64,000 nt of DNA, taken from Terasakiella sp. SH-1. Lineage in GTDB: Bacteria; Pseudomonadota; Alphaproteobacteria; Rhodospirillales; Terasakiellaceae. The notes beneath the pieces were generated by a model. That model worked only from the letters and a program-made list of their open reading frames with translations, ran no database searches and was not told the DNA's origin. Positions 1-64,000 of this stretch are shown piece after piece; the first letter of the stretch is position 1; every line of letters begins with the position of its first letter. Made by a program: the position numbers and the translations under genes. The stretch is from NCBI RefSeq assembly GCF_004564135.1, contig NZ_CP038255.1, positions 3,087,501 through 3,151,500 on the forward strand, read 5' to 3'.

Positions 1-222
1 CAGGGTGATGCCTTCAAGACCCTTTCCCAACCCGGTGTCATTGCTATGAAGGCCGACTGGACCAACCCGGATGAAACCATCGCCAGCTATCTTGCCAGTT
101 TCAAACGCTACGCCATTCCCTTTAATGCCGTCTATGGCCCCGCTGCCCCCAATGGTATTGTCTTACCGGAATTGCTCAGCGAAGAGGATGTTTTGGAAGC
201 AATTTCAAAAGCAAGGGGTTGA
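1..222 (+). CDS. dsbD: Thiol:disulfide interchange protein DsbD, C-terminal end (partial)
   Basis: Frame 1 is open from the first base to TGA at 220-222, giving the last 73 residues of a protein that begins outside the window. The stretch MKADWTN, then a region ending in a short helix after VLPELLS, matches the last part of the thioredoxin-like C-terminal domain of DsbD. In that family this domain passes electrons from the membrane domain to periplasmic partners such as DsbC or CcmG. The catalytic CxxC lies upstream of the window and cannot be checked. A terminator follows directly. The assignment rests on family resemblance of the tail only. Confidence 0.7.
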   Translation, partial: QGDAFKTLSQPGVIAMKADWTNPDETIASYLASFKRYAIPFNAVYGPAAPNGIVLPELLSEEDVLEAISKARG

Positions 223-294
223 AAACCAATCGCAACAGCCCTATCTCTATAGAAATAAAGCCATAGGTGATAAAAATATTGCCCGTGAGAAAAT

Positions 295-328
295 AAAAGA
301 GTCCTCAAAAGGGGACTTTTTTTATTTT
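295..328 (+). terminator. Rho-independent terminator after dsbD
   Basis: AGTCC at 300-304 pairs with GGACT at 313-317 and is followed by seven T residues and a further T-rich run. It lies about 75 bases after the dsbD stop codon. The flanking A-rich 5' side could make it work for rnhA, which converges from the right, as well. Confidence 0.75.
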
Positions 329-339
329 AGAAGAAAAAT

Positions 340-360
340 GTCATTCTGGACCTGATCCAG
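340..360. repeat. Single REP-like palindrome
   Basis: GTCATTCTGGACCTGATCCA plus a final G: CTGGA and TCCAG form the stem, and the GTCATTC head matches the intergenic repeat units near 46180, 52201, 53365 and 55129. It is a solitary half copy between the convergent dsbD and rnhA genes. Confidence 0.6.
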
Positions 361-371
361 CACCTAAACAA

Positions 372-827
372 TCACATAATCAAACTGTTCTTGATTTTCT
401 CAACCCCTTCACGGGCCAAGGCATCGGCGCGTTCGTTTTCTTCGTGACCATCATGGCCTTTGACCCAGTGCCATTCCACCTCGTGAGGTTTAAGCGCAGC
501 TTCCAGTTCCTGCCACAGGTCCGCATTTTTGACAGGCTTCTTCGCAGCTGTTTTCCAGCCGTTTTTCTTCCAGTTAAAAATCCATTTGGTAATGCCGTCT
601 TTCACATAGGTGCTGTCCGTATAAAGGGCGACTTGCACCGGGCGTTTCAGATTTTGCAGCCCGTTGATCGCAGCCAGAAGCTCCATACGGTTATTGGTGG
701 TGTTTTCTTCGCCCCCGCAGAATTCTTTTTCCACCCCTTTATAGCGCATCAACACACCCCATCCCCCCGGACCGGGGTTCCCGCTGCACGCGCCATCGGT
801 ATAGATTTCGACGATATCGTTACTCAT
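372..827 (-). CDS. rnhA: Ribonuclease HI
   Basis: The 151-residue protein cuts the RNA strand of RNA-DNA hybrids in the cytoplasm and so removes R-loops and primers. All catalytic motifs are visible: [14 protein letters not shown] near residue 9 (first Asp), NNRMEL (Glu near 48), YTDSTYV (Asp near 70) and [14 protein letters not shown] (His loop and last Asp). The length is that of E. coli RNase HI. It is the last gene of ispH-thrB-rnhA; its ATG overlaps the thrB stop by one base (TAATG), which points to translational coupling. Confidence 0.97.
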
Positions 828-1789
828 TATTGCAATCCATATTCACTGCTAAACCGAACCGATTGATGGAACTTCAAAATTTTGAAATATTCCATTGGAT
901 CTTTTGGTTTGACCATCGCATCTTTCGGTGTATTCACCCAGTCATAAAGGCGGGTCAGCAAGAAGCGCATGGCCGCACCACGGGCAATCAAAGGCAGGGC
1001 ATTGACCTCTTCTGTACTGAAATCACGTACCTTGCGATAATTTGAAAGCAGCATACGCGCCTTGGTCACATTGAAATCACCATCTTTTTCAAAACACCAA
1101 GCATTCATGCAAATTGCCAGATCATAGGCAAAGATATCATGACAGGCGAAATAGAAATCAATCAGCCCACTGCAACTTTCATCCCTGAAAAAGACATTAT
1201 CGGGAAAAGCATCCGCATGAATGATCCCTTTAGGCAAGTCCACAGGCCAGCGCGGTTCCAAGTGGTCCAGTTCCGCCAGTAATATATCACCTAGCCCCGG
1301 TGTCACATCATCGGCATGTTCCAGACACTGGTTCAACAAGCCACGCCAATCTCCAACGCCAAGGTCATTGGACCGCTTCATGGCAAAATCCTGCCCGGCC
1401 ACATGCATCTGTGCCAAGGCTTTTCCCAGTTCCGCACAATGGACAGGCTTGATTTTACGCGGCCACATACCCGCCAAAAAAGTAAAGATCGCAGCCGGGC
1501 GGCCAGCCAAAATCCCTAATGCCTGTCCTTCTGAATCTTTCAAGGGGACCGGACACGTAATCCCTTTATCACTGAGATGTTCCAGCAAATTCAGGAAAAA
1601 CGGCAAATCATCCACATTTACCCGTTTTTCATACAGCGTCAGAATGAAAGGGCCTTGTTCAGTCTGGATCATATAGTTGGAATTTTCCACCCCTTCGGCA
1701 ATCCCCTTAAAGGAAAGGAGCGCCCCAATGGAAAAACGATCCACAAAGGCGGAAAGTTCGTCGTCACTGACTTCGGTATAAACAGCCAT
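827..1789 (-). CDS. thrB: Homoserine kinase, aminoglycoside-phosphotransferase fold
   Basis: A 320-residue kinase that phosphorylates homoserine in threonine synthesis. It belongs to the choline-kinase/aminoglycoside-phosphotransferase-like ThrB type used by many alphaproteobacteria, not to the GHMP-fold ThrB of E. coli. Visible features are the N-terminal GVENSNY nucleotide-binding strand, the catalytic loop [11 protein letters not shown] (residues about 188-198) and the DFG-like SGLIDFYFA. It sits between ispH and rnhA in a tight operon, 18 bases from ispH and overlapping rnhA by one base. This three-gene order recurs in alphaproteobacteria, which supports the assignment. Confidence 0.93.
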
Positions 1790-1807
1790 GGTCTTTATTT
1801 TTCGCTT

Positions 1808-2749
1808 TTAAGACAACAAGCTGGCAGGCAGCTTGAAGGTTACATTTTCTTCGGTAAAGGTCTCAAACGTCACACGGACATCAAAATGGCCCTTACAGGC
1901 CATGACCACTTCTTCCACCAACACTTCCGGGGCAGAAGCCCCAGCGGTAATACCCAACGTGTTCACACCATCAAACTGACTGAAATCAATTTCACTGGCG
2001 CGTTGGACCAACATGGACTTTTCACAGCCGTTCAGTTTTGCGACTTCCACCAACCGCTTGGAATTGGATGATTTTGGCGACCCAATCACCATAATCATAT
2101 CCGATTTTTGCGCGATCATCTTCACCGCAGACTGACGATTGGTCGTGGCATAACAGATATCTTCTTTTTTCGGCTTTTCCAGATTGGGATAACGGTCCTT
2201 TAAAACATCAATCACTTCTTTGGTGTCATCCACAGACAGGGTGGTTTGTGTCACAAGCCCCAAAGACACATCTGTAGGCAGATCAATCGTCTGAGCCTGT
2301 TCAACATTTTCCACCAAAATCACCGCCCCTTCGGGCAGTTGCCCCATGGTGCCGATGACTTCGGGGTGCCCTTTGTGACCGATCAGGATCACAGGGTGTT
2401 CCTTACTATGATGAAATTCTGCTGCACGATGGACCCGGCTGACCAGCGGACAGGTCGCATCCACATAAGTCATATCGCGACGTTCAGCCTCGGCCGGAAC
2501 AGATTTTGCCACCCCATGGGCAGAAAAAACCACCGGCACATCGTCAGGAACGTCGTCCAGTTCTTCGACAAAGACCGCGCCTTTATCGCGCAAGCTATCC
2601 ACAACAAATTTATTATGAACAATTTCATGGCGGACATAGACAGGCTTGCCGAATTTTTCCAGCGCGCGTTCTACAATATTGATTGCCCGATCCACCCCGG
2701 CACAAAAACCGCGTGGACCCGCAAGTAATATGGTCAAAGAAGGTTTCAT
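1808..2749 (-). CDS. ispH: 4-hydroxy-3-methylbut-2-enyl diphosphate reductase
   Basis: This 313-residue iron-sulfur enzyme makes IPP and DMAPP in the last step of the MEP isoprenoid pathway. The three cluster cysteines are seen in [21 protein letters not shown] and [10 protein letters not shown], with the HxGHPE motif at [11 protein letters not shown] and the Ser-rich [10 protein letters not shown] substrate loop. I start it at [10 protein letters not shown] (ATG at 2747-2749); the open frame runs 13 codons further upstream, but those encode a hydrophobic stretch not present in the family. It is the first gene of the ispH-thrB-rnhA operon. Confidence 0.96.
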
Positions 2750-2816
2750 GCCCCCAATATAGAAAGCGAAAACAAAGAGTAAAGCCAATCCTGAAATTTC
2801 ATGTTAGAATTTTTCC

Positions 2817-4499
2817 ATGACACGACTATTTGCCATATTTATCTGCATGTTACTGACCTCGCCTGTTTTTGCCGCCAAGCCCAGTGGATTAAGCAAACCA
2901 CAAGCCCAGCCGGAACTGTACAGGCTGAAGAATCCTGTACAACAAGTACAGGAACTGCTCAAGTCCCAAGGATTTTACCAAGGTAAAACTGATGGGTTGA
3001 TGGGGGCTGACCTGAAACAGGCCATCCGGCTTTATCAAAAAAAGCACGGGCTGAAACAAACCGGTAAAATCAGTGATGATCTGATTAAACATATGGCCAA
3101 TATCGGTCGGGTTCAGGCGTTGATCAAAAAACTGGACCCCATTCGCACCAATCGTCAGCAGCAAGCCCGCCAGGCCCTCCTTTCTGACCCGCGCACACGC
3201 CAATTGCTGGATCAAAAAGAAAAAGAAACGGCAGACCCAACCCGAGATGCCAGCACCTGCTTTCAGGCCCCCACGGCACGTTGCCTGATACACGAAGCCG
3301 TTGAAAGTTCCCGCGCTGTCTTTGAAGATGATATGCGCGACTGGGCCTTGGGTGAAATTTTGGCGGCACAAGTGCGGGTCGGTCTGGAAAATGACGCCAT
3401 GAAAACAGCAGCGCGTATTAAAGATAGCCGACTGGTCATTGCCGCACTGACAACAATTGCCAAGACCCATGTGCGCGAAGGTCAATTGGAAGAAGCCCGT
3501 TCCGCCCTAAGCTTAATCCCCGTCATGGAACGCCGCCTGTCTGTTTTACTGGACATTGCCTCTTATTACCAAAGCCGGAACCAGACAAAGCTGTTGCGTC
3601 ATACCGTCACTAAAATTTTAGCCGGGGCACAATCTCTTGACCATATTGAAAACAGTCTGACTATCCAGATTCAAGCGATTGAACTGTTGGCCCTGATTGA
3701 TAAAAAACGCGCCCTTGAAATGCTTGATAAGATGACACTTCAGGCCGAGGCTTCCGCAAAAAATGGATCAAAATTCACCTTAATCCGACAAATCGCCAAT
3801 GCCATGGCCCATATCGGTTATCCAGAATGGGCGTTAAAAACAATTGGAAAAATGCCCGATGACGAAACCCGCATTCCCATATTGATGGCAGCTGCCCGTG
3901 CCTTTTTAAAAGCAAAACGGTTCAAGGCAGCCCATAACACGATTGAACGTATTTCTTCAAAACGTTATCGCAGCGTTATCCTGTCTGATATGGCGCAAGC
4001 ACTTTGGCAACACCAACAAAACGGCAAAGCCTTTGACATACTGGATGAAGCCCTGATTATCGCCAAGGCGACCCCCTTACCTTTTGCCCGCAACTTTGCC
4101 CTATCCCATGTGGCCCAAAGCTATATGATCATTGCCAAAGAAACACAAAAGCAAGCCCACGGGGATCTGGCCTATCATACCTTATCCCTGATCAGTGATG
4201 AACGGATCAAGGCCCGTGGTCTATGGAATTTGGCCTATGCAGCCTCACATCAGCAGCTCAAGCTCAGCACCCAAAACCTTGATAAAAATGCCCATCAAAC
4301 TCTTAATAACATTAAAAGCAAGTTCTCACGGGCTTGGTTGATCGGTGATCTGGTGGCGTTACACCAAAATTCAGGAGATCACAAACAAGCCAGAAAAGCT
4401 TTTGAAATCGGTATGGCAACAATCAAAACACTGACCAATCCGTGGGCACGCTCACGGGTACTGGCAAAATTTGGCGCCCTGGCCCATCGCCTGGATTGA
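2817..4499 (+). CDS. Secreted peptidoglycan-binding, helical-repeat protein
   Basis: A 560-residue protein with an N-terminal signal peptide (MTRLFAIFICMLLTSPVFA, cleavage near residue 19). Residues about 39-92 form a PG_binding_1 domain: VQQVQELLKSQGFYQGKTDG and then ALxxYQKKHGLKQTGKIS-like spacing. The other 450 residues are nearly all alpha-helical, in roughly 35-residue units rich in Ala and Leu (LIAALTTIAKTHVREGQ, LADMAQALW), resembling TPR/HEAT-type scaffolds. No catalytic domain is seen. It probably binds the cell wall and holds partners in the periplasm; the exact role is unknown. It is divergent from ispH with 67 bases between the starts. Confidence 0.7.
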   Translation: MTRLFAIFICMLLTSPVFAAKPSGLSKPQAQPELYRLKNPVQQVQELLKSQGFYQGKTDGLMGADLKQAIRLYQKKHGLKQTGKISDDLIKHMANIGRVQALIKKLDPIRTNRQQQARQALLSDPRTRQLLDQKEKETADPTRDASTCFQAPTARCLIHEAVESSRAVFEDDMRDWALGEILAAQVRVGLENDAMKTAARIKDSRLVIAALTTIAKTHVREGQLEEARSALSLIPVMERRLSVLLDIASYYQSRNQTKLLRHTVTKILAGAQSLDHIENSLTIQIQAIELLALIDKKRALEMLDKMTLQAEASAKNGSKFTLIRQIANAMAHIGYPEWALKTIGKMPDDETRIPILMAAARAFLKAKRFKAAHNTIERISSKRYRSVILSDMAQALWQHQQNGKAFDILDEALIIAKATPLPFARNFALSHVAQSYMIIAKETQKQAHGDLAYHTLSLISDERIKARGLWNLAYAASHQQLKLSTQNLDKNAHQTLNNIKSKFSRAWLIGDLVALHQNSGDHKQARKAFEIGMATIKTLTNPWARSRVLAKFGALAHRLD

Positions 4500-4597
4500 T
4501 TACGCCTGCAATTATCGCTATGGTGCCCGTCAAGATATAGCAAATCCCGAGTAATTTTGATTAAAAATTACAACGACGTATTTGCGTAAAATCAAAG

Positions 4598-4645
4598 AGC
4601 TATAGCTAAACTAATGGATCAATGTTAAGTCATTTAGCTATAGCT
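4598..4645. promoter_or_regulatory. Duplicated perfect palindrome AGCTATAGCT before the lipoprotein gene
   Basis: The 10-base self-complementary word AGCTATAGCT occurs at 4598-4607 and again at 4636-4645, centres 38 bases apart and 19-66 bases before the ATG at 4664. Two identical palindromes at this distance look like a pair of operator sites. No known regulator is recognised. Confidence 0.4.
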
Positions 4646-4663
4646 GATCTCGTGGAGTCGACA

Positions 4664-5230
4664 ATGAAACTTGTAAAATTTACCCTGGCGGCCACAGTCT
4701 TAAGCCTTGGCCTAAGTGCATGTAGTAGCGTTGATTCCCTGAAAGTCTGGCGTGCGAAAAAGCCGGAACCCTGTCCACGGGTCACGGTTTTGAAAAATGC
4801 CTCAGAACTCACGAAGTTTAAGCAGGGTCCGGGGCGCGACCTGATCGACGTGCTGTTTGAAGCCAAAGTCAGTAACGTTTTGAGTGCTTGTAAATATAAT
4901 GTCGATTATGAGACCCGCGCCGGCATAATCTCTGCCCAAATCGCCCCGGTCATTAATGCCAAACGCGGTCCGGCAAACCAAACCCGTTCTGCTGAGGTTG
5001 AGTACTTTATCGCTGTGATCGGACAGGATCGTAAAATCCTGCAAAAAAATACCTTCCCGCTGAAACTGGCCTTTCCCGGCAACTTAACCCAAAACGAAGT
5101 CCGCGATGAACCGGTTGATCTTTCCATTGTCACAGATGGATCAACCGATGGCACAGATTATGAAATCTACGTCGGCTTCCAGCTTAGCCGGGAAGAAATG
5201 GCCTATAATGAACGGATGTTAAGACGCTAG
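4664..5230 (+). CDS. Putative lipoprotein of unknown function
   Basis: 188 residues. The start at ATG 4664 is chosen because it gives a clean lipoprotein signal, MKLVKFTLAATVLSLGLSAC, with lipobox LSAC and Cys near residue 20, and has GTGGAG a few bases upstream; the open frame extends 14 codons further but without such a signal. The mature part is mixed alpha/beta with an RxGIISAQIAPVI stretch and is likely anchored to the outer membrane by Lgt and LspA, both encoded in this window. No family is recognised with certainty. It ends 8 bases before the stop of the convergent chemoreceptor gene. Confidence 0.75.
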   Translation: MKLVKFTLAATVLSLGLSACSSVDSLKVWRAKKPEPCPRVTVLKNASELTKFKQGPGRDLIDVLFEAKVSNVLSACKYNVDYETRAGIISAQIAPVINAKRGPANQTRSAEVEYFIAVIGQDRKILQKNTFPLKLAFPGNLTQNEVRDEPVDLSIVTDGSTDGTDYEIYVGFQLSREEMAYNERMLRR

Positions 5231-5238
5231 AGCGTGCC

Positions 5239-7227
5239 TTAAACATCCCCGGTACGCACACGACTGACAAAAGCACTGACCCGTTCACGCAGGAATTCAG
5301 CCTGTTGTGACAGATCATCAGAAGAAGTTTCAATCTGCCCAGCCGCAGCCCCTGTTTCCTCGGTCGCCTGTTCAACCACGCTGATATTGTCATTCACACG
5401 CCCTGTCCCATGGGAAGCATGTTCAACATTTCGCGCGATCTCCCCTGTGGCAGCGGATTGTTCCTGCACCGCAGCCGCCACACTGGCAGATATATCATTC
5501 ATTTCCTGAATCACATTTGAAATGGAGCCAATGGCCTCTACCGCCTTTGTCGTGCCATTTTGAACAAATGCAATTTGACGCGAAATTTCCTCAGTTGCAC
5601 GACTGGTTTGATTTGCCAGATTTTTAACCTCGCTGGCAACAACCGCAAACCCTTTACCAGCCTCCCCGGCACGCGCAGATTCAATCGTTGCGTTAAGGGC
5701 CAACATGTTGGTTTGTTCGGCGATATCGTTAATAAGTTTCACAACTTTGCCAATTTCACCCACATTATTGGATAATTCTTCAATAGTATGGGTTGTATCT
5801 TCGGCCACATGAACCGCACGTTCAGAAACCGCTGTAGAGGCTTCCACCTGTGTACTAATTTCATTGATGGACCCTGAGAGTTCTTCTGTCGCACTGGCTA
5901 CAGTTTGCACATTTGTTGATGCATCTTCAGCAGCAACGGCGACTTCACGCGCTTTCTGATTGGTATTTTGTGCCGTGCTTGCCATCTGACTGGAAGCAGC
6001 CTGAAGCTCGGTTGCCGCAGAAGAAACACTTTGAACAACACCACCCACGTCACTTTCAAATGTATCAGCCAGATCGTTCAAAGCAGCACGTTGACGTTCA
6101 TCGGCCAGTTTTTTGGCATTTTCCTGTTCAAGGCGCAAACGTTGTGTTTCTTGCATATTATCTCGGAAAACTTCCAATGCACGGGCAAGATCACCAATTT
6201 CATTTTTCAGCCCCTTGTCACTGACATCAATATCTGTCTGGCCTTCTTCCAGACGTTTCAGGTTGCCAATATTCTTGGCCAGCCCACTGATAATCTGACG
6301 GGCAATGAATAACCCAAGCAATACTGTCGCAATAACGGCAATTAAGGCCCCAATCATCAGGTTTGCATTCATGGCACGGCGTGCAGCTTCTGCTTTTTCC
6401 AGTGCCTTTTCTGCTTCCAGATCAGCTTTTTCTGTAAAATCAGCCAGTTCTTTCACTGCCTTTTCAACCGTTACCAAAAAACTGTCACGAATACCGGTTA
6501 ACTGGTCCTTGGTATCAGCATAGGTCTTCAGCTCTTTGACATAAGCTGTCAGATAGCGATCCAGTTCATTTTTGGCATTATCCAGAAAAGATGCTGTTTT
6601 TAAAATCTCGCGAAATTCAACAGCGCGTTTATCCACACGACCCAAATATTTATTACGGTTGCCACGAATGATATAATCCTTTTCATGACGGCGCATCATC
6701 AACATTTTAATGGTCAAGGCATCAGCGGCAATTTCCGCACTGCCAATGGAAATGGCCTTAATCTCTTTTAATTTGGTCTCAATCGTATGAACGGATTTGC
6801 GCAACTTGCCGCGCTGGCCTTCTTTTTCAGAATAGCCCATCACCTGCAAGGCACCGACCAGCTCCTGAAAACTCTTATTAATTTGTGCCAACTGGCCTTG
6901 CAAACTGCGCACCACGCTCGAACCGGTAGACATTTTCTCCAACCGGGCCAGCTCTTTATCAAGTTGAGCACTGAACCCGACAAACTGGGCTGATAGCTCA
7001 TCACTGGGTTTATTCGTAAAGTCTTTTTGCACAGGGACCATTTTCAACAAGATGATATCAGCCTTGGCGGCAGAAGAATTCATCTTTTGAACCGATGCCA
7101 TATGGGCCTCGATATTCGATAAATTATTGCTCTGAATAGAATAATAAATTGCGAGACCTAAAAATGAGACCATCGAAATTGCGATGATGATCAAAATTTG
7201 GCTACGAATTCCCAGATTACGAATCAT
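5239..7227 (-). CDS. Methyl-accepting chemotaxis protein
   Basis: A 662-residue transmembrane chemoreceptor. The order is a TM helix at about 10-30, a long helical periplasmic sensor region of about 260 residues (the helical-bundle look suggests an HBM-like double four-helix sensor), a second TM near 295-315, a HAMP domain, and the cytoplasmic signalling hairpin with the conserved tip EQTNMLALNATIESARAGEA. It signals to CheA/CheW. No NWETF-type CheR/CheB tether is seen at the C terminus. I prefer ATG at 7227 (MIRNLGIRSQI) since AAGGTG lies at good distance upstream; an in-frame ATG 24 bases earlier lacks a convincing site. The ligand is not predictable. Confidence 0.9.
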   Translation of the reverse strand: MIRNLGIRSQILIIIAISMVSFLGLAIYYSIQSNNLSNIEAHMASVQKMNSSAAKADIILLKMVPVQKDFTNKPSDELSAQFVGFSAQLDKELARLEKMSTGSSVVRSLQGQLAQINKSFQELVGALQVMGYSEKEGQRGKLRKSVHTIETKLKEIKAISIGSAEIAADALTIKMLMMRRHEKDYIIRGNRNKYLGRVDKRAVEFREILKTASFLDNAKNELDRYLTAYVKELKTYADTKDQLTGIRDSFLVTVEKAVKELADFTEKADLEAEKALEKAEAARRAMNANLMIGALIAVIATVLLGLFIARQIISGLAKNIGNLKRLEEGQTDIDVSDKGLKNEIGDLARALEVFRDNMQETQRLRLEQENAKKLADERQRAALNDLADTFESDVGGVVQSVSSAATELQAASSQMASTAQNTNQKAREVAVAAEDASTNVQTVASATEELSGSINEISTQVEASTAVSERAVHVAEDTTHTIEELSNNVGEIGKVVKLINDIAEQTNMLALNATIESARAGEAGKGFAVVASEVKNLANQTSRATEEISRQIAFVQNGTTKAVEAIGSISNVIQEMNDISASVAAAVQEQSAATGEIARNVEHASHGTGRVNDNISVVEQATEETGAAAGQIETSSDDLSQQAEFLRERVSAFVSRVRTGDV

Positions 7228-7566
7228 TGGTACACCTTGAATTTCATTCAAATAAGACCTACGATATTAATGTCTTATGACTATAACTTGTAGTTTCCTA
7301 AAATGACCCTATTCCCTCACTTTCAGGCTCGCAATAGTACTTTTGTTACAGTTTTATGACAATAAGGTTACCCATTTATAGTCATTTTATTTATCTTCCT
7401 ATCATGGTGAAACTGCAGTCTCTTTTTTCATTTCTTATGAGAGAGGATAGGGCACTGAGATAAGAATGATCAGCATTCTTAATATCCACCTTTTCTTTTT
7501 CACGTAAATTCCCTGATTGACCCTCCCCCACCCCGTCTGTACAATAACGCCACATCATATGACCCC

Positions 7567-7770
7567 ATGCGGGAGAGTGGTCGCACGATATTGCGACCCG
7601 CCGAAGGAGCAAGCGCCCCTGCTAAACTCTCAGGCTTTTGGACCGCTGGGTGATGAGACTCTGGAAAGTAGGTAGCTCATAGGCTAGCTCACCGACGATG
7701 AAACCTCACAGGCATGGAAGCCTATGCAATAGTGGGGGAATCTTTCAGGTTCCATGACAGAGAGGGGCCA
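7567..7770 (+). ncRNA. Tandem glycine riboswitch
   Basis: Two adjacent glycine aptamers precede gcvT. Aptamer 1 (about 7567-7650) has the signature GGGAGAGTGG, CGCCGAAGGAGCAA, ACTCTCAGGC and GGACCG. Aptamer 2 (about 7653-7770) has ACTCTGG, CACCGACGATGAAA, AATCTTTCAGGT and GACAGAG. In the known class, glycine binding by the paired aptamers turns on the cleavage system. After aptamer 2 a hairpin CTGGATA/TATCCAG (7777-7792) lies 37 bases before the gcvT ATG and has no T-run, so translational control seems more likely than termination. The region 7228-7566 holds no gene that I can support; it carries the divergent promoters. Confidence 0.93.
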
Positions 7771-7828
7771 AGTTGCTGGATAGTTATCCAGTATGGTTTG
7801 GTCTCGACTCTGAAAAAGGAATCTCTTC

Positions 7829-8929
7829 ATGAGCGATGATTTAAAAACAACTCCCTTGCATGCCCTTCACATTGAACTGGGCGGCAAGATGGTGCCTTTT
7901 GCCGGCTATGACATGCCCGTGCAATATCCCTTAGGCGTCAAAAAAGAACATCTCCACACCCGTGAAGCCTGCGGTTTATTTGACGTTTCCCACATGGGGC
8001 AAGCCTTACTTAAAGGCGATGATGTTCAAGATGCGATTGAAACTCTCACCCCCAGTGATATCAAGGGTCTTGCGCAAAATGGCATTCGCTATTCATTACT
8101 GATGAATGATGAAGGTGGCATCCGCGATGATTTCATGGTGACAAATCGGGGGGATCATCTTTATCTGGTGGTCAATGCAGCCTGTAAAGAAGCCGATTAC
8201 GCCCATATCGCAGCGAACTTGCCCAACCACACACTGGAAATCTTGGAAGACCGTGCATTACTTGCCCTGCAAGGCCCAAAAGCTGCCGAAGTCCTCAACC
8301 GTTTTGCCCCCGGCGTCGATCAGCTGATCTTCATGCAAATGGGGGAATATGATATCGCTGGCATTCCTTGTCTGGTTTCGCGTTCCGGCTATACGGGCGA
8401 AGACGGTTATGAAATTTCCGTTCCCAACGACAAGGCCGAAGACCTGGCGCGCAAGCTGTTGGGCGAAGCAGAAGTCGAAGCCATTGGCTTGGGTGCACGC
8501 GACAGCCTGCGCCTTGAAGTGGGCCTGTGCCTTTATGGGTCTGACCTTGACACCACCACCTCGCCCATTGAAGGTTCTTTGAACTGGGCAGTGGGCAAAC
8601 GCCGCCGTATCGATGGGGGCTTTCCCGGTCATGATGTGGTGATGAAACATCTGGCAGAAGGTGTCAGCCGTAAACGTGTCGGCATCAAACCACTGGGGCG
8701 CGCCCCTGCACGTGCCCATACGGAAGTGGCCGATAAAGACGGCAACATCATTGGTGAAATTACCTCTGGCGGATTTGGGCCAAGTTTCGAAGGCCCGGTT
8801 GCCATGGGCTATGTCAAAACCGAATTTGCCAAAATCGGCACAGAAATTGACTTAATCATTCGCGGCAAGGCTGTTGCAGCTGAAATCGCAAAACTTCCTT
8901 TTGTTCCACAACGCTATTACAAGGGCTAA
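7829..8929 (+). CDS. gcvT: Aminomethyltransferase (glycine cleavage T protein)
   Basis: The 366-residue T protein takes the aminomethyl group from lipoylated GcvH, releases ammonia and forms 5,10-methylene-tetrahydrofolate. Typical motifs are [17 protein letters not shown] near the start, [29 protein letters not shown] and the Arg-rich [19 protein letters not shown] 7829 has AAGGA upstream. It is the first gene of gcvT-gcvH-gcvPA-gcvPB behind a glycine riboswitch, so induction by glycine is expected. Confidence 0.97.
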
Positions 8930-8933
8930 AATC

Positions 8934-9308
8934 ATGGCTATCAAATATACTGAAGATCACGAATGGGTACTGGTTGAAGGTAACATCGCAACTGTCGGCA
9001 TTACCGATTACGCCCAAAACGCCCTTGGCGATATTGTCTTTGTTGAAACACCCGACGTTGGCCATAGCGTTGACAAAGGCGAAGATTGCGCCGTTGTTGA
9101 ATCTGTAAAAACAGCCTCTGACGTTTTTGCTCCGCTCACAGGTGAAATCACCGAAGGCAACGCCGCCCTTGAAGATGAACCGGAACTGGTCAACAGCTCG
9201 CCGGAAGGCGACGGCTGGTTCTTCAAAATGTCCATCGGTGATGAAGCTGAGCTGGAAAACCTGCTGGATGAAGCGGCATATAAAGAGTTCTGCGAGGGTC
9301 TCGATTAA
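8934..9308 (+). CDS. gcvH: Glycine cleavage system H protein
   Basis: 124-residue lipoyl carrier that moves the aminomethyl group between the P, T and L proteins. The lipoylation site is the Lys in ESVKTASD (near residue 63), and the family start KYTEDHEWV is intact. I start it at ATG 8934, four bases after the gcvT stop; the frame is open further upstream inside gcvT, but that part does not match the family. The stop overlaps the gcvPA start by one base. Confidence 0.97.
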
Positions 9309-10657
9309 TGCGCTATCTCCCTTTATCTGAGGAAGATCGCAAAGACATGCTGGAAGCCATTGGGGTTTCCAGCATTGATGAACTTTATTGTGATGTTCCC
9401 GATTCTGTCCTGCTGGACAAAGCGGTTGAAACCCTGCCCACCGTTCGCGGTGAAATGGAAGTTGATCGTGCCATTTCTGCCATGGCAGCGAAAAACACAG
9501 GGGCCAATGCGGTGCCGAGTTTCCTTGGCGCAGGGCTTTATCACCACCATGTGCCGGCCACTGTGGATTATATGATCCAGCGCGGCGAATTCCTGACCTC
9601 TTATACGCCCTATCAGCCGGAAGTCTCCCAAGGTACCCTGCAATATCTGTTTGAATTCCAAACCCAAGTCGCCATGCTGACCGGGATGGATATTGCCAAT
9701 GCCTCCATGTATGACGGGGCGACGGCGTGTGCCGAGGCTGTCTTGATGGCCAATCGCGTAACCAAACGCAACAAGGCCATCCTGTCCGGTGGCCTGCATC
9801 CGCATTATCGTGATGTGACACGCACCCATGCACATTTTAACGAATTCGACGTGATCTCTGCTGAACCGGATGTGGATAATGTGGAAGACCTGATCGACCT
9901 CATTGATGATGAAACATCCTGCGTCGTCGTTCAAACCCCAAGCTTCTTTGGTCATCTTAATGATTACACCAAACTAGGTGAAGCCTGTCATGCCAAGAAA
10001 GCCTTGCTGGTTGTTGTCTTTACCGAGGTTCTGTCCCTTGGGGCCTTGAAAACACCGGGTGAGATGGGGGCTGACATTGTGGTTGGTGAAGGCCAATCTG
10101 TGGGGAATGCACTGAATTTTGGGGGGCCGACAGTTGGTTTGTTTGCCGTTCGCAAAAAATACCTGCGTCAAATGCCCGGTCGTGTCTGCGGGGAAACCGT
10201 GGATGCCGATGGCCGTCGTGGTTATGTGCTGACCCTATCCACGCGGGAACAACATATCCGCCGGGAAAAAGCCACCTCAAACATCTGTACCAACTCCGGC
10301 CTGTGTGCGTTGGCCTTTAACATTCACATGACATTGCTGGGTGAAGAAGGTTTGACCAAACTATCGGCCCTCAACCATGCCCGTGCATGTCAGGTTGCCG
10401 ATAAACTGGCTGAGATTGACGGTGTTGATGTTTTGAACGAGACATTCTTCAACGAATTTACCGTGCGCCTGAATAAGTCTGCCTCAGCTGTGATTGATAG
10501 ATTGGCTGAGAAAAATGTTCTGGCGGGTGTGCCCGTGCGCCGTCTCTATCAAGATCGCCCGGAGCTGGATGATCTGATGCTGGTCGCGGTCACAGAAACC
10601 GCCACAGATGAAGATATTGATGCATTGGTCGCCGCCTTGAAGGAGGAACTGTCATGA
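9308..10657 (+). CDS. gcvPA: Glycine dehydrogenase (decarboxylating) subunit 1
   Basis: 449-residue N-terminal half of the split P protein, which with GcvPB decarboxylates glycine and loads the aminomethyl group on GcvH. It begins with [19 protein letters not shown] and has the family features PSFLGAGLYHHHVP, SYTPYQPEVSQGTLQ and YDGATACAEA. The PLP lysine sits in the other subunit. Start and stop overlap its neighbours (TAATG with gcvH, 4 bases with gcvPB), so stoichiometric translation by coupling is likely. Confidence 0.97.
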   Translation: MRYLPLSEEDRKDMLEAIGVSSIDELYCDVPDSVLLDKAVETLPTVRGEMEVDRAISAMAAKNTGANAVPSFLGAGLYHHHVPATVDYMIQRGEFLTSYTPYQPEVSQGTLQYLFEFQTQVAMLTGMDIANASMYDGATACAEAVLMANRVTKRNKAILSGGLHPHYRDVTRTHAHFNEFDVISAEPDVDNVEDLIDLIDDETSCVVVQTPSFFGHLNDYTKLGEACHAKKALLVVVFTEVLSLGALKTPGEMGADIVVGEGQSVGNALNFGGPTVGLFAVRKKYLRQMPGRVCGETVDADGRRGYVLTLSTREQHIRREKATSNICTNSGLCALAFNIHMTLLGEEGLTKLSALNHARACQVADKLAEIDGVDVLNETFFNEFTVRLNKSASAVIDRLAEKNVLAGVPVRRLYQDRPELDDLMLVAVTETATDEDIDALVAALKEELS

Positions 10658-12156
10658 GTGATATGCACACCATTACAGGCAATCAGGGCCTTCAGATTGA
10701 AGAGCCACTGATCTTTGAACAGGACACACCGGGCAAATGCGGTGTGGACCTGCCCGATGTGCCGAACGTGAAAACCCGTCTGGGCGGTTTGGAACGTGTG
10801 GGCAAAATCGGCCTGCCGGGCATGACAGAACCAGATACCGTGCGCCATTACATGCGCTTGAGCCAAAAGAACTATGCCATTGATACAGGGTTTTACCCGC
10901 TGGGTTCCTGTACCATGAAACATAACCCGCGCCTGAATGAAAAAATGGCCCGCCTGCCCGGTCTGGCAGACTTGCATCCCTTGCAGCCGCACAGCACGGT
11001 ACAAGGGGCGTTAGAACTGATTGACCAATGTGCCCATTGGCTCAAGGAACTGACAGGCATGCCTGCGGTCGCCATGAGCCCGGCTGCGGGTGCCCACGGC
11101 GAACTTTGCGGTTTGATGGCTGCACGCGCTGCCCATGAAGCCAAGGGCGACCCACGCAAGGTGGTTTTGTGCCCGGAAAGTGCCCATGGTACCAACCCGG
11201 CAACCGCTGCGGCCTGTGGTTATAAGGTGGAAAGCATCCCCGCCAATGATCAGGGTCGTGTGGATCTGGACGCCCTGAAAGCTGCCTTGAATGAAGATGT
11301 GGCCGCAATCATGCTGACCAACCCCAATACCTGTGGTCTGTTTGAAAGCGACATTGTGGAAATTGCTGAGGCGGTTCACGCTGTTGGCGCTTATTTCTAT
11401 TGTGACGGGGCGAACCTGAACGCCATTATGGGCCGTGTGCGCCCTGGTGATCTGGGCATCGACTGTATGCATATCAACCTGCACAAAACATTCTCCACCC
11501 CCCATGGCGGTGGCGGTCCGGGTTCTGGCCCGACCGTATTGTCTGCAGCCCTTGCACCTTTTGCTCCGGTTCCTTACGTGGTCGATACAGGTGATGGTTT
11601 CAAACTGGTGGAACATAAGGCCGATAGCGACCAGCAACCACTGGGCCGTATCAAAGGCTTCCACGGTCAAGTTGGCATGTTCATCCGATCCCTGGCTTAT
11701 ATGATGAGCCACGGCACAGACGGCCTGCGTCAGGCGTCCGGTGATGCAGTGCTGAATGCCAATTACCTGAAAGCCAAACTGGGTGATCTACTCACCGTTT
11801 CTTATCCAGACAGCCCGTGTATGCATGAAGTGCTGTTTGATGATCGTTTCTTGAAAGATACCGGGGTCACGACCCTTGATTTCGCCAAGATGATGATCGA
11901 CGAAGGCGTCCATCCCATGACCATGTACTTCCCACTGGTGGTTCATGGTGCCTTGTTGATGGAACCGACAGAAACCGAAAGCAAAGCCACGCTGGATAAC
12001 TTCATCCATATGATCCGCGAAATGACGAAAAAGGCTAAGGAAGGCGCTGTGGAAGAGTTCCAAAACGCCCCAATGCTGACACCACGTCGCCGCTTGGATG
12101 AAACCCAGGCAGCAAGAAAACCTGTGTTGAAATGGGTACCTGAAGCAGCTGAGTAA
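10654..12156 (+). CDS. gcvPB: Glycine dehydrogenase (decarboxylating) subunit 2
   Basis: 500-residue C-terminal half of the split P protein, carrying the PLP site: the Lys in NLHKTFSTPHGGGGPGSGP forms the Schiff base. Other features are DTGFYPLGSCTMKHNPR and SPAAGAHGELCG. A strong AAGGAGG seven bases before the ATG suggests good initiation. It ends the operon, with a strong terminator about 75 bases on. No lpd or lipoate genes are in the window. Confidence 0.97.
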   Translation: MSDMHTITGNQGLQIEEPLIFEQDTPGKCGVDLPDVPNVKTRLGGLERVGKIGLPGMTEPDTVRHYMRLSQKNYAIDTGFYPLGSCTMKHNPRLNEKMARLPGLADLHPLQPHSTVQGALELIDQCAHWLKELTGMPAVAMSPAAGAHGELCGLMAARAAHEAKGDPRKVVLCPESAHGTNPATAAACGYKVESIPANDQGRVDLDALKAALNEDVAAIMLTNPNTCGLFESDIVEIAEAVHAVGAYFYCDGANLNAIMGRVRPGDLGIDCMHINLHKTFSTPHGGGGPGSGPTVLSAALAPFAPVPYVVDTGDGFKLVEHKADSDQQPLGRIKGFHGQVGMFIRSLAYMMSHGTDGLRQASGDAVLNANYLKAKLGDLLTVSYPDSPCMHEVLFDDRFLKDTGVTTLDFAKMMIDEGVHPMTMYFPLVVHGALLMEPTETESKATLDNFIHMIREMTKKAKEGAVEEFQNAPMLTPRRRLDETQAARKPVLKWVPEAAE

Positions 12157-12163
12157 CATATAT

Positions 12164-12225
12164 CGTCCTCGCACACGCGGGGACCTCTATGTTGCAAGAA
12201 GACCCTCAATCAAGTTGAGGATGAC
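12164..12225. repeat. REPIN-like paired palindrome after gcvPB
   Basis: Two palindromic units: CGTCCTCGCACACGCGGGGA plus CCT at 12164-12186, and GACCCTCAATCAAGTTGAGG plus ATGAC at 12201-12225. Both belong to the intergenic repeat family seen at 30755, 35104, 46180, 52201, 53329 and 55129. The pair lies between the gcvPB stop and its terminator. Confidence 0.7.
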
Positions 12226-12229
12226 CATT

Positions 12230-12267
12230 AAAAAAGGTCCGGACGATAAAACATCCGGACCTTTTTT
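12230..12267. terminator. Bidirectional terminator between gcvPB and ybjN-like gene
   Basis: AAAAAGGTCCGGA (12231-12243) pairs with TCCGGACCTTTTTT (12254-12267), giving A- and T-runs on both sides. It sits between the convergent gcvPB and the YbjN-domain gene and can serve both. Confidence 0.92.
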
Positions 12268-12287
12268 ATATCATATACGTATTTATT

Positions 12288-12791
12288 TTAAGCCTGACCG
12301 ACACATTCCATCAAGGCACAATCCATGGCCTGTTGGCCCGGCATGTTATTAAAGGCGGCAAACTGGAAAGCAGCGTAAAAACGCTCACATTCGCCCAGGC
12401 CAATTTCAACGATTTCCTCAATCTCAGTTGCTTTTTCAAAACCACCATTGCCCATCATGATGGTGTGGCGGAAAGCCGGTTTTTTCATCCCTGCCATAAC
12501 GGCAAAATGGCCGATCCACAGTTTGGCATTGATCGCAGCCAGCAGATCGTTCACATGTGCAGCAGAATGTTGTGGCAAGCGCATATCCATCGAACAGGTC
12601 ACATGCAGGCACTGATATTGATCGCTCCAGGTAAACTGGATCACGTACGTGCAGTGTTCACCCACACTTTCCATGACATAATCACCATTGCTGATCACTT
12701 CCAGAATCCAGCCGCGTTGTTCAGCCAATTGTTCCAGAACGTCGAGACCATGGTTCGGCGTATTTGTCTGTGCCTGTTGAATGAAGTTCAT
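12288..12791 (-). CDS. YbjN domain-containing protein
   Basis: 167 residues, matching the YbjN domain family found across alphaproteobacteria near ubiK, hldD and lgt. The fold resembles type III secretion chaperones, but the function is unknown. Start is ATG at 12789-12791 (MNFIQQAQTN); the frame runs 30 codons further up with a basic, Cys-bearing stretch that does not fit the family. No signal peptide is seen, so it is likely cytoplasmic. Confidence 0.8.
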   Translation of the reverse strand: MNFIQQAQTNTPNHGLDVLEQLAEQRGWILEVISNGDYVMESVGEHCTYVIQFTWSDQYQCLHVTCSMDMRLPQHSAAHVNDLLAAINAKLWIGHFAVMAGMKKPAFRHTIMMGNGGFEKATEIEEIVEIGLGECERFYAAFQFAAFNNMPGQQAMDCALMECVGQA

Positions 12792-12890
12792 TTTAAAACT
12801 GTTCTTTTGTCGTTTGCGTTTGTTCTGGGGGCAACCTGACAATAAAAAAGGTCCTGCGCAAGGGGCTCGTGGAGTCGCCAAAAAGATTCC

Positions 12891-12899
12891 TGTGGATAA
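12891..12899 (-). promoter_or_regulatory. Perfect consensus DnaA box in the ybjN-ubiK gap
   Basis: TGTGGATAA at 12891-12899 is the complement of TTATCCACA, the strongest E. coli DnaA box. The near match TTATCCATA lies at 12947-12955, and three GANTC sites (12872, 12885, 12931), the CcrM methylation word, are close. One perfect box is not an origin. A regulatory role on the YbjN gene promoter is possible; chance is also possible. Confidence 0.3.
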
Positions 12900-12965
12900 A
12901 AATGTGGAACAGTGCGGTATGAAAGTCAGCGACTCGCCAGCCCCCTTTATCCATAGCTAACTTAT

Positions 12966-13223
12966 TTATTTTTTTGCTTTTTTAAGGGCCTCTTCCAGCG
13001 CTTCAATTCGCTTGATCAATGCCTCTTGTTCAGAGCGTGCTTTCACCGCCATCGCCTTTACCGCATCAAACTCATCACGGCTGACCACATCCATTTGGGC
13101 CATAACCCGTTCAATTTGTTGAGAAATCAGACCGTCAATCTCTTCACGAACCCCGGTTAGTGTGCTCACAGCACCGCTGGCAACTTTAGCCACATCGTCG
13201 AAAATACGGTTTTTGCTTTGCAT
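12966..13223 (-). CDS. ubiK: UbiK-family ubiquinone biosynthesis accessory factor
   Basis: An 85-residue BMFP-type protein (formerly YqiC). The N-terminal half is an amphipathic region, and the C-terminal half (about 45-80) is a coiled coil, EALIKRIEALEEALKKAKK. In enterobacteria UbiK helps assemble the aerobic ubiquinone pathway and binds UbiJ and lipid. The gene stands alone between a YbjN-domain gene and hldD, a common alphaproteobacterial setting. The family is clear from pattern and size; the role in this organism is inferred. Confidence 0.8.
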   Translation of the reverse strand: MQSKNRIFDDVAKVASGAVSTLTGVREEIDGLISQQIERVMAQMDVVSRDEFDAVKAMAVKARSEQEALIKRIEALEEALKKAKK

Positions 13224-13362
13224 GGATTTCTTCCTTTAACTGGTCCGAATCGGTTGGCCGCATTATGGCATGGCTTTTGTAATGCGCAAGTCTTGCTTGA
13301 AGCGCCCCCCCGTTCAGCCCTATAACAGGAGCAGAATTTCAATCCTGATGGGGTGTTAAGAG

Positions 13363-14352
13363 ATGTTTGTGATCACCGGGGGCGCCGGGTTTATCGGCTC
13401 CAATATCGTTGCAGAACTGGAAAAACGCTATCCAGATGAAAAACTGGTTGTGGTGGACCGTCTGCGTGATGGTGAAAAGTGGCGCAATATTGCCAAACGC
13501 GACCTCTATGACATTGTGCATCCAGACGACCTTTATGACTTTCTGGTGGAATATGTCAAAGACGTGAAGGCAATCTTCCATATGGGGGCGATTTCAGCCA
13601 CCACAGAGACAGATGCCGACAAGATCATTGATAACAACTTCCGCCTGACCAGTGCCCTATGGGACTGGTGTAGCGATAACAAGGTGCGTTTCATCTATGC
13701 CTCCAGTGCCGCCACCTATGGCGATGGCGAAGCGGGTTTCGTGGATGATCAGGACCGCAATAGCCTGTCTAACTTCCTGCCGCTGAATGCCTATGGCTGG
13801 TCCAAACATCTGTTTGACCGCACAGTCGCACGCGGGGAAGAAAAACAGGCCCCGACACCGCCGCAATGGGCGGGCCTGAAATTTTTTAATGTCTATGGCC
13901 CCAATGAATATCACAAAGGCGGACAAAAAAGTGTGGTTGCCCATGTTTTCCCCGATGCCAAACAAAACCTCATGTGCCGCCTGTTTAAATCCCACCACCC
14001 CGATTATGAAGACGGTGGCCAGCTGCGTGATTTTGTATGGGTCGGTGATGTGGTTGACGTCATGATGTGGCTTTATGAAAATCCAACCGTCAGCGGCCTC
14101 TTTAATGTGGGCACGGGCAAGGCACGTTCGTTTAAAGACTTGGCGGAATCTGTCTATCAGGCCATGGGGATTGAACCGAAAATTCACTATATCGAAACAC
14201 CGGAAAATATCCGCGATAAGTACCAATATTACACACAGGCCAATATGGATAAGCTGCGCGCAGCTGGCTATGACAAGCCCTTTACCGAGCTGGAAGACGG
14301 TGTGCGTCAATATGTGCAGGATTTCCTGAATCAGGACGATCCGTTTAAATAA
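13363..14352 (+). CDS. hldD: ADP-L-glycero-D-manno-heptose 6-epimerase
   Basis: A 329-residue SDR enzyme that inverts C6 of ADP-heptose for the LPS inner core. The NADP-binding GGAGFIGSN is at the start. YASSAATYG and YGWSKHLFD provide the catalytic Ser and the Tyr-x3-Lys pair. FFNVYGPNEYHKG and the RDFVWVGDV motif are typical of HldD. It is 17 bases upstream of lgt and likely co-transcribed with lgt, midA and pgeF. Other heptose genes are not in the window. Confidence 0.93.
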   Translation: MFVITGGAGFIGSNIVAELEKRYPDEKLVVVDRLRDGEKWRNIAKRDLYDIVHPDDLYDFLVEYVKDVKAIFHMGAISATTETDADKIIDNNFRLTSALWDWCSDNKVRFIYASSAATYGDGEAGFVDDQDRNSLSNFLPLNAYGWSKHLFDRTVARGEEKQAPTPPQWAGLKFFNVYGPNEYHKGGQKSVVAHVFPDAKQNLMCRLFKSHHPDYEDGGQLRDFVWVGDVVDVMMWLYENPTVSGLFNVGTGKARSFKDLAESVYQAMGIEPKIHYIETPENIRDKYQYYTQANMDKLRAAGYDKPFTELEDGVRQYVQDFLNQDDPFK

Positions 14353-14369
14353 ACGACGAGTTAAAAAAC

Positions 14370-15179
14370 ATGACCCTTGCCATCGCCTTCCCCATGATTG
14401 ACCCTGTGGCCGTTCAACTTGGTCCCATCGCCATTCGTTGGTACGCCCTTGCCTATATCGCCGGGCTTGTGGGCGGCTGGCAATATATCAAATATCTCAC
14501 CCAAAAATTCCCCGGCAACATTACCCATGAACAAGTCGATGACTTCCTGTTTTGGGCGACCATTGCTGTGGTGATCGGTGGGCGATTGGGGTATGTGCTA
14601 TTTTATAATCTGGATTATTTCGCCGCCAACCCCAGTGCCATCTTGCAAGTCTGGAAAGGCGGTATGTCGTTTCACGGTGGCTTCCTTGGGGTGGTTGTTG
14701 CGGCCATTCTGTATTGTAAAAAACACAATCTCCCCATGATGACCTTTGGCGATCTGGTCGCCTGTGGCGCGCCCATTGGGTTGTTTTTTGGCCGTATCGC
14801 CAATTTCGCCAATTCCGAACTTTATGGCCGCGAAACCGATGTGGCCTGGGGCGTGATCTTCCCCAACGGCGGGCCAAATCCACGCCATCCCAGCCAGCTT
14901 TATGAAGCGGCCATGGAAGGGCTGATCCTGTTTATCATCATGTTTGCCATCTCACGTCGTGAATCCTTGCGCCATGCACCGGGCCTGTTTGTCGGGATTT
15001 TCATCGCAGGCTACGGTATTGCACGATCCATTGTGGAACTGGTCCGTCAACCCGATGCTCATATCGGTTTCCTCAGTGGCGGCTCCACCATGGGGCAATG
15101 GCTGTCAGTACCCATGATCCTCTTTGGGCTGTTCCTGATTGTTCGCGCCTTGAAAAGCCAAAAGACTGAGCGTGCATGA
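14370..15179 (+). CDS. lgt: Prolipoprotein diacylglyceryl transferase
   Basis: 269-residue inner-membrane enzyme that attaches diacylglycerol to the lipobox Cys of prolipoproteins. Several TM segments are evident. The family marks are the IRWYALAYI start, GGRLGYVLFYN, the essential FHGGFLG (His) and NGGPNPRHPSQLYEA. Its stop overlaps the midA start by four bases (ATGA). LspA, the next enzyme in the pathway, is at 45653. Confidence 0.97.
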   Translation: MTLAIAFPMIDPVAVQLGPIAIRWYALAYIAGLVGGWQYIKYLTQKFPGNITHEQVDDFLFWATIAVVIGGRLGYVLFYNLDYFAANPSAILQVWKGGMSFHGGFLGVVVAAILYCKKHNLPMMTFGDLVACGAPIGLFFGRIANFANSELYGRETDVAWGVIFPNGGPNPRHPSQLYEAAMEGLILFIIMFAISRRESLRHAPGLFVGIFIAGYGIARSIVELVRQPDAHIGFLSGGSTMGQWLSVPMILFGLFLIVRALKSQKTERA

Positions 15180-16255
15180 ACCAACTGCAACAGCACATTC
15201 GCAAGCAGATTGAAACCACAGGCCCCATTTCTGTGGCCGATTATATGATGCAATGCCTGTGTCACCCCAAATATGGCTATTACATGGGGCGCGACCCTTT
15301 CGGGCGAGAAGGTGACTTTATCACCGCACCTGAAATCTCCCAGACCTTTGGGGAACTTCTCGGCCTGTGGGCTGCCATCACCTGGCAACAAATGGGAAGC
15401 CCCAGCCCCTTTCATCTTGTGGAACTCGGACCGGGACGTGGCACCTTAATGAAAGATGCCCTGCGGGCCACCAAGGCTGTTCCCGGTTTTCAGGATGCTG
15501 CCCACATCCATCTGGTAGAAATCAGCCCGGTTTTAAAAGACGTACAGCAAGAAGCCCTGAAAAGTGAACAGATCCACTGGCATGACAGCTTCACCAATGT
15601 GCCTGATGGTCCGGCCATTTTCATTGCTAACGAATTTTTTGATGCCCTGCCCATCCGCCAGTTTGAAAAAGGGGAAAAAGGCTGGGCGGAACGTTTTATT
15701 GACCTTGATCCTGATACAGATGGTTTGCGCTTTGTGCTGAGGAAAGATGAAGCGGCACGTGCCCTTATGCCTGAAGGTTTAAAAGACAAGCCCGAAGGCG
15801 GCTTGTTTGAAGTCTCCCCCATGGGGCAGGCGATCGCCCATGGACTTGGTGCACGGATTACACAGCAAGGCGGGGCCGTCCTTGCCCTTGATTATGGCTA
15901 TACAGAACCTGGTTTTGGTGAAACCTTACAAGCCCTGAAAAACCATGCCTATGCCCCGGTTCTGAAAAATTGTGGCGAGGCTGACCTGACAGCTCATGTG
16001 GATTTCACCACCTTGGCCCGCAGTTTTATAGAAGCGGGGGCTAAAACATGGGGACCGATGAACCAAGGGGACTTTCTAGAACGACTTGGCATCACCCAAC
16101 GTTTTCAGGCCCTTCTCCCCCATGCAAATGACGAACAACGCCCCGACCTGATTGCTGCACACAAAAGGCTCTGTTCCCCCGATGAAATGGGGACATTGTT
16201 TAAAGTGATTTGCGCAACCCATCCTGACCACCCTGCCCCAGCGGCTTTTGAATAG
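15176..16255 (+). CDS. MidA/NDUFAF7-like SAM-dependent protein methyltransferase
   Basis: 359 residues of the DUF185/MidA family, whose mitochondrial member NDUFAF7 methylates an Arg of a complex I subunit. The SAM-binding motif is VELGPGRGTLMKD (near residue 82). Further family marks are EFFDALPIRQF and the GALLALDYGY-like strand VLALDYGYTEP. It overlaps lgt by four bases and lies ten bases before pgeF; the lgt-midA-pgeF order is frequent in alphaproteobacteria. A complex I target is inferred from the family only. Confidence 0.88.
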   Translation: MNQLQQHIRKQIETTGPISVADYMMQCLCHPKYGYYMGRDPFGREGDFITAPEISQTFGELLGLWAAITWQQMGSPSPFHLVELGPGRGTLMKDALRATKAVPGFQDAAHIHLVEISPVLKDVQQEALKSEQIHWHDSFTNVPDGPAIFIANEFFDALPIRQFEKGEKGWAERFIDLDPDTDGLRFVLRKDEAARALMPEGLKDKPEGGLFEVSPMGQAIAHGLGARITQQGGAVLALDYGYTEPGFGETLQALKNHAYAPVLKNCGEADLTAHVDFTTLARSFIEAGAKTWGPMNQGDFLERLGITQRFQALLPHANDEQRPDLIAAHKRLCSPDEMGTLFKVICATHPDHPAPAAFE

Positions 16256-16264
16256 GAAAGAGAT

Positions 16265-17032
16265 ATGAGCCAAGACCCACAGTTTCTAACCAGTGGCAAC
16301 ATCACTGCTTGTCATGGTTTTTTCACCCGCCTTGGTGGGGTCAGTCAGGAAATTTACAGCTCGCTTAACTGTGCCTGGGGATCAAAAGACAGCCTGAAAG
16401 ATGTCATGACCAACCGCGCCCTTGTGGTTCAAGCCTTGGGCAATACCGCGTCTGATTTGCTGTCAGCCTCCCAAATTCATTCCAACAAGGTTCAAATCGT
16501 TGATAAGGTCTGGACACGTGAGCGCAGCCCCGAAGTGGACGGGCTTGTCACCAATATGCCCGACGTTGCCTTGGGTATCTTAACTGCGGACTGTGCCCCG
16601 GTTCTGTTTCATGACCCCCAAAACCACATCATCGGGGCCGCCCATGCCGGATGGAAAGGGGCCTTTACAGATGTGCTGGAAAATACAGTAACAGCCATGG
16701 AAAGCATTGGTGCAGATCGCAACACAATAACAGCTGCTGTTGGCCCTTGTATTCATCAGGCGTCTTACGAAGTGGACGGGAACTTCCGCCAAACCTTCCT
16801 TGACGAAAATCCAGAGTATGGGGGCTATTTTACTGACAGTGTGAACGAAGGCCACTTTCAATTTAACCTGCCTGCTTTTGTGAAAATGAAGCTAGAAACA
16901 TTAAATCTCGCGTCTGTCGAAGGGTCCCCGGTTGATACCTATGTGGATGAAGACCGTTTCTTTAGCTATCGACGCACGACCCATCGCAGCGAACCTGATT
17001 ATGGTCGCCAAATCTCAGTTATTTGCCTGTAG
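16265..17032 (+). CDS. pgeF: Peptidoglycan editing factor PgeF (YfiH-like)
   Basis: 255 residues of the Cu-oxidase_4/YfiH family. In E. coli PgeF removes wrongly added L-Ser from peptidoglycan precursors; family members have also been assigned polyphenol oxidase or purine-nucleoside activity. The metal-site motifs are intact: LTADCAPVLF, AAHAGWKGAF and GPCIHQASYEV. GGAAAGAG precedes the ATG. The last 14 bases overlap the end of the convergent TRIC gene. Confidence 0.93.
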   Translation: MSQDPQFLTSGNITACHGFFTRLGGVSQEIYSSLNCAWGSKDSLKDVMTNRALVVQALGNTASDLLSASQIHSNKVQIVDKVWTRERSPEVDGLVTNMPDVALGILTADCAPVLFHDPQNHIIGAAHAGWKGAFTDVLENTVTAMESIGADRNTITAAVGPCIHQASYEVDGNFRQTFLDENPEYGGYFTDSVNEGHFQFNLPAFVKMKLETLNLASVEGSPVDTYVDEDRFFSYRRTTHRSEPDYGRQISVICL

Positions 17033-17645
17033 TACCTTTATAAGACGGTAAGCTCCAGCCAAACAGGATGGCAAGACCACGCACACTGAAAGTGGCTGTG
17101 ACACTCACCACCATGGCCCCTTGCTGCGGAATACCCAAATCAATCAGGATGATATAAGCACAACTGCCCACAATCGCAGCCAAGGCATAAATCTCTTTTT
17201 GCAACAACAAGGGCACTTCGTTACAGACAATATCACGGATCATGCCGCCAAAAGTGCCCGTAATCATCCCCATAATAACCACCATCACCGGATGGATATC
17301 ATAGGTCATCGCCACCTGTGTGCCCATAATGGTAAAAAGGGCCAAACCAAAAGCATCTGCCCACATCAACAAAGCAAAGCGTTTGCCATCAAGGCGGTGA
17401 ACCTGAAAAAAGGCAATGATTGCAACCACGGCCACCACATAGACGTAATTCAAGTCCTTCACCCAAAACACACTATCGGCATCTAACAACAGGTCACGCA
17501 CTGTCCCCCCACCAACCGCCGGAGCGAGGGCTACGATGATAAAGCCGAAAATATCCAATCCTTTACGCGCTGCTGCCAAGGCACCGGATAAGGCAAAAAC
17601 AGCCGTTCCTACCATGGCCAGAAAATATACTGGATCATCAAACAT
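17019..17645 (-). CDS. TRIC/UPF0126-family membrane protein
   Basis: 208 residues with about seven hydrophobic helices and an internal duplication: each half carries a glycine-rich kink, GGGTVRDLLL and GGMIRDIVCNE. Prokaryotic TRIC channels conduct K+ or Na+; older annotation calls the family glycine transporters. Start is ATG at 17643-17645 (MFDDPVYFLA). The frame is open another 37 codons inside the neighbour gene, but that part is polar and not family-like. Its start overlaps the epimerase stop by eight bases, so both are probably one transcript. Confidence 0.85.
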   Translation of the reverse strand: MFDDPVYFLAMVGTAVFALSGALAAARKGLDIFGFIIVALAPAVGGGTVRDLLLDADSVFWVKDLNYVYVVAVVAIIAFFQVHRLDGKRFALLMWADAFGLALFTIMGTQVAMTYDIHPVMVVIMGMITGTFGGMIRDIVCNEVPLLLQKEIYALAAIVGSCAYIILIDLGIPQQGAMVVSVTATFSVRGLAILFGWSLPSYKGTTGK

Positions 17646-18507
17646 GGTCTTTTTCCTTCTGCCAGATGGCTTGTAAACCTTCACGATAACTTGGGTGGTG
17701 TAACTGAAAGCCCAGATCATTTTTGATCTTCGTATTATCGACCCGCTTGTTATCACGCCAAAAGGTCAAGGCCATCGGGGACATGGCCTGTGACGCCTCT
17801 TCAAACGATTGTTGCTTGGGTCTTTCTCTGCCCATTAACTCACAAGCATAATTCAATACGCGGATTGGCTCACAGGCGGCATCATCACAGAGATTATAGG
17901 CAACCGGCCCATTCGGTTTGGCAATAGATGCCCACAAGGCCGCAGCAATATCATCAATATGAATGCGGGAAAAGACATGGCCCGGCTTGTCAATGGCACG
18001 CAGCCGCCCTGCCCTGATTTGATCAAAAATGCTGCGCCCCGGTCCATAAATACCAGCCAGCCGAAAGATATGAATTGGCAAACCAGATGCCAACCACTGG
18101 TCTTCGGCTTTTTTGCGCGCATGTGACCTTGCACTGCTGGGATTACGCGGACTGTCTTCATTCACCAGTGCCCCATCGGCATTGCCATAAACCCCGGTGG
18201 TGGAAAGATAGCCTATCCATTGCAGATTAGACAGTTCCTGTAAGTCCTGAGCATGCAGATGAAACACACAGTCTCCTGTCTCTTTATGAGGGGGAATGGA
18301 ATGTAGAATATGGGTTACATCTGCAAAATGCTGCGCAGCATTTTCTAATGGTTTTTCCCCATCAAAAGGATAAATCTCAACCCCATCCATCCTGATCGCT
18401 TCTCGTGACGTTGCAATCACCCGCCAGCCTTTTTCCACGGCTTGTCTGGCAAAATGACTGGCGCAATATCCAAGACCAAAGATAAAGAGTGTTTTCATCT
18501 GCTGCAT
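17638..18507 (-). CDS. NAD(P)-dependent epimerase/dehydratase, YeeZ-like
   Basis: 289-residue extended SDR. The nucleotide site is FIFGLGYCASHFARQA, a GxGxxxxxxA variant as seen in YeeZ-like proteins rather than GxxGxxG. YLSSTGVYG-like (YLSTTGVYG) and FRLAGIYGPGRS follow. The Tyr-x3-Lys pair is not obvious, so classical SDR activity is uncertain. An in-frame ATG at 18498 (MKTLFIFG) is an alternative start. The substrate is unknown. Confidence 0.78.
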   Translation of the reverse strand: MQQMKTLFIFGLGYCASHFARQAVEKGWRVIATSREAIRMDGVEIYPFDGEKPLENAAQHFADVTHILHSIPPHKETGDCVFHLHAQDLQELSNLQWIGYLSTTGVYGNADGALVNEDSPRNPSSARSHARKKAEDQWLASGLPIHIFRLAGIYGPGRSIFDQIRAGRLRAIDKPGHVFSRIHIDDIAAALWASIAKPNGPVAYNLCDDAACEPIRVLNYACELMGRERPKQQSFEEASQAMSPMALTFWRDNKRVDNTKIKNDLGFQLHHPSYREGLQAIWQKEKDHV

Positions 18508-18554
18508 TCATCCATATAACAAAGGAAGATCATTTTAATGTAAGGGGATTTGTG

Positions 18555-19310
18555 GTGAAACGTCAGGCTTTTCTTATGGCATGTGGCATTTTGTTTTCAA
18601 GCATAAACACGGCCCAAAGCGAAACCATTGATCACGCCCATCAGTATCACGCCTGTATGGAGCTGGTGCGCAACGCCCCGGAAGAAGCTTTTGACAGCGC
18701 CCTGACCTGGAAAAGTCTGGGTGGCGGTGAAGCTGCTGAACATTGTATCGGAACCGCCCTGATCAATATGAAACGTTATAAAACCGGAGCTGAACGTTTG
18801 GAAGAGCTGGCCGATTATTCACGCAGGCCCAAAGAATTCAAAGCACAAATTCTGGCCCAAGCTGCACAAGGATGGTTTCTGGCCGATGAACTGGACCGGG
18901 CACGTGCCGTGCTAACCACAGCGATTACTCTGGATCAACATAATGCAAATCTTTATGTAGATCGCGCCCATATTCGCAGCACACAACACCATTATAAAGA
19001 CGCACTGGATGACCTCAACAAGGCGATTACCCTTCACAAAGCACATGTTGATGCCTTTGTTTTTCGAGGCACAATCTATCGACTGACAGAAGAATTTGAA
19101 AAGGCTTTAAACGATATTAACCACGCGCTCACGCTTGATCCATCCCATAGCGAAGCCTACCTTGAACGCGGCATGCTCCATCGTATTGATCACAAAAATG
19201 ATTTAGCACGCAAAGATTGGCTGGCTGCGATTGAGCTGGCCCCCAACAGCGATACAGCTGAAACCGCCCGCCTTAACCTTGAAAAAATGGATCTGGCCGT
19301 TACAGAATAA
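18555..19310 (+). CDS. Periplasmic TPR-repeat protein
   Basis: About 251 residues. I choose GTG at 18555 (VKRQAFLMACGILFSSINTA) because AAGGGG lies just upstream and the product then begins with a signal peptide; GTG at 18552 is equally possible. Three to four TPR units follow in the C-terminal half, for example ALDDLNKAITLHKAHVDAFV and ALNDINHALTLDPSHSEAY. Such repeats mediate protein contacts, likely in the periplasm. It is divergent from the epimerase gene. Function unknown. Confidence 0.75.
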   Translation: MKRQAFLMACGILFSSINTAQSETIDHAHQYHACMELVRNAPEEAFDSALTWKSLGGGEAAEHCIGTALINMKRYKTGAERLEELADYSRRPKEFKAQILAQAAQGWFLADELDRARAVLTTAITLDQHNANLYVDRAHIRSTQHHYKDALDDLNKAITLHKAHVDAFVFRGTIYRLTEEFEKALNDINHALTLDPSHSEAYLERGMLHRIDHKNDLARKDWLAAIELAPNSDTAETARLNLEKMDLAVTE

Positions 19311-19312
19311 TC

Positions 19313-20092
19313 TTAATCATGGGCAATATGTTTATGGATGCCATCCAATACATATTTTTCCTTTAACGCATGAAAAGCAGGGGTTTTCAGGAAATCATCC
19401 AGGTAGCGTTGGTAACGTGCTATTTCACTATCACTGATGTCTTGGCTAAAAGCAAAATAAAGCTGAATTTTGCGCAAACGAAAAACCTCTTCATAATCGC
19501 TTGCATCAATATTGTTTTGCCGCATTAAATAAGAGGCTCCCTCCAAAGGATAGGCCATAAAATCAGCACGACCACTGGTCAGTTTCTGTAAAGCTTTTAA
19601 AGGATAAAGGCCCGGCTGCAATACACCTTCCGGCACGCCCATTTTTTTAAGGGCCTGTTCTGGAGCGGTTTTTTCAACCGTTGCGATTGTCTTTCCTTGA
19701 AAATCCTGCACGGTTTCCGGATGAAAGTGATTGTCTTTTTTGGCAATGACCCCCAGATGAACCGAGGTATAAGGCCCCACCCATTTAAACAGTTTTTCGC
19801 GTTTTTCGTTACGCCCAATGGTAATGCCAACCCGACGCTTCGCCCGTTGTAAATCCACATAAAGCCGATTAAATGTCACCGGAATGATATAATGATTTTT
19901 ACCAATGCCATCAAAATCAGCAAATGCAGCACGAAATAGTTCAGCCGAAAAACCGACCACACCGCCTTGATCATCATGCATGCTAAAGGGCGGAATACGA
20001 TGGCCCATGACACGCAAGTCAGAAGCAAGTGCCTGAGAGGCCCACACCCCTGCAATCAAAAAACAAAATATCGCTTGTGACAGTTTCTTCAT
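19313..20092 (-). CDS. Periplasmic solute-binding protein, SBP_bac_3-like
   Basis: 259 residues starting at ATG 20092 with signal peptide MKKLSQAIFCFLIAGVWASQ. The fold signature is that of family 3 amino-acid-type binding proteins: RVMGHRIPPFSMHDDQGGVV near the N terminus, then GFSAELFRAAF and RADFMAYPLEGASYLM. No permease or ATPase gene is adjacent, so it may be an orphan receptor or serve a distant transporter. It converges on the TPR gene, with two bases between the stops. Confidence 0.78.
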   Translation of the reverse strand: MKKLSQAIFCFLIAGVWASQALASDLRVMGHRIPPFSMHDDQGGVVGFSAELFRAAFADFDGIGKNHYIIPVTFNRLYVDLQRAKRRVGITIGRNEKREKLFKWVGPYTSVHLGVIAKKDNHFHPETVQDFQGKTIATVEKTAPEQALKKMGVPEGVLQPGLYPLKALQKLTSGRADFMAYPLEGASYLMRQNNIDASDYEEVFRLRKIQLYFAFSQDISDSEIARYQRYLDDFLKTPAFHALKEKYVLDGIHKHIAHD

Positions 20093-20151
20093 CAACCCAA
20101 CCAGAAATTTGATTACATACATTAATATACATAATTTCAGATTTGGCACCA

Positions 20152-20186
20152 AAAGAAAAGCCGGGTCCCCCCCAGAACCCGGCTTT
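20152..20186 (-). terminator. Terminator after irr
   Basis: AAAGCCGGGT (20157-20166) pairs with ACCCGGCTTT (20177-20186). Read on the minus strand the hairpin is followed by TTTTCTTTT. It lies about 30 bases after the irr stop. A second imperfect hairpin, TTCGAAAGAG/CTCTCTTCGAA, lies between it and the stop. Confidence 0.88.
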
Positions 20187-20214
20187 ACATTCGAAAGAGA
20201 CAGCTCTCTTCGAA

Positions 20215-20634
20215 TTATGACGCAGCGCGGATACGCACGACGACATCAACGCTTTCAACCTGCGAACCGTCAGGTGGTGTCGGTACACCTGTGACCTGAA
20301 GCTGCCCCTCTGGCACATCAGACAAAACGCCTGTGCTTTCATCAAAGAAATGGTGATGGCATGAGGTGTTGGTGTCAAAATAAGAACGCCCGGCATCGAC
20401 CACGATTTCGCGCAGCAAGCCTGCCTCTGTAAATTGGTGCAAGGTATTATAAACCGTTGCCAAAGAAACACGGATATTGCCCGCCAAAGCCTCAGAATGA
20501 AGCTGTTCAGCCGTAATATGACGATCACATTCATCAAAGAGCAATTTTGCCAAAGCCAGACGCTGACGCGTCGGGCGCAAACCCGCATCACGAAGACGAT
20601 CTAATGCATGACTGAAAGGACGTACTTTTTCCAT
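20215..20634 (-). CDS. irr: Fur-family iron response regulator Irr
   Basis: 139 residues. It has the Fur-type winged helix (GLRPTRQRLALAKLL, then VSLATVYNTLHQF) and the dimer domain with SYFDTNTSCHHHFF, a three-His run typical of alphaproteobacterial Irr rather than Fur; in classical Irr the residue before HHH is Asp, here Cys. Irr represses or activates iron and haem genes under low iron and is degraded or inactivated by haem. ATG 20634 is chosen for the AGGTGG five bases upstream; a GTG three codons earlier overlaps that site. An FNR-type box and a direct repeat lie upstream. Confidence 0.85.
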   Translation of the reverse strand: MEKVRPFSHALDRLRDAGLRPTRQRLALAKLLFDECDRHITAEQLHSEALAGNIRVSLATVYNTLHQFTEAGLLREIVVDAGRSYFDTNTSCHHHFFDESTGVLSDVPEGQLQVTGVPTPPDGSQVESVDVVVRIRAAS

Positions 20635-20674
20635 TGAATCCACCTATGTTTCTCTTGTTTGCTGCTGAACATTC

Positions 20675-20692
20675 TGTACGTAAATGTACGTA
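20675..20692. promoter_or_regulatory. Direct repeat TGTACGTA with 10-base period in the irr promoter region
   Basis: TGTACGTA at 20675-20682 and 20685-20692, two bases apart, so both copies face the same side of the helix. Each contains the palindrome TACGTA. The repeat lies 41-58 bases before the irr ATG, in the place expected for an operator. The bound factor is unknown. Confidence 0.45.
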
Positions 20693-20752
20693 TTTTTTAA
20701 TTAGAATGCTTAAACTTTGCAGCGAATATGTCAGAAACCATTAGCGGTTCAC

Positions 20753-20766
20753 TTGACGCAGGTCAA
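20753..20766. promoter_or_regulatory. FNR/FixK-type binding site upstream of irr
   Basis: TTGACGCAGGTCAA is a perfect inverted repeat TTGAC-N4-GTCAA, the consensus of Crp-Fnr family regulators such as FnrL and FixK. It lies about 120 bases before the irr ATG, past the end of the flavoprotein gene, so irr is the natural target. Confidence 0.6.
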
Positions 20767-20783
20767 ATTATATAGATTTTTCT

Positions 20784-22190
20784 TTAGTCGCCTTTAAGAA
20801 TTTGCTCAACCAATTGAGCAACTGTTGGGAAATTACCGTTACGGCCATCCTGGAACAGGGGATCATCAGCAAATTTAAAGGCATTATGCCCCGCAAACGC
20901 CAGATTGTTATCAACAGACCCGCCATGAGCAATATCTTGCAGGGTTTTCTGAATACAGAAAGAACGCGGATCCGCCAAACGGCCCGTTGTATTCTTTTCG
21001 TTATCCGCCCAGTTGGAGAAACCACAAGCCGACAAACAACCCATACAGCCCGCCTGATCCGCCAGAATTTCCTGCGAACGTTCCGGCGTGACAAAAATCA
21101 TGGTTTCATCCGGTGTGCGCATGCCTTCTGTAAAGCCTGCTGCAATCCAGCCTTCCACATCGCCTTGCTTATCAGCCGGGACAAAAATGGAACGACCACG
21201 TGCGCCGACCTTGACTTCCCCCGTCAACTCTTCTGTTGCCTGACGCGAAAACGCCACCTGACGTGCAGCACGTTCACCAAGTTCTTTCAGGAAGTCGTTA
21301 TTCAGCTGTGAAGAATAGAAACCTGTCGGGCTGTATTTATTGAGCGATACATCACCTTCTTTCAGGTTCAATAAGCGTTGCTTCCATTCATCCGGCACCG
21401 GGCTTTCTTTAGTCAAGAGCGGGCGCGAACCAAACTGGAAGGCCACCGGCCCGATCTCCGGATTATCAATCCATTGATCCCAATCACGCAGATACCAAAC
21501 ACCACCGGCCATCACAACCGGTACATCATTCAAGCCAACTGAATTCATGAACTTGCGGATTTCAGCCACACGTGGATAGGGGTCTTGCGGTTCATCATGA
21601 CGTTCTGCATTAGACAGGCCATTGTGACCACCAGCTTTCCACGGGTCTTCATAAACCACACCGCCAAGCAAGCCGGCATGTTTGGAATAAGACCGTTTCC
21701 ACAACGCACGAAAAGCCCGCATGCTTGAGACGATCGGGTAATAATACACATTATACTGGGCCGCAATTTCAGCCATTTTATAAGGCATACCCGCACCACA
21801 AGTTACCCCGTGGATCAGACCCTTGGCCCCTTCCAGAACACCATGGATGATGCGTTCTGTGCCGCCAGCTTCCCACAAGGTATTCATATGCAAACGGCCT
21901 TCACCATTAGACGCTTCATGAGCAATGCGCGCTTGGGCAATGCCGCCTTCAATGGCATAGGCAATCAGTTCTTCAAAACGTTCTTTACGGGTTTTGCTGT
22001 GATAAACCTGCGGGATCGCATTGCCGTCCGCATCATAAGAGTCAGGATTCACACCGGAGAATGTGCCCACACAACCTGCTGCGGCAAAGGCACCAGCGCT
22101 TCGTCCGTTAGAAACAGCAACGCCTTTCCCCCCTTCGATAATCGGGTGAACTTCGCGTCCGGAAATAAGTACAGGTTTAATCGCCTTCAC
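20784..22190 (-). CDS. Nitronate monooxygenase-like FMN oxidoreductase
   Basis: 468 residues of the 2-nitropropane dioxygenase/nitronate monooxygenase TIM-barrel group. Visible parts are GGKGVAVSNGRSAGAFAAAG near the start, GLIHGVTCGAGMP, VPVVMAGGVWYLRDW (phosphate-binding strand) and VAFQFGSRPLLT. It is about 100 residues longer than classical enzymes, with a C-terminal Cys-rich stretch AGCMGCLSACGF (near 390-400) that could bind metal or Fe-S. The start is GTG at 22190 with GGAGAAGG upstream. The substrate is not predictable. Confidence 0.75.
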   Translation of the reverse strand: MKAIKPVLISGREVHPIIEGGKGVAVSNGRSAGAFAAAGCVGTFSGVNPDSYDADGNAIPQVYHSKTRKERFEELIAYAIEGGIAQARIAHEASNGEGRLHMNTLWEAGGTERIIHGVLEGAKGLIHGVTCGAGMPYKMAEIAAQYNVYYYPIVSSMRAFRALWKRSYSKHAGLLGGVVYEDPWKAGGHNGLSNAERHDEPQDPYPRVAEIRKFMNSVGLNDVPVVMAGGVWYLRDWDQWIDNPEIGPVAFQFGSRPLLTKESPVPDEWKQRLLNLKEGDVSLNKYSPTGFYSSQLNNDFLKELGERAARQVAFSRQATEELTGEVKVGARGRSIFVPADKQGDVEGWIAAGFTEGMRTPDETMIFVTPERSQEILADQAGCMGCLSACGFSNWADNEKNTTGRLADPRSFCIQKTLQDIAHGGSVDNNLAFAGHNAFKFADDPLFQDGRNGNFPTVAQLVEQILKGD

Positions 22191-22426
22191 AGCCTTCTCC
22201 AGCTAAAATATGATGCCGCCGCAAGCTGCGGCTATCCCCTAAATTTCATATGATTTATCAGTGTCACAAAACACTCATATTTCTTTGCGCCGGACACTAT
22301 AGGAAATTCCCCGATTTTACCAGCCTCAAATCACCATTTCATACGATTTAAATGCCCATTTAACAGGAAACATTGCAACTCAAAGCACTTTTATCCTTTT
22401 TTGGAAGCGCTACATTCCATATAAAC

Positions 22427-22445
22427 TTCAACTTGAAAGTTTCAA
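22427..22445. promoter_or_regulatory. Overlapping palindromes before the thioesterase gene
   Basis: TTGAAAGTTTCAA (22433-22445) is a perfect 13-base palindrome that overlaps TTCAACTTGAA. It ends 24 bases before the ATG at 22470, so it may be an operator or promoter-proximal site. The rest of 22191-22469 holds the two divergent promoters and a small hairpin GCCGC/GCGGC near 22213; no gene is seen. Confidence 0.35.
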
Positions 22446-22469
22446 ATGATATTGTAGAAAGCGCAAACA

Positions 22470-22898
22470 ATGAGTGATCTAGAACTGACAAACCCGGAAG
22501 TCTATACCTACTGGACGGATGAAAAAATCCGCTTTGCCGATCTTGATCGCCTCGGCCATGTCAACAATGCCGCTTTTGCCACCTATTCAGAAAGTGGTCG
22601 GGTTGATTTCCTTGAAACCCTTTATCCCGGATGCACTGCAGGAACGGGCATCGGCTGGGTAATTGCCAAACTGACCATCAATTATCTGGCAGCAGCCTAT
22701 TACCCCGGCGAGGTGCGCATTGGCAATGTGGTGCGCCGCCTTGGGAATTCTTCCGTCGTGATTGAACAAGGCTTATTCTGTAACGACAAATGTTTCAGCA
22801 CCATCGAAAATGTTCTGGTTTGGGCTGATACTGAAAATGAAAAATCACGGCCCCTCCCCAATGATTTACGCGAAAAGCTTCAAGCTTACGTGAAATAA
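22470..22898 (+). CDS. Acyl-CoA thioesterase, hot-dog fold
   Basis: 142 residues of the 4-hydroxybenzoyl-CoA thioesterase-like group. The signature RFADLDRLGHVNNAAFATYSE contains the catalytic Asp and the HVNN turn, followed by the long central helix. The enzyme likely cleaves acyl-CoA esters in the cytoplasm; the chain length is unknown. It converges on the AsmA gene, whose stop lies ten bases away. Confidence 0.85.
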   Translation: MSDLELTNPEVYTYWTDEKIRFADLDRLGHVNNAAFATYSESGRVDFLETLYPGCTAGTGIGWVIAKLTINYLAAAYYPGEVRIGNVVRRLGNSSVVIEQGLFCNDKCFSTIENVLVWADTENEKSRPLPNDLREKLQAYVK

Positions 22899-22908
22899 AG
22901 ACCGCTTA

Positions 22909-25900
22909 TCATCTGCGCAATAAATCCCCCAAGCCCTGCAATAACTGCTGTTCCATTGAAGGTGGCTGATTTTGTTGTTGTGAAGAAGACGGGGGTGGAG
23001 GGGGCGGTGCCATCGTTCCCCCAGATGCCGGTGGCTGAATGGGGGGTGTCTCTTGTTGTGGAGCAGATGTTTTGACCCCGCCTTTACCTAACAGCCCGCG
23101 AATAAGAGTCCCATACCCTTTTTGCTCAAGATTATCTGGTAAAGGAATAATCAAGCCCCCCCCACTGGAAACACCCCCTGTATCCAGCTTGACGTTAGGG
23201 ACATCCAATTGTCCCTTAATGGAAAAAGGATAATCCTGTTTCATCTTCGCCTGTTGAGCGATTAATCCGACCAAGGCATTTTGCTGCATCTTCAACTGGC
23301 CTGATACATCCACGAACCAACGTGGCAAATCAACCGACCCTGTAGCCGACCCGTTTGCGATCTTGGATGACAAAACTGCCTGCCTTAACCGGGCCACACC
23401 TTGGGTAATATCGACTTTGGCATTCACATCTGCGAGCCCCTTGGCCGGATTTGTCCCGGACAAGACAGCCAAAAGATTCAGAATATCCAGTGGCGAGCCC
23501 TGTTTCCCTTTGCCCCCGACCGAGACTTTTTGCAAAGCCAAATCCGCTTGTCCTTTCAGGTTGGACACCAGATCAAACTCGCTTATTCCCACGGTTGATA
23601 AATGCGCTGTTCCAGAAACACCACCATCAGCCTGTGTCTTGGAACCTGTTTGCGTTAAGAACTGTTTGAGCTTTATCCCACGGGCCTTGAGCTGTGTTTC
23701 AATCTGTGCCTGTTGCTGTCCCACAATTTTGGAAGTGGCTGAAATCTCCCCACCAAAAACATCACCACGAGCCTGTTCAATCACCAGCACACCCTCTTTT
23801 TGCTGCGCTTTAATTTCCAGATTTTCCGCCTTCATTTTTTTGCGCAACAAGGCTGCAATTTTCAGATGAATATCCGCATCGACAGAGGACAGCATTGACA
23901 GGTCAATCGGCTCTTGCGACCAACGCGACGAAAGATTTGTGCTGCGCGGCACTGTAGAGGTAGAAGAGGGGCGATTATTATGTGCCACAGACCTGTTTTG
24001 AGGAACCGATGTTTGTTTTGCCATAAAGGGATCAAGGCGCAACTGCCCCATCTTTAAAGCCATATTAACATAAGGCTTTGTCCCTTGCTTATAAAGCATA
24101 TCCCCACTTACACTGGTAGGCCCCACTTGCCCGGTGATATTTTTCAAAGAGACCTGTGAAAGATCAAAAATCACATCGCTATTCAGATCAATCCCGCCTA
24201 CACGAGCAGAAGGCTGATAAGAAAGCCCCAATCCCCTTGTCAATTTTGACAAATCAGCAATTTGCAGGTTCACGCTTGCCTCGCCCTTAGGGACAGGCAA
24301 GGCATCTACCTGTCCAGCAACAATGACACTTGTCCCCAGCCCATTCAGATGTAAATCAACATCCGGTGCCAACAGGTTGCCATTCAATGTTGCCTTTGCA
24401 GAAAGCGGGCCTATCTTTTTCCAGTTCAGAACCTGCCCAGCCCCAAACATACGCGCAGCCCCGACAAAGCTTTTCCCCGAAGCACTGACACTGAGGTTGT
24501 CAGCATTCAAGCCATTTTCGTCCGGCTTTAATGCCCCTGATGCTGCAATCGACACCCCGGCTAAAGAGCCGACAGATGCCTTTTGAATTTCCACCCCGCC
24601 ATTATAGATTGTCGCATTCAACACGACATTTTTTACATTCTGTTTTTGATAGGTAATCTGACCTGCGGTCAAATTTAAATTCGCATCAAATTCTTTCAGA
24701 AGCTTCAGGGCTTTAAACGGAGAAGCCGAAACAGGTGCCTGTTTGACAGAAGTCGGCTCAGCGGTTGTCGACGAACTGGTAACAGAAGAAGGCACCGGTT
24801 GAACCGATACGGGCGAAGCCAAATAGGCATCCGCATTTAAACGATCCAATGCAAGGCTTGCCCCAAAAGACGGGCGGCTGCGCAAGGCAATAGTTGAAGC
24901 CCCCTTGACTGTGGACCCATCCATCCGGGCCAGTACATCATAGAGACGAATATTCTCGCTATTGGCCGCAATTTGGGACGTCAGGGCCAGTTGTTGCAAA
25001 CGACCTGCCTGCACAGAAGCAACATCTACATCCAGCCATTTCAACATACCGCGCAAATGGGTGATATTGACATCCAGCGAACCATCAAATTGCAGCTCTC
25101 CCTCACGCGCACCGGCCACACCGACCAGATTGACCTCACCAGCACCGGGCAATAGTGCCGAAAATCGTTCCAATGCAACCGCCCCCTCATTCAACGAGGC
25201 AGCAACCTGTAACTGACGCACCGCATCATCTTTCAGTATCAAGGCTTCCACATTCAAGGCAAGCCGAGCCTCAAGGTCTGTCGGCAATGAAAAGGAGGAA
25301 GCTTCTTTTTTTAGCGCTGGCATTTCACGTTTGGGGCTATCCAAGACAGCAGAAACACGTGAACCTGAACGTCCCTCTGATAAATTGGAAGGGGTAATCA
25401 CCCTCTTAAGCGGGGCGGGCGCAATGACTTGATAAGGTTTGGCCTCAATCCAGGCATCTGCGTCAATTTTGCTGAAAGACGCTTGAGCCTCAAGGGTCTT
25501 TTGCCCCTCCTCCTTATAAGTGAGCTGCAACATCCCCCGGTCTTGCCCAAGGGAAAGCGTCAAACCATCTTCACCAAACGACAGGCTTTTAGAGGTTGCA
25601 CTGATTTCGCCATCAAGACTAAAGGCACGATTTAAACCACCGGGCTGTTCTGTGCGACCATCAAAGGCGCTTAACATCCCCGCCAGACTTTCCCCTGTCA
25701 TGGTGATTTTGCCCTTCACCTTCGGCCCCTCAGAAAGATTGACAAATGTTCCGGTAAAACGAGACGACACATTGCCATGTGCAAGCGTGATCTGGCTGGC
25801 AAAAGAAGCCGTGCGCCCATAAACAACCTGCCCAACAGACCCTTCAAGCCCCACAGGGATACCCCGGATTTTCATGGTGGCTGCGGCCTCAAACGGCCCG

Positions 25901-26505
25901 TTCAATGCACCAATGGCAAAACGGCTGTTAATATCAGTAATCTCTTCACGCACGGCTTGTGCCGGGTTGCTGAAAAACAAGGTGCCGTCTTCAATAATGA
26001 AGTCATCAATCTGAAGAGGGAGCGAATAATCTTCAACCTTTTCAGCATCCTGAAAAGAAGGTTCATCACTTCTGGTTGGCGTGCTGATCTTATCGCCGAC
26101 ATCAGCGGGCTCAAAGACCCAGTTCCCGCGCCCATCGGCCAAAATTTCCAGATTGATAACCGGCTTGATCATCCGGATGGATTGCACATGAATTGTACCG
26201 CCAAGCAGCGGCATCAACGCCACACGCACATCGACCTGACGGGCTGAAAACATATCCGGGCTTTGTGCCCCTTTTGCATTGGCAAAATGGACATCACTGA
26301 CTTTTAGAACCGGGGAAGGCAGCAAGGAAAGTGAAATATCCCCACCAATCAGCAAATCACGCTGGGTTGCTTTTTTAACTTCCTGCGCGATTTGCGCCCG
26401 ATAACCGGACCAGTCAATAAATCCGGGAACAACTAAAACAGCGACGGCGAATAAAGCAATAACACTGCCAAGACCAATCAGAATCTTTTTCACTTTTTTA
26501 TGCAT
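22909..26505 (-). CDS. AsmA-family protein
   Basis: 1198 residues. One N-terminal TM helix (IGLGSVIALFAVAVLVVPGF) is followed by the AsmA signature around IDWSGYRAQIAQEVKKATQR and a very long beta-rich body with repeated domains. The C-terminal AsmA_2-like region is around 950-1100, and the tail is Pro/Gln-rich with a run of nine prolines among PPPPPPSSS. AsmA-like proteins are thought to bridge inner and outer membrane for phospholipid transport. Length and architecture are like other alphaproteobacterial members. Confidence 0.88.
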   Translation of the reverse strand: MHKKVKKILIGLGSVIALFAVAVLVVPGFIDWSGYRAQIAQEVKKATQRDLLIGGDISLSLLPSPVLKVSDVHFANAKGAQSPDMFSARQVDVRVALMPLLGGTIHVQSIRMIKPVINLEILADGRGNWVFEPADVGDKISTPTRSDEPSFQDAEKVEDYSLPLQIDDFIIEDGTLFFSNPAQAVREEITDINSRFAIGALNGPFEAAATMKIRGIPVGLEGSVGQVVYGRTASFASQITLAHGNVSSRFTGTFVNLSEGPKVKGKITMTGESLAGMLSAFDGRTEQPGGLNRAFSLDGEISATSKSLSFGEDGLTLSLGQDRGMLQLTYKEEGQKTLEAQASFSKIDADAWIEAKPYQVIAPAPLKRVITPSNLSEGRSGSRVSAVLDSPKREMPALKKEASSFSLPTDLEARLALNVEALILKDDAVRQLQVAASLNEGAVALERFSALLPGAGEVNLVGVAGAREGELQFDGSLDVNITHLRGMLKWLDVDVASVQAGRLQQLALTSQIAANSENIRLYDVLARMDGSTVKGASTIALRSRPSFGASLALDRLNADAYLASPVSVQPVPSSVTSSSTTAEPTSVKQAPVSASPFKALKLLKEFDANLNLTAGQITYQKQNVKNVVLNATIYNGGVEIQKASVGSLAGVSIAASGALKPDENGLNADNLSVSASGKSFVGAARMFGAGQVLNWKKIGPLSAKATLNGNLLAPDVDLHLNGLGTSVIVAGQVDALPVPKGEASVNLQIADLSKLTRGLGLSYQPSARVGGIDLNSDVIFDLSQVSLKNITGQVGPTSVSGDMLYKQGTKPYVNMALKMGQLRLDPFMAKQTSVPQNRSVAHNNRPSSTSTVPRSTNLSSRWSQEPIDLSMLSSVDADIHLKIAALLRKKMKAENLEIKAQQKEGVLVIEQARGDVFGGEISATSKIVGQQQAQIETQLKARGIKLKQFLTQTGSKTQADGGVSGTAHLSTVGISEFDLVSNLKGQADLALQKVSVGGKGKQGSPLDILNLLAVLSGTNPAKGLADVNAKVDITQGVARLRQAVLSSKIANGSATGSVDLPRWFVDVSGQLKMQQNALVGLIAQQAKMKQDYPFSIKGQLDVPNVKLDTGGVSSGGGLIIPLPDNLEQKGYGTLIRGLLGKGGVKTSAPQQETPPIQPPASGGTMAPPPPPPSSSQQQNQPPSMEQQLLQGLGDLLRR

Positions 26506-26727
26506 CCTAGCGTGAATATACCAGCGTCAAAACAGCACCCGATTGTGACGCCACTCAGAAAGAGAGTTAGATGATTAAAATCAATTATATACATCAATAT
26601 TGCGAGAATATATGAATTAATAACTTTTTTCGGAATAAATTACCCGATAATGATCCAGTAAGGGTTGATAAAACCTTGTTTCAAGATCATAATTCTAGAA
26701 AACGAGATACTCTTTACAGGGATTGGG

Positions 26728-28428
26728 ATGGAAACGACCACACCAAACGAAGACAAAAAAACGGCTACGCCTGCGTCTTCCGGCAACGGCAATGCAGCCT
26801 TTATCTCCCTTGCCAGCCTGCCCCCTGGCACCGACAAAAGCACCCTGATCACAACCATTGATGCTGCGGTCACGCAAGTCTTGTCTGAACTGTCCAATCA
26901 TGAAGAAGGGGACTTGCCCCCTGCAACCTTGCTTAAGGTCCAAACCTCGCTGGGGTTTCTTGAACAATGCCTGAGTTTTAAAGACAAGGAATTTACCGAC
27001 TTTGCCAAGAAACGGGCCAATGAACTGGAAATGGGCCTGACCAACACCATTGCCCGCATTCAAGAGGCCAAAAAGGTAGCAGCAGCCAAAGCTGAAGAAG
27101 AGAAGGCAAAATCGGCTTCCAACACACCTGAGCAAGAACCCCCTACCGCCGCAAACGAGGGTATAGAAGAAGAGGAAGAAGTTTTTGACCCCAAAGGCTT
27201 CCTTTACCCCCGTGAAGAAAAAATCCTCATTGACTACGCCTATAAAAAAATCTGTGAACGCCTTGCCTTCATGCGCGGGGATCATGTTGTTGCAGACGGG
27301 CGTAAACAAAAACTGGTCAGCGACATCCATGAAGATGGGGTACCCATTTTCTTTTTACTGTCCCCGGCTTTTCCTGAAATCCTCTATCAACCCTTTGTCG
27401 ATCTGGTTGAAGAAAAACGCGACCTGTTTAGCCGTCGTGTCTATATTCACACAGACAAGGACGACAGCGATGATGCCATCCGCCAAATGTATAGCGAAGA
27501 CTATCACCGCGATATTATGGGGATTATCGGTCTGGCCTTTGATGACTGGGCCGGGGAAATCGCACAGGCCGGAATTGCAGGCTTGCCCCAAGAAATTAAA
27601 ATTATTGGTCCGAAGAAAACGCAGGATTCATCAGGTGGCATTGGCTCCAGCCTGAAAAAAGTCTTCTCCTTTGGGAAAAAGGAAACCAAAAAAGCCCCGG
27701 TTAAAAAGGCTGCAAACCTGCCTGATAGAAATCCCATTCGCATTCACAGGGAATGGCAATCTCTTGAGAGCAAGGGTGTCTTTGACCTGACCCAGCATTT
27801 CAGTTTCAGTCTGATTTCTTATGCCTTACAGCTCAGTGAAAAACAGTTTAATGCGGAATATGAATGTATTAAGCAGATTGTAAACCAGCAGGAAGAGCCC
27901 GATGTCGGCCCGGTGATCACCAATCTGAACCGGCTTTATAAATTCTATGACAACATCTTCTTTGATCTTGTCATTATGACCTTGTTCTGCCGCAAAAATC
28001 AGTTTGATGTGAATATGCTGCAAGCCGCCTGCATGTCTCAAAACTTTGTTGTCGACCGCCTGCCCCTGACCATGGATGAGCTGCGCCGTCGCCCCATGGA
28101 ACATGCCAAATACCTTTTGGCTATTTTAAAATCTATCCCGATCAATTCAGAAACCCTGCATCAGGCCCTGACGGATTATTTCTTTGCCCATGAAACGATC
28201 CACTCTTCAAAAGTAGGCAAACGGATTCAGGCATCAGAGAATCTTTTAAAGCGTCAAGGTGAGAAATTAGACGGGAACGCCAAGGAAGTGATCCACGAAA
28301 TTGACGCAATCCTCAGGGAAGTCGCCAATCTCAAGGTTAAACAGGAAGAAGATGGTGTCTTTTTGGGCGAAGAGATCCAAACAGAGATCGAAGAAGGCAT
28401 CACACGCGCTGTCGCTCTTTTCAAATAA
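26728..28428 (+). CDS. Unrecognised 566-residue protein
   Basis: I do not recognise a family. ATG 26728 is used; the frame runs 21 codons further up without a ribosome site. Residues 1-100 are mixed and acidic, 105-150 form a charged Ala/Lys/Glu helix ending in an EEEEEV run, 150-300 look globular (FLYPREEKILIDYAYKKICE and on), 310-345 are Lys-rich (KKVFSFGKKETKKAPVKK), and 350-566 are helical with NQFDVNMLQAACMSQNFVVD. No TM, signal peptide or metal motif is seen, so it is likely cytoplasmic. It stands alone between the divergent asmA gene and nrdAB. Confidence 0.7.
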   Translation: METTTPNEDKKTATPASSGNGNAAFISLASLPPGTDKSTLITTIDAAVTQVLSELSNHEEGDLPPATLLKVQTSLGFLEQCLSFKDKEFTDFAKKRANELEMGLTNTIARIQEAKKVAAAKAEEEKAKSASNTPEQEPPTAANEGIEEEEEVFDPKGFLYPREEKILIDYAYKKICERLAFMRGDHVVADGRKQKLVSDIHEDGVPIFFLLSPAFPEILYQPFVDLVEEKRDLFSRRVYIHTDKDDSDDAIRQMYSEDYHRDIMGIIGLAFDDWAGEIAQAGIAGLPQEIKIIGPKKTQDSSGGIGSSLKKVFSFGKKETKKAPVKKAANLPDRNPIRIHREWQSLESKGVFDLTQHFSFSLISYALQLSEKQFNAEYECIKQIVNQQEEPDVGPVITNLNRLYKFYDNIFFDLVIMTLFCRKNQFDVNMLQAACMSQNFVVDRLPLTMDELRRRPMEHAKYLLAILKSIPINSETLHQALTDYFFAHETIHSSKVGKRIQASENLLKRQGEKLDGNAKEVIHEIDAILREVANLKVKQEEDGVFLGEEIQTEIEEGITRAVALFK

Positions 28429-28507
28429 AGCAATTTTTCAAAACCTCAGGCTTTGTGCGCCCCGTTTTGAAAGCGGAATTTTATTGGCGTCAAAAAAATG
28501 GAAACAA

Positions 28508-28556
28508 CCACTATAATTTGTTGACATTAAGCGCTCAGACACACAATATCTAGACA
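28508..28556 (+). promoter_or_regulatory. nrdA promoter with two NrdR-like boxes
   Basis: Two 16-base words resemble the NrdR box ACACWATATATWGTGT: 28508-28523 (11 of 16 matches) and 28541-28556, ACACAATATCTAGACA (about 12 of 16). Their starts are 33 bases apart, close to the usual three helical turns. A good -35 element, TTGACA, lies at 28521-28526, and the second box overlaps where the -10 should be. NrdR, loaded with dATP/ATP, represses nrd genes in this arrangement. Confidence 0.55.
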
Positions 28557-28618
28557 TGAGGCCCGTTCATCATATGGACAGAGCAATAGAAAAAACCACC
28601 GAATTCCGCCGAATTTGA
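28556..28618 (+). CDS. Possible 20-codon leader peptide ORF
   Basis: ATG at 28556 opens a frame of 20 codons ending in TGA at 28616-28618. The predicted peptide is MRPVHHMDRAIEKTTEFRRI. It begins just after the likely transcription start, and its last eight codons run through the 5' arm of the terminator-like hairpin at 28588-28630. No clear ribosome site precedes it, so initiation would be near leaderless or from the internal ATG at 28574. It may be a chance ORF. Confidence 0.25.
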   Translation: MRPVHHMDRAIEKTTEFRRI

Positions 28619-28630
28619 GTGGCTTTTTCC
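28588..28630 (+). terminator. Terminator-like hairpin in the nrdA leader
   Basis: AAAAAACCAC (28590-28599) pairs with GTGGCTTTTT (28619-28628) with one mismatch, and an inner AATTC/GAATT stem lies between. A T-rich run follows (TTTTTCCTTTTC). It is 30-75 bases from the presumed promoter and some 250 bases before nrdA, so it is either an attenuator or the end of a short RNA. Confidence 0.55.
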
Positions 28631-28639
28631 TTTTCAGAT

Positions 28640-28830
28640 GCGAACATATTCGCGTCGATTAGACGACCGCCGTCTCACCATTTGGGACAGGCGGTCGATG
28701 CGTGAATCCAGCCCCCGTATGAACACCCCATAAAAACAATCAAGGTTTCGCCTTAAAACGAAACCACCCTTAAAATTTAGTGTTGCGAAACAAGGTGAAT
28801 GAGGCGTCATTCATCCAACAGGTCGTTTCG
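28640..28830 (+). ncRNA. Structured leader region upstream of nrdA
   Basis: Several hairpins follow each other: GCGAA/TTCGC (28640-28653), a strong CGACCGCC/GGCGGTCG stem (28664-28671 with 28690-28697, extended inward), GGTTTCG/CGAAACC (28744-28765), GAATGA/TCATTC (28797-28812) nested in CGAAAC/GTTTCG (28786-28791 with 28825-28830). GTTTCG and CGAAAC each occur twice, so two pairing schemes exclude each other. It matches no RNA class that I know. The whole gap 28429-28878 contains no convincing long gene. Confidence 0.45.
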
Positions 28831-28878
28831 TGCCTATGATTATGAATAAATACGTTATTTTTGCGGAGGCGTAAGATC

Positions 28879-30747
28879 GTGGAATCAAGTATGCTTGATG
28901 TGGTGCAGGTCCAAGGCGGAGCACAGGTTCATGTAGACCATGCTCGGGATGCTCATTTGACTGATTTCGGTAAATCAGTATTGGCAGACCGTTACCTGAT
29001 GCCGGAAGAAAGCTATCAAGACCTGTTTGGCCGTGTTGCTTCTGCTTACGGCGACAATGATGCCCACGCCCAGCGTATTTATGATTATATGAGCCGCCTG
29101 TGGTTCATGCCCTCCACCCCGATCCTGTCCAATGGGGGCACGACACGCGGCTTGCCCATTTCCTGTTTCTTGAACGAAGCCAATGACAGCCTTGATGGTA
29201 TCGTTGGCCTGTGGACGGAAAATGTCTGGCTCGCAGCCAAAGGGGGCGGCATTGGTTCTTACTGGGGCAATCTGCGTTCCATCGGGGAAAAGGTCGGTCG
29301 TGTAGGTAAAACATCCGGTGTGGTCCCCTTCATCCGTGTGATGGATTCCATGACGCTGGCGATTTCCCAGGGGTCCCTTCGTCGTGGTTCTGCGGCTGTG
29401 TACCTGCCGGACCACCACCCGGAAATGGAAGAATTCATCGAACTTCGCCGCCCAACGGGTGGCGACCCCAACCGCAAGACCCCAAATCTGCATCATGGCG
29501 TCTTGCTGTCTGACAAATTCATGCGCGCCGTTGAAAATGATGAGGAATGGAAACTGATCTCCCCGCATGATGGCACCGTTATGCGCACGGTCAAAGCGCG
29601 TGATTTGTGGATTCGTATCCTGACCGCACGCATTGAAACCGGGGAGCCTTATATCGTTTATTCCGATCATGTGAATATGGCCTTGCCGGAACATCACAAG
29701 CTGGCGGGCCTGACGGTAAAAACCTCCAACCTGTGTGCTGAAATTACCCTGCCCACCGGGATTGACCATCACGGTGAAGAACGCACAGCTGTTTGCTGCC
29801 TGTCTTCACTCAACCTCGCCAATTATGAGGCTTGGAAAGACAATCCACGCTTTATCGAAGATATCATGCGTTTCCTTGATAATGTGCTGGAAGATTTCAT
29901 CCAGAATGCCCCGAATGAAATGGAACGTGCGAAATATTCCGCCATGCGCGAACGTAGCGTCGGTCTTGGCGTTATGGGCTTCCATTCCCTATTACAAAAA
30001 AATAGCGTGCCGTTTGAATCGGCCTTAGCCAAAGCCTGGAACCGCAATATCTTTGCCCATATCCAGAAAAAAGCGGATGAGGCTTCCGAAATTCTGGCTG
30101 ATGAGCGCGGCTCCTGCCCGGATGCGGAAGAATACGGCATCAAGGCACGTTTTTCCTGTAAAACAGCTATTGCACCAACGGCCTCTATCTCCATCATCTG
30201 TGGTGGTTCAAGCCCAGGGATCGAACCAGTTGCAGCCAACAGCTATATGCACAAAACCTTGTCTGGGTCTTTCAATGTACGCAACCCGTATCTTGCCAAG
30301 GTTCTGGAAGAACATGGTAAAAATGATGAAGACACCTGGACATCCATCACCGTGAATGAAGGCTCCGTGCAACATCTTGATTTCTTGAGTGACGATGAAA
30401 AAGACGTCTTTAAGACATCCTTCGAACTGGATCAAATCTGGGTGGTTGATTTGGCGGCTGATCGTGCACAATTCATTGATCAGGCCCAATCCGTCAACCT
30501 GTTCCTGCCCGCTGACATCCACAAACGTGACCTGCATCAACTACATTATCAGGCATGGAAACGGGGCTTGAAGAGCTTGTATTACTGTCGCTCCAAATCC
30601 ATCCAGCGTGCTGAAGTGGTTGCGACCAAGGATCATATGCCCGATACGCTCAAGACCTTGTTGGAAAAAGTTGAGACACCGGATAATCCGCGCTTGCCTT
30701 TAGCCAATGATGACAATAAATACGAAGAATGTCTGGCCTGCCAGTAA
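28879..30747 (+). CDS. nrdA: Ribonucleoside-diphosphate reductase, alpha subunit (class I)
   Basis: About 622 residues. It reduces ribonucleotides with the radical supplied by NrdB. Active-site Cys residues are seen in PISCFLNEA, NLCAEITLP and CCLSSLNLANYE. LYYCRSKS near the C terminus carries the Tyr-Tyr radical relay, and the tail ends in CLACQ (redox CxxC). The N-terminal ATP-cone of E. coli NrdA is absent, which explains the shorter length. GTG 28879 is preferred because GGAGG lies nine bases upstream; ATG 28891 and an upstream TTG fit worse. It is preceded by NrdR-like boxes and a structured leader. Confidence 0.95.
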   Translation: MESSMLDVVQVQGGAQVHVDHARDAHLTDFGKSVLADRYLMPEESYQDLFGRVASAYGDNDAHAQRIYDYMSRLWFMPSTPILSNGGTTRGLPISCFLNEANDSLDGIVGLWTENVWLAAKGGGIGSYWGNLRSIGEKVGRVGKTSGVVPFIRVMDSMTLAISQGSLRRGSAAVYLPDHHPEMEEFIELRRPTGGDPNRKTPNLHHGVLLSDKFMRAVENDEEWKLISPHDGTVMRTVKARDLWIRILTARIETGEPYIVYSDHVNMALPEHHKLAGLTVKTSNLCAEITLPTGIDHHGEERTAVCCLSSLNLANYEAWKDNPRFIEDIMRFLDNVLEDFIQNAPNEMERAKYSAMRERSVGLGVMGFHSLLQKNSVPFESALAKAWNRNIFAHIQKKADEASEILADERGSCPDAEEYGIKARFSCKTAIAPTASISIICGGSSPGIEPVAANSYMHKTLSGSFNVRNPYLAKVLEEHGKNDEDTWTSITVNEGSVQHLDFLSDDEKDVFKTSFELDQIWVVDLAADRAQFIDQAQSVNLFLPADIHKRDLHQLHYQAWKRGLKSLYYCRSKSIQRAEVVATKDHMPDTLKTLLEKVETPDNPRLPLANDDNKYEECLACQ

Positions 30748-30754
30748 TGTAAAT

Positions 30755-30820
30755 GTCGCCCTCGTCTATGCGGGGGCCTTCTTCCCTGTTTCACAAGGTC
30801 CCCGTATATGCGAGGACGAC
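30755..30820. repeat. REPIN-like inverted pair between nrdA and nrdB
   Basis: A 26-base unit at 30755-30780 (GTCGCCCTCG ... GGGGGCCTT) and its inverted counterpart at 30795-30820 (AAGGTCCCCG ... GAGGACGAC) can fold into one long hairpin. It fills most of the 86-base gap between the two subunit genes. Confidence 0.75.
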
Positions 30821-30833
30821 CTGGAGATTTTCA

Positions 30834-31793
30834 ATGTCCCTTCTGGATGCAAATCCCGTCTATAAGCCGTTCAGCTACCCCTGGTGTTACGAAGCCTGGG
30901 AAACCCAGCAGAAAATCCACTGGTTGCCAGAAGAAGTGCCGCTGGCTGACGATGTAAAAGACTGGCATAAAAACCTTTCAGAAGCTGAACGTCATCTGCT
31001 GACCCAGATTTTCCGTTTTTTCACCCAAAGCGACATTGAAGTAAACAACTGCTACATGCGTCATTACACCCGCGTGTTCCAACCCACCGAAGTGCAGATG
31101 ATGCTGGCGGCTTTTTCCAATATGGAGACCATCCATATCGCCGCTTATTCCCACCTGCTGGACACCATCGGTATTCCTGAAGCTGAATATGCCGCCTTCC
31201 TTCAATATAAGGAAATGAAGGATAAATATGACTATATGCAAAAATTCGGCGTAGAGTCTAAAATTGATATCGCCACCACACTGGCCGTATTTGGCGGCTT
31301 TACCGAAGGGCTGCAACTGTTTGCCAGCTTCGCCATTTTGCTGAACTTCCCACGCCTTAATAAAATGAAGGGCATGGGTCAGATTGTCACCTGGTCGGTA
31401 CGTGATGAGACCTTGCACTGCAATTCCATCATCAAGCTTTATAAAACCTTCCTCAAAGAAAACCCGGAAATTGATACTGAAGAACTGCATGCCCGCCTTT
31501 ATGAGGCATGTGCGACCATTATCGAACATGAAGATGCCTTCATCGACCTGTGTTTTGAAATGGGCGCGGTTGAAGGGCTGACAGCTGATGAAGTGAAACA
31601 ATATATTCGCTACATCGGGGATCGCCGCCTTGAACAATTGGGTCTTGAAGCGCAGCATAATATCGACAAAAACCCACTGCCCTGGCTGGATGCCATGCTC
31701 AACGCTGTTGAACATGCCAACTTCTTTGAAAACCGCGCAACGGAATATTCCAAGGCTGCCACCCGTGGCACATGGGATGAAGCGTTCGAATAA
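30834..31793 (+). CDS. nrdB: Ribonucleoside-diphosphate reductase, beta subunit (class I)
   Basis: 319 residues, the radical-generating partner of NrdA. The di-iron ligands are visible: Asp in FFTQSDIEVNN, Glu/His in METIHIAAY, Glu in GGFTEGLQ and Glu/His in RDETLHCN. The Tyr four residues after the His of METIH is in the radical position, so a tyrosyl radical enzyme is expected rather than a Phe-type (Ic) one. ATG 30834 with TGGAG upstream is chosen; the frame extends into the repeat element before it. It forms an operon with nrdA. Confidence 0.95.
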   Translation: MSLLDANPVYKPFSYPWCYEAWETQQKIHWLPEEVPLADDVKDWHKNLSEAERHLLTQIFRFFTQSDIEVNNCYMRHYTRVFQPTEVQMMLAAFSNMETIHIAAYSHLLDTIGIPEAEYAAFLQYKEMKDKYDYMQKFGVESKIDIATTLAVFGGFTEGLQLFASFAILLNFPRLNKMKGMGQIVTWSVRDETLHCNSIIKLYKTFLKENPEIDTEELHARLYEACATIIEHEDAFIDLCFEMGAVEGLTADEVKQYIRYIGDRRLEQLGLEAQHNIDKNPLPWLDAMLNAVEHANFFENRATEYSKAATRGTWDEAFE

Positions 31794-31907
31794 AGGGTTT
31801 ACACCGCAAAGTCACAATCATAAATGGCATATACAGATGGGTAACTTGCTTTGTTTTTCATTTTTGTTAATTTACAAAGATTGGGGAACTTTCAGGGAAA
31901 TATAGCC

Positions 31908-32798
31908 ATGCGTAAGCTTTTTTTACATTGTGCCATCATTTGCAGTTCATTACTTCTAGGTGATTTTTCAACGCCTGCCAGCGCACAAGATGAAATTCAG
32001 ATTAAAAAGCTGAACATTGCCGGGCGTCAGCGCATGTTGAGCCAACGCATCGCACGGGCTGCTTGTTTTATCGGGAACTATCATGACTTAAAAGGCCATC
32101 GTAAAATGCTGGCCCAAGCTATGAAAACCTTTGATGAAAGCCATGATCTGTTAAAAAATGGTCATGTAGCCGATGGCTTTCCAAAGGAAGCCGATCCCCA
32201 AATTCTTGCCGAATTGGAAAAGCTGGACCAACCCTGGACCATGCTTAAATTTGCAGCCTCTGTGTTAAGAGATAGTGCAAGCCAGCCCGGTCTGGATGTT
32301 GATATGATTGCTGCCCTGAATATGGCGGCTCTCAAACAAGCCCACAGTGTTGTTGAAACCATGGCCCGAACCTATTCAGGTGATCAAAAAGCAACAGGAA
32401 GCAGCCGTTCTATTGACATTGCCGGGCGCCAACGCATGCTGTCACAAAAAGCCGCCAAGGAATTTTGTCTGGTCTCCTATGGACTAAACATTGATCAGAA
32501 CCGTCAAGACCTCTTAAAAACAGTGCAGATGTTTGACAGCGCACTGGATGATTTACGCAACGGCAACCCTGCCCGTAACATCCCGCCTGCTCCCAGTCTC
32601 AATATCCGCACCGAACTGACCCAACTTAAAACCCAATGGCAAACCCCACGCGCCATTATGCTGGCCGTCGCCAATGGAACTGATGCCCGTGAAAAAGACT
32701 TCGATGTCATTGCCCAAACCAATGACGATATTTTAAAACAGGCCAACAAGGTTGTTGAAATGCTGGTGGCTTATTATGGCAGGTTCGAAAAATCCTAA
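31908..32798 (+). CDS. Stand-alone periplasmic PilJ/NarX-type domain protein
   Basis: 296 residues with signal peptide MRKLFLHCAIICSSLLLGDF (cleavage near ASA). It has two copies of the PilJ/NarX N-terminal sensor helix: NIAGRQRMLSQRIARAACF (about 37-55) and DIAGRQRMLSQKAAKEFCL (about 168-186). Such domains normally sit in the periplasmic part of nitrate/nitrite sensor kinases or of the pilus chemoreceptor PilJ. Here there is no TM anchor, HAMP or output domain, so it may be a soluble binding protein. ATG 31908 has CAGGGAAA upstream. Its partner is unknown. Confidence 0.8.
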   Translation: MRKLFLHCAIICSSLLLGDFSTPASAQDEIQIKKLNIAGRQRMLSQRIARAACFIGNYHDLKGHRKMLAQAMKTFDESHDLLKNGHVADGFPKEADPQILAELEKLDQPWTMLKFAASVLRDSASQPGLDVDMIAALNMAALKQAHSVVETMARTYSGDQKATGSSRSIDIAGRQRMLSQKAAKEFCLVSYGLNIDQNRQDLLKTVQMFDSALDDLRNGNPARNIPPAPSLNIRTELTQLKTQWQTPRAIMLAVANGTDAREKDFDVIAQTNDDILKQANKVVEMLVAYYGRFEKS

Positions 32799-34189
32799 AG
32801 GCGGACGATCTTACCCGGATTCATAATATTATCCGGGTCCATCGCTTTTTTAATTGAACGCATCAGGTCCAAACCACCTTTCCCAAATTCACTTTCCAGA
32901 TAATCTATCTTGCCATGACCCACACCATGTTCGCCTGTACAAGTCCCTTCCATGGCAATGGCGCGTTCTACAATACGGCCATTTAAGCGCTTGGCTTCCA
33001 ATAATTCTTCTTCATTGTCGGGATCAAAAGCGAAAAGCGTATGAAAATTACCATCCCCCACATGGCCGACAATCGTACCATCCAGAAAAGACTCTTCAAT
33101 GTCTTGCTTGGTTTGCATAATCGCCTCGGCCAAACGGGAGATTGGCACACAGGCATCTGAAGATACCCCCTTACACCCCGGCCTCAAGGCAAGAGCCGCA
33201 TAATAGGCATTATGACGCGCATTCCACAAACGGTCGCGATCTTCGGCCTGACTGGCCCATTGGAAATTGGTTCCCCCAAATTCATCTGCGATATCTTTAA
33301 CCAGCTCAACCTGTTCATCCACAGAAGAAGGCGAGCCATGAAATTCAAAGAACAGGGTCGGAGCCACCTCATAATTCAGTTTTGAATATTCATTCACCGC
33401 ATACATCTGGCGGTCATCCAGCAACTCCATCCGGGCCACCGGAATGCCACATTGAATGGTTGAAATCACCATATTTACAGCGTCTTCCAAGCCGGGAAAC
33501 GGACAGACAGCCGCCGTAATCTTTTCCGGAATACCATAAAGGCGCAAGGTCACTTCGGTAATAATGCCCAGCGTGCCTTCTGATCCCACATAAAGGTGCG
33601 TCAAATCATACCCTGCTGCCGATTTTTTAGATCGCGATGAAGTCCGCACAACATCCCCCGTCGGGGTAACAACGGTTAAGGACAGGACATTCTCACTCAT
33701 GGTGCCGTAGCGCACCGCATTGGTCCCTGAGGCCCGTGTCGATGCCATTCCACCCAGTGAGGCATCTGCACCGGGGTCAATGGGGAAAAACAAGCCGGTA
33801 TCGCGCAGATACTCATTCAAGGTCTTGCGCGTCACCCCGGCTTGAACCGTTACATCCAAATCCTGCGGGCGAACCTCCACAATCTCTGTCATTTGCGACA
33901 GATCAATACAGACCCCGCCATGCAGGGCAGCAACATGGCCTTCCAGTGAGGTTCCGGTCCCATAAGGGATGATCGGCACTTTCTGTGCAGCACATAATTT
34001 CACCACCTCAGCCACTTCTTTTGTAGAAAGTGTGAAGATCACCACATCCGGAGCCTTGGCTGTGTGGTAAGACTCATCAGTGCCATGTTGTTCGCACAAA
34101 GCTTGGGACGTTGAAACACGATCAGCGCTGGTCAAGGCCACTAACTGTTCAAGAAAAGCCTGATCAATTTGACCATAAGAAAGAGACAT
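32795..34189 (-). CDS. FAD-linked oxidase, D-lactate dehydrogenase (cytochrome) type
   Basis: 464 residues of the FAD_binding_4/FAD-oxidase_C family (GlcD/Dld group). The PP-loop style FAD site IIPYGTGTSLEGHVAAL, the GGMASTRASGTNAVRYG loop, YVGSEGTLGIITEVTLRL and the C-terminal CTGEHGVGHGK are all present. The closest functional fit is D-lactate dehydrogenase feeding the respiratory chain, but other 2-hydroxy acids are possible. No GlcE/GlcF partner is adjacent. Its stop overlaps the end of the PilJ-like gene by four bases. Confidence 0.87.
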   Translation of the reverse strand: MSLSYGQIDQAFLEQLVALTSADRVSTSQALCEQHGTDESYHTAKAPDVVIFTLSTKEVAEVVKLCAAQKVPIIPYGTGTSLEGHVAALHGGVCIDLSQMTEIVEVRPQDLDVTVQAGVTRKTLNEYLRDTGLFFPIDPGADASLGGMASTRASGTNAVRYGTMSENVLSLTVVTPTGDVVRTSSRSKKSAAGYDLTHLYVGSEGTLGIITEVTLRLYGIPEKITAAVCPFPGLEDAVNMVISTIQCGIPVARMELLDDRQMYAVNEYSKLNYEVAPTLFFEFHGSPSSVDEQVELVKDIADEFGGTNFQWASQAEDRDRLWNARHNAYYAALALRPGCKGVSSDACVPISRLAEAIMQTKQDIEESFLDGTIVGHVGDGNFHTLFAFDPDNEEELLEAKRLNGRIVERAIAMEGTCTGEHGVGHGKIDYLESEFGKGGLDLMRSIKKAMDPDNIMNPGKIVRL

Positions 34190-34271
34190 GTTTTACCACC
34201 GGGTTATTTCATCTTTTCCCAATAGTAAAATGCCCCCTTTAAAAGAACAACAGAGCATTACTGCGTAGAGA

Positions 34272-34287
34272 GGCTTGACTTCAAGCC
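34272..34287. promoter_or_regulatory. Perfect 16-base palindrome before the MBL-fold gene
   Basis: GGCTTGACTTCAAGCC is fully self-complementary and lies 48 bases before the ATG at 34335. It could be an operator or a small hairpin in the leader. TTGACT within it also resembles a -35 element. No regulator is recognised. Confidence 0.35.
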
Positions 34288-34334
34288 CGGACCATGTTGC
34301 ATTTAGTAATTAAAGACAAGAGGATAGAGCTGAA

Positions 34335-35078
34335 ATGAGTCTCGTTGACATTCAGTTTTTAGGAACAGGAGACGCCTTTGGGACAGGCGGGCGTTTTAAC
34401 ACCTGTTTTCATGTTGTCGGGGCCAAAAACTCCTTTCTGATTGATTGCGGGGCAACCTCACTTGTCGCGCTTCGCAAATTTGAAATTAACCCAGACAGCA
34501 TTGATATGATCTTCCTCAGCCATCTTCATGGCGACCACTTTGCCGGAGTGGTCTTCTTTCTGATGGATGCGCGTTATGTCTCTAAACGCAAGAAACCTTT
34601 GGTCATTGCCGGCCCCCATGGGGTGAAAAAACGCACTATTGAGGCCATGCAAGCCCTTTACCCTGGTTGCTGGGACAAAGGGATTGATTTCGAACTGATT
34701 TTTGTAGAACTCAAAATCGGTCATGAACAAGGAATTGCCGGGGTTAAAGTCCATCCCTATCAAGCCAAACATCTATTAGATGGCAATGATTTTATCTTGC
34801 GCTTTGAAGTGGATGGCAAAATCATTACCTACAGCGGTGATACCGGATGGACGGCAGAACTCGCCACCGCAGCCCATGGGGCTGACCTGCTCATTTGTGA
34901 ATCCTATCACTTTGATGAAAAATGCGAATTCCATCTGGATTATGACACCCTTGTCCAAAATAAAGGCTATCTGCACACCCGCAAGCTGATCCTCACCCAT
35001 CTTGGCCCCGAAGCCTTGGCACGAAAAGATGAGATGGAATTTGACGTTGCCTTTGACGGTATGCTGATTTCCGTTTAA
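34335..35078 (+). CDS. Metallo-beta-lactamase fold hydrolase
   Basis: 247 residues. The metal motif is LSHLHGDHFAG (HxHxDH) near residue 60, with the later His/Asp ligands in SGDTGW and LILTHLGPE. The pattern is like the RNase Z/PqqB-like branch of the superfamily, but it is shorter than RNase Z. The substrate is unknown. It stands alone, followed by a repeat unit and the uup gene. Confidence 0.82.
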   Translation: MSLVDIQFLGTGDAFGTGGRFNTCFHVVGAKNSFLIDCGATSLVALRKFEINPDSIDMIFLSHLHGDHFAGVVFFLMDARYVSKRKKPLVIAGPHGVKKRTIEAMQALYPGCWDKGIDFELIFVELKIGHEQGIAGVKVHPYQAKHLLDGNDFILRFEVDGKIITYSGDTGWTAELATAAHGADLLICESYHFDEKCEFHLDYDTLVQNKGYLHTRKLILTHLGPEALARKDEMEFDVAFDGMLISV

Positions 35079-35103
35079 GACATTTTGTCATATTTTAATG
35101 ACA

Positions 35104-35129
35104 AAGGTCCCCGCCTTCGCGAGGACGAC
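35104..35129. repeat. Single REP-like unit
   Basis: AAGGTCCCCGCCTTCGCGAG plus GACGAC: a single copy of the unit also seen at 53329-53354 and, inverted, at 12164. It lies between the MBL-fold gene and uup, ending 21 bases before the uup ATG. Confidence 0.7.
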
Positions 35130-35150
35130 GACAGACGGAAATAAAAGACC

Positions 35151-36953
35151 ATGGCCCAGCCTCCCCTTCTGACTTTGCGCGATATCCACGTCACATTTGG
35201 GGGCCGCCCAGTGTTTGAAGGGGTAGAATGTGCCATTCACCCCGGTGATCGCATCTGTCTGGTCGGGCGCAATGGTTCCGGCAAATCCACATTAATGAAA
35301 GTCATTGCCGGATTGGTGGAAAAAGATGACGGCGAACGGTTTGTTCAACCCGGTGTCACCGTCTCCTATCTGCCTCAGGACCCAATTATGCCCGAAGGTC
35401 AAACAGTCCATGATTATGTCCATGCGGGCCTACGCCATGAAGAAGAAGCCCACCGAGTCGATATCTGTCTGGAAGCCATGAAACTGGACGGCAACCGCGA
35501 CACCTCCACCCTGTCTGGTGGGGAAGGACGCCGTGCGGCCATTGCCCGCGCCCTTGTGTCTGAACCCGATATTTTATTGTTAGATGAGCCGACCAACCAC
35601 CTTGACCTCCCCACCATCCAATGGCTGGAAGAAGAACTACAATCTTTCCGTGGTGCCATGATGATGATCAGTCACGATCGCACATTCTTGCGTAAACTCT
35701 CACGCCAATTGCTGTGGCTGGATCGTTCCAAAATTCGCCGCACCGAACAGGGCTATGAATTTTTTGATGAATGGGTAGAGCAGGTCTTGCTTGAGGAAGA
35801 AAAAGAACTGACCCGCATCAATATCCAAATTGCCGAAGAAGAGCGCTATATGCTCAAAGGTGTCACCGCACGGCGCAAACGCAACATGCGCCGGGTGCGC
35901 AAACTCGCCGACCTGCGCCAACAAAAGGCTGCGCGCGTTCACATGCAGGGTACAGCCAATCTGAAAGTGGAAAGCGGGGAAAGTTCCGGCAAGCTGGTGA
36001 TTGAAGCCAAAGACCTGCATAAATCCTTTGGGGACAAGGTCATTGCCAAGGGCTTTTCCACTCGTATTATGCGCGGCGATAAAATCGGTCTGATCGGTCC
36101 CAACGGAGCAGGCAAGACCACCTTGCTGAAAATGCTCACAGGTAAACTGGATCCAGATAGTGGCGACATCCGAATCGGCACTAATTTGACAGCGGCCTAT
36201 TTCGATCAGAAACGCGATAACCTGCCCCAAGATGCCACCCCGTGGGATTACTTGGCCGATATGGGCGGTGATCAAATTATTGTCCATGACCAGCCCAAAC
36301 ATGTGGTCACTTACATGCGTGATTTTCTGTTTGAAGAGCGCCAGGCCCGCCAGCCCATCCATGCGCTCTCAGGTGGGGAAAAAAATCGCCTGATGCTCGC
36401 CAAACTGCTGGCAAGCCCGACCAATTTCCTCGTACTTGATGAACCAACCAACGATCTGGATATGGAAACACTGGATTTATTGCAGGAAGTTCTCGCAGAA
36501 TATGATGGCACACTTTTGCTTGTCAGCCACGATCGTGATTTTCTGGACCGGGTTGTGACCTCCACCATCGCAGTGGAAGGCAATGGCGATGTGCAGGAAT
36601 ACCCCGGTGGGTTTGAAGATTACCTCAGTCAACGCCAAATCAAGGAACAGGCTGTAGCACCTATTAAAACCAAGACGGTTGAAAAACCAAAAGAACAACC
36701 GAAAAAGTCCAAAGGCAAACTCAGCTATAAAGACCAGCGTGAACTGGATATGCTGCCTTCAACCATGGAAAAGCTGACAGCAGAGAAAGAACAACTGGAA
36801 ACCGCTATGGCTGATCCAGACCTGTTTGCGAAAAACCCGGATAAATTCCAAAAAACCAGTGATCGCTTAAATGAAGTCCAAGGCGAGCTTGATCATTGTG
36901 AAGAACGCTGGCTGGAACTGGAAATGTTACAGGAAGAATTGGCCGGAAATTAG
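35151..36953 (+). CDS. uup: ABC-F family ATPase Uup
   Basis: 600 residues with two ABC domains and no TM part. Walker A sequences are GRNGSGKST (near 40) and GPNGAGKTT (near 320). Signature motifs are LSGGEGRRAAIARAL and LSGGEKNRLMLAKLL, with DEPTNHLD and DEPTNDLD. The C-terminal 80 residues are a Lys/Glu coiled coil (YKDQRELDMLPSTMEKLTAE), the DNA-binding tail typical of Uup. ABC-F proteins act on ribosomes; Uup has also been linked to transposon excision and recombination. Confidence 0.93.
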   Translation: MAQPPLLTLRDIHVTFGGRPVFEGVECAIHPGDRICLVGRNGSGKSTLMKVIAGLVEKDDGERFVQPGVTVSYLPQDPIMPEGQTVHDYVHAGLRHEEEAHRVDICLEAMKLDGNRDTSTLSGGEGRRAAIARALVSEPDILLLDEPTNHLDLPTIQWLEEELQSFRGAMMMISHDRTFLRKLSRQLLWLDRSKIRRTEQGYEFFDEWVEQVLLEEEKELTRINIQIAEEERYMLKGVTARRKRNMRRVRKLADLRQQKAARVHMQGTANLKVESGESSGKLVIEAKDLHKSFGDKVIAKGFSTRIMRGDKIGLIGPNGAGKTTLLKMLTGKLDPDSGDIRIGTNLTAAYFDQKRDNLPQDATPWDYLADMGGDQIIVHDQPKHVVTYMRDFLFEERQARQPIHALSGGEKNRLMLAKLLASPTNFLVLDEPTNDLDMETLDLLQEVLAEYDGTLLLVSHDRDFLDRVVTSTIAVEGNGDVQEYPGGFEDYLSQRQIKEQAVAPIKTKTVEKPKEQPKKSKGKLSYKDQRELDMLPSTMEKLTAEKEQLETAMADPDLFAKNPDKFQKTSDRLNEVQGELDHCEERWLELEMLQEELAGN

Positions 36954-37018
36954 GGGCAGGACCTATTCATTTACTGACCCTAGAAGATAATCATCATTCC
37001 CGCCTTACAAGAAACGAG

Positions 37019-37831
37019 TTAAACCTCAATCCGCTCAACCAAAGCGCCCTTATCTTCAAAACAGACGCAAACCAGTTTACCACCCAACCCGCAACCACCA
37101 TCAATACAAAGCTGGTGTTTTGCCATATGGAATCCCTGATGGCGGTGATCATAGCCGCGAATCGTGCGCTCAAATCCATTATAAGGGTGATCCAGTTCAC
37201 GAAATTCCTGCGTGCCCCACCAAAAGGCATCACTTTGTGCATCCAGCGGCATATCTGGCACCACATTGGCGTTTACAAAAAGAAGCTTCTTGTCTTCGCT
37301 GTAAGCAGCCCGCTTTAAAGCATCCATATATTGTTCATGCCCATCCATCTTATGCATGTTGTTTTTGAGCATCCCCATCCAGTTGCTCACGCCTTTCATG
37401 CCATCATGGGTGGCAGCAATCCCTTCCTCACAGCTGGTGCCATAAGCCCGAAGGGTGCTATCAACCCCTTGATTTGCCATCCAGACCAAAACTTCTTCCG
37501 GTTCCTTGGCAAAGGGGAGATGGCGCAGCTTATAGAGCATTTCTTCCTGACAGCCGCGCAAAAAGATCACATCATCCAGTTCTGCCCCATCCTGAAGAAT
37601 AACAAGACGGCGAAAGTTGAGAATCTCGTTGATACATCCCGCCACATCCGGGCCACGGCCCATGATGTTTCCGGTATAGATCAACACATCACCGGGCAGG
37701 AAATGATTGGCAAGCTGCCCATGCACAGCCTTGAGCTGTTCCAGCTGACCATGCACGGCAGACACGGCCCAAATGCGCCGTTTCCCTACGATTTCTGCAA
37801 ATTTACTACCCTGTGACATATCCGAATTCAT
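37019..37831 (-). CDS. Degenerate PPP-family metallophosphoesterase (pseudo-phosphatase)
   Basis: 270 residues that align by layout with PPP phosphatases/ApaH-like proteins but have lost the catalytic residues. GDxHG is SAVHGQ, GDxxDRG is GNIMGRGP, GNHE is GCQE, the VHAG strand is VNANV, and the GH motif is GYDHR. Only one expected His remains in the first motif. The protein is intact and full-length, so it has probably been kept for binding or regulation. An in-frame ATG at 37819 is an alternative start. It converges on uup; 36954-37018 shows no clear terminator. Confidence 0.75.
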   Translation of the reverse strand: MNSDMSQGSKFAEIVGKRRIWAVSAVHGQLEQLKAVHGQLANHFLPGDVLIYTGNIMGRGPDVAGCINEILNFRRLVILQDGAELDDVIFLRGCQEEMLYKLRHLPFAKEPEEVLVWMANQGVDSTLRAYGTSCEEGIAATHDGMKGVSNWMGMLKNNMHKMDGHEQYMDALKRAAYSEDKKLLFVNANVVPDMPLDAQSDAFWWGTQEFRELDHPYNGFERTIRGYDHRHQGFHMAKHQLCIDGGCGLGGKLVCVCFEDKGALVERIEV

Positions 37832-37902
37832 TCACCATAAGAAAAGGCAGGAGGATCATTTGACCCGTCCTGCCCATCCAAAAGACGTTTAGCGTGAGAA
37901 GC

Positions 37903-38409
37903 TTATGCAGCTTTCTCCTTCTGGAGGACGCCTTCCAGTTTCTCAGTTGCTGCAACTTTGTCAATATTTTCAACAGCTGCAACTTCATGCGCCAGACGCT
38001 CAAGCGCGGCTTCATAGATTTGACGTTCTGAGAAAGACTGGTCCGGCTGGCCAACATTGCGATAAAGATCGCGAACAACTTCTGCAATCAAAACCGGGTC
38101 GCCAGAGTTGATTTTTGCTTCATATTCCTGTGCGCGGCGACTCCACATGGTGCGCTTCACTTTGGCTTTGCCCTTCAGCGTGGTCATGGCATTTTCCATG
38201 ATTTTACCAGAACTGAGTTTGCGCAAGCCAGCAGCCTTGATTTTGCCAACCGGAACACGCAACGTCATGCGCTCATGTTCAAAGGTAATGACAAACAGCT
38301 GCAATTCGTGACCACCAATTTCCTGTGTTTCCACACCAACAACGCGGCCAACGCCATGTGTCGGATACACAACAAAGTCACCAGAATCGAACGGGAGGTT
38401 TTGAGCCAT
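37903..38409 (-). CDS. CarD family transcriptional regulator
   Basis: 168 residues. The N-terminal Tudor-like RNA-polymerase-interacting domain is clear: FVVYPTHGVGRVVGVE and then LFVITFEHERMTLRVPVGK. A helical DNA-binding part contains RRAQEYEAKINSGDPVLIAEVVRDL. CarD-type proteins bind RNAP beta and modulate open-complex formation. I start at ATG 38409 (MAQNLPFDSGD); 12 additional upstream codons lack a ribosome site. The neighbour fdxA on the same strand is separated by a terminator. Confidence 0.93.
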   Translation of the reverse strand: MAQNLPFDSGDFVVYPTHGVGRVVGVETQEIGGHELQLFVITFEHERMTLRVPVGKIKAAGLRKLSSGKIMENAMTTLKGKAKVKRTMWSRRAQEYEAKINSGDPVLIAEVVRDLYRNVGQPDQSFSERQIYEAALERLAHEVAAVENIDKVAATEKLEGVLQKEKAA

Positions 38410-38593
38410 ATTTTTTTCTCTCTTACTCTTCACACAGGCACTCACAAAACGCTCGTCACCAAAATGGCGACAAAAAAAACCATCTGCACATCTAGGCAGA
38501 AGGGTTCAAACGACAGTGAATGTCCATATGTTGTTAGTAGGCCAGTCCAGAATTCAATCAGGTTTGACAGGTCTAATTCGACTCTGGACGGTC

Positions 38594-38617
38594 AAAAACC
38601 GGCCCCCACGGAACCGG
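38594..38617 (-). terminator. Terminator between fdxA and carD
   Basis: On the minus strand CCGGTTCC pairs with GGGGCCGG (two G-U pairs in RNA) around a three-base loop and is followed by TTTTTGAC. Plus-strand arms are 38599-38606 and 38610-38617. The stretch 38410-38785 has no gene; besides this it holds the carD promoter and a larger hairpin at 38687-38743. Confidence 0.65.
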
Positions 38618-38686
38618 CTGTTGGCACAGTATATAGCACAAGATTGGTCAAAAATACAGACCTAAGTTACAAAAACATGACAGAAA

Positions 38687-38743
38687 CCCGCCTTCTTACA
38701 GCTCTTTTCTCTAAATCTGAAAAGAGCTGTAGGCGAAAGCGGG
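38687..38743. other. Long perfect hairpin downstream of fdxA
   Basis: A 12-base perfect stem (38697-38708, TACAGCTCTTTT, with 38720-38731) is nested in an outer CCCGC/GCGGG stem (38687-38691 with 38739-38743). It lies about 45-100 bases after the fdxA stop. There is no T-run directly after it on the minus strand, so it may be a 3' stabilising element or part of a two-step terminator. Confidence 0.5.
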
Positions 38744-38785
38744 GTCATTTTTGTAAAAAATGCTGCAAAGCAATAAACTTAGCGA

Positions 38786-39121
38786 TTAATCGCCTGCACC
38801 CGGCTTTTCACTCAGGTCTGCTTTTTTACCAGCTTTACCGTTTTGTTCGTCTGCACCTTCCATCGGCTCTTTCTTCGACGTAATGTTCGGCCAAACTTCA
38901 GAGAATTTCTGGTTAATTTCCAGCCATTCTTCAATGCCGTCTTCTGTATCCGGCAAAATTGCTTCCGCCGGGCATTCCGGTTCACACACACCACAGTCGA
39001 TACATTCATCCGGGTTAATCACCAGCGTGTTTTCACCCTCATAGAAACAATCAACCGGGCAGACCTCCACACAGTCGGTGTATTTACATTTAATACAGTT
39101 TTCCACGACAACGTAGGTCAT
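38786..39121 (-). CDS. fdxA: Seven-iron ferredoxin FdxA
   Basis: 111 residues. The cluster pattern of 7Fe ferredoxins is intact: [19 protein letters not shown] near the N terminus for the 3Fe-4S cluster and one 4Fe-4S ligand, then [17 protein letters not shown]. The C-terminal part is helical and polar, as in alphaproteobacterial FdxA, and ends in a charged tail that is not conserved. It is a low-potential electron carrier; the partner is unknown. It probably forms a single-gene transcript. Confidence 0.93.
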
Positions 39122-39368
39122 TTATTTCTCCGTTCATAAGATCGTTTGCGCCCGATTCGGCCATGCAAACGAATCGTTGATCCTGTTATTCACCACGGCG
39201 AAGCCCGGCAAACAGTGCAATTCAGGTAGCATAATCCGATACACACAGCAACCATATGAATAATGTGGATATTGTTTTTTTGCCTGTATTTGCATTGCCT
39301 TAGAAAAGAATAATACTTGAACGAATTTGAACAAGCTCATACCTTTTTGAAAAAGAAGGAATTCATTA

Positions 39369-39971
39369 ATGGCTGAACGACTTTTCTACCCTGCAACTGA
39401 ACGCAACCGTGAACCGATTTTATCCGTTCTTCAAGAACACCTTCCCCCAAAAGGGCGTATTCTTGAAATTGCCAGCGGCAGTGGTGAACATGTCGTTCAT
39501 TTTGCAAAATCCTATCCCCATATTACATGGCACCCCAGTGATCTTGGCCCAGATTGCCTCAACAGTATTAAGGCTTGGCGCGATCATTATGGGCTGTCCA
39601 ATATCGAATCTCCTTTACAGCTGGATACCACCAAAGCTGAAAACTGGCCTGAATTTAAGGTCGATGCACTGATATGTATCAATATGGTCCATATCAGCCC
39701 CTGGCCGGCAACAGAAGGCTTGATGAAAAAAGCTTCCCAACTGCTCAAAAAAGAGGGGTTCCTCTATCTCTACGGCCCTTACAAGAAAAATGGTCAACAT
39801 ACCGCCCCCAGTAATGTGGCCTTTGACCAACAGCTTCAGGCCACAGATTCGCGCTTTGGCGTACGTGATATGGAAAGGGTCGTCAACGAAGCTGAAAAAA
39901 ACGGTCTGAAACTGACACAAACCACCGCAATGCCTGCAAATAATTTTTCCCTATTTTTTCACACAGCGTAA
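39369..39971 (+). CDS. SAM-dependent methyltransferase, DUF938 family
   Basis: 200 residues. The SAM motif is ILEIASGSGEHVVHFA (near 32). The family pattern includes RLFYPATERNREPIL at the start, WHPSDLGPDCLNSI, and NMVHISPWPATEGLM. It is a cytoplasmic class I methyltransferase fold; the substrate is unknown. ATG 39369 has AAGGAA upstream. A small membrane-protein gene follows after 17 bases. Confidence 0.87.
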   Translation: MAERLFYPATERNREPILSVLQEHLPPKGRILEIASGSGEHVVHFAKSYPHITWHPSDLGPDCLNSIKAWRDHYGLSNIESPLQLDTTKAENWPEFKVDALICINMVHISPWPATEGLMKKASQLLKKEGFLYLYGPYKKNGQHTAPSNVAFDQQLQATDSRFGVRDMERVVNEAEKNGLKLTQTTAMPANNFSLFFHTA

Positions 39972-39988
39972 CGTTATATGCTTTGGGT

Positions 39989-40216
39989 ATGAGCAAGCAC
40001 CCCAGTTTCAAAGCCGACATGGCTGTTTTTGCCCTGATTATTTTTCTGCTGGGCAGCGTCTTTTCCTTTTTTGTTTTGGAAAAAGACCCGGATGCCCGGC
40101 TGGGCCTGTTTGGCATCAGCATCTGGGTGCTGGTGATTATCGGGGCAATTGTGTTTCGCAAACGTGCCGCCCAGCGCGACGAAGATGAGACAACTCACGA
40201 CCAGCCCAAAAAATGA
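39989..40216 (+). CDS. Small two-helix membrane protein
   Basis: 75 residues from ATG 39989 (an upstream TTG in frame is less likely). Two TM helices are seen: MAVFALIIFLLGSVFSFFVL (about 11-30) and LFGISIWVLVIIGAIVF (about 42-58). A charged C-terminal tail follows, RKRAAQRDEDE. No family is recognised. It probably shares a transcript with the preceding methyltransferase and is followed by a terminator. Confidence 0.6.
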   Translation: MSKHPSFKADMAVFALIIFLLGSVFSFFVLEKDPDARLGLFGISIWVLVIIGAIVFRKRAAQRDEDETTHDQPKK

Positions 40217-40246
40217 AAAGGCCCACCAAAACAGGTGAGCCTCTTT
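40216..40246. terminator. Bidirectional terminator
   Basis: AAAGGCCCACC (40217-40227) pairs with GGTGAGCCTCTTT (40233-40245), with one mismatch in the stem. It lies between the convergent small membrane-protein gene and the maoC-like gene. Confidence 0.75.
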
Positions 40247-40283
40247 ATCTTGATAGAGGTTCTACAGCCCTTGTCTGTAAACC

Positions 40284-40712
40284 TTAAGAGCGATCGGGAA
40301 CCATGATGGTTGCCTCACCCTTGATCACAGTTGTGTCGCCAACACTACAGATGGTTTCAAACTTGATCATTTTCTTGGCATCGTCTTTTTCCAGTGCTGT
40401 CACACGCGCAACAACCGTATCGCCAATTTTAACAGGGGCTTTGAATTTCAGATTTTGTTCAATGTAAATACAGCCCGGACCAGGCAGCTTTGTCCCAAAA
40501 ACAGTGGAGATAAAGCCGGAGCTAAGCATGCCATGGGCAATGCGTGTTTTAAACATGGTCTGAGAGGCAAATGCTTCGTCCAAATGAACCGGGTTTGTAT
40601 CGCCTGATACACCTGCAAAAGCCATGATGTCAGCTTCTGTCACGGTTTTTGAAAAAACATCGGTCATGCCAACGTCGATCTCATCGTATGAATAGCCGTA
40701 AAGCTCTTCCAT
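40284..40712 (-). CDS. MaoC-like (R)-specific enoyl-CoA hydratase
   Basis: 142 residues of the MaoC/PhaJ hot-dog family. The hydratase motif is present: FAGVSGDTNPVHLDEAFA, with the catalytic Asp and His, followed by RIAHGMLSSGFIS. Such enzymes hydrate trans-2-enoyl-CoA to (R)-3-hydroxyacyl-CoA, linking beta-oxidation to polyhydroxyalkanoate or other pathways. No PHA gene is adjacent, so the pathway is open. Confidence 0.87.
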   Translation of the reverse strand: MEELYGYSYDEIDVGMTDVFSKTVTEADIMAFAGVSGDTNPVHLDEAFASQTMFKTRIAHGMLSSGFISTVFGTKLPGPGCIYIEQNLKFKAPVKIGDTVVARVTALEKDDAKKMIKFETICSVGDTTVIKGEATIMVPDRS

Positions 40713-40814
40713 GGTCTTTTCCTCATCAACTTAATTATTAACTTGTGCAGCGCACTATATACGGAAGTAAATTTCTGCCAAAGTGAAAATTCCCCCTTTT
40801 CAGGATTGAAAAGA

Positions 40815-41873
40815 ATGTTTCATAATGCGCCCGTTATGCTCAAGAGACCGTTTTTCATATTCGCCCTGATCTTTCTGGCAATCAGTCACCCTGTACAGGC
40901 CGAAAAAATATTGCCTGCCCCGTCCATGATCTTGCCCATCGAATGTGAACTGGGCTGGAACTGCTGGATTGCCAATTATGTCGATCATGAGCGCGGGCCA
41001 CAAACCAAAGACTATACCTGCGGTACACAAACCTACAACGCCCACAAGGGAACGGATTTCATGATCCGGAATTTTCGTGATATGCAGGCCGGTGTCGTGG
41101 TGCGTGCCGTCAGCGATGGCATTGTTGTGGGCACACGCGATCACATGAAAGACATCGATTATCGCAAACTGCCTAAAGAAAAAATCGCCAAAAAACAATG
41201 TGGCAACGGGGTGCGCCTTGAACATAAAAACGGCTGGATCACCAAATATTGCCATTTGCGCAAAAACAGTGTGAAGGTCAAAAAAGGCGACCAGGTTAAG
41301 CAAGGCGATATTATCGGGTTGGTTGGACATTCCGGCATGGCGACCTTTCCCCACCTTCATTTTCAGGTGGAATATATCCCCAAAGGATCAACCCAACGCC
41401 AAGGATATGTTGTTGACCCCTTTGTTGGCATTTCACGCAGTGCCCCTTGCGAAATCGGGGCGAAACCTTTATGGCCCCCCTCACTCTTGCATGACCTCAC
41501 CTATCGCAAACTCGATATTTTTGACATGGGTTTTGCCGCAACACAGCCTAAACAATCTGGCCTTGCCCAGGGTCTTTATGATGATGAAACCCTGTCTATT
41601 CGTTCGCCCAAGCTTTTCTTATGGGGGCGCTTTCTTCATGTGAAAAAAGGCGATAGCCTGACGTTTCAAATCACAGCTCCCGACGATTCTGTCTTGCTGG
41701 ATTACACCAGCACCATTGATAAGGACCAAGCCTACCGCACTCTTCACGCAGGGCTTCGCAAACCTACCCTGAACTGGGATAGCGGGGTTTATCGGGGGTA
41801 TATCAAACTGGTCCGCCAAGATGAAAACGGTGGACGAATTTATAAATCTGAGACCACAATCACCCTGAAATAA
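40815..41873 (+). CDS. M23 family metallopeptidase (LytM-like)
   Basis: 352 residues. ATG 40815 is chosen because AGGA lies upstream at good distance; the product then begins MFHNAPVMLKRPFFIFALIF, a signal peptide cut near HPVQA. The peptidase domain has the first Zn motif in NAHKGTDF (HxxxD) and the second in HLHFQVE (HxH), both intact, so it may cut peptidoglycan cross-links. The C-terminal 130 residues are beta-rich and of unknown role. It is divergent from the maoC-like gene. Confidence 0.85.
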   Translation: MFHNAPVMLKRPFFIFALIFLAISHPVQAEKILPAPSMILPIECELGWNCWIANYVDHERGPQTKDYTCGTQTYNAHKGTDFMIRNFRDMQAGVVVRAVSDGIVVGTRDHMKDIDYRKLPKEKIAKKQCGNGVRLEHKNGWITKYCHLRKNSVKVKKGDQVKQGDIIGLVGHSGMATFPHLHFQVEYIPKGSTQRQGYVVDPFVGISRSAPCEIGAKPLWPPSLLHDLTYRKLDIFDMGFAATQPKQSGLAQGLYDDETLSIRSPKLFLWGRFLHVKKGDSLTFQITAPDDSVLLDYTSTIDKDQAYRTLHAGLRKPTLNWDSGVYRGYIKLVRQDENGGRIYKSETTITLK

Positions 41874-41947
41874 ATCAAAATAATTGTTGAACGATCTAAC
41901 AGTTTAATATATTAGCATATGCAAATATTTAGCGATGGAGATGAATA

Positions 41948-42301
41948 ATGGATAAAAACTACCCCGCAATCGCCAAGGACCTGACAGGCGCAATCCGCAC
42001 CCTGCGCGGTGCAATCCCCGATACAATGGCCGCCTTTTCCAATCTGGCGCAAACGGCCAGTGCCGATAGCGTTCTGGACCCAAAAGCCAAAGAACTTCTT
42101 GCCATTGCCATCGCCATCACCACACGCTGTGACGGCTGTATTGCGTTTCATGTCAAAGCGGCAATCAAATACGGTGCCACCCGTGAAGAAATTGCAGAAA
42201 CAGTTGGCATGGCTGTTTATATGGGCGGTGGCCCTTCCATGATTTACGGTGCACAAACACTTGAAGCTTTTGACCAGTTTATGGAAAAAAAGGCCAAATA
42301 A
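41948..42301 (+). CDS. Carboxymuconolactone decarboxylase/AhpD-like protein
   Basis: 117 residues. The AhpD core motif is TTRCDGCIAFHVKAA (CxxC followed by His), near residues 57-71, with EIAETVGMAVYMGGGPS after it. Proteins with this intact CxxC usually act as thiol peroxidase/reductase partners rather than as decarboxylases. It is separated from the M23 gene by an AT-rich gap and ends at a strong terminator. Confidence 0.87.
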   Translation: MDKNYPAIAKDLTGAIRTLRGAIPDTMAAFSNLAQTASADSVLDPKAKELLAIAIAITTRCDGCIAFHVKAAIKYGATREEIAETVGMAVYMGGGPSMIYGAQTLEAFDQFMEKKAK

Positions 42302-42303
42302 TC

Positions 42304-42335
42304 AAAAAAGCCCCTGTGAAATCAGGGGCTTTTTT
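42304..42335. terminator. Bidirectional terminator
   Basis: AAAAAAGCCCCTG (42304-42316) pairs perfectly with CAGGGGCTTTTTT (42323-42335). It is shared by the AhpD-like gene and the convergent M16 peptidase operon, whose last stop codon is at 42340. Confidence 0.95.
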
Positions 42336-42339
42336 GTTA

Positions 42340-43644
42340 TCAGAACGGGAGCCCTTCCGGCTGGCCGACCACTACGGCTTTTAATTTGTCCGGTGTTAAC
42401 AAAGACTTTGCAACCCGGTTCACATCTTCAACACTCACCGCCTCAACCTGCTGGTTTCGTGTTTCCAGAAAATCAATCGGCAAACGATCGCGCTGCATGC
42501 CTGCTAAAATACTGGCAATCCGATCACTAGATTTAAAACGCAACGGGAAAGACCCTGTCAGATAGGTCTTGGCATCGGCCACTTCCTCTGCACTAAAACC
42601 ACTTTCCAATGCCTTTTGCCATTCTTCACGCACCACACCCAGCGTCTCTTTCACGCGGGCATTTTGCGTTCCTGCCCCCACCAGCCAAAGGGCTGCCTTG
42701 TCATAATTCACCAAATAGCTATAGACCGAATAAACCAATCCACGTTTTTCACGCACTTCTTCATACAGACGCGATGCAAAACCGCCGCCGCCCAGCATAT
42801 AGTTCAAGACATAGGCCGGATAAAAATCCTCATGGTGGCGATCAATGCCCCCTTGAACCATCATAATACTGCTTTGCGGTATCGGCTTTGAAATCACCTG
42901 TGTCTTCTTATTCAAGGTCAACGATGCCTCAGGTAACTGCCACGCGGCTGCTTTATCCGGCAAAGAACCGAAAGTTTCGTCCAACAATTTTTGCAATGCC
43001 TGCGCGGTGATATCCCCGGATACGCCAATCACCAGATTGTCTTTCCCCAGACGCGTCTTTACAAAATGAGCTAAATCTTCCCGACTGACGTTTTGAATAC
43101 CTGTAATTGTCCCTTTCGAACCACGTCCATAAGGGTGGAAACCTAAAACAGACTTGTAAAGCGCCAATGTCCCAAGTGTTGCCGGGTCTTCCTGACGCTG
43201 TCTCAGATCAGCCAGAATTTGCGAGCGCATACGTTCAACAGGCTCCCCATCAAAACGTGGGTGCATCAAGGCTGTTTTCAGCATGTCCATCGCCGCATCC
43301 ATATTTTCACGCAGTGTCAAAACCCGCCCATTAAAATTATCCATCCCAGCCTCAAAGCGCAGGGTAATGGACAAAGCTTCAAGACGGGACTGAAAAGCCT
43401 GAGAATCCCATTTTCCGGCCCCTTCATCCATCGTGGCAGAGGCCAAACGCGCCAGCCCTTCTTTCCCGACAGGATCAAGGGCAGCGCCCCCGCGAAAGGA
43501 AAAATGCAAGGAAACAATCGGGTTGGTGTGATCTTCAATCAACCATGCCGTCACACCACTGCTGGATTTCACCTCCTGCACCGGAGCCAATGCATGGGCT
43601 GGAAGGCTGAACAAAAAGCCAAGGATCAAAAAAAGCAACCGCAT
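42340..43644 (-). CDS. M16 family peptidase homologue, non-catalytic partner
   Basis: 434 residues with signal peptide MRLLFLILGFLFSLPAHA. It has the M16 fold, but the inverted Zn motif HxxEH is absent: the equivalent stretch reads GLARLASATMDEGAG. The C-terminal part keeps the RGLVYSVYSYL-type Arg/Tyr substrate-binding pair. This is the usual make-up of the inactive half in heterodimeric M16B pairs. It begins two bases after the stop of the catalytic partner gene, supporting a complex in the periplasm. Confidence 0.87.
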   Translation of the reverse strand: MRLLFLILGFLFSLPAHALAPVQEVKSSSGVTAWLIEDHTNPIVSLHFSFRGGAALDPVGKEGLARLASATMDEGAGKWDSQAFQSRLEALSITLRFEAGMDNFNGRVLTLRENMDAAMDMLKTALMHPRFDGEPVERMRSQILADLRQRQEDPATLGTLALYKSVLGFHPYGRGSKGTITGIQNVSREDLAHFVKTRLGKDNLVIGVSGDITAQALQKLLDETFGSLPDKAAAWQLPEASLTLNKKTQVISKPIPQSSIMMVQGGIDRHHEDFYPAYVLNYMLGGGGFASRLYEEVREKRGLVYSVYSYLVNYDKAALWLVGAGTQNARVKETLGVVREEWQKALESGFSAEEVADAKTYLTGSFPLRFKSSDRIASILAGMQRDRLPIDFLETRNQQVEAVSVEDVNRVAKSLLTPDKLKAVVVGQPEGLPF

Positions 43645-43646
43645 GA

Positions 43647-44987
43647 TTATTTATCCTCCAATCCCAGTAACAGGCCGGTCACTGTTTTCTGGTCTTTCAA
43701 CACAGTGCGCAAAGCCCGATTCACATCCTCAACCGTGATGGCCTGAATGGCATCGGGCCAGCTTTCAATTTGATCAACTGAAAGACCAATCGCCATCGCC
43801 CCGCCAATCACTTGTGCCGCTGTCCCAAGATTATCCCGTGCAAAAACAGCATCATTAACCAAAGACTTTTGTGCACGTGCGACTTCATCAAAACTTACGC
43901 CTTTTTCAAGCAACACACTGATCTCTTTTAAAAGCGCCTCTTCCAGCACCGCCATGGAAACACCGGCCTGCGGGCTGGCCCAGAACGTCAATTCCGACAT
44001 ATCCAAACGACTGGGTGAATAGGACATTCCAGCAGAAACCGCCAGTTTCTGATCAATCACAAGCGAGGTATAGAGCCTGCTGGTCGCTGCCCCCCCCATG
44101 ATATTTTCCAGAATTTCCAAGGCATAGGGCGCTTTGTCATCTTCTGTGCTGGTGCGATAGCTCGGCGCAAGATATGTCCGTTGCAAGCTGGGTTGACGCA
44201 CCCGCTGGTCCCGTTTAATCACCCGGCGATCAGCATGGGCAGGGGGTTCAGTTGGGCGCAGGCGTATCATTTCTGGCCCACGGGGAATGCTGCCATAATG
44301 TTTTTCAGCCAGCGGCTTAAGTTCTGCCATGCTGACATCCCCTTCCACAATCAAGATGGCATTATTGGGCGCATACCAAGCCTTATAAAAACGATTAAGG
44401 TCTTCCAGGCTCAGGGCTTTAATCTCATGAGCCCAGCCAATAACAGGAATACGATAAGGGTGGTTCATATATTGAACCGTATCAATTTGTTCGCGCAACT
44501 GTGCCCCCGGATTATTATCCGTGCGTTGGCGGCGTTCTTCCAAAATGACCTGACGTTCTGGCTCAATCACCTCTTTGGTCAGGCTCAAATTGGTCATGCG
44601 ATCCGCTTCCATCTCCATGACCAGCCCGAGGCGGTCTTTGGCAACGGTTTGGTAATAAGCGGTGTAATCATATGAGGTAAAGGCGTTATCCTGCCCACCG
44701 TTTTTTGCCACAATTTTGGAAAACTCACCTGCAGCCAGTTTCTTGGTGGCCTTGAACATCAAATGTTCAAAATAATGGGCAATACCGGACTTACCCGCAG
44801 GTTCATCGGCGGACCCTACCTTATACCACACCATATGGCGCACCACAGGCACCCGGTTGTTTTCGATAAGAACGACCTCCATCCCGTTATCCAGCGTGAA
44901 GGTCTTGGGATTAAACACACCCGCAGAAACAGGAAAGGCCAAAAGAAGACCGAGAATAACAAGCAGATAACGCAACGCGAACCTCAC
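43647..44987 (-). CDS. M16 family zinc peptidase, catalytic partner
   Basis: 446 residues with signal peptide (LRYLLVILGLLLAFPVSAG). The inverted Zn motif is intact: GIAHYFEHLMFKAT (HxxEH, near residue 64), followed by the downstream Glu in EMEADRM. Together with the next gene it should form an M16B heterodimer. The start is GTG at 44987, with weak evidence; a TTG at 44975 is also possible. The order lspA-DUF3035-M16-M16 recurs in alphaproteobacteria; the substrate is unknown. Confidence 0.9.
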   Translation of the reverse strand: MRFALRYLLVILGLLLAFPVSAGVFNPKTFTLDNGMEVVLIENNRVPVVRHMVWYKVGSADEPAGKSGIAHYFEHLMFKATKKLAAGEFSKIVAKNGGQDNAFTSYDYTAYYQTVAKDRLGLVMEMEADRMTNLSLTKEVIEPERQVILEERRQRTDNNPGAQLREQIDTVQYMNHPYRIPVIGWAHEIKALSLEDLNRFYKAWYAPNNAILIVEGDVSMAELKPLAEKHYGSIPRGPEMIRLRPTEPPAHADRRVIKRDQRVRQPSLQRTYLAPSYRTSTEDDKAPYALEILENIMGGAATSRLYTSLVIDQKLAVSAGMSYSPSRLDMSELTFWASPQAGVSMAVLEEALLKEISVLLEKGVSFDEVARAQKSLVNDAVFARDNLGTAAQVIGGAMAIGLSVDQIESWPDAIQAITVEDVNRALRTVLKDQKTVTGLLLGLEDK

Positions 44988-45059
44988 TACCCAATATAGA
45001 AATGACGTTCTTTTGATGTAATCTGAGAATATGGCTGCACAAGGGCACAGACTGTTCGA

Positions 45060-45641
45060 TTAATCGAATAAGCCTTCAAGAATCGCTTTTTCTTTACGTT
45101 CAATCACAACGGAGCCACCGCCATCAACCGTTTCCCCCAAAGCCTGAGCTTCACGGATACGCTGCGCTTCCTTGGCCGCATCAATTTTGGAACCAAACGC
45201 TTCCTTATCGCGCCAAAACATCAGATCTTCGGTAAATGTTTCAGATTCAGCAATAAATGCACTGGTCTCACGATCAAGAGTTTGGCGAATGGACGGGTCC
45301 GCATTCAGCGCACCCGTTTGCTGCAACAAAGACTGCAGCCCCGGTGACATATTGGAATAAGATCCGGTCATATCTGTTTTTGCCGGCGCACGACGCCCTG
45401 TTAAGGCACGTTGCGCCTTATCACGCTGGTCTTCCACATCGGGACGCTCTGCCCCCGGTGTCGGCGGCTTAAGGGCATAATCCGGCGGCAAGCTTAGCGG
45501 TGCGCGCGAATAAACAGAAAATTCATCCGGTGCTGTTTTTTCCAGCCCCATCATTTCTTTTGCACCACTACATGCGCCCAACGTGACTGCCATAACAGCC
45601 AAAGCGCAGAGTTTTTGAAGGTTCGTCACAGACATGCTCAT
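45060..45641 (-). CDS. DUF3035-type lipoprotein
   Basis: About 193 residues. ATG 45641 (or 45635) gives MSMSVTNLQKLCALAVMAVT followed by the lipobox LGAC. The mature part has PDEFSVYSRAPLSLPPDYAL and PPTPGAERP, the pattern of DUF3035/beta-barrel-assembly-associated lipoproteins that follow lspA in alphaproteobacteria. A TTG further upstream overlaps the lspA stop but has no ribosome site. Function unknown. The stop codon lies in a 14-base palindrome (45055-45068). Confidence 0.78.
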   Translation of the reverse strand: MSMSVTNLQKLCALAVMAVTLGACSGAKEMMGLEKTAPDEFSVYSRAPLSLPPDYALKPPTPGAERPDVEDQRDKAQRALTGRRAPAKTDMTGSYSNMSPGLQSLLQQTGALNADPSIRQTLDRETSAFIAESETFTEDLMFWRDKEAFGSKIDAAKEAQRIREAQALGETVDGGGSVVIERKEKAILEGLFD

Positions 45642-45652
45642 CGCCGTAAACT

Positions 45653-46171
45653 TCAATCCAGTTTGTCACTATCTTCTGTTTTAGAGGAATCTTCCTTACT
45701 AAACAAGCTATCTAAAATCAAAAAACACGCCCCACAGGTGATTCCGATATCTGCCACATTAAAGGCAGGCCAGTGATAACCGGCAATATGGAAGTCCAAA
45801 AAGTCAGCAACCGCCCCCCAATGCAGACGATCAATCCCGTTGCCAATGGCCCCACCGATAATGGCCCCGCACGGAATAGCAAAGACAATGCGCCCTTCAC
45901 GGACCATCCAGATAATCAAACCAACAGCGGCAATAAAGGCCATCGCCGCCAGCACATAGATTTTAATTTCTGAATCCCAGCCGAACATGCCAAAAGACAC
46001 ACCCCGGTTCCAGGCCATGACGATATTAAAAAAGGATGTGACCTCAATAATACGGGGCGGCATCATGACGTCATAGACGATCTCCATCTTGGACCACTGG
46101 TCTAAAAGAAAGATGATCAAGGCCACGAGAAGGCCCGCCACATAGGGCTTTTTTTGAAAGAGTTGATTCAT
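45653..46171 (-). CDS. lspA: Lipoprotein signal peptidase (signal peptidase II)
   Basis: 172 residues, four TM helices. It removes the signal peptide of diacylated prolipoproteins. Catalytic Asp motifs are GGAIGNGIDRLHWGAVADFLDF (the N-x-x-D region) and AFNVADIGI (second Asp). LDQWSKMEIV near the N terminus is typical. It is followed 11 bases on by the DUF3035 lipoprotein gene, a likely substrate, and preceded by ileS with a repeat element in the gap. Confidence 0.95.
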   Translation of the reverse strand: MNQLFQKKPYVAGLLVALIIFLLDQWSKMEIVYDVMMPPRIIEVTSFFNIVMAWNRGVSFGMFGWDSEIKIYVLAAMAFIAAVGLIIWMVREGRIVFAIPCGAIIGGAIGNGIDRLHWGAVADFLDFHIAGYHWPAFNVADIGITCGACFLILDSLFSKEDSSKTEDSDKLD

Positions 46172-46179
46172 GATACACC

Positions 46180-46251
46180 GTCATTCCCAACTTGATTGGG
46201 AATCCAGAAAAACACGAGAAAAGACTGGATCCCCGTTTTCACGGGGATGAC
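46180..46251. repeat. REPIN-like pair between ileS and lspA
   Basis: GTCATTCCCAACTTGATTGG plus GAATC (46180-46204) and an inverted unit GGATCCCCGTTTTCACGGGG plus ATGAC (46227-46251). The two units form one hairpin-capable pair in the 85-base gap between ileS and lspA, which lie on the same strand. Confidence 0.75.
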
Positions 46252-46256
46252 AGTTA

Positions 46257-49046
46257 TTAGCCAATCGCGTCTTCACAACGTTTACAGATCGCACCTTCAC
46301 CAGAAACTTCCGGCAGGATTTGCCAGCAACGCTCGCACTTGCCCCCGATAGCTTCTTTAAAGACAACGCCAACGCCAGCCACATCTTCCATAGTGAAAGA
46401 CCCTTCTGGCACGTCACCTTCGCTCAAGCTTGCAGCTGAGGTAATGGAGATTTCCGCCAGATCAATGCCATTCATGGCGTCAATAAAATCAGCTGTGGCA
46501 AAAACTTCCGGTGCAGCTTGCAAAGAAGACCCGATGGTCTTTTCTTTACGTTTCAGCTCCAACGCACCTGTGACCACTTTACGCAGATCACGCACTTTCG
46601 CCCATTTAGCCGCCAGTGCCTCATCCTGCCAGCTTGCCGGAATATCCGGGAATTGACGCAAGTGAACAGAATCGGCATCTGCACCGAAGCGACAAGTCCA
46701 GGCTTCTTCACATGTAAACACCATGAACGGGGCCAGCCATGCGGTCAGTGTGTTGAACAATGTATCCAAAACCGTGCGCGCAGCACGGCGACGGATGCTA
46801 TCGCCCGCATCACAATAAACCGCATCTTTACGGATATCGAAATAGAAGGCTGACAGTTCAACCGCACAGAAGTTATGCAGTTCAGCAAAGGCCTTGTGGA
46901 AAACAAAATCGTTACAAGCCCCGCGCAGCTGCTGATCCAGCTCAAACAGGCGATGTAAGACCCAGCGCTCCAGTTCCGGCATTTCTTCAAATGGCAGACG
47001 TTCTTCTTCGCTGAAACCTTCCAGATTGCCCAGCATGTAACGCAGTGTGTTGCGCAGGCGACGATACACATCAGACTGCTGCTTGATGATTTCCGGGCCG
47101 ATGCGCAGGTCATCTGCGGTATCTGCTGAAACCACCCACAAACGCAGGATATCAGCACCATATTGATTATTCACATCTTGCGGAGAGGTCACATTGCCCA
47201 AGGATTTGGACATTTTGAAGCCTTTTTCATCCAGCACAAACCCATGTGTCAGCACCGCATCATAAGGGGCGCGATCACGGGTCCCACAAGAAGCCAGCAA
47301 GGAAGAATGGAACCAGCCACGGTGTTGGTCAGACCCTTCAAGGTACAAAGACGCAGGCCAGCTCAAGTCATCACGTTCTTCCATCACGAAGGCATGGGTC
47401 ACGCCGGAATCGAACCATACGTCCAGAATATCCATGACCTGATCGTAATCTTCTGACCTGTACTTATCACCGAGGAAATCTTGCGGGTCACGACTGTACC
47501 ATGCATCTGCGCCTTCTTCTTCGAAGGCTGCCACAATACGATCCACAACCTCTTGATCGCGCAGGGGTTCACCAGTTTTTTTGTCCACAAAGACAGTGAT
47601 CGGCACACCCCAGGCACGCTGGCGCGACACACACCAGTCCGGGCGATCCTTGATCATGCCACCGATACGGTTACGACCGATTTCCGGCACAAAACGCGTA
47701 TCATCAATGGCTTTCAAGGCTTTATCGCGCAGCTCGTTCGTCTCCATAGAGATAAACCACTGCGGTGTGTTACGGAAAATCAGCTTGGCTTTTGAACGCC
47801 ACGAACAAGGATAGCTGTGGGTAATTTTACCAGAGGCGAGAAGGGAGCCCACTTCGGTCAATTGCTCCAACACATGCGGAGCAACTTTATAAACATGTTC
47901 GCCTGCAAAGATCGGCACATGCTCATAATAGCAGCCATCCGGGCCCACCGTATCAGGTACCGCAATGCCATATTCCATGGAGACTTCCCAGTCTTCCTGA
48001 CCATGGCCCGGTGCGGTGTGAACGAAACCTGTACCAGCTTCTGTGGTGACGTGATCACCTGCAATACAAGGCACATCAAAGTCATAATCACGACCGCGCC
48101 ATGGGTGGCTACAAATCGTGCCTTCCAATTCTTTACCCTTGAACTGGGCAACCTGTTTGAAGTCAGCCACTTTGGCGTCACCCATAACTTCGGCCACCAA
48201 GGCTTCGGCCACAGCGATTTTTTCACCCACACGTGCGAGCGAGCCATCATGAACGTCCACAACCTCGTAAACGCCATAATCAATCTCGTTACCATAAGCA
48301 ACGGCACGGTTGCCCGGAATGGTCCAGGGTGTGGTTGTCCAGATCACGATTGTGGCATCTTTCACCGCATCCAGCTTGGTTTCTTCCACGCGGAAACGCA
48401 CATGAATGGTGACGGATTCGTGATCGAAATATTCCACTTCGGCTTCGGCCAGTGCGGTTTTTTCAACCGGGGACCACATGACGGGCTTTGCGCCCTTATA
48501 AAGGCCACCGTTCATCAAGAAACGACACAGTTCCTTGGCAATAATAGATTCGGCCTTATTGGTCATGGTCAGATACGGGTCTTCCCAGTTGCCGACAACA
48601 CCCAAACGTTTGAATTCTTCGCGCTGCACATCAATCCACTGTTTGGCGAACTGGCGGCATTCTTCGCGAAATTCCAGAACGGGAACCTGATCCTTGTCTT
48701 TCTTTTTCTTGCGATATTTTTCTTCGATCTTCCATTCAATCGGCAGACCGTGACAATCCCAACCCGGAACATAGTTGGCGTTTTTGCCCATCATCTGCTG
48801 GGAACGCACGATGATGTCTTTCAAAATCTTGTTCAGTGCGTGACCAATATGCAAGTGACCATTGGCGTAAGGAGGGCCATCGTGAAGCACGAACGGCTCA
48901 CGGCCTTCGCCTGCTTTGCGCAATTGTTCATACAGACCAATTTTTTCCCACTTTTCCAGAATCTGCGGCTCTTTCTTGGCAAGGCCGGCACGCATCGGGA
49001 AGTCGGTTTTAGGAAGGAATACAGTCGATTTATAGTCCACAGTCAT
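46257..49046 (-). CDS. ileS: Isoleucyl-tRNA synthetase
   Basis: 929 residues, the normal size of bacterial IleRS. Class I motifs are GPPYANGHLHIGHALNK (HIGH) and KMSKSLGN (KMSKS). The editing domain holds the TTTPWTIPGN region. The C terminus is a zinc finger with CERCWQILPE and CKRCEDAIG. It lies between ribF (20 bases upstream) and lspA, the classical order in proteobacteria. Confidence 0.98.
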   Translation of the reverse strand: MTVDYKSTVFLPKTDFPMRAGLAKKEPQILEKWEKIGLYEQLRKAGEGREPFVLHDGPPYANGHLHIGHALNKILKDIIVRSQQMMGKNANYVPGWDCHGLPIEWKIEEKYRKKKKDKDQVPVLEFREECRQFAKQWIDVQREEFKRLGVVGNWEDPYLTMTNKAESIIAKELCRFLMNGGLYKGAKPVMWSPVEKTALAEAEVEYFDHESVTIHVRFRVEETKLDAVKDATIVIWTTTPWTIPGNRAVAYGNEIDYGVYEVVDVHDGSLARVGEKIAVAEALVAEVMGDAKVADFKQVAQFKGKELEGTICSHPWRGRDYDFDVPCIAGDHVTTEAGTGFVHTAPGHGQEDWEVSMEYGIAVPDTVGPDGCYYEHVPIFAGEHVYKVAPHVLEQLTEVGSLLASGKITHSYPCSWRSKAKLIFRNTPQWFISMETNELRDKALKAIDDTRFVPEIGRNRIGGMIKDRPDWCVSRQRAWGVPITVFVDKKTGEPLRDQEVVDRIVAAFEEEGADAWYSRDPQDFLGDKYRSEDYDQVMDILDVWFDSGVTHAFVMEERDDLSWPASLYLEGSDQHRGWFHSSLLASCGTRDRAPYDAVLTHGFVLDEKGFKMSKSLGNVTSPQDVNNQYGADILRLWVVSADTADDLRIGPEIIKQQSDVYRRLRNTLRYMLGNLEGFSEEERLPFEEMPELERWVLHRLFELDQQLRGACNDFVFHKAFAELHNFCAVELSAFYFDIRKDAVYCDAGDSIRRRAARTVLDTLFNTLTAWLAPFMVFTCEEAWTCRFGADADSVHLRQFPDIPASWQDEALAAKWAKVRDLRKVVTGALELKRKEKTIGSSLQAAPEVFATADFIDAMNGIDLAEISITSAASLSEGDVPEGSFTMEDVAGVGVVFKEAIGGKCERCWQILPEVSGEGAICKRCEDAIG

Positions 49047-49065
49047 GGTCTGCTCGTCATATGGG

Positions 49066-50016
49066 TTAAAAAGGTTCGGTCTTCTTTAATATTTCTTTGG
49101 CCGAGATGCAATCTTTTGCGATCTGCGCTTTAATTTCATCTAAGCCATCAAATTTCTGTTCATGGCGGATAAATTCCACCAAGGCCACCCGAAGGTGTTT
49201 GCCATAAAGATCACCGTCAAAATCAAACAGGTGAGCTTCCAGCATAATATCGCGTTTATCAAAGGTCGGGCGCTTGCCGATATTGGCAACTCCATCATGC
49301 CAAACGGTCTTGGTGCCATCATCAACACCTGCACGAATGGCATACACCCCGAAAGAGGGTTTCAGATATTCATTCAGTTCCACATTACAGGTGGGAAAGC
49401 CGATATCGCGCCCGCGTTTATCGCCATCAACCACCCGGCCTTCAATCTCAAAAGGGCGCCCCAGCAAATCCCAGGCTTGGCGCGGGCCTGCGTTGGTCAG
49501 ATATTCACGCACACGTGTTGAAGAATAAACCGTCCCGCCTGTATCTGAAACGGGGTTCACACAGGTAAAACCAAAGCCATGATCACGCCCCTTGTGCAGC
49601 AACATGTCCGGATTACCTTGGCGCTTGGCCCCAAAATAGAAGTCATAGCCACAAACCACATGTTTGGCCGCGAGCCCATCCACCAATACTTTTTGGATAA
49701 ATTCTTCGGCCGGAAGTTTGGCAAAATCCATATCAAATTGCAGACAGACAAGATGATCAACTTCCAATTCTTCGATATGGCGGGCCTTGATACGAAACGG
49801 TGTGATGCGAAACGGGTCTTGATCCGGCATAAAAACCATGCGCGGATGGGGCTCAAACGTCAACACCACCCAAGGAATCCGATGGGCCTTGGCGATCCAT
49901 CCGGCCTCGCCAATAACTTCCCTGTGTCCCAGGTGTACACCGTCAAAGTTGCCAATCGCGACTGCGCCCCCTTTGACCTCGGGCGGCAAGTCCTCAAAAT
50001 GTCTGAAAATGCGCAT
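49066..50016 (-). CDS. ribF: Bifunctional riboflavin kinase/FAD synthetase
   Basis: 316 residues. The N-terminal FMN adenylyltransferase domain shows AIGNFDGVHLGHREVIG (nucleotide site) and SSTRVREYL; the C-terminal riboflavin kinase domain shows GRDIGFPTCNVEL. It makes FMN and FAD in the cytoplasm. It is the first gene of the ribF-ileS-lspA cluster. The divergent serA start is about 130 bases away, so the gap holds both promoters. Confidence 0.97.
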   Translation of the reverse strand: MRIFRHFEDLPPEVKGGAVAIGNFDGVHLGHREVIGEAGWIAKAHRIPWVVLTFEPHPRMVFMPDQDPFRITPFRIKARHIEELEVDHLVCLQFDMDFAKLPAEEFIQKVLVDGLAAKHVVCGYDFYFGAKRQGNPDMLLHKGRDHGFGFTCVNPVSDTGGTVYSSTRVREYLTNAGPRQAWDLLGRPFEIEGRVVDGDKRGRDIGFPTCNVELNEYLKPSFGVYAIRAGVDDGTKTVWHDGVANIGKRPTFDKRDIMLEAHLFDFDGDLYGKHLRVALVEFIRHEQKFDGLDEIKAQIAKDCISAKEILKKTEPF

Positions 50017-50144
50017 GGCGCGAAGGTAGCGCGATTGTTCGCAGAATCAAGTAGAAAAGTGTTTTTCAAATTAATCATTGCCCAAAATGGACGGACCACT
50101 TAAAAAAGCTGTCCAAATTCCCTGTTTTGCTTAGGAGAAGTTCG

Positions 50145-51380
50145 TTGAGCAACCTGTCTCTGTCAAAAGATAAAATCCGTATTCTCTTGTTGGAAGGCGT
50201 GCATGAAAATGCCGTGCGTATTTTCGAAAATGCAGGCTATAAAAACATTGAGTTCCACAAGAAAGCACTTGATGAAGACGTTCTGAAAGAAAAGATTAAA
50301 GACGCCCATATCGTCGGCATCCGTTCCAGAACGCAATTGACAGAAGAAGTCATCAACTCCGCAGAAAAACTCTTCTCCATTGGCTGTTTTTGTATCGGCA
50401 CCAATCAGGTTAGCCTGCGCACCGCCCTGTCCAAAGGCGTTCCGGTCTTTAATGCGCCTTATTCCAATACCCGATCTGTGGCCGAACTGGTTTTGGGTGA
50501 AGCCATCATGTTGATGCGCGGCATTCCGGCGAAATCTGCAAGCTGTCACAAAGGTGGCTGGATCAAATCTGCTACGGGTTCTTATGAAGTGCGTGGTAAA
50601 ACACTGGGCATCATTGGTTATGGTCATATCGGTAGCCAGCTGTCCATTCTGGCCGAAGCCATCGGTTTGAAAGTGGTCTATTACGATGTGGTCAATAAAC
50701 TGCCACTGGGTAACGCCACACCATGTGAAAGCATGGATCAACTGCTACAAATGTCTGATATTGTCAGCCTGCATGTGCCAGACACCGCGCAAACACGCAA
50801 CATGATCGGCGCACGTGAGCTGGGCGAAATGAAAAAGGGCGCTCATTTGATCAACGCGGCACGTGGTCAGGTTGTCGACATCCCGGCATTAGCAGATGCG
50901 ATCAAGGATGAACATCTCGCAGGTGCGGCACTGGACGTCTTCCCGGTTGAACCTAAAGGAGCTGATGACGAATTTGTGTCTGAACTGCGTGGTCTGGACA
51001 ATGTGATCCTGACCCCCCATATCGGTGGTTCTACACAAGAAGCCCAAGCCAATATTGGTACAGAAGTGGCTGAAAAACTGGTCAAATATTCCGATGATGG
51101 CTCCACATTGGGCGCGGTTAACTTCATGGAAGTCTCCTTGCCGGTTAAAGGCGCAGGGACACGTTTCATGCATATCCATGAAAATAAGCCGGGTGTCATG
51201 GCTGCAATCGCTGAAATCATGGCCGAACACGGCTTTAACATCACAGGTCAATTCCTGCAAACCGATGGTGAATTCGGTTATGTGGTTGTGGATGTAGACG
51301 CTGATATCGCTCAGGGCCAAGGCATTCGCCAAGCGCTGAAAGATATTCCGGGCACCATCCGCCTTCGTTTCCTGCGCTAA
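50145..51380 (+). CDS. serA: D-3-phosphoglycerate dehydrogenase
   Basis: 411 residues of the E. coli SerA type, with a C-terminal ACT domain for serine feedback (HENKPGVMAAIAEIMAEHGFNI). The NAD site is GIIGYGHIGSQLSILAEA; the catalytic Arg, Glu and His are in NAARGQVVD, DVFPVEP and LTPHIGGST. It makes the first step of serine synthesis, feeding glycine and one-carbon units. The start is TTG at 50145: AGGAG lies seven bases upstream, and an in-frame TTG at 50127 precedes that site. Confidence 0.95.
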   Translation: MSNLSLSKDKIRILLLEGVHENAVRIFENAGYKNIEFHKKALDEDVLKEKIKDAHIVGIRSRTQLTEEVINSAEKLFSIGCFCIGTNQVSLRTALSKGVPVFNAPYSNTRSVAELVLGEAIMLMRGIPAKSASCHKGGWIKSATGSYEVRGKTLGIIGYGHIGSQLSILAEAIGLKVVYYDVVNKLPLGNATPCESMDQLLQMSDIVSLHVPDTAQTRNMIGARELGEMKKGAHLINAARGQVVDIPALADAIKDEHLAGAALDVFPVEPKGADDEFVSELRGLDNVILTPHIGGSTQEAQANIGTEVAEKLVKYSDDGSTLGAVNFMEVSLPVKGAGTRFMHIHENKPGVMAAIAEIMAEHGFNITGQFLQTDGEFGYVVVDVDADIAQGQGIRQALKDIPGTIRLRFLR

Positions 51381-51390
51381 GCCAAACAAT

Positions 51391-51432
51391 CACTTCTCTA
51401 TCATCCCTGTAAACAGCAGGGGTGATAGAGTG
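51391..51432 (+). terminator. Hairpin after serA
   Basis: CTCTATCA-CCCTG (from 51396) pairs with CAGGG-GTGATAGAG (to 51430), a stem of some 13 pairs with a small bulge. There is no T-run after it, so it may be a weak or Rho-assisted terminator or a 3' protecting structure. Confidence 0.5.
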
Positions 51433-51565
51433 ACCCAAATGAAGCCTTTACATTTACAGTGCATCGCAATAACACCTTAAGGAAGTACTTGATAAATTCC
51501 ATCAGGTATTGTAATTCGTATCTGAACGACATACGTAAAGAATGTCCAAAAGAAAGGAATGTTTC

Positions 51566-52195
51566 GTGAGCACCAAGCCCAAATTAAATATTGTCGGTGG
51601 TAAACCCACCCGTGAAGAAGCCGAAGAAGCTGTTCGCACGCTGATCCGCTGGGCCGGAGATGATCACACTCGTGAAGGGTTGTTGGGCACACCAGACCGT
51701 GTGGTGCGTTCTTTCGAAGAATTTTTTGCCGGATACGACCAAAACCCGGAAGATATCCTGAAACGCACCTTTGAAGAAACCGACGGCTACGATGAAATGG
51801 TGCTGTTGCGCGATATCCGTTTTGAATCCCATTGCGAACATCATATGGTGCCGATCCTGGGTAAAGCCCATATCGCCTATATGCCAAAAAAACGTGTCGT
51901 TGGCATTTCAAAACTGGCCCGCATTGTCGAAGTCTATGCCAAGCGCCTGCAAATTCAGGAAAAAATGACCGCCCAGATTGCCAATGTCATTCAGGATGTT
52001 CTGGAACCCCACGGTGTTGCCGTCGTCATCGAAGCCCAACACCAATGTATGACCACACGCGGTGTTTATAAACCGGGCGTCACCATGGTGACATCACGTA
52101 TGCTCGGGGCCTTTCGTGAGAATTCAGCAACCCGCAAGGAATTCCTCTCCATGATCGGCAATCCGGCCAATGGACAGTCGGTTAGTCCTTACTAA
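51566..52195 (+). CDS. folE: GTP cyclohydrolase I
   Basis: About 209 residues. It converts GTP to dihydroneopterin triphosphate, the first step to tetrahydrofolate. Zn and active-site motifs are intact: [11 protein letters not shown] (Cys, His) and [12 protein letters not shown] (second Cys). GTG 51566 is preferred since AAGGAA lies eight bases upstream; ATG 51542 in the same frame would add eight residues and cannot be excluded. The upstream gap holds an inverted repeat CGTAT/ATACG (51517-51535). Confidence 0.95.
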
Positions 52196-52200
52196 ACAAC

Positions 52201-52270
52201 GTCATTCCCAACTTGATTGGGGATCTTTATCTCCCCTGCAAAAGATCCCCGCTTTCTCGAAGGTGACGTC
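52201..52270. repeat. REPIN-like pair after folE
   Basis: GTCATTCCCAACTTGATTGG plus GGATC (52201-52225) faces a decayed inverted unit GATCCCCGCTTTCTCGAAGG plus TGACGTC (52244-52270). It starts six bases after the folE stop codon. Confidence 0.7.
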
Positions 52271-52355
52271 ACGTTAAGAATTTCTTGCATCATTCGTTCA
52301 ACTGTCTAACAATGGCAAAAAACTGACCATATAGACAATTTAGTAACTGGGATGA

Positions 52356-53324
52356 ATGATGAAAAAAATTTTTACGGCAATGATGGGTGCTGCCCTGCTT
52401 GCAACGTCTGCAACAGCTGCGTTTGCTGACAGCAAAACGGTTAAAATCACCTCTATCGTTGAACACCCGGCTCTTGATGCCGCACGCAAAGGGGTCAAGG
52501 ATGTTCTGGCTGAAAACGGCTATGTTGACGGCAAAAGCCTGAACTGGGAATTCCAAAGTGCCCAGGGTGATGTGGGCATCGCAGGTCAAATTGCCAAAAA
52601 ATTCGTCGGGGCCGCCCCTGATGTCATCGTTGCCATTGCCACACCATCAGCTCAAGCTGCCGTGGCCGCTGCACGTGGTCGTATCCCGGTTGTCTTTTCT
52701 GCGGTGACGGATCCGGTATCGGCCAAACTGGTTAAACAATGGGAAAAGCCCGGTGGTGCCGTTACAGGGGTCAGCGACATGTTGCCGCTTGAAAAACATC
52801 TTGGTTTGATTACCGATGCCCTGCCTCATGCCAAAACCGTTGGCGTGCCGTATAATCCGGGTGAAACCAATGCGGTTGTTTTGGTCGAAGGCTTTAAGAA
52901 AATCGCTGAAAGCAAAGGCATCAAGGTGGTTACAGCCTCTGCCCCCTCCAGCGGGGATGTGTTAATGGCTGTGCGCAGTCTGGTGGGCAAGGTCGATGCG
53001 ATTTATGTCACCACAGACAACACCATCGTCAGTGCCTTTGAGTCTGTTGTAAAAGTCGGTATGGATGCCAAAATTCCGGTTTTTGCTGGTGATACGGGTT
53101 CTGTTGAACGCGGTGCTGCGGCGGCCTTGGGCTTTAATTATTACGACATTGGTCGCCAAACAGGCCAGATTGTACTGGATATCCTCAATGGTAAAAAGGC
53201 AGGCGACATCAATGTTCAGGGTGTTGAAAAAACCAACCTGCATGTCAATACAGAGTCGGCTGCTAAAATGGGCCTGAGCCTGAGTGATGCCATGGTAAAA
53301 AAGGCCGAAAAGGTCGTTAAGTAA
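52356..53324 (+). CDS. ABC transporter substrate-binding protein, TrpX/YckB-like
   Basis: 322 residues with signal peptide (MKKIFTAMMGAALLATSATA, cut near AFA). It belongs to the ABC_sub_bind family: VKITSIVEHPALDAARKGV, then PDVIVAIATPSAQAAVA, VFSAVTDPVSAKLV, and the C-terminal GFNYYDIGRQTG. Members bind aromatic amino acids or other small ligands; ligand specificity is not readable. The permease and ATPase genes follow after a repeat element. Confidence 0.88.
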   Translation: MMKKIFTAMMGAALLATSATAAFADSKTVKITSIVEHPALDAARKGVKDVLAENGYVDGKSLNWEFQSAQGDVGIAGQIAKKFVGAAPDVIVAIATPSAQAAVAAARGRIPVVFSAVTDPVSAKLVKQWEKPGGAVTGVSDMLPLEKHLGLITDALPHAKTVGVPYNPGETNAVVLVEGFKKIAESKGIKVVTASAPSSGDVLMAVRSLVGKVDAIYVTTDNTIVSAFESVVKVGMDAKIPVFAGDTGSVERGAAAALGFNYYDIGRQTGQIVLDILNGKKAGDINVQGVEKTNLHVNTESAAKMGLSLSDAMVKKAEKVVK

Positions 53325-53328
53325 TAAA

Positions 53329-53389
53329 AAGGTCCCCGCTTTCGCGAGGACGACACTTGCTTTTGTCATCCCCGACTTGATCGGGGATC
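53329..53389. repeat. REPIN-like pair inside the ABC transporter operon
   Basis: AAGGTCCCCGCTTTCGCGAG plus GACGAC (53329-53354) and GTCATCCCCGACTTGATCGG plus GGATC (53365-53389). It starts five bases after the stop of the binding-protein gene and ends 27 bases before the permease ATG. Confidence 0.78.
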
Positions 53390-53415
53390 TTTTTCCATTT
53401 TAAGGATAGAATGCC

Positions 53416-54318
53416 ATGAGCTTGATTGCCTTTTTAGGCGCGATTGAAACCGGACTGCTGTTCGGTATTGTCGCCCTTGGTGTCTTCATCAGCTTTCGCG
53501 TACTGGATTTCCCGGACCTGACCGTCGATGGCAGCTTGCCACTTGGTGCCGCCACCGCTGCCACCTTGATTGTCAACGGTATGAACCCCTTTGCCGCCTG
53601 CCTCGCTGCGATGGCCGCAGGGGCTGCTGCCGGATTAGTGACCGCATGGCTGAATGTACGTTTGGGCATTCTCCACCTGCTGGCCTCTATCCTGACCATG
53701 ATTGCGCTTTATTCAGTCAACTTGCGCGTCATGGGCAAACCCAATCAGGCCCTTTTAGGCGAAGAAACGGTCTTTACCCCGTTTGAAAATATGATCGACC
53801 TACCGTATTATTGGGTCACACCAATGGTCCTGCTTGGGATCATTCTGCTTATCCTTATTCTGCTGAACCTGTTTCTATCTTCTGAAATGGGTCTGGGCAT
53901 GCGTGCCACAGGCGTTAATGGCCGTATGGCCGAAGCTCAAGGTATTAACACCAGCACCATGAAACTAACCGGCATTGCGTTGTCCAATGCCATGGTTGCC
54001 TTGGCTGGAGCCCTTTTTGCCCAAATTCAAGGCGGGGCCGATATCACCATGGGTGTGGGTGTCATCGTTGTCGGATTGGCAGCGGTCATTCTGGGTGAAG
54101 CCACCATTTCAACCCGCACCATTATTTTAGCCACCATTGGCTGTGTGGTGGGCTCCATCCTTTATCGTGTGGTGGTCGCCTTAGCCCTGAATGCCGATTT
54201 CATTGGCTTGCAGGCTCAGGACCTGAAACTGGTCACTGCTGTGTTGGTCGTGCTTGCCATGACCTTACCCGGTGCGCGCCAGAAATGGGCCAAACGTAAA
54301 TCCATCAAGGGGGCGTAA
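53416..54318 (+). CDS. ABC transporter permease, TrpY-like
   Basis: 300 residues with eight or so TM helices of the branched-chain amino-acid-type permease fold. It begins with SLIAFLGAIETGLLFGIVAL and contains FRVLDFPDLTVDGSLPLGAA, the conserved loop of this permease group. AAGGATA lies upstream of the ATG. It ends six bases before the ATPase gene. Confidence 0.88.
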   Translation: MSLIAFLGAIETGLLFGIVALGVFISFRVLDFPDLTVDGSLPLGAATAATLIVNGMNPFAACLAAMAAGAAAGLVTAWLNVRLGILHLLASILTMIALYSVNLRVMGKPNQALLGEETVFTPFENMIDLPYYWVTPMVLLGIILLILILLNLFLSSEMGLGMRATGVNGRMAEAQGINTSTMKLTGIALSNAMVALAGALFAQIQGGADITMGVGVIVVGLAAVILGEATISTRTIILATIGCVVGSILYRVVVALALNADFIGLQAQDLKLVTAVLVVLAMTLPGARQKWAKRKSIKGA

Positions 54319-54324
54319 AAGACC

Positions 54325-55119
54325 ATGATCGAAGCCAAAGATATACGCGTCACCTTTAACCCCGGTACCGCCATTGAAAACAAGGCCCTGCGCGGTCTGA
54401 ACCTGAGTATCCCGCAAAGCCAGTTTGTCACTGTCATCGGATCAAACGGGGCAGGAAAATCCACCTTTCTGAATGTGCTGGCTGGTGAGATCAAGACCGA
54501 TAGTGGCACCATCAATATTGATGGGGAAGACGTCACCCGCTGGTCCACGGCCAAACGCTCCGGCCTTGTGGCTCGCGTTTTCCAAGACCCCTTGGCCGGG
54601 ACCTGTGCCAGCCTGACCATTGAAGAAAACCTTGCCCTTGCCTTGGGTCGCGGGGCGAAACGGGGATTGGGCCATGCCGTAACAGCAGAGCGTAAAGAGC
54701 TGTTTCGTGAAAAAATTTCCGTCCTTGGCCTTAATCTGGAAAACCGCCTGGAAGACAAGATGGGACTTCTCTCTGGCGGGCAACGTCAAGCCGTCAGCCT
54801 TGTCATGGCAACCCTCAACCCTATGAAAATCCTGCTGCTCGATGAACATACCGCCGCGCTTGACCCCAAAACAGCAGCCTTTGTTCTGGAACTAACAGAA
54901 AAGCTGGTCAATGAAGGTCAACTCACCACCATGATGGTGACACATTCCATGCGCCAAGCCCTTGATCACGGCCAACGCACCGTCATGTTGCATGAAGGCC
55001 AGGTCGTACTAGATGTGGAAGGCGACCAACGCAAAGGCATGAAAGTCGAAGACTTGCTGCATATGTTTGAAAAAGTGCGCGGCGAAGAAGTCGATGATGA
55101 TAAGCTCCTGTTGAGCTAA
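54325..55119 (+). CDS. ABC transporter ATP-binding protein, TrpZ-like
   Basis: 264 residues. Walker A GSNGAGKST (near 41), signature LSGGQRQAVSL (near 152) and Walker B ILLLDEHTAALD (near 170; the usual DEPT reads DEHT, as in this subfamily) are visible, and the switch His is in MMVTHSM. It powers import of the unknown ligand bound by the product of the 52356 gene. Confidence 0.9.
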   Translation: MIEAKDIRVTFNPGTAIENKALRGLNLSIPQSQFVTVIGSNGAGKSTFLNVLAGEIKTDSGTINIDGEDVTRWSTAKRSGLVARVFQDPLAGTCASLTIEENLALALGRGAKRGLGHAVTAERKELFREKISVLGLNLENRLEDKMGLLSGGQRQAVSLVMATLNPMKILLLDEHTAALDPKTAAFVLELTEKLVNEGQLTTMMVTHSMRQALDHGQRTVMLHEGQVVLDVEGDQRKGMKVEDLLHMFEKVRGEEVDDDKLLLS

Positions 55120-55128
55120 TCAAGCCCC

Positions 55129-55196
55129 GTCATTCCCGCAAAAGCGGGAATCTCCCTCCCTGTCTGACAAAGATCCCCGATCCAGTCGGGGATGAC
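55129..55196. repeat. REPIN-like pair after the ABC transporter operon
   Basis: GTCATTCCCGCAAAAGCGGG plus AATC (55129-55152) and an inverted unit AGATCCCCGATCCAGTCGGG plus GATGAC (55171-55196). It lies nine bases after the ATPase stop and before the thrS promoter. Confidence 0.78.
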
Positions 55197-55206
55197 GATA
55201 GAATAT

Positions 55207-55231
55207 GTAAACTCCACAGTTTACCTTGACA
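55207..55231 (+). promoter_or_regulatory. thrS promoter with adjoining palindrome
   Basis: GTAAAC/GTTTAC (55207-55212 with 55219-55224) is an inverted repeat with a six-base spacer, directly followed by TTGACA at 55226-55231, a good -35 element. The arrangement suggests an operator just upstream of the promoter. No T-box or leader peptide is evident before thrS. Confidence 0.45.
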
Positions 55232-55296
55232 CAGTGCACAATCGCGTTACTTTGCCCCTCTTAATGTAATTCTAAATGTGAGTGAGTGCGAAACCC

Positions 55297-57213
55297 ATGG
55301 TCGCGATTACGTTGCCTGATGGCTCTGTCCGTGAATTTGATGGTTCTGTAACTGGTGCGCAAGTTGCCGCCGATATTGGTGCGGGTCTGGCCAAAGCGGC
55401 TTTGGCTGTACGGATCAATGGTGAAATGAAGGACCTGTCTTTGGAAATTACCGAAGATGTGGAAATGTCCATTGTCACGGCCAAGGACGAAGATGCACTT
55501 GAACTGCTGCGCCATGACGCTGCTCACATTATGGCACAAGCCGTACAAGAACTGTTCGATGATGTACAAGTCACCATCGGCCCGGCGATTGAAAATGGCT
55601 ACTACTACGATTTTGCCACCAAAAAGCCCTTCACCGAAGACGATCTGGCAAAAATCCAGAAAAAAATGGAAGAGATCGTTGATCGCGACTTGCCGATTGA
55701 ACGCGAAGTCTGGGAACGTGACGAACTGATTGCCAAGTTCAAAGACATGGGCGAACTTTACAAAGCTGAGATCATTGAAAGCATTCCGGCTGGCGAAGAC
55801 GTGACCGTTTATCGTCAAGGCGACTGGTTTGATATGTGTCGTGGGCCGCACCTGCCGTCCACAGGCAAGCTGGGCAAAGCGTTCAAACTGATGAAAGTGG
55901 CTGGTGCTTACTGGCGCGGTGATTCCAATAATGAAATGCTGCAACGGATTTACGGAACAGCCTGGGCAGATAAAAAGGCACTGCGTCAATACCTGCATAT
56001 GTTGGAAGAAGCTGAAAAACGTGACCACCGTAAGCTCGGTAAGGAAATGCAGCTCTTTCATTTTCAGGAAGAAGCTGTTGGTTCTGTTTTCTGGCACCCC
56101 CATGGCTGGTCGATCTACCGCAAGGTTCAAGACTATATGCGCACCCGTTTGGAAGAAAACGGCTATGTCGAAGTCAACACCCCACAAATGGTAGACCGCA
56201 AGCTGTGGGAAGATTCAGGTCACTGGGAAAAATTCCGCGAAAACATGTTCATCACAGGTGCAGAAGACAAGGTTCTCGCCATCAAACCGATGAACTGCCC
56301 CTGTCACGTTCAAATCTTTAACCAGGGCTTGAAGTCTTATCGTGACCTGCCGTTACGTATGGCGGAATTTGGCTCCTGTTTCCGTAACGAACCGTCTGGT
56401 GCCTTGCATGGCTTGATGCGTGTGCGTTCCTTTACTCAAGATGATGCCCATATTTTCTGTAGCCCGGATCAAATCATTTCTGAAACCAAGATTTTCTGTG
56501 ACCTGTTGAAATCCATCTATAAAGATTTTGGCTTTGAAGACGTCAAAGTGAAATTCTCAGACCGCCCAGAAGTGCGTGCCGGATCAGACGAGACTTGGGA
56601 TAAAGCGGAAAGTGCTTTGAAAGAAGCCACTGAAGCCGCTGGTCTGGAATGGACATTAAACCCCGGTGAAGGTGCGTTCTATGGCCCGAAACTGGAATTC
56701 GTCTTGCGTGATGCCATTGGCCGGGATTGGCAGTGTGGTACGCTGCAAGTGGACTTCGTTTTGCCAGAGCGCCTTAATGCGGATTATATCGGTGAAGACG
56801 GCCAAAAACACAAACCTGTGATGCTGCACCGTGCGATTCTCGGCTCATTTGAGCGTTTCATCGGGATTTTGATCGAAAACTTTGCAGGTCGCTTCCCCTT
56901 ATGGCTCGCCCCGCAGCAAATCATTGTCGCGTCCATCACATCTGACTTTAATGAATATGCTCAAGAAGTCTGTGATCAGCTAAAAGCCAAGGGTTTGTCT
57001 TGCGATACGGACTTTAGAAATGAGTCCATCAACTATAAAATTCGTGAACACAGCCACGCAAAAGTGCCTGTTATTCTGGTTGTTGGCGGCAAAGAAGCTG
57101 AAAACCGTACCGTTGCCATGCGTCGTTTGGGTGGAAAAACGCAAGAAATTCTTGCACTTGACGAAGTGGTAGCTAAACTAGAAGACGAAGCAGCAAGCCC
57201 TTCTTCAAAGTAG
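55297..57213 (+). CDS. thrS: Threonyl-tRNA synthetase
   Basis: 638 residues from ATG 55297 ([10 protein letters not shown]); GTG 55282 would add five residues. The order is TGS domain, editing domain with [11 protein letters not shown] (HxxxH) and [12 protein letters not shown], class II core (motif 2 [20 protein letters not shown], motif 3 [17 protein letters not shown]) and anticodon-binding domain. Zn ligands include the Cys in [11 protein letters not shown]. The infC gene follows 48 bases on and may share its transcript. Confidence 0.97.
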
Positions 57214-57261
57214 GGCGCGCTTTTGTGCATTTTGACGTAGGCAAATTATAGGAGAATTTCA

Positions 57262-57813
57262 ATAGCTCGTCGTCCGATGAAGGCGCAACCGACCTCAGAA
57301 GGTCCACGCGTCAATAGAGAAATCAACGCCCCGCAAGTTCGGCTCGTAGATGAAAATGGTGAAATGGTTGGTGTGGTCTCAGTTGATGAGGCTTTAAAAC
57401 GTGCGCGTAGCGCGGGCACAGACCTGATTGAAGTATCCCCGAACGCGGAACCGCCGGTTTGTAAAATCCTGGATGCCGGGAAATACAAATACGAAGCGCA
57501 AAAGCGTAAAGCCGAAGCCAAGAAAAAGCAAAAAGTCGTACAGGTTAAAGAAATCAAGATGCGCCCCGGCATCGACCAGCACGACTACGATGTTAAAATG
57601 CGCAATGTCTTCAAGTTTTTGGATAATGGCGACAAGGTGAAAGTCACCCTGCGTTACCGTGGCCGTGAAATGGCCCACCAGGAACTGGGTATGGAAATCC
57701 TCAACCGTGTGAAAGAAGATACGGTTGAAGTGGCAAAGGTTGAACACCAGCCGAAAATGGAAGGCCGTCAGATGATCATGATCCTCGGCCCAATCCCGGC
57801 AGGTGCCAAATAA
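57262..57813 (+). CDS. infC: Translation initiation factor IF-3, AUA start
   Basis: 183 residues if translation begins at ATA 57262: GGAG (57251-57254) lies seven bases upstream, the ideal distance, while the first ATG (57277) is 22 bases from it. The family motif xxARRPxK precedes [21 protein letters not shown], so the extra five residues fit IF-3. Non-AUG starts (AUU in E. coli) let IF-3 reject its own mRNA and so autoregulate. The N and C domains are complete, with [16 protein letters not shown] and [10 protein letters not shown]. Confidence 0.93.
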
Positions 57814-57840
57814 GCCTGAAGCACTGCTTTACAGGTTTTA

Positions 57841-57875
57841 AAAACCCGATGATGGAAACGTCATCGGGTTTTTTG
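57841..57875. terminator. Bidirectional terminator between infC and the S4 gene
   Basis: CCCGATGA (57845-57852) pairs with TCATCGGG (57861-57868), flanked by an A-run and followed by TTTTTTG. It serves infC and, less ideally, the convergent gene that ends at 57880. Confidence 0.92.
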
Positions 57876-57879
57876 TTCC

Positions 57880-58272
57880 CTATTTTGTCTCAGTTCGCCA
57901 TTGATCCATTTTGCGCCGTTCACGCTTGGTTGGGCGACCTGATCCCGGTTCACGTTCGGCCACCTTGGGCTCTTTGGGTTTCTTCGCCTTGGGCTGTGGT
58001 GGGTCCAGATCTTCATAAAGGGTTCTGGCCTCCGTCGCTGGACCACGGCGTAGTCCCATCTGGATGACACGGATCAGACGGATATGCGGACCAAGGGGGA
58101 AGGTCAAAACATCTTCGGACTTAAGCTGGACATGAGCCTTGGAAATCAAAGAGCCATTGACGCGTAATTTACCGGAAGTCACAAATTTCGCGGCCAGGGT
58201 GCGGCTTTTAAAAAATCGGGCGTGCCAAAGCCATTTATCGACACGTAAGCTTTCAGGGGCTTCTTTAGTCAT
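57880..58272 (-). CDS. S4-domain RNA-binding protein, Hsp15-like
   Basis: 130 residues. The S4 domain is at about 7-65: LRVDKWLWHARFFKSRTLAA and then KLRVNGSLISKAHVQL. Hsp15 (HslR) of E. coli binds stalled 50S subunits carrying nascent chain. The C-terminal 40 residues are basic and disordered. It overlaps the helicase gene by four bases, a pairing common in alphaproteobacteria, which suggests a shared RNA-related task. Confidence 0.87.
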   Translation of the reverse strand: MTKEAPESLRVDKWLWHARFFKSRTLAAKFVTSGKLRVNGSLISKAHVQLKSEDVLTFPLGPHIRLIRVIQMGLRRGPATEARTLYEDLDPPQPKAKKPKEPKVAEREPGSGRPTKRERRKMDQWRTETK

Positions 58273-60767
58273 GCTTTCCAGTTCTTTAATTGAGCAAACG
58301 GTGAATCTTCGTTGATTTTCACAGGGCGTTTCTTTTTCATCGTTTTCTTCTTTTTTATATGGGACTTCTTGCGTTTGACTTTAAGGTCATCGCCAGACTT
58401 TTCAATATGATAGCCGAGTCGTTTCAGAATATCGGCCATCACCTCATGAGAACATCCCGCCAAAGAGGTAAAATCCCCATCAATCAGGCTGGCAACTTTC
58501 TTGGTCCGCTCCCACGCAAGATCAGCGATACGTTCCACCATGTCAATGCGCACACATCGGCCATTAAAATTACGATACCCCAATGTCCGGTAAAACCCAT
58601 CGGGCATGCCTTTTTCCGCCACAAAAGACATAAGTCCCTCACCGGGGTAAACTGGTGTAATTTCCGGCTGATAAAATAAAACCCAAAGGTCCGCACGCAA
58701 ACGAATAGCTGCTGCCTTGAGCAGTTTGGGACAATAGATGGTGTGACGACCAATAATCACACCGTTTTGGCGCAATATTTTACGGACCTTTTGATCAATC
58801 TGGCCGACCAGTTCACTGACCTTTTTGCGTGGGATCGAACCAAGATGTTCACGAAGTTGAAACACAAGCCCACGCGCCGCCCCTTTAAGGTCGGCACGTT
58901 CCAGATCAAACAGGGGTTTAAATATTTTCCCGATATGATTTTCCAGCCACCGGCCCAAGCGCACCTTAACCCGTTGGCGCAAAGGTTCATCAATCAGGTC
59001 AAAGGGCAAACATTCAAGACGAGGGTGCAACATATCATGACCTTTAAACAGGCGTGCACAAGGATAATCCCGCCATAAAACCCGCCCGTCATCGCGTAAC
59101 GTAAACGCCTCATCCCCTTCTTCTTCGAAAGCTGTGACCCGACGTTCCATTTCCTGACGCAAGGCTTTCAAAGCAGCGGAATTGACTGCCCGTTTGGCAT
59201 GGGCATTATCAGCTTCATCAGCAGCAAAATGGAACCCTTCCAGGCGCCCAACAAAATGACCTTCCACCAGCACGTCACCGGATTTGGTCACTGCGGCAAG
59301 CAAATCATCCTGGTCCTTGAGCTTTTTCATCAACGTTGAGGTCCGGCGATCAACAAATCGTTTGGTCAGTTGTTCATGCAGCGCATCGGACAATTTATCT
59401 TCAATGCTGCGCGTCACATTCTGCCAGTGTTCAGGATCACGCAGCCATTTCGCCCGCTGGGAAATATAGGTCCAGGTGCGGATATTGGACAAACGCTGGG
59501 TCAGCGTGTCGATATCCCCATCGGTGCGATCCAGTCGCTGCACATGGCCTGCTACCCAATCGGTAGGCAGGGTATTTTTATTGGTGCGCAGATGAATAAA
59601 GATTTGGCCCAACAAACGCGGATGACTGTCAGACATGGTCTTGGCAAAATCCGGGATTTGGCAAACTTCCCACAGCAACTGTACGGCTTGCGGATTTTTG
59701 GCCAATGCCATCACATCCGGATTTTTCGCCAGAAACTCCAATGTGATTTCATCTTCACAAATACGTGGGCGGATCAAGCCACGGGTCTGCGGGCTCTTGC
59801 GCAAATCCATCTGCAAGACCTCAACCGAGGTAAAACGCAATCGTGAATTGCGCCAATAAATCTGTTCGAGACGATCAAATTCATGAGCCTCAAGGCGATC
59901 CACAATTTCTGGATCCATAATGGGACAATCAGCTGTCACGCCAAAGGTGCCATCGCGCATATAACGCCCGGCACGCCCGGCAATCTGTGCCATCTCACTG
60001 GCCTGAAGCCCACGCATCTGATGACCATCAAATTTGGACAGGGAGGCAAAGGCCACATGGTCCACATCCATATTCAGCCCCATACCGATGGCATCCGTTG
60101 CCACGATATAATCAACCTCGCCTTCTTGATAAAGTCCCACTTGTGCATTGCGCGTGCGTGGCGAGAGTGCGCCAAGCACAACAGCAGCCCCGCCTTTTTG
60201 GCGGCGGATGAGTTCTGCAATGGAATACACTTCGGAAGCTGAAAAAGCCACAATGGCACTGCGATTAGGCAAGCGGGTAATTTTTTTGGACCCGTTGTAC
60301 GTCAGTTTGGAAAAGCGTGGCCGTTCTTCAAATTCCACCCCCTCAACCAAATGACGGATCAGCGGGGCAATGGACTGAGACCCCATAAACATGGTTTCTG
60401 AACGTCCACGGGCATTGAGCAAACGATCCGTAAAAATATGCCCCCGATCCGGGTCCGAACACAGTTGAATTTCATCAATGGCGATAAAATCCACATCGCG
60501 TTCCAACGGCATAGATTCAACGGTGCAGAGAAAATAACGCGCATGAGGCGGAACGATTCTTTCTTCCCCTGTGATCAGAGCCACTTGCTGGGGGCCTTTA
60601 ATACTAACAACCCGATCATAGTTTTCACGCGCAAGCAGACGCAAGGGAAAGCCAATAATGCCACTGCCATGCGCCATCATACGCTCAAGGGCGAGATAGG
60701 TTTTTCCGGTATTGGTGGGGCCAAGCACGGCAGAAATACGTGCGCGTTGTGATGTGTCAATCTGCAT
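58269..60767 (-). CDS. SUV3-like DExH-box helicase
   Basis: 832 residues. The helicase core has Walker A GPTNTGKTYLALE near residue 15, DEIQL (DExH-type box), GMGLNMDVDHVAF and QIAGRAGRYM. The pattern is that of the alphaproteobacterial relatives of mitochondrial SUV3, an RNA helicase of the degradosome. The C-terminal 50 residues are a Lys-rich tail (KRKKSHIKKKKTMKKKRP), probably RNA-binding. It is the first gene of a two-gene transcript with the S4 protein. Confidence 0.92.
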   Translation of the reverse strand: MQIDTSQRARISAVLGPTNTGKTYLALERMMAHGSGIIGFPLRLLARENYDRVVSIKGPQQVALITGEERIVPPHARYFLCTVESMPLERDVDFIAIDEIQLCSDPDRGHIFTDRLLNARGRSETMFMGSQSIAPLIRHLVEGVEFEERPRFSKLTYNGSKKITRLPNRSAIVAFSASEVYSIAELIRRQKGGAAVVLGALSPRTRNAQVGLYQEGEVDYIVATDAIGMGLNMDVDHVAFASLSKFDGHQMRGLQASEMAQIAGRAGRYMRDGTFGVTADCPIMDPEIVDRLEAHEFDRLEQIYWRNSRLRFTSVEVLQMDLRKSPQTRGLIRPRICEDEITLEFLAKNPDVMALAKNPQAVQLLWEVCQIPDFAKTMSDSHPRLLGQIFIHLRTNKNTLPTDWVAGHVQRLDRTDGDIDTLTQRLSNIRTWTYISQRAKWLRDPEHWQNVTRSIEDKLSDALHEQLTKRFVDRRTSTLMKKLKDQDDLLAAVTKSGDVLVEGHFVGRLEGFHFAADEADNAHAKRAVNSAALKALRQEMERRVTAFEEEGDEAFTLRDDGRVLWRDYPCARLFKGHDMLHPRLECLPFDLIDEPLRQRVKVRLGRWLENHIGKIFKPLFDLERADLKGAARGLVFQLREHLGSIPRKKVSELVGQIDQKVRKILRQNGVIIGRHTIYCPKLLKAAAIRLRADLWVLFYQPEITPVYPGEGLMSFVAEKGMPDGFYRTLGYRNFNGRCVRIDMVERIADLAWERTKKVASLIDGDFTSLAGCSHEVMADILKRLGYHIEKSGDDLKVKRKKSHIKKKKTMKKKRPVKINEDSPFAQLKNWKA

Positions 60768-60919
60768 AACGGCGACACAATGGCCCAGTTTTAAAAGATA
60801 GGCAAGGCAGACTTAAATGACACAATCAAAAGAAATATAATTGGATACATAAACATTTTATTGACGCATTCCCTATAACCTGAGAAACATCTTTTAGATG
60901 TAATTAATGGAATGATGTT

Positions 60920-61549
60920 ATGAAAAATATACAGCGTTATTTGATCGCAGGCGCGATTGCATCAATGATTGGTGGCCAAGCTCTTGCTGATGATCATAAA
61001 ACGATGGGTCCGCGCTTCTATGTCGGCGGGGCTGTTGGTAAAGCCAGTATTGATACTGGTGTGAGTGGTCTAACAGGCTCAGCAAAACTGGATGAAGATG
61101 ATACTGGTTTTAAACTTTATGGCGGGGCCGACCTTAACCAGCTCTTTGGGATAGAAGCGCATTATGCCAATTTCGGTGAAGCGGTCTTAACGGGTAGCAA
61201 CGGGGATAACTTTAACTATAAGGGTGCAACCTACGCCATAATAGCCGATGGCGTAAAAATTTCTGCATCTGCCAAATCGTTAGGGGCAGCAGTAACCGCT
61301 GGGGTAAACGTTACAAAATGGCTACGCCCGATGGCGAAGTTGGGTCTGCATCGTTGGGATTTAGATGCCAATGTGACCAGCAGTGCTGGTAGTGCATCTT
61401 TAAACGATAGCGGCACTGATGCCTTTTTTGGTTTAGGTCTAGAAGCAAATATTTATCAAGATCTCACCGTGCGTGTTGAAGCCGAACGCTTTAAATTCGA
61501 GGATGAAGACGTTGATTTCGTTTCTTTGGGTCTGAAGTACAAGTTCTAA
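60920..61549 (+). CDS. Outer-membrane beta-barrel protein
   Basis: 209 residues with signal peptide MKNIQRYLIAGAIASMIGGQ (cut near ALA). The mature chain alternates polar and hydrophobic residues as in an eight-stranded barrel (RFYVGGAVGKASID, FKLYGGADLNQLFGIEAHYA) and ends in VSLGLKYKF with a C-terminal Phe, the Bam recognition feature. It resembles OmpA-like/OmpW-like small barrels; the function is unknown. It stands alone with a strong terminator. Confidence 0.82.
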   Translation: MKNIQRYLIAGAIASMIGGQALADDHKTMGPRFYVGGAVGKASIDTGVSGLTGSAKLDEDDTGFKLYGGADLNQLFGIEAHYANFGEAVLTGSNGDNFNYKGATYAIIADGVKISASAKSLGAAVTAGVNVTKWLRPMAKLGLHRWDLDANVTSSAGSASLNDSGTDAFFGLGLEANIYQDLTVRVEAERFKFEDEDVDFVSLGLKYKF

Positions 61550-61570
61550 TTTTGACCTAAATATCTTTGA

Positions 61571-61612
61571 GAAAAGAGGGGTGTGCATAGGGGAAGCACA
61601 CCCCTCTTTTCT
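61571..61612 (+). terminator. Terminator after the barrel gene
   Basis: AAAAGAGGGGTGTGC (61572-61586) pairs perfectly with GCACACCCCTCTTTT (61596-61610), a 15-base stem with T residues at its 3' end. It can also act on the convergent DUF2946 gene. Confidence 0.9.
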
Positions 61613-61692
61613 TAGGTCTCACATAGATGAAATGCGCCTTAAAGAGGTGGCAAAAAGTTAAGGCCCTCTCACCTATAAGAGAGGGGAAAACC

Positions 61693-62097
61693 TTAACGAA
61701 AGGGCGGGGCGCGTGGAGCAGAGGGACGGGCCTTCAAGGCCGTTAAGAGACGCTCTGCATCAATTCCTTCATAGAGCTGGGGGAGCCCGTCTAGAGGATT
61801 GTGAAAAACGACATCGGGAAGGAAGTCGATCTCTTTAGGGGTGTCAATAGAACAGAGAATGCAAAGCTCACACACAAAACCATCGGTATGGCTAGGGGCT
61901 TTAGCCGGGTCGTCTGCGTTTAAAACATCAACACGGCAGATACTGGCACGCATCTGCGCTTCAAAATCACTGATTTCAGACCGTTCACCTGCCAGAACGA
62001 CAACAGGGGTCAACAACTGAAACAGAAAGGCAATCAACAGCAGCGCAGAAATATCCGCACGCATTGCCTTGATCATTCTGTTTACAGTGAAAGACAT
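61693..62097 (-). CDS. DUF2946-like small secreted protein
   Basis: 134 residues. An N-terminal hydrophobic helix (ISALLLIAFLFQLLTPVVVL) serves as signal or anchor, then the polar part holds the Cys pair pattern CELCILC typical of DUF2946 and ends in the PRAPPFR tail. Proteins of this family often lie near copper or TonB genes and may bind metal, but no such gene is adjacent here. Function is unproven. Confidence 0.65.
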   Translation of the reverse strand: MSFTVNRMIKAMRADISALLLIAFLFQLLTPVVVLAGERSEISDFEAQMRASICRVDVLNADDPAKAPSHTDGFVCELCILCSIDTPKEIDFLPDVVFHNPLDGLPQLYEGIDAERLLTALKARPSAPRAPPFR

Positions 62098-62154
62098 TCA
62101 ACATTCCAGCAAGAGTAACGTTAGAACTGCCTTATATAGGAAGCGGAGGAACTT

Positions 62155-62197
62155 ATCAAGAAAAACACCCCGCCAACTCAAAGAGTGACGGGGTGTT
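62155..62197 (-). terminator. Terminator after fpr
   Basis: AACACCCCG (62164-62172) pairs with CGGGGTGTT (62189-62197), with an inner ACTC/GAGT stem. On the minus strand it is followed by TTTTTCTT. It lies about 70 bases after the stop of the ferredoxin-NADP reductase gene. Confidence 0.92.
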
Positions 62198-62263
62198 GTC
62201 AAGAGTGACCTGAGGGGTATGAAGGGGGGAAGGGTTCAGGCCACCCTCTTTTTGAAATCTTGA

Positions 62264-63037
62264 TCAGCGTTCCACGAAAGCACGCTCTAAAACATACTCA
62301 GCCGCATCACCGGTATGTTCCGAGGCACGAAAGCCCAGTTTATCCAGCAACGCACAGGTATCTTCATTCATCACCTGACTGCCACAAATCATGGCGCGGT
62401 CTGTTTCTGGATTCAATTGCGGCAGACCGATGTCTTCACACAGCTTGCCGTTCTCAATCAAATGCGTCAAGCGACCCTGGTTCTTATAGGGTTCGCGTGT
62501 CACAGTCGGGTAATAAATCAACTGGTTTGACACCATCTCGCCCAGATATTCATCGTTGGGCAGCTCGTTCATAATATAATCCTGATAGGCCAGTTCATTC
62601 ACATAACGCACACCATGACACAGGATTACTTTTTCAAAGCGCTCATATGTGTTGAAATCACGAATGATGCTCAGGAACGGTGCCAGGCCCGTCCCTGTTG
62701 CCAGTAGATAGAGGTTCTTGGCCGGTGTCAGATCATCAATCACCAATGTACCGACGGGCTTTTTACTGACCAGAAGCTTGTCATCTTTTTTCAGATGCTG
62801 CAAACGCGATGTCAGCGGGCCATCCTGGACTTTAATGGAGAAGAATTCAAGATGTTCGGCGTAGTTCGGGCTGGCGATACTATAGGCACGCATTAACGGC
62901 TTTCCTTCAACTTCCAGGCCGATCATAACAAAGTGACCGTTCTCGAATTTCAGTGCATCCGGACGTGTGGTTTTGAAGCTGAACAAGGTATCGTTCCAGT
63001 GTTTAACTTCTAAGACGTCCTCTTGATAAAAAGCCAT
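62264..63037 (-). CDS. fpr: Ferredoxin--NADP reductase
   Basis: 257 residues. It exchanges electrons between NADPH and ferredoxin or flavodoxin. The FAD motif is MRAYSIASPNY (RxYS) and the NADP strand is YLLATGTGLAPFLSI. The C terminus AEYVLERAFVER lacks the plant-type aromatic end and fits the bacterial subclass with a short extension. ATG 63037 (MAFYQEDVLEV) is the family start. FdxA at 38786 could be a partner. The 267-base gap to hpf is AT-rich and holds only promoter and terminator. Confidence 0.93.
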   Translation of the reverse strand: MAFYQEDVLEVKHWNDTLFSFKTTRPDALKFENGHFVMIGLEVEGKPLMRAYSIASPNYAEHLEFFSIKVQDGPLTSRLQHLKKDDKLLVSKKPVGTLVIDDLTPAKNLYLLATGTGLAPFLSIIRDFNTYERFEKVILCHGVRYVNELAYQDYIMNELPNDEYLGEMVSNQLIYYPTVTREPYKNQGRLTHLIENGKLCEDIGLPQLNPETDRAMICGSQVMNEDTCALLDKLGFRASEHTGDAAEYVLERAFVER

Positions 63038-63240
63038 TTCTATTCTCTTAAAGTTTGCAAGTCTGCGGTTATACCAAAGCAGGCTCAATCGAATCGCCTG
63101 CTGCAAATCTATATTCACAATAATACGTGTTAATTAAAAGTCAATTACAAATATTTTGTGTTTTATATTTTATTTCGAAACAGAATATTCCTACCGCCTT
63201 CCTTATTTTATGTAAAGTTAATATAAGGCATGTTGCAGGA

Positions 63241-63277
63241 AAGAAAAAAGCCTGCATCCCTATCGGACACAGGCTTT
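63241..63277 (-). terminator. Terminator after hpf
   Basis: AAAAAGCCTG (63243-63252) pairs perfectly with CAGGCTTTTT (63268-63277). Read on the minus strand a T-run ends the stem. It lies some 28 bases beyond the hpf stop codon. Confidence 0.92.
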
Positions 63278-63304
63278 TTAATTCTTTGATCAGCGCAAGG
63301 GCAC

Positions 63305-63664
63305 TTAGCCGACGGCAGCTTCGCCGTGGTTTTTCACTTCGCCACGGTTGCGTTGAACCCATTCTTTGATCTGACGACGCGCCGCATCAAATGCGTCGCG
63401 GATTGTCACGTATACATCTTCGTGAGAGTGATCGTCATTATGTGTTTTGTTCACAACGATCTCTTCACCCGGCAATGTAATGTCGAGGCGGATATCGTAG
63501 AAGTTACCTTTTGTCTTGCTTTTGTGCGGCGCGCTGACTGTTACGCGGCAAGCAACGATCTTGTCGGAGTGTTTTTCCAACATTTCAACTTTTTCGCGGA
63601 TGCGTGATTCAACCGCATCAGAGTGATCTACGTCGCGGAAAACAATTTGCAAAGGAGACTGCAT
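63305..63664 (-). CDS. Short ribosome hibernation-promoting factor (HPF/RaiA family)
   Basis: 119 residues, the size of the short form, with MQSPLQIVFRDVDHSDAVESRI at the start and the basic surface in VSAPHKSKTKGNFYDIRLDI, followed by DVYVTIRDAFDAARRQIKEW. Members bind the decoding centre of idle 30S subunits and prevent initiation. Most alphaproteobacteria carry a long HPF near rpoN; this short one near htpG may be a second copy. The tail after residue 105 is polar. Confidence 0.88.
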   Translation of the reverse strand: MQSPLQIVFRDVDHSDAVESRIREKVEMLEKHSDKIVACRVTVSAPHKSKTKGNFYDIRLDITLPGEEIVVNKTHNDDHSHEDVYVTIRDAFDAARRQIKEWVQRNRGEVKNHGEAAVG

Positions 63665-63888
63665 TTAACTCGAGCCCTATTTATTTTGTCAAGATGGCGA
63701 TCTGATTCGCCCCCTTATGGTGCGAAGATCAATGAAAACTTTTCTTCTCATACCTTCTTCTTCATCGAAGTGCAACATAAGAGATCAATGTTTTGCAGAT
63801 TCTTTACAAGAAGGTCTTGCATGATCGGTGATTTTCTAACATATCCTCTTCCATCCATTTTAAAACTAGGGACATTTATATTAGAGCC

Positions 63889-64000
63889 ATGACTGAAGAA
63901 AAACTTTCGTTTCAGGCAGAAGTCAGCAAGCTTCTGCATATCGTTACTCATTCACTTTACAGTAACAAAGAGATCTTCCTGCGCGAATTGATCTCCAACG
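63889..64000 (+). CDS. htpG: Chaperone HtpG (Hsp90), N-terminal start (partial)
   Basis: ATG 63889 opens [20 protein letters not shown], followed by [17 protein letters not shown], which is the canonical start of the Hsp90 ATPase domain; the helix holds the Glu and Asn of the ATP lid. The frame runs off the window. The 224-base gap to hpf contains both divergent promoters, but I could not find a convincing sigma-32 -35/-10 pair. Confidence 0.95.

Follow-up and report, generated by a model that had tools for sequence, protein, structure and literature searches.

A PPP-fold protein encoded beside carD in Terasakiella and other Alphaproteobacteria is a probable pseudophosphatase

Can a protein of the PPP superfamily that has lost almost its entire metal centre still be maintained for a function and, if so, for which one? 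This question is raised by an open reading frame in the window, the whole stretch of 64,000 nucleotides from Terasakiella sp. SH-1 analysed here, for which a first-pass annotation had proposed a full-length PPP phosphatase homologue with nearly all metal ligands replaced. The frame is indeed open and intact at 37019-37831; it lies on the minus strand, which the annotation had not stated, and comprises 270 codons with the first ATG. As the orthologues start at an internal ATG at 37819, the fifth codon, a protein of 266 amino acids is likelier than one of 270, with 37820-37831 representing four extra codons. All four motif variants originally quoted, SAVHG, GNIMGRG, GCQEE and VNANV, are present in the translation, and no other match to the protein, here designated pseudo-PPP, was detected at E ≤ 1 in its own genome (3.83 Mb, a single contig). 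The features of the locus are collected in Table 1.

Table 1. Features of the pseudo-PPP locus, in positions of the window; active-site positions carry presumed PP1 residue numbers
Feature	Position	Strand	Description
pseudo-PPP gene	37019..37819	-	266 aa; from the open reading frame, orthologue starts, family alignment A2 (26 rows) and AF2 model (pLDDT 90.2)
old GDxHG	37751..37759	-	D64 = Ala (37757-37759); H66 = His, kept (37751-37753)
old GDxxDRG	37658..37669	-	D92 = Asn (37667-37669); D95 = Gly (37658-37660)
old GNHE	37547..37552	-	N124 = Cys (37550-37552); catalytic H125 = Gln (37547-37549)
old VHAG	37271..37273	-	H173 = Asn; Asn in 6/6 Terasakiella genomes
substrate Arg (R221-like)	37211..37213	-	Thr; aligned to the WIR motif of intact PPPs
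old GHT	37151..37153	-	H248 = Tyr
carD/cdnL	37903..38445	-	directly upstream of pseudo-PPP; probable start ATG 38409; Pfam CarD_C and CarD_TRCF_RID
fdxA ferredoxin	38786..39121	-	upstream of carD; NCBIfam FdxA_Protbact above cut-off
terminator-like hairpin with T-rich tail	37845..37875	-	in the carD/pseudo-PPP gap (83 nt); predicted -21.0 kcal/mol

With a single sequence and with curated family models the relationship to PPPs appears faint. A phmmer search with the single sequence finds ApaH as a weak match (E 0.007), the sole Pfam match of the window protein is to PF14582 (12.9 bits vs a cut-off of 28.2), and Metallophos (PF00149) as modelled in Pfam is not matched by the window protein and reaches E ≤ 0.1 in three of 26 family members (best E 0.0037). 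Among the NCBIfam models, ApaH (NF001204) scores 21.9 bits vs a curated cut-off of 176, so that the window protein falls short of an assignment to ApaH, and two Ser/Thr phosphatase models score 22.5 and 17.2 bits, far below their cut-offs. Profile comparison places the protein in the superfamily over its full length: the NinI-like Ser/Thr phosphatase family phrog_246 of PHROGs is matched over residues 13-260 (E 2.9e-13), hhalign aligns the profile of 158 relatives with that of nine intact PPPs over 236 columns (99.9%, E 1.4e-34), and a second comparison of alignment A2 (26 rows) with alignment A3 (6 rows) gives 99.7% (E 2.5e-25).

The structural model points in the same direction. The AF2 model, obtained from an alignment to which 40 viral PPPs had been added, has a pLDDT of 90.2 and a pTM of 0.90 and matches PPP structures with Z 17.3-22.0 among the 50 matches listed, including 5vjv (Z 22.0), the PnkP phosphatase domain 4j6o (21.0), 2qjc (20.9), lambda PPase 1g5b (20.0) and ApaH (18.3). 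As the 40 viral sequences push the model toward the PPP fold, the profile comparison provides the more independent evidence, and the matches of an earlier AF2 model from five close sequences alone are taken as a hint only because its pLDDT was poor (56.6). Judged by profiles and model together, the similarity exceeds chance and reflects a PPP (calcineurin-like) fold and homology over the full length, which upholds the homology initially proposed.

Which residues of the active site are left was read in the columns of the alignment to intact PPPs, the ligand and catalytic positions being named by residue numbers that we take to be those of PP1. One of the six metal ligands (D, H, D, N, H, H) is left in the window protein, namely H66. 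Of the catalytic set R96 is kept, with D95 exchanged for Gly, H125 for Gln and the R221-like residue for Thr; E126 is kept as well. The equipment of a catalytically competent PPP is thus missing, as besides the ligands the His/Asp pair and the second Arg are gone. The near-total replacement of metal ligands suspected from the motifs is therefore real, and extends to a fifth motif, GHT, where the change of H248 to Tyr had been overlooked. All six Terasakiella genomes are alike at these positions; only D64 varies, being Ala or Ser.

The loss is not a peculiarity of one genus. Residues were tallied in 158 relatives, derived from 159 distinct family sequences by dropping one (L015) more than 97% identical to another; the tally leaves out 23 of the 134 matching genomes of the class and 41 of the 92 strong genomes of the order (see below) as well as the loci from the phylum search. 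None of the 158 possesses the intact six-ligand set, as 17 keep no ligand, 65 keep one, 69 keep two and seven keep three, the maximum, and in none is more than one of D95, R96 and H125 retained. The aspartate at D64 is absent from all 157 sequences that could be read at this position (Ala in 104, Ser in 45), D95 is lost in all 158 (Gly in 157), Arg is found at the R221-like position in none of 158, and H125 is replaced by Gln in 146 and retained as His in one. D92 is Asn in 140/158, N124 is Asn in 4/158 and otherwise Ala, Ser, Gln, Gly or Cys, and H248 is His in 5/157. The remainder of the site is kept to different degrees: E126, the Glu following the H125 position, is found in 158/158, H66 in 128/157, R96 in 55/155, and position H173 is occupied by His in 76, Asn in 41 and Ser in 30 of the 158. 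As H66 and, in part, H173 are kept, one residual metal is conceivable on the basis of the alignment.

In eleven of the 158 relatives (L011, L014, L019, L021, L028, L033, L034, L052, L057, L064 and L065) position D92 is Asp, which may be a reversion to the former ligand while the remaining site stayed lost. Nine canonical PPP paralogues aligned for reference keep every aligned motif residue, eight of them at all positions. Orthologues sharing the replacements, the search for which had been suggested together with the original description, are thus found in number; an orthologue with intact ligands at this locus was not encountered among the 158, of which 138 lie beside carD.

Other columns of the family are, by contrast, invariant or nearly so. 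At least 90% conservation is observed in 49 of 265 columns, which include, in the numbering of the window protein, W17, R70, an LRG motif, QEE, W147, G160-H161, W200-W201 and an RG pair in the strand that formerly carried GHT. The conserved columns W17, R70, Q91, E93, W147, G160, W200 and R221 are unlike those of intact PPPs; H161 and D240 are conserved in both groups. In a tree calculated after removal of the motif columns from 73 family rows (70 diverse sequences with fewer than 40 gaps plus three from Terasakiella) and eight of the nine paralogues, the eight intact PPPs are split from the 73 family rows by a long branch with an SH-aLRT support of 100, a split that can be called a clade only with the root placed outside it; the inner order is unsure, with long branches and 43 of 78 forks open. 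On this tree, H173 changes 32 times, N124 32 times and H248 34 times, D95 changes twice and E126 not at all.

With respect to distribution, a match is present in six of six genomes of Terasakiellaceae, all of one genus. In the order, 124/199 genomes are matched at E ≤ 0.001, and a strong group with E ≤ 4e-43 comprises 92/199; the nine weaker matches that were read are intact PPP paralogues. In the class, the A2 profile detects 134/385 genomes at E ≤ 1e-15, with one match each, distributed over 100 of 277 genera. A phylum sample yields 17/398 genomes at E ≤ 1e-10, among them 13 with more than 150 bits, all Alphaproteobacteria; as the single match outside the class has 53 bits, within the range of 33-65 bits of intact PPPs, it is not counted as a member. 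Among the 398 genomes of this sample, for which the number from outside the class is not given, the matches suggest that the family is likely restricted to Alphaproteobacteria. The viral contigs scanned with the family profile contain no relative, and a plasmid collection contributes one match, annotated as metallophosphoesterase, with 31% identity over 68% of the query. One genome of the order, G096, encodes two different members (L061 and L062), each behind its own fdxA-carD, which reflects either duplication of the block or an assembly of mixed origin.

The frame is under strong purifying selection as estimated from codon comparisons. Relative to G002, the nearest genome with 89% identity and one of 15 Terasakiella pairs, dN/dS is 0.053 (YN00) or 0.064 (NG86) at a dS of about 1.2, and pN/pS ranges from 0.125 to 0.285 over the 15 pairs, in five of which synonymous sites are saturated. 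In the same genomes the YN00 dN/dS is tighter for CarD (0.008-0.034) and similar or looser for FdxA (0.027-0.192). A ratio near 0.06, together with the absence of an intact-ligand orthologue among 158, supports well, on sequence grounds, the original proposal that selection acts on a non-catalytic role.

Taken together, lost motifs, a retained fold and purifying selection across orthologues are, as read from alignments and model, the marks of a pseudoenzyme, and the protein is very probably a pseudophosphatase with a binding role, which has kept the PPP fold and lost catalysis. The two-metal centre and the catalytic residues would have disappeared early, ahead of the spread of the family through the Alphaproteobacteria; the PPP (calcineurin-like) fold would have been retained in full, and purifying selection would maintain a non-catalytic, binding role. 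Such a protein would no longer hydrolyse phosphate and would work by binding a partner, for which the candidates are CarD/CdnL, RNA polymerase at promoters that depend on CarD, or a ligand reporting to them. The loss shared throughout the family and the usual carD neighbour suggest that it is probably an old, selected non-catalytic protein. Two alternatives considered below, a role unrelated to CarD and the sensing of a small molecule, differ from this reading in the role only and lie within it.

Whether the binding role concerns CarD depends on how the gene neighbourhood is interpreted. In the window, 71 bases separate the end of carD from the open frame, 83 from its likelier start, and both are on the same strand. 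Across the family, carD is located immediately upstream on the same strand in 138/158 loci, with a median gap of 110.5 nt, and 119 of these 138 carry fdxA as well; of the 20 loci without adjacent carD, 19 had at least 1000 bases upstream and one was short of flank. This gene order, preserved among relatives most of which are less than 50% identical to the window protein, makes a link to CarD or RNA polymerase possible, though a tentative one. A somewhat more likely reading, to which nearly even chances may be given, is a pseudophosphatase whose role is unrelated to CarD, the carD neighbourhood being inherited gene order. Indeed, in 34 genomes chosen for lacking pseudo-PPP, carD is found in 32, and fdxA stands beside carD in 25 of 30 loci without pseudo-PPP, so that the fdxA-carD pair holds without the third gene and the block may be passively kept.

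The terminator-like hairpin in the gap equally speaks for an unrelated role. Such a hairpin occurs in 77/131 family gaps of at least 25 bases vs 22/131 after one single-base shuffle, and it is located at the same place in six of six Terasakiella genomes although the letters of the inner stem differ; the consensus scan of the window omitted it because loops were limited to 3-8. With a terminator-like hairpin between the genes, a simple carD-pseudo-PPP operon is uncertain, and the proposed CarD/RNA polymerase role is weakened. Besides the preserved adjacency, two observations stand against the unrelated role. In the 107 loci with longer flanks no open-frame cluster downstream exceeds 26 loci (upstream, a helicase-like gene is found in 35 loci and a gene for an S4-type RNA-binding protein in 12, in a clustering with unequal flanks, some shadow frames and names read from sequence). 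Moreover, over 117 loci the partial rank correlation of pseudo-PPP distances is 0.32 with CarD given FdxA and 0.18 with FdxA given CarD; this small difference, without phylogenetic correction, is suggestive of pseudo-PPP tracking CarD over FdxA.

The CarD encoded in the window ends in a C-terminal -AA (37903-37911, minus strand) like the ClpXP-sensitive tail of Caulobacter CdnL. According to the accessible part of the corresponding report, this -AA-type tail is ClpXP-sensitive in Caulobacter and CdnL is a ClpXP target in starvation (PMC11034885). As a link to pseudo-PPP the tail was considered and rejected, as it is as common without the gene (26/30) as with it (125/140), which again is compatible with an unrelated role. 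Caulobacter CdnL is described, in the accessible part of a further report, to bind RNA polymerase, and its depletion to impair rRNA transcription (PMC5324124). The words phosphatase and ferredoxin are absent from the main text of the term-searched Caulobacter CdnL papers. The Caulobacter locus tag CC0653 designates cdnL and CC0655 a GGDEF protein, and CC_0654 was not found in the literature searched, so that these tags yield no placement of pseudo-PPP in Caulobacter. In its most specific form, a dedicated CarD/CdnL partner in which the surface of the dead PPP binds CarD, RNA polymerase or their signalling ligand, the CarD connection is rather unlikely; if it holds true, the protein would tune the transcription of rRNA and transcription related to growth across much of the class.

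Other genes of the window provide observations in their own right. The gene at 31851-32798 has two neighbouring matches in G002 (locus L054, 1822-3641) with 53% and 32% identity, which suggests a tandem duplicate. The adjacent genes at 42340-43644 and 43647-44987, both on the minus strand, show a weak match to each other's orthologues (23-26% identity in L054) and therefore have the appearance of an ancient tandem pair.

A sensor role, in which the pseudophosphatase would bind a small molecule that carries phosphate, for example an Ap4A-type dinucleotide or an alarmone, and leave it uncut, is improbable, though less so than the readings that follow. Within the family, the weak NCBIfam matches are most often to ApaH (21 of 26 members; the best E-value in NCBIfam among the 26 is 4e-7), 2qjc, a putative Ap4A hydrolase, ranks first in the profile search and in the two Foldseek lists, and H161 and D240, shared with intact PPPs, remain. 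Against such a ligand, the R221-like Arg is lost throughout and R96 mostly lost, which implies that the phosphate clamp is largely gone. With Gln91-Glu92-Glu93 and the tryptophans conserved and the phosphate-binding arginines lost or variable, a protein would be the likelier partner, ahead of a ligand with phosphate.

That the protein remains an enzyme, be it through a single metal, a rearranged site or another type of chemistry, is quite improbable. The high conservation of old active-site positions, with Q91 and E92 of the window protein (the H125 and E126 positions) and H66 conserved as given above, would be compatible with it; however, no fixed substitute metal-binding set is recognizable, as D64 is mostly Ala or Ser and N124 any of five residues, and H173 takes 32 changes on the tree. 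A decaying pseudogene can be dismissed, as the missing catalytic motifs and one stop in the matched span of three matches (G002, G079 and G535), that of G002 being located upstream of the start codon common to the orthologues, are outweighed by a dN/dS near 0.06, the 49 columns with at least 90% conservation and the presence in 134/385 genomes of the class.

The preferred reading, a pseudophosphatase with a binding role, has implications beyond Terasakiella. It describes an old and widespread pseudoenzyme family beside a global transcription regulator, which should be tractable, provides an example of a PPP fold retained without metals, and raises the question whether an extra layer of control acts on CarD in alphaproteobacteria. 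Automatic annotation may miss members of the family or label them phosphatase. In the literature searched, as far as its text was accessible, neither a PPP-type pseudoenzyme in Alphaproteobacteria or beside carD nor a description of the family was found, many subscription papers being beyond the reach of the search; most likely, the protein is of a known kind, a pseudoenzyme of the PPP superfamily, in a family so far unnamed.

In comparison with known systems, the protein resembles ApaH, the symmetrical bis(5'-nucleosyl)-tetraphosphatase (PDB 2dfj and 9ojd), in length and fold, with Z 17.9-18.3 over 197 residues for the AF2 model, the structural comparison with ApaH suggested in the first-pass annotation, but differs by its score far under the ApaH cut-off and by the absence of metal ligands and catalytic residues. 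With the bacterial and phage PPP Ser/Thr phosphatases, such as lambda PPase (1g5b), PrpA/PrpB and NinI-like phrog_246, it shares the fold and the positions of the motifs, and with the intact alphaproteobacterial PPPs the profile match, whereas the ligands of GDxHG, GDxxDRG, GNHE and GHT are lost and a long, supported branch lies between. The best structural match is to Rhizobiales-like phosphatase 2 (5vjv, Z 22.0 over 222 residues), although the identity is 16% over the aligned part and 5vjv has been deposited as a phosphatase. In combining a retained fold with lost catalytic motifs and evident selection, the protein is most like the bacterial pseudokinases, pseudo-receivers and pseudophosphatases, as these are portrayed in the accessible part of the literature.
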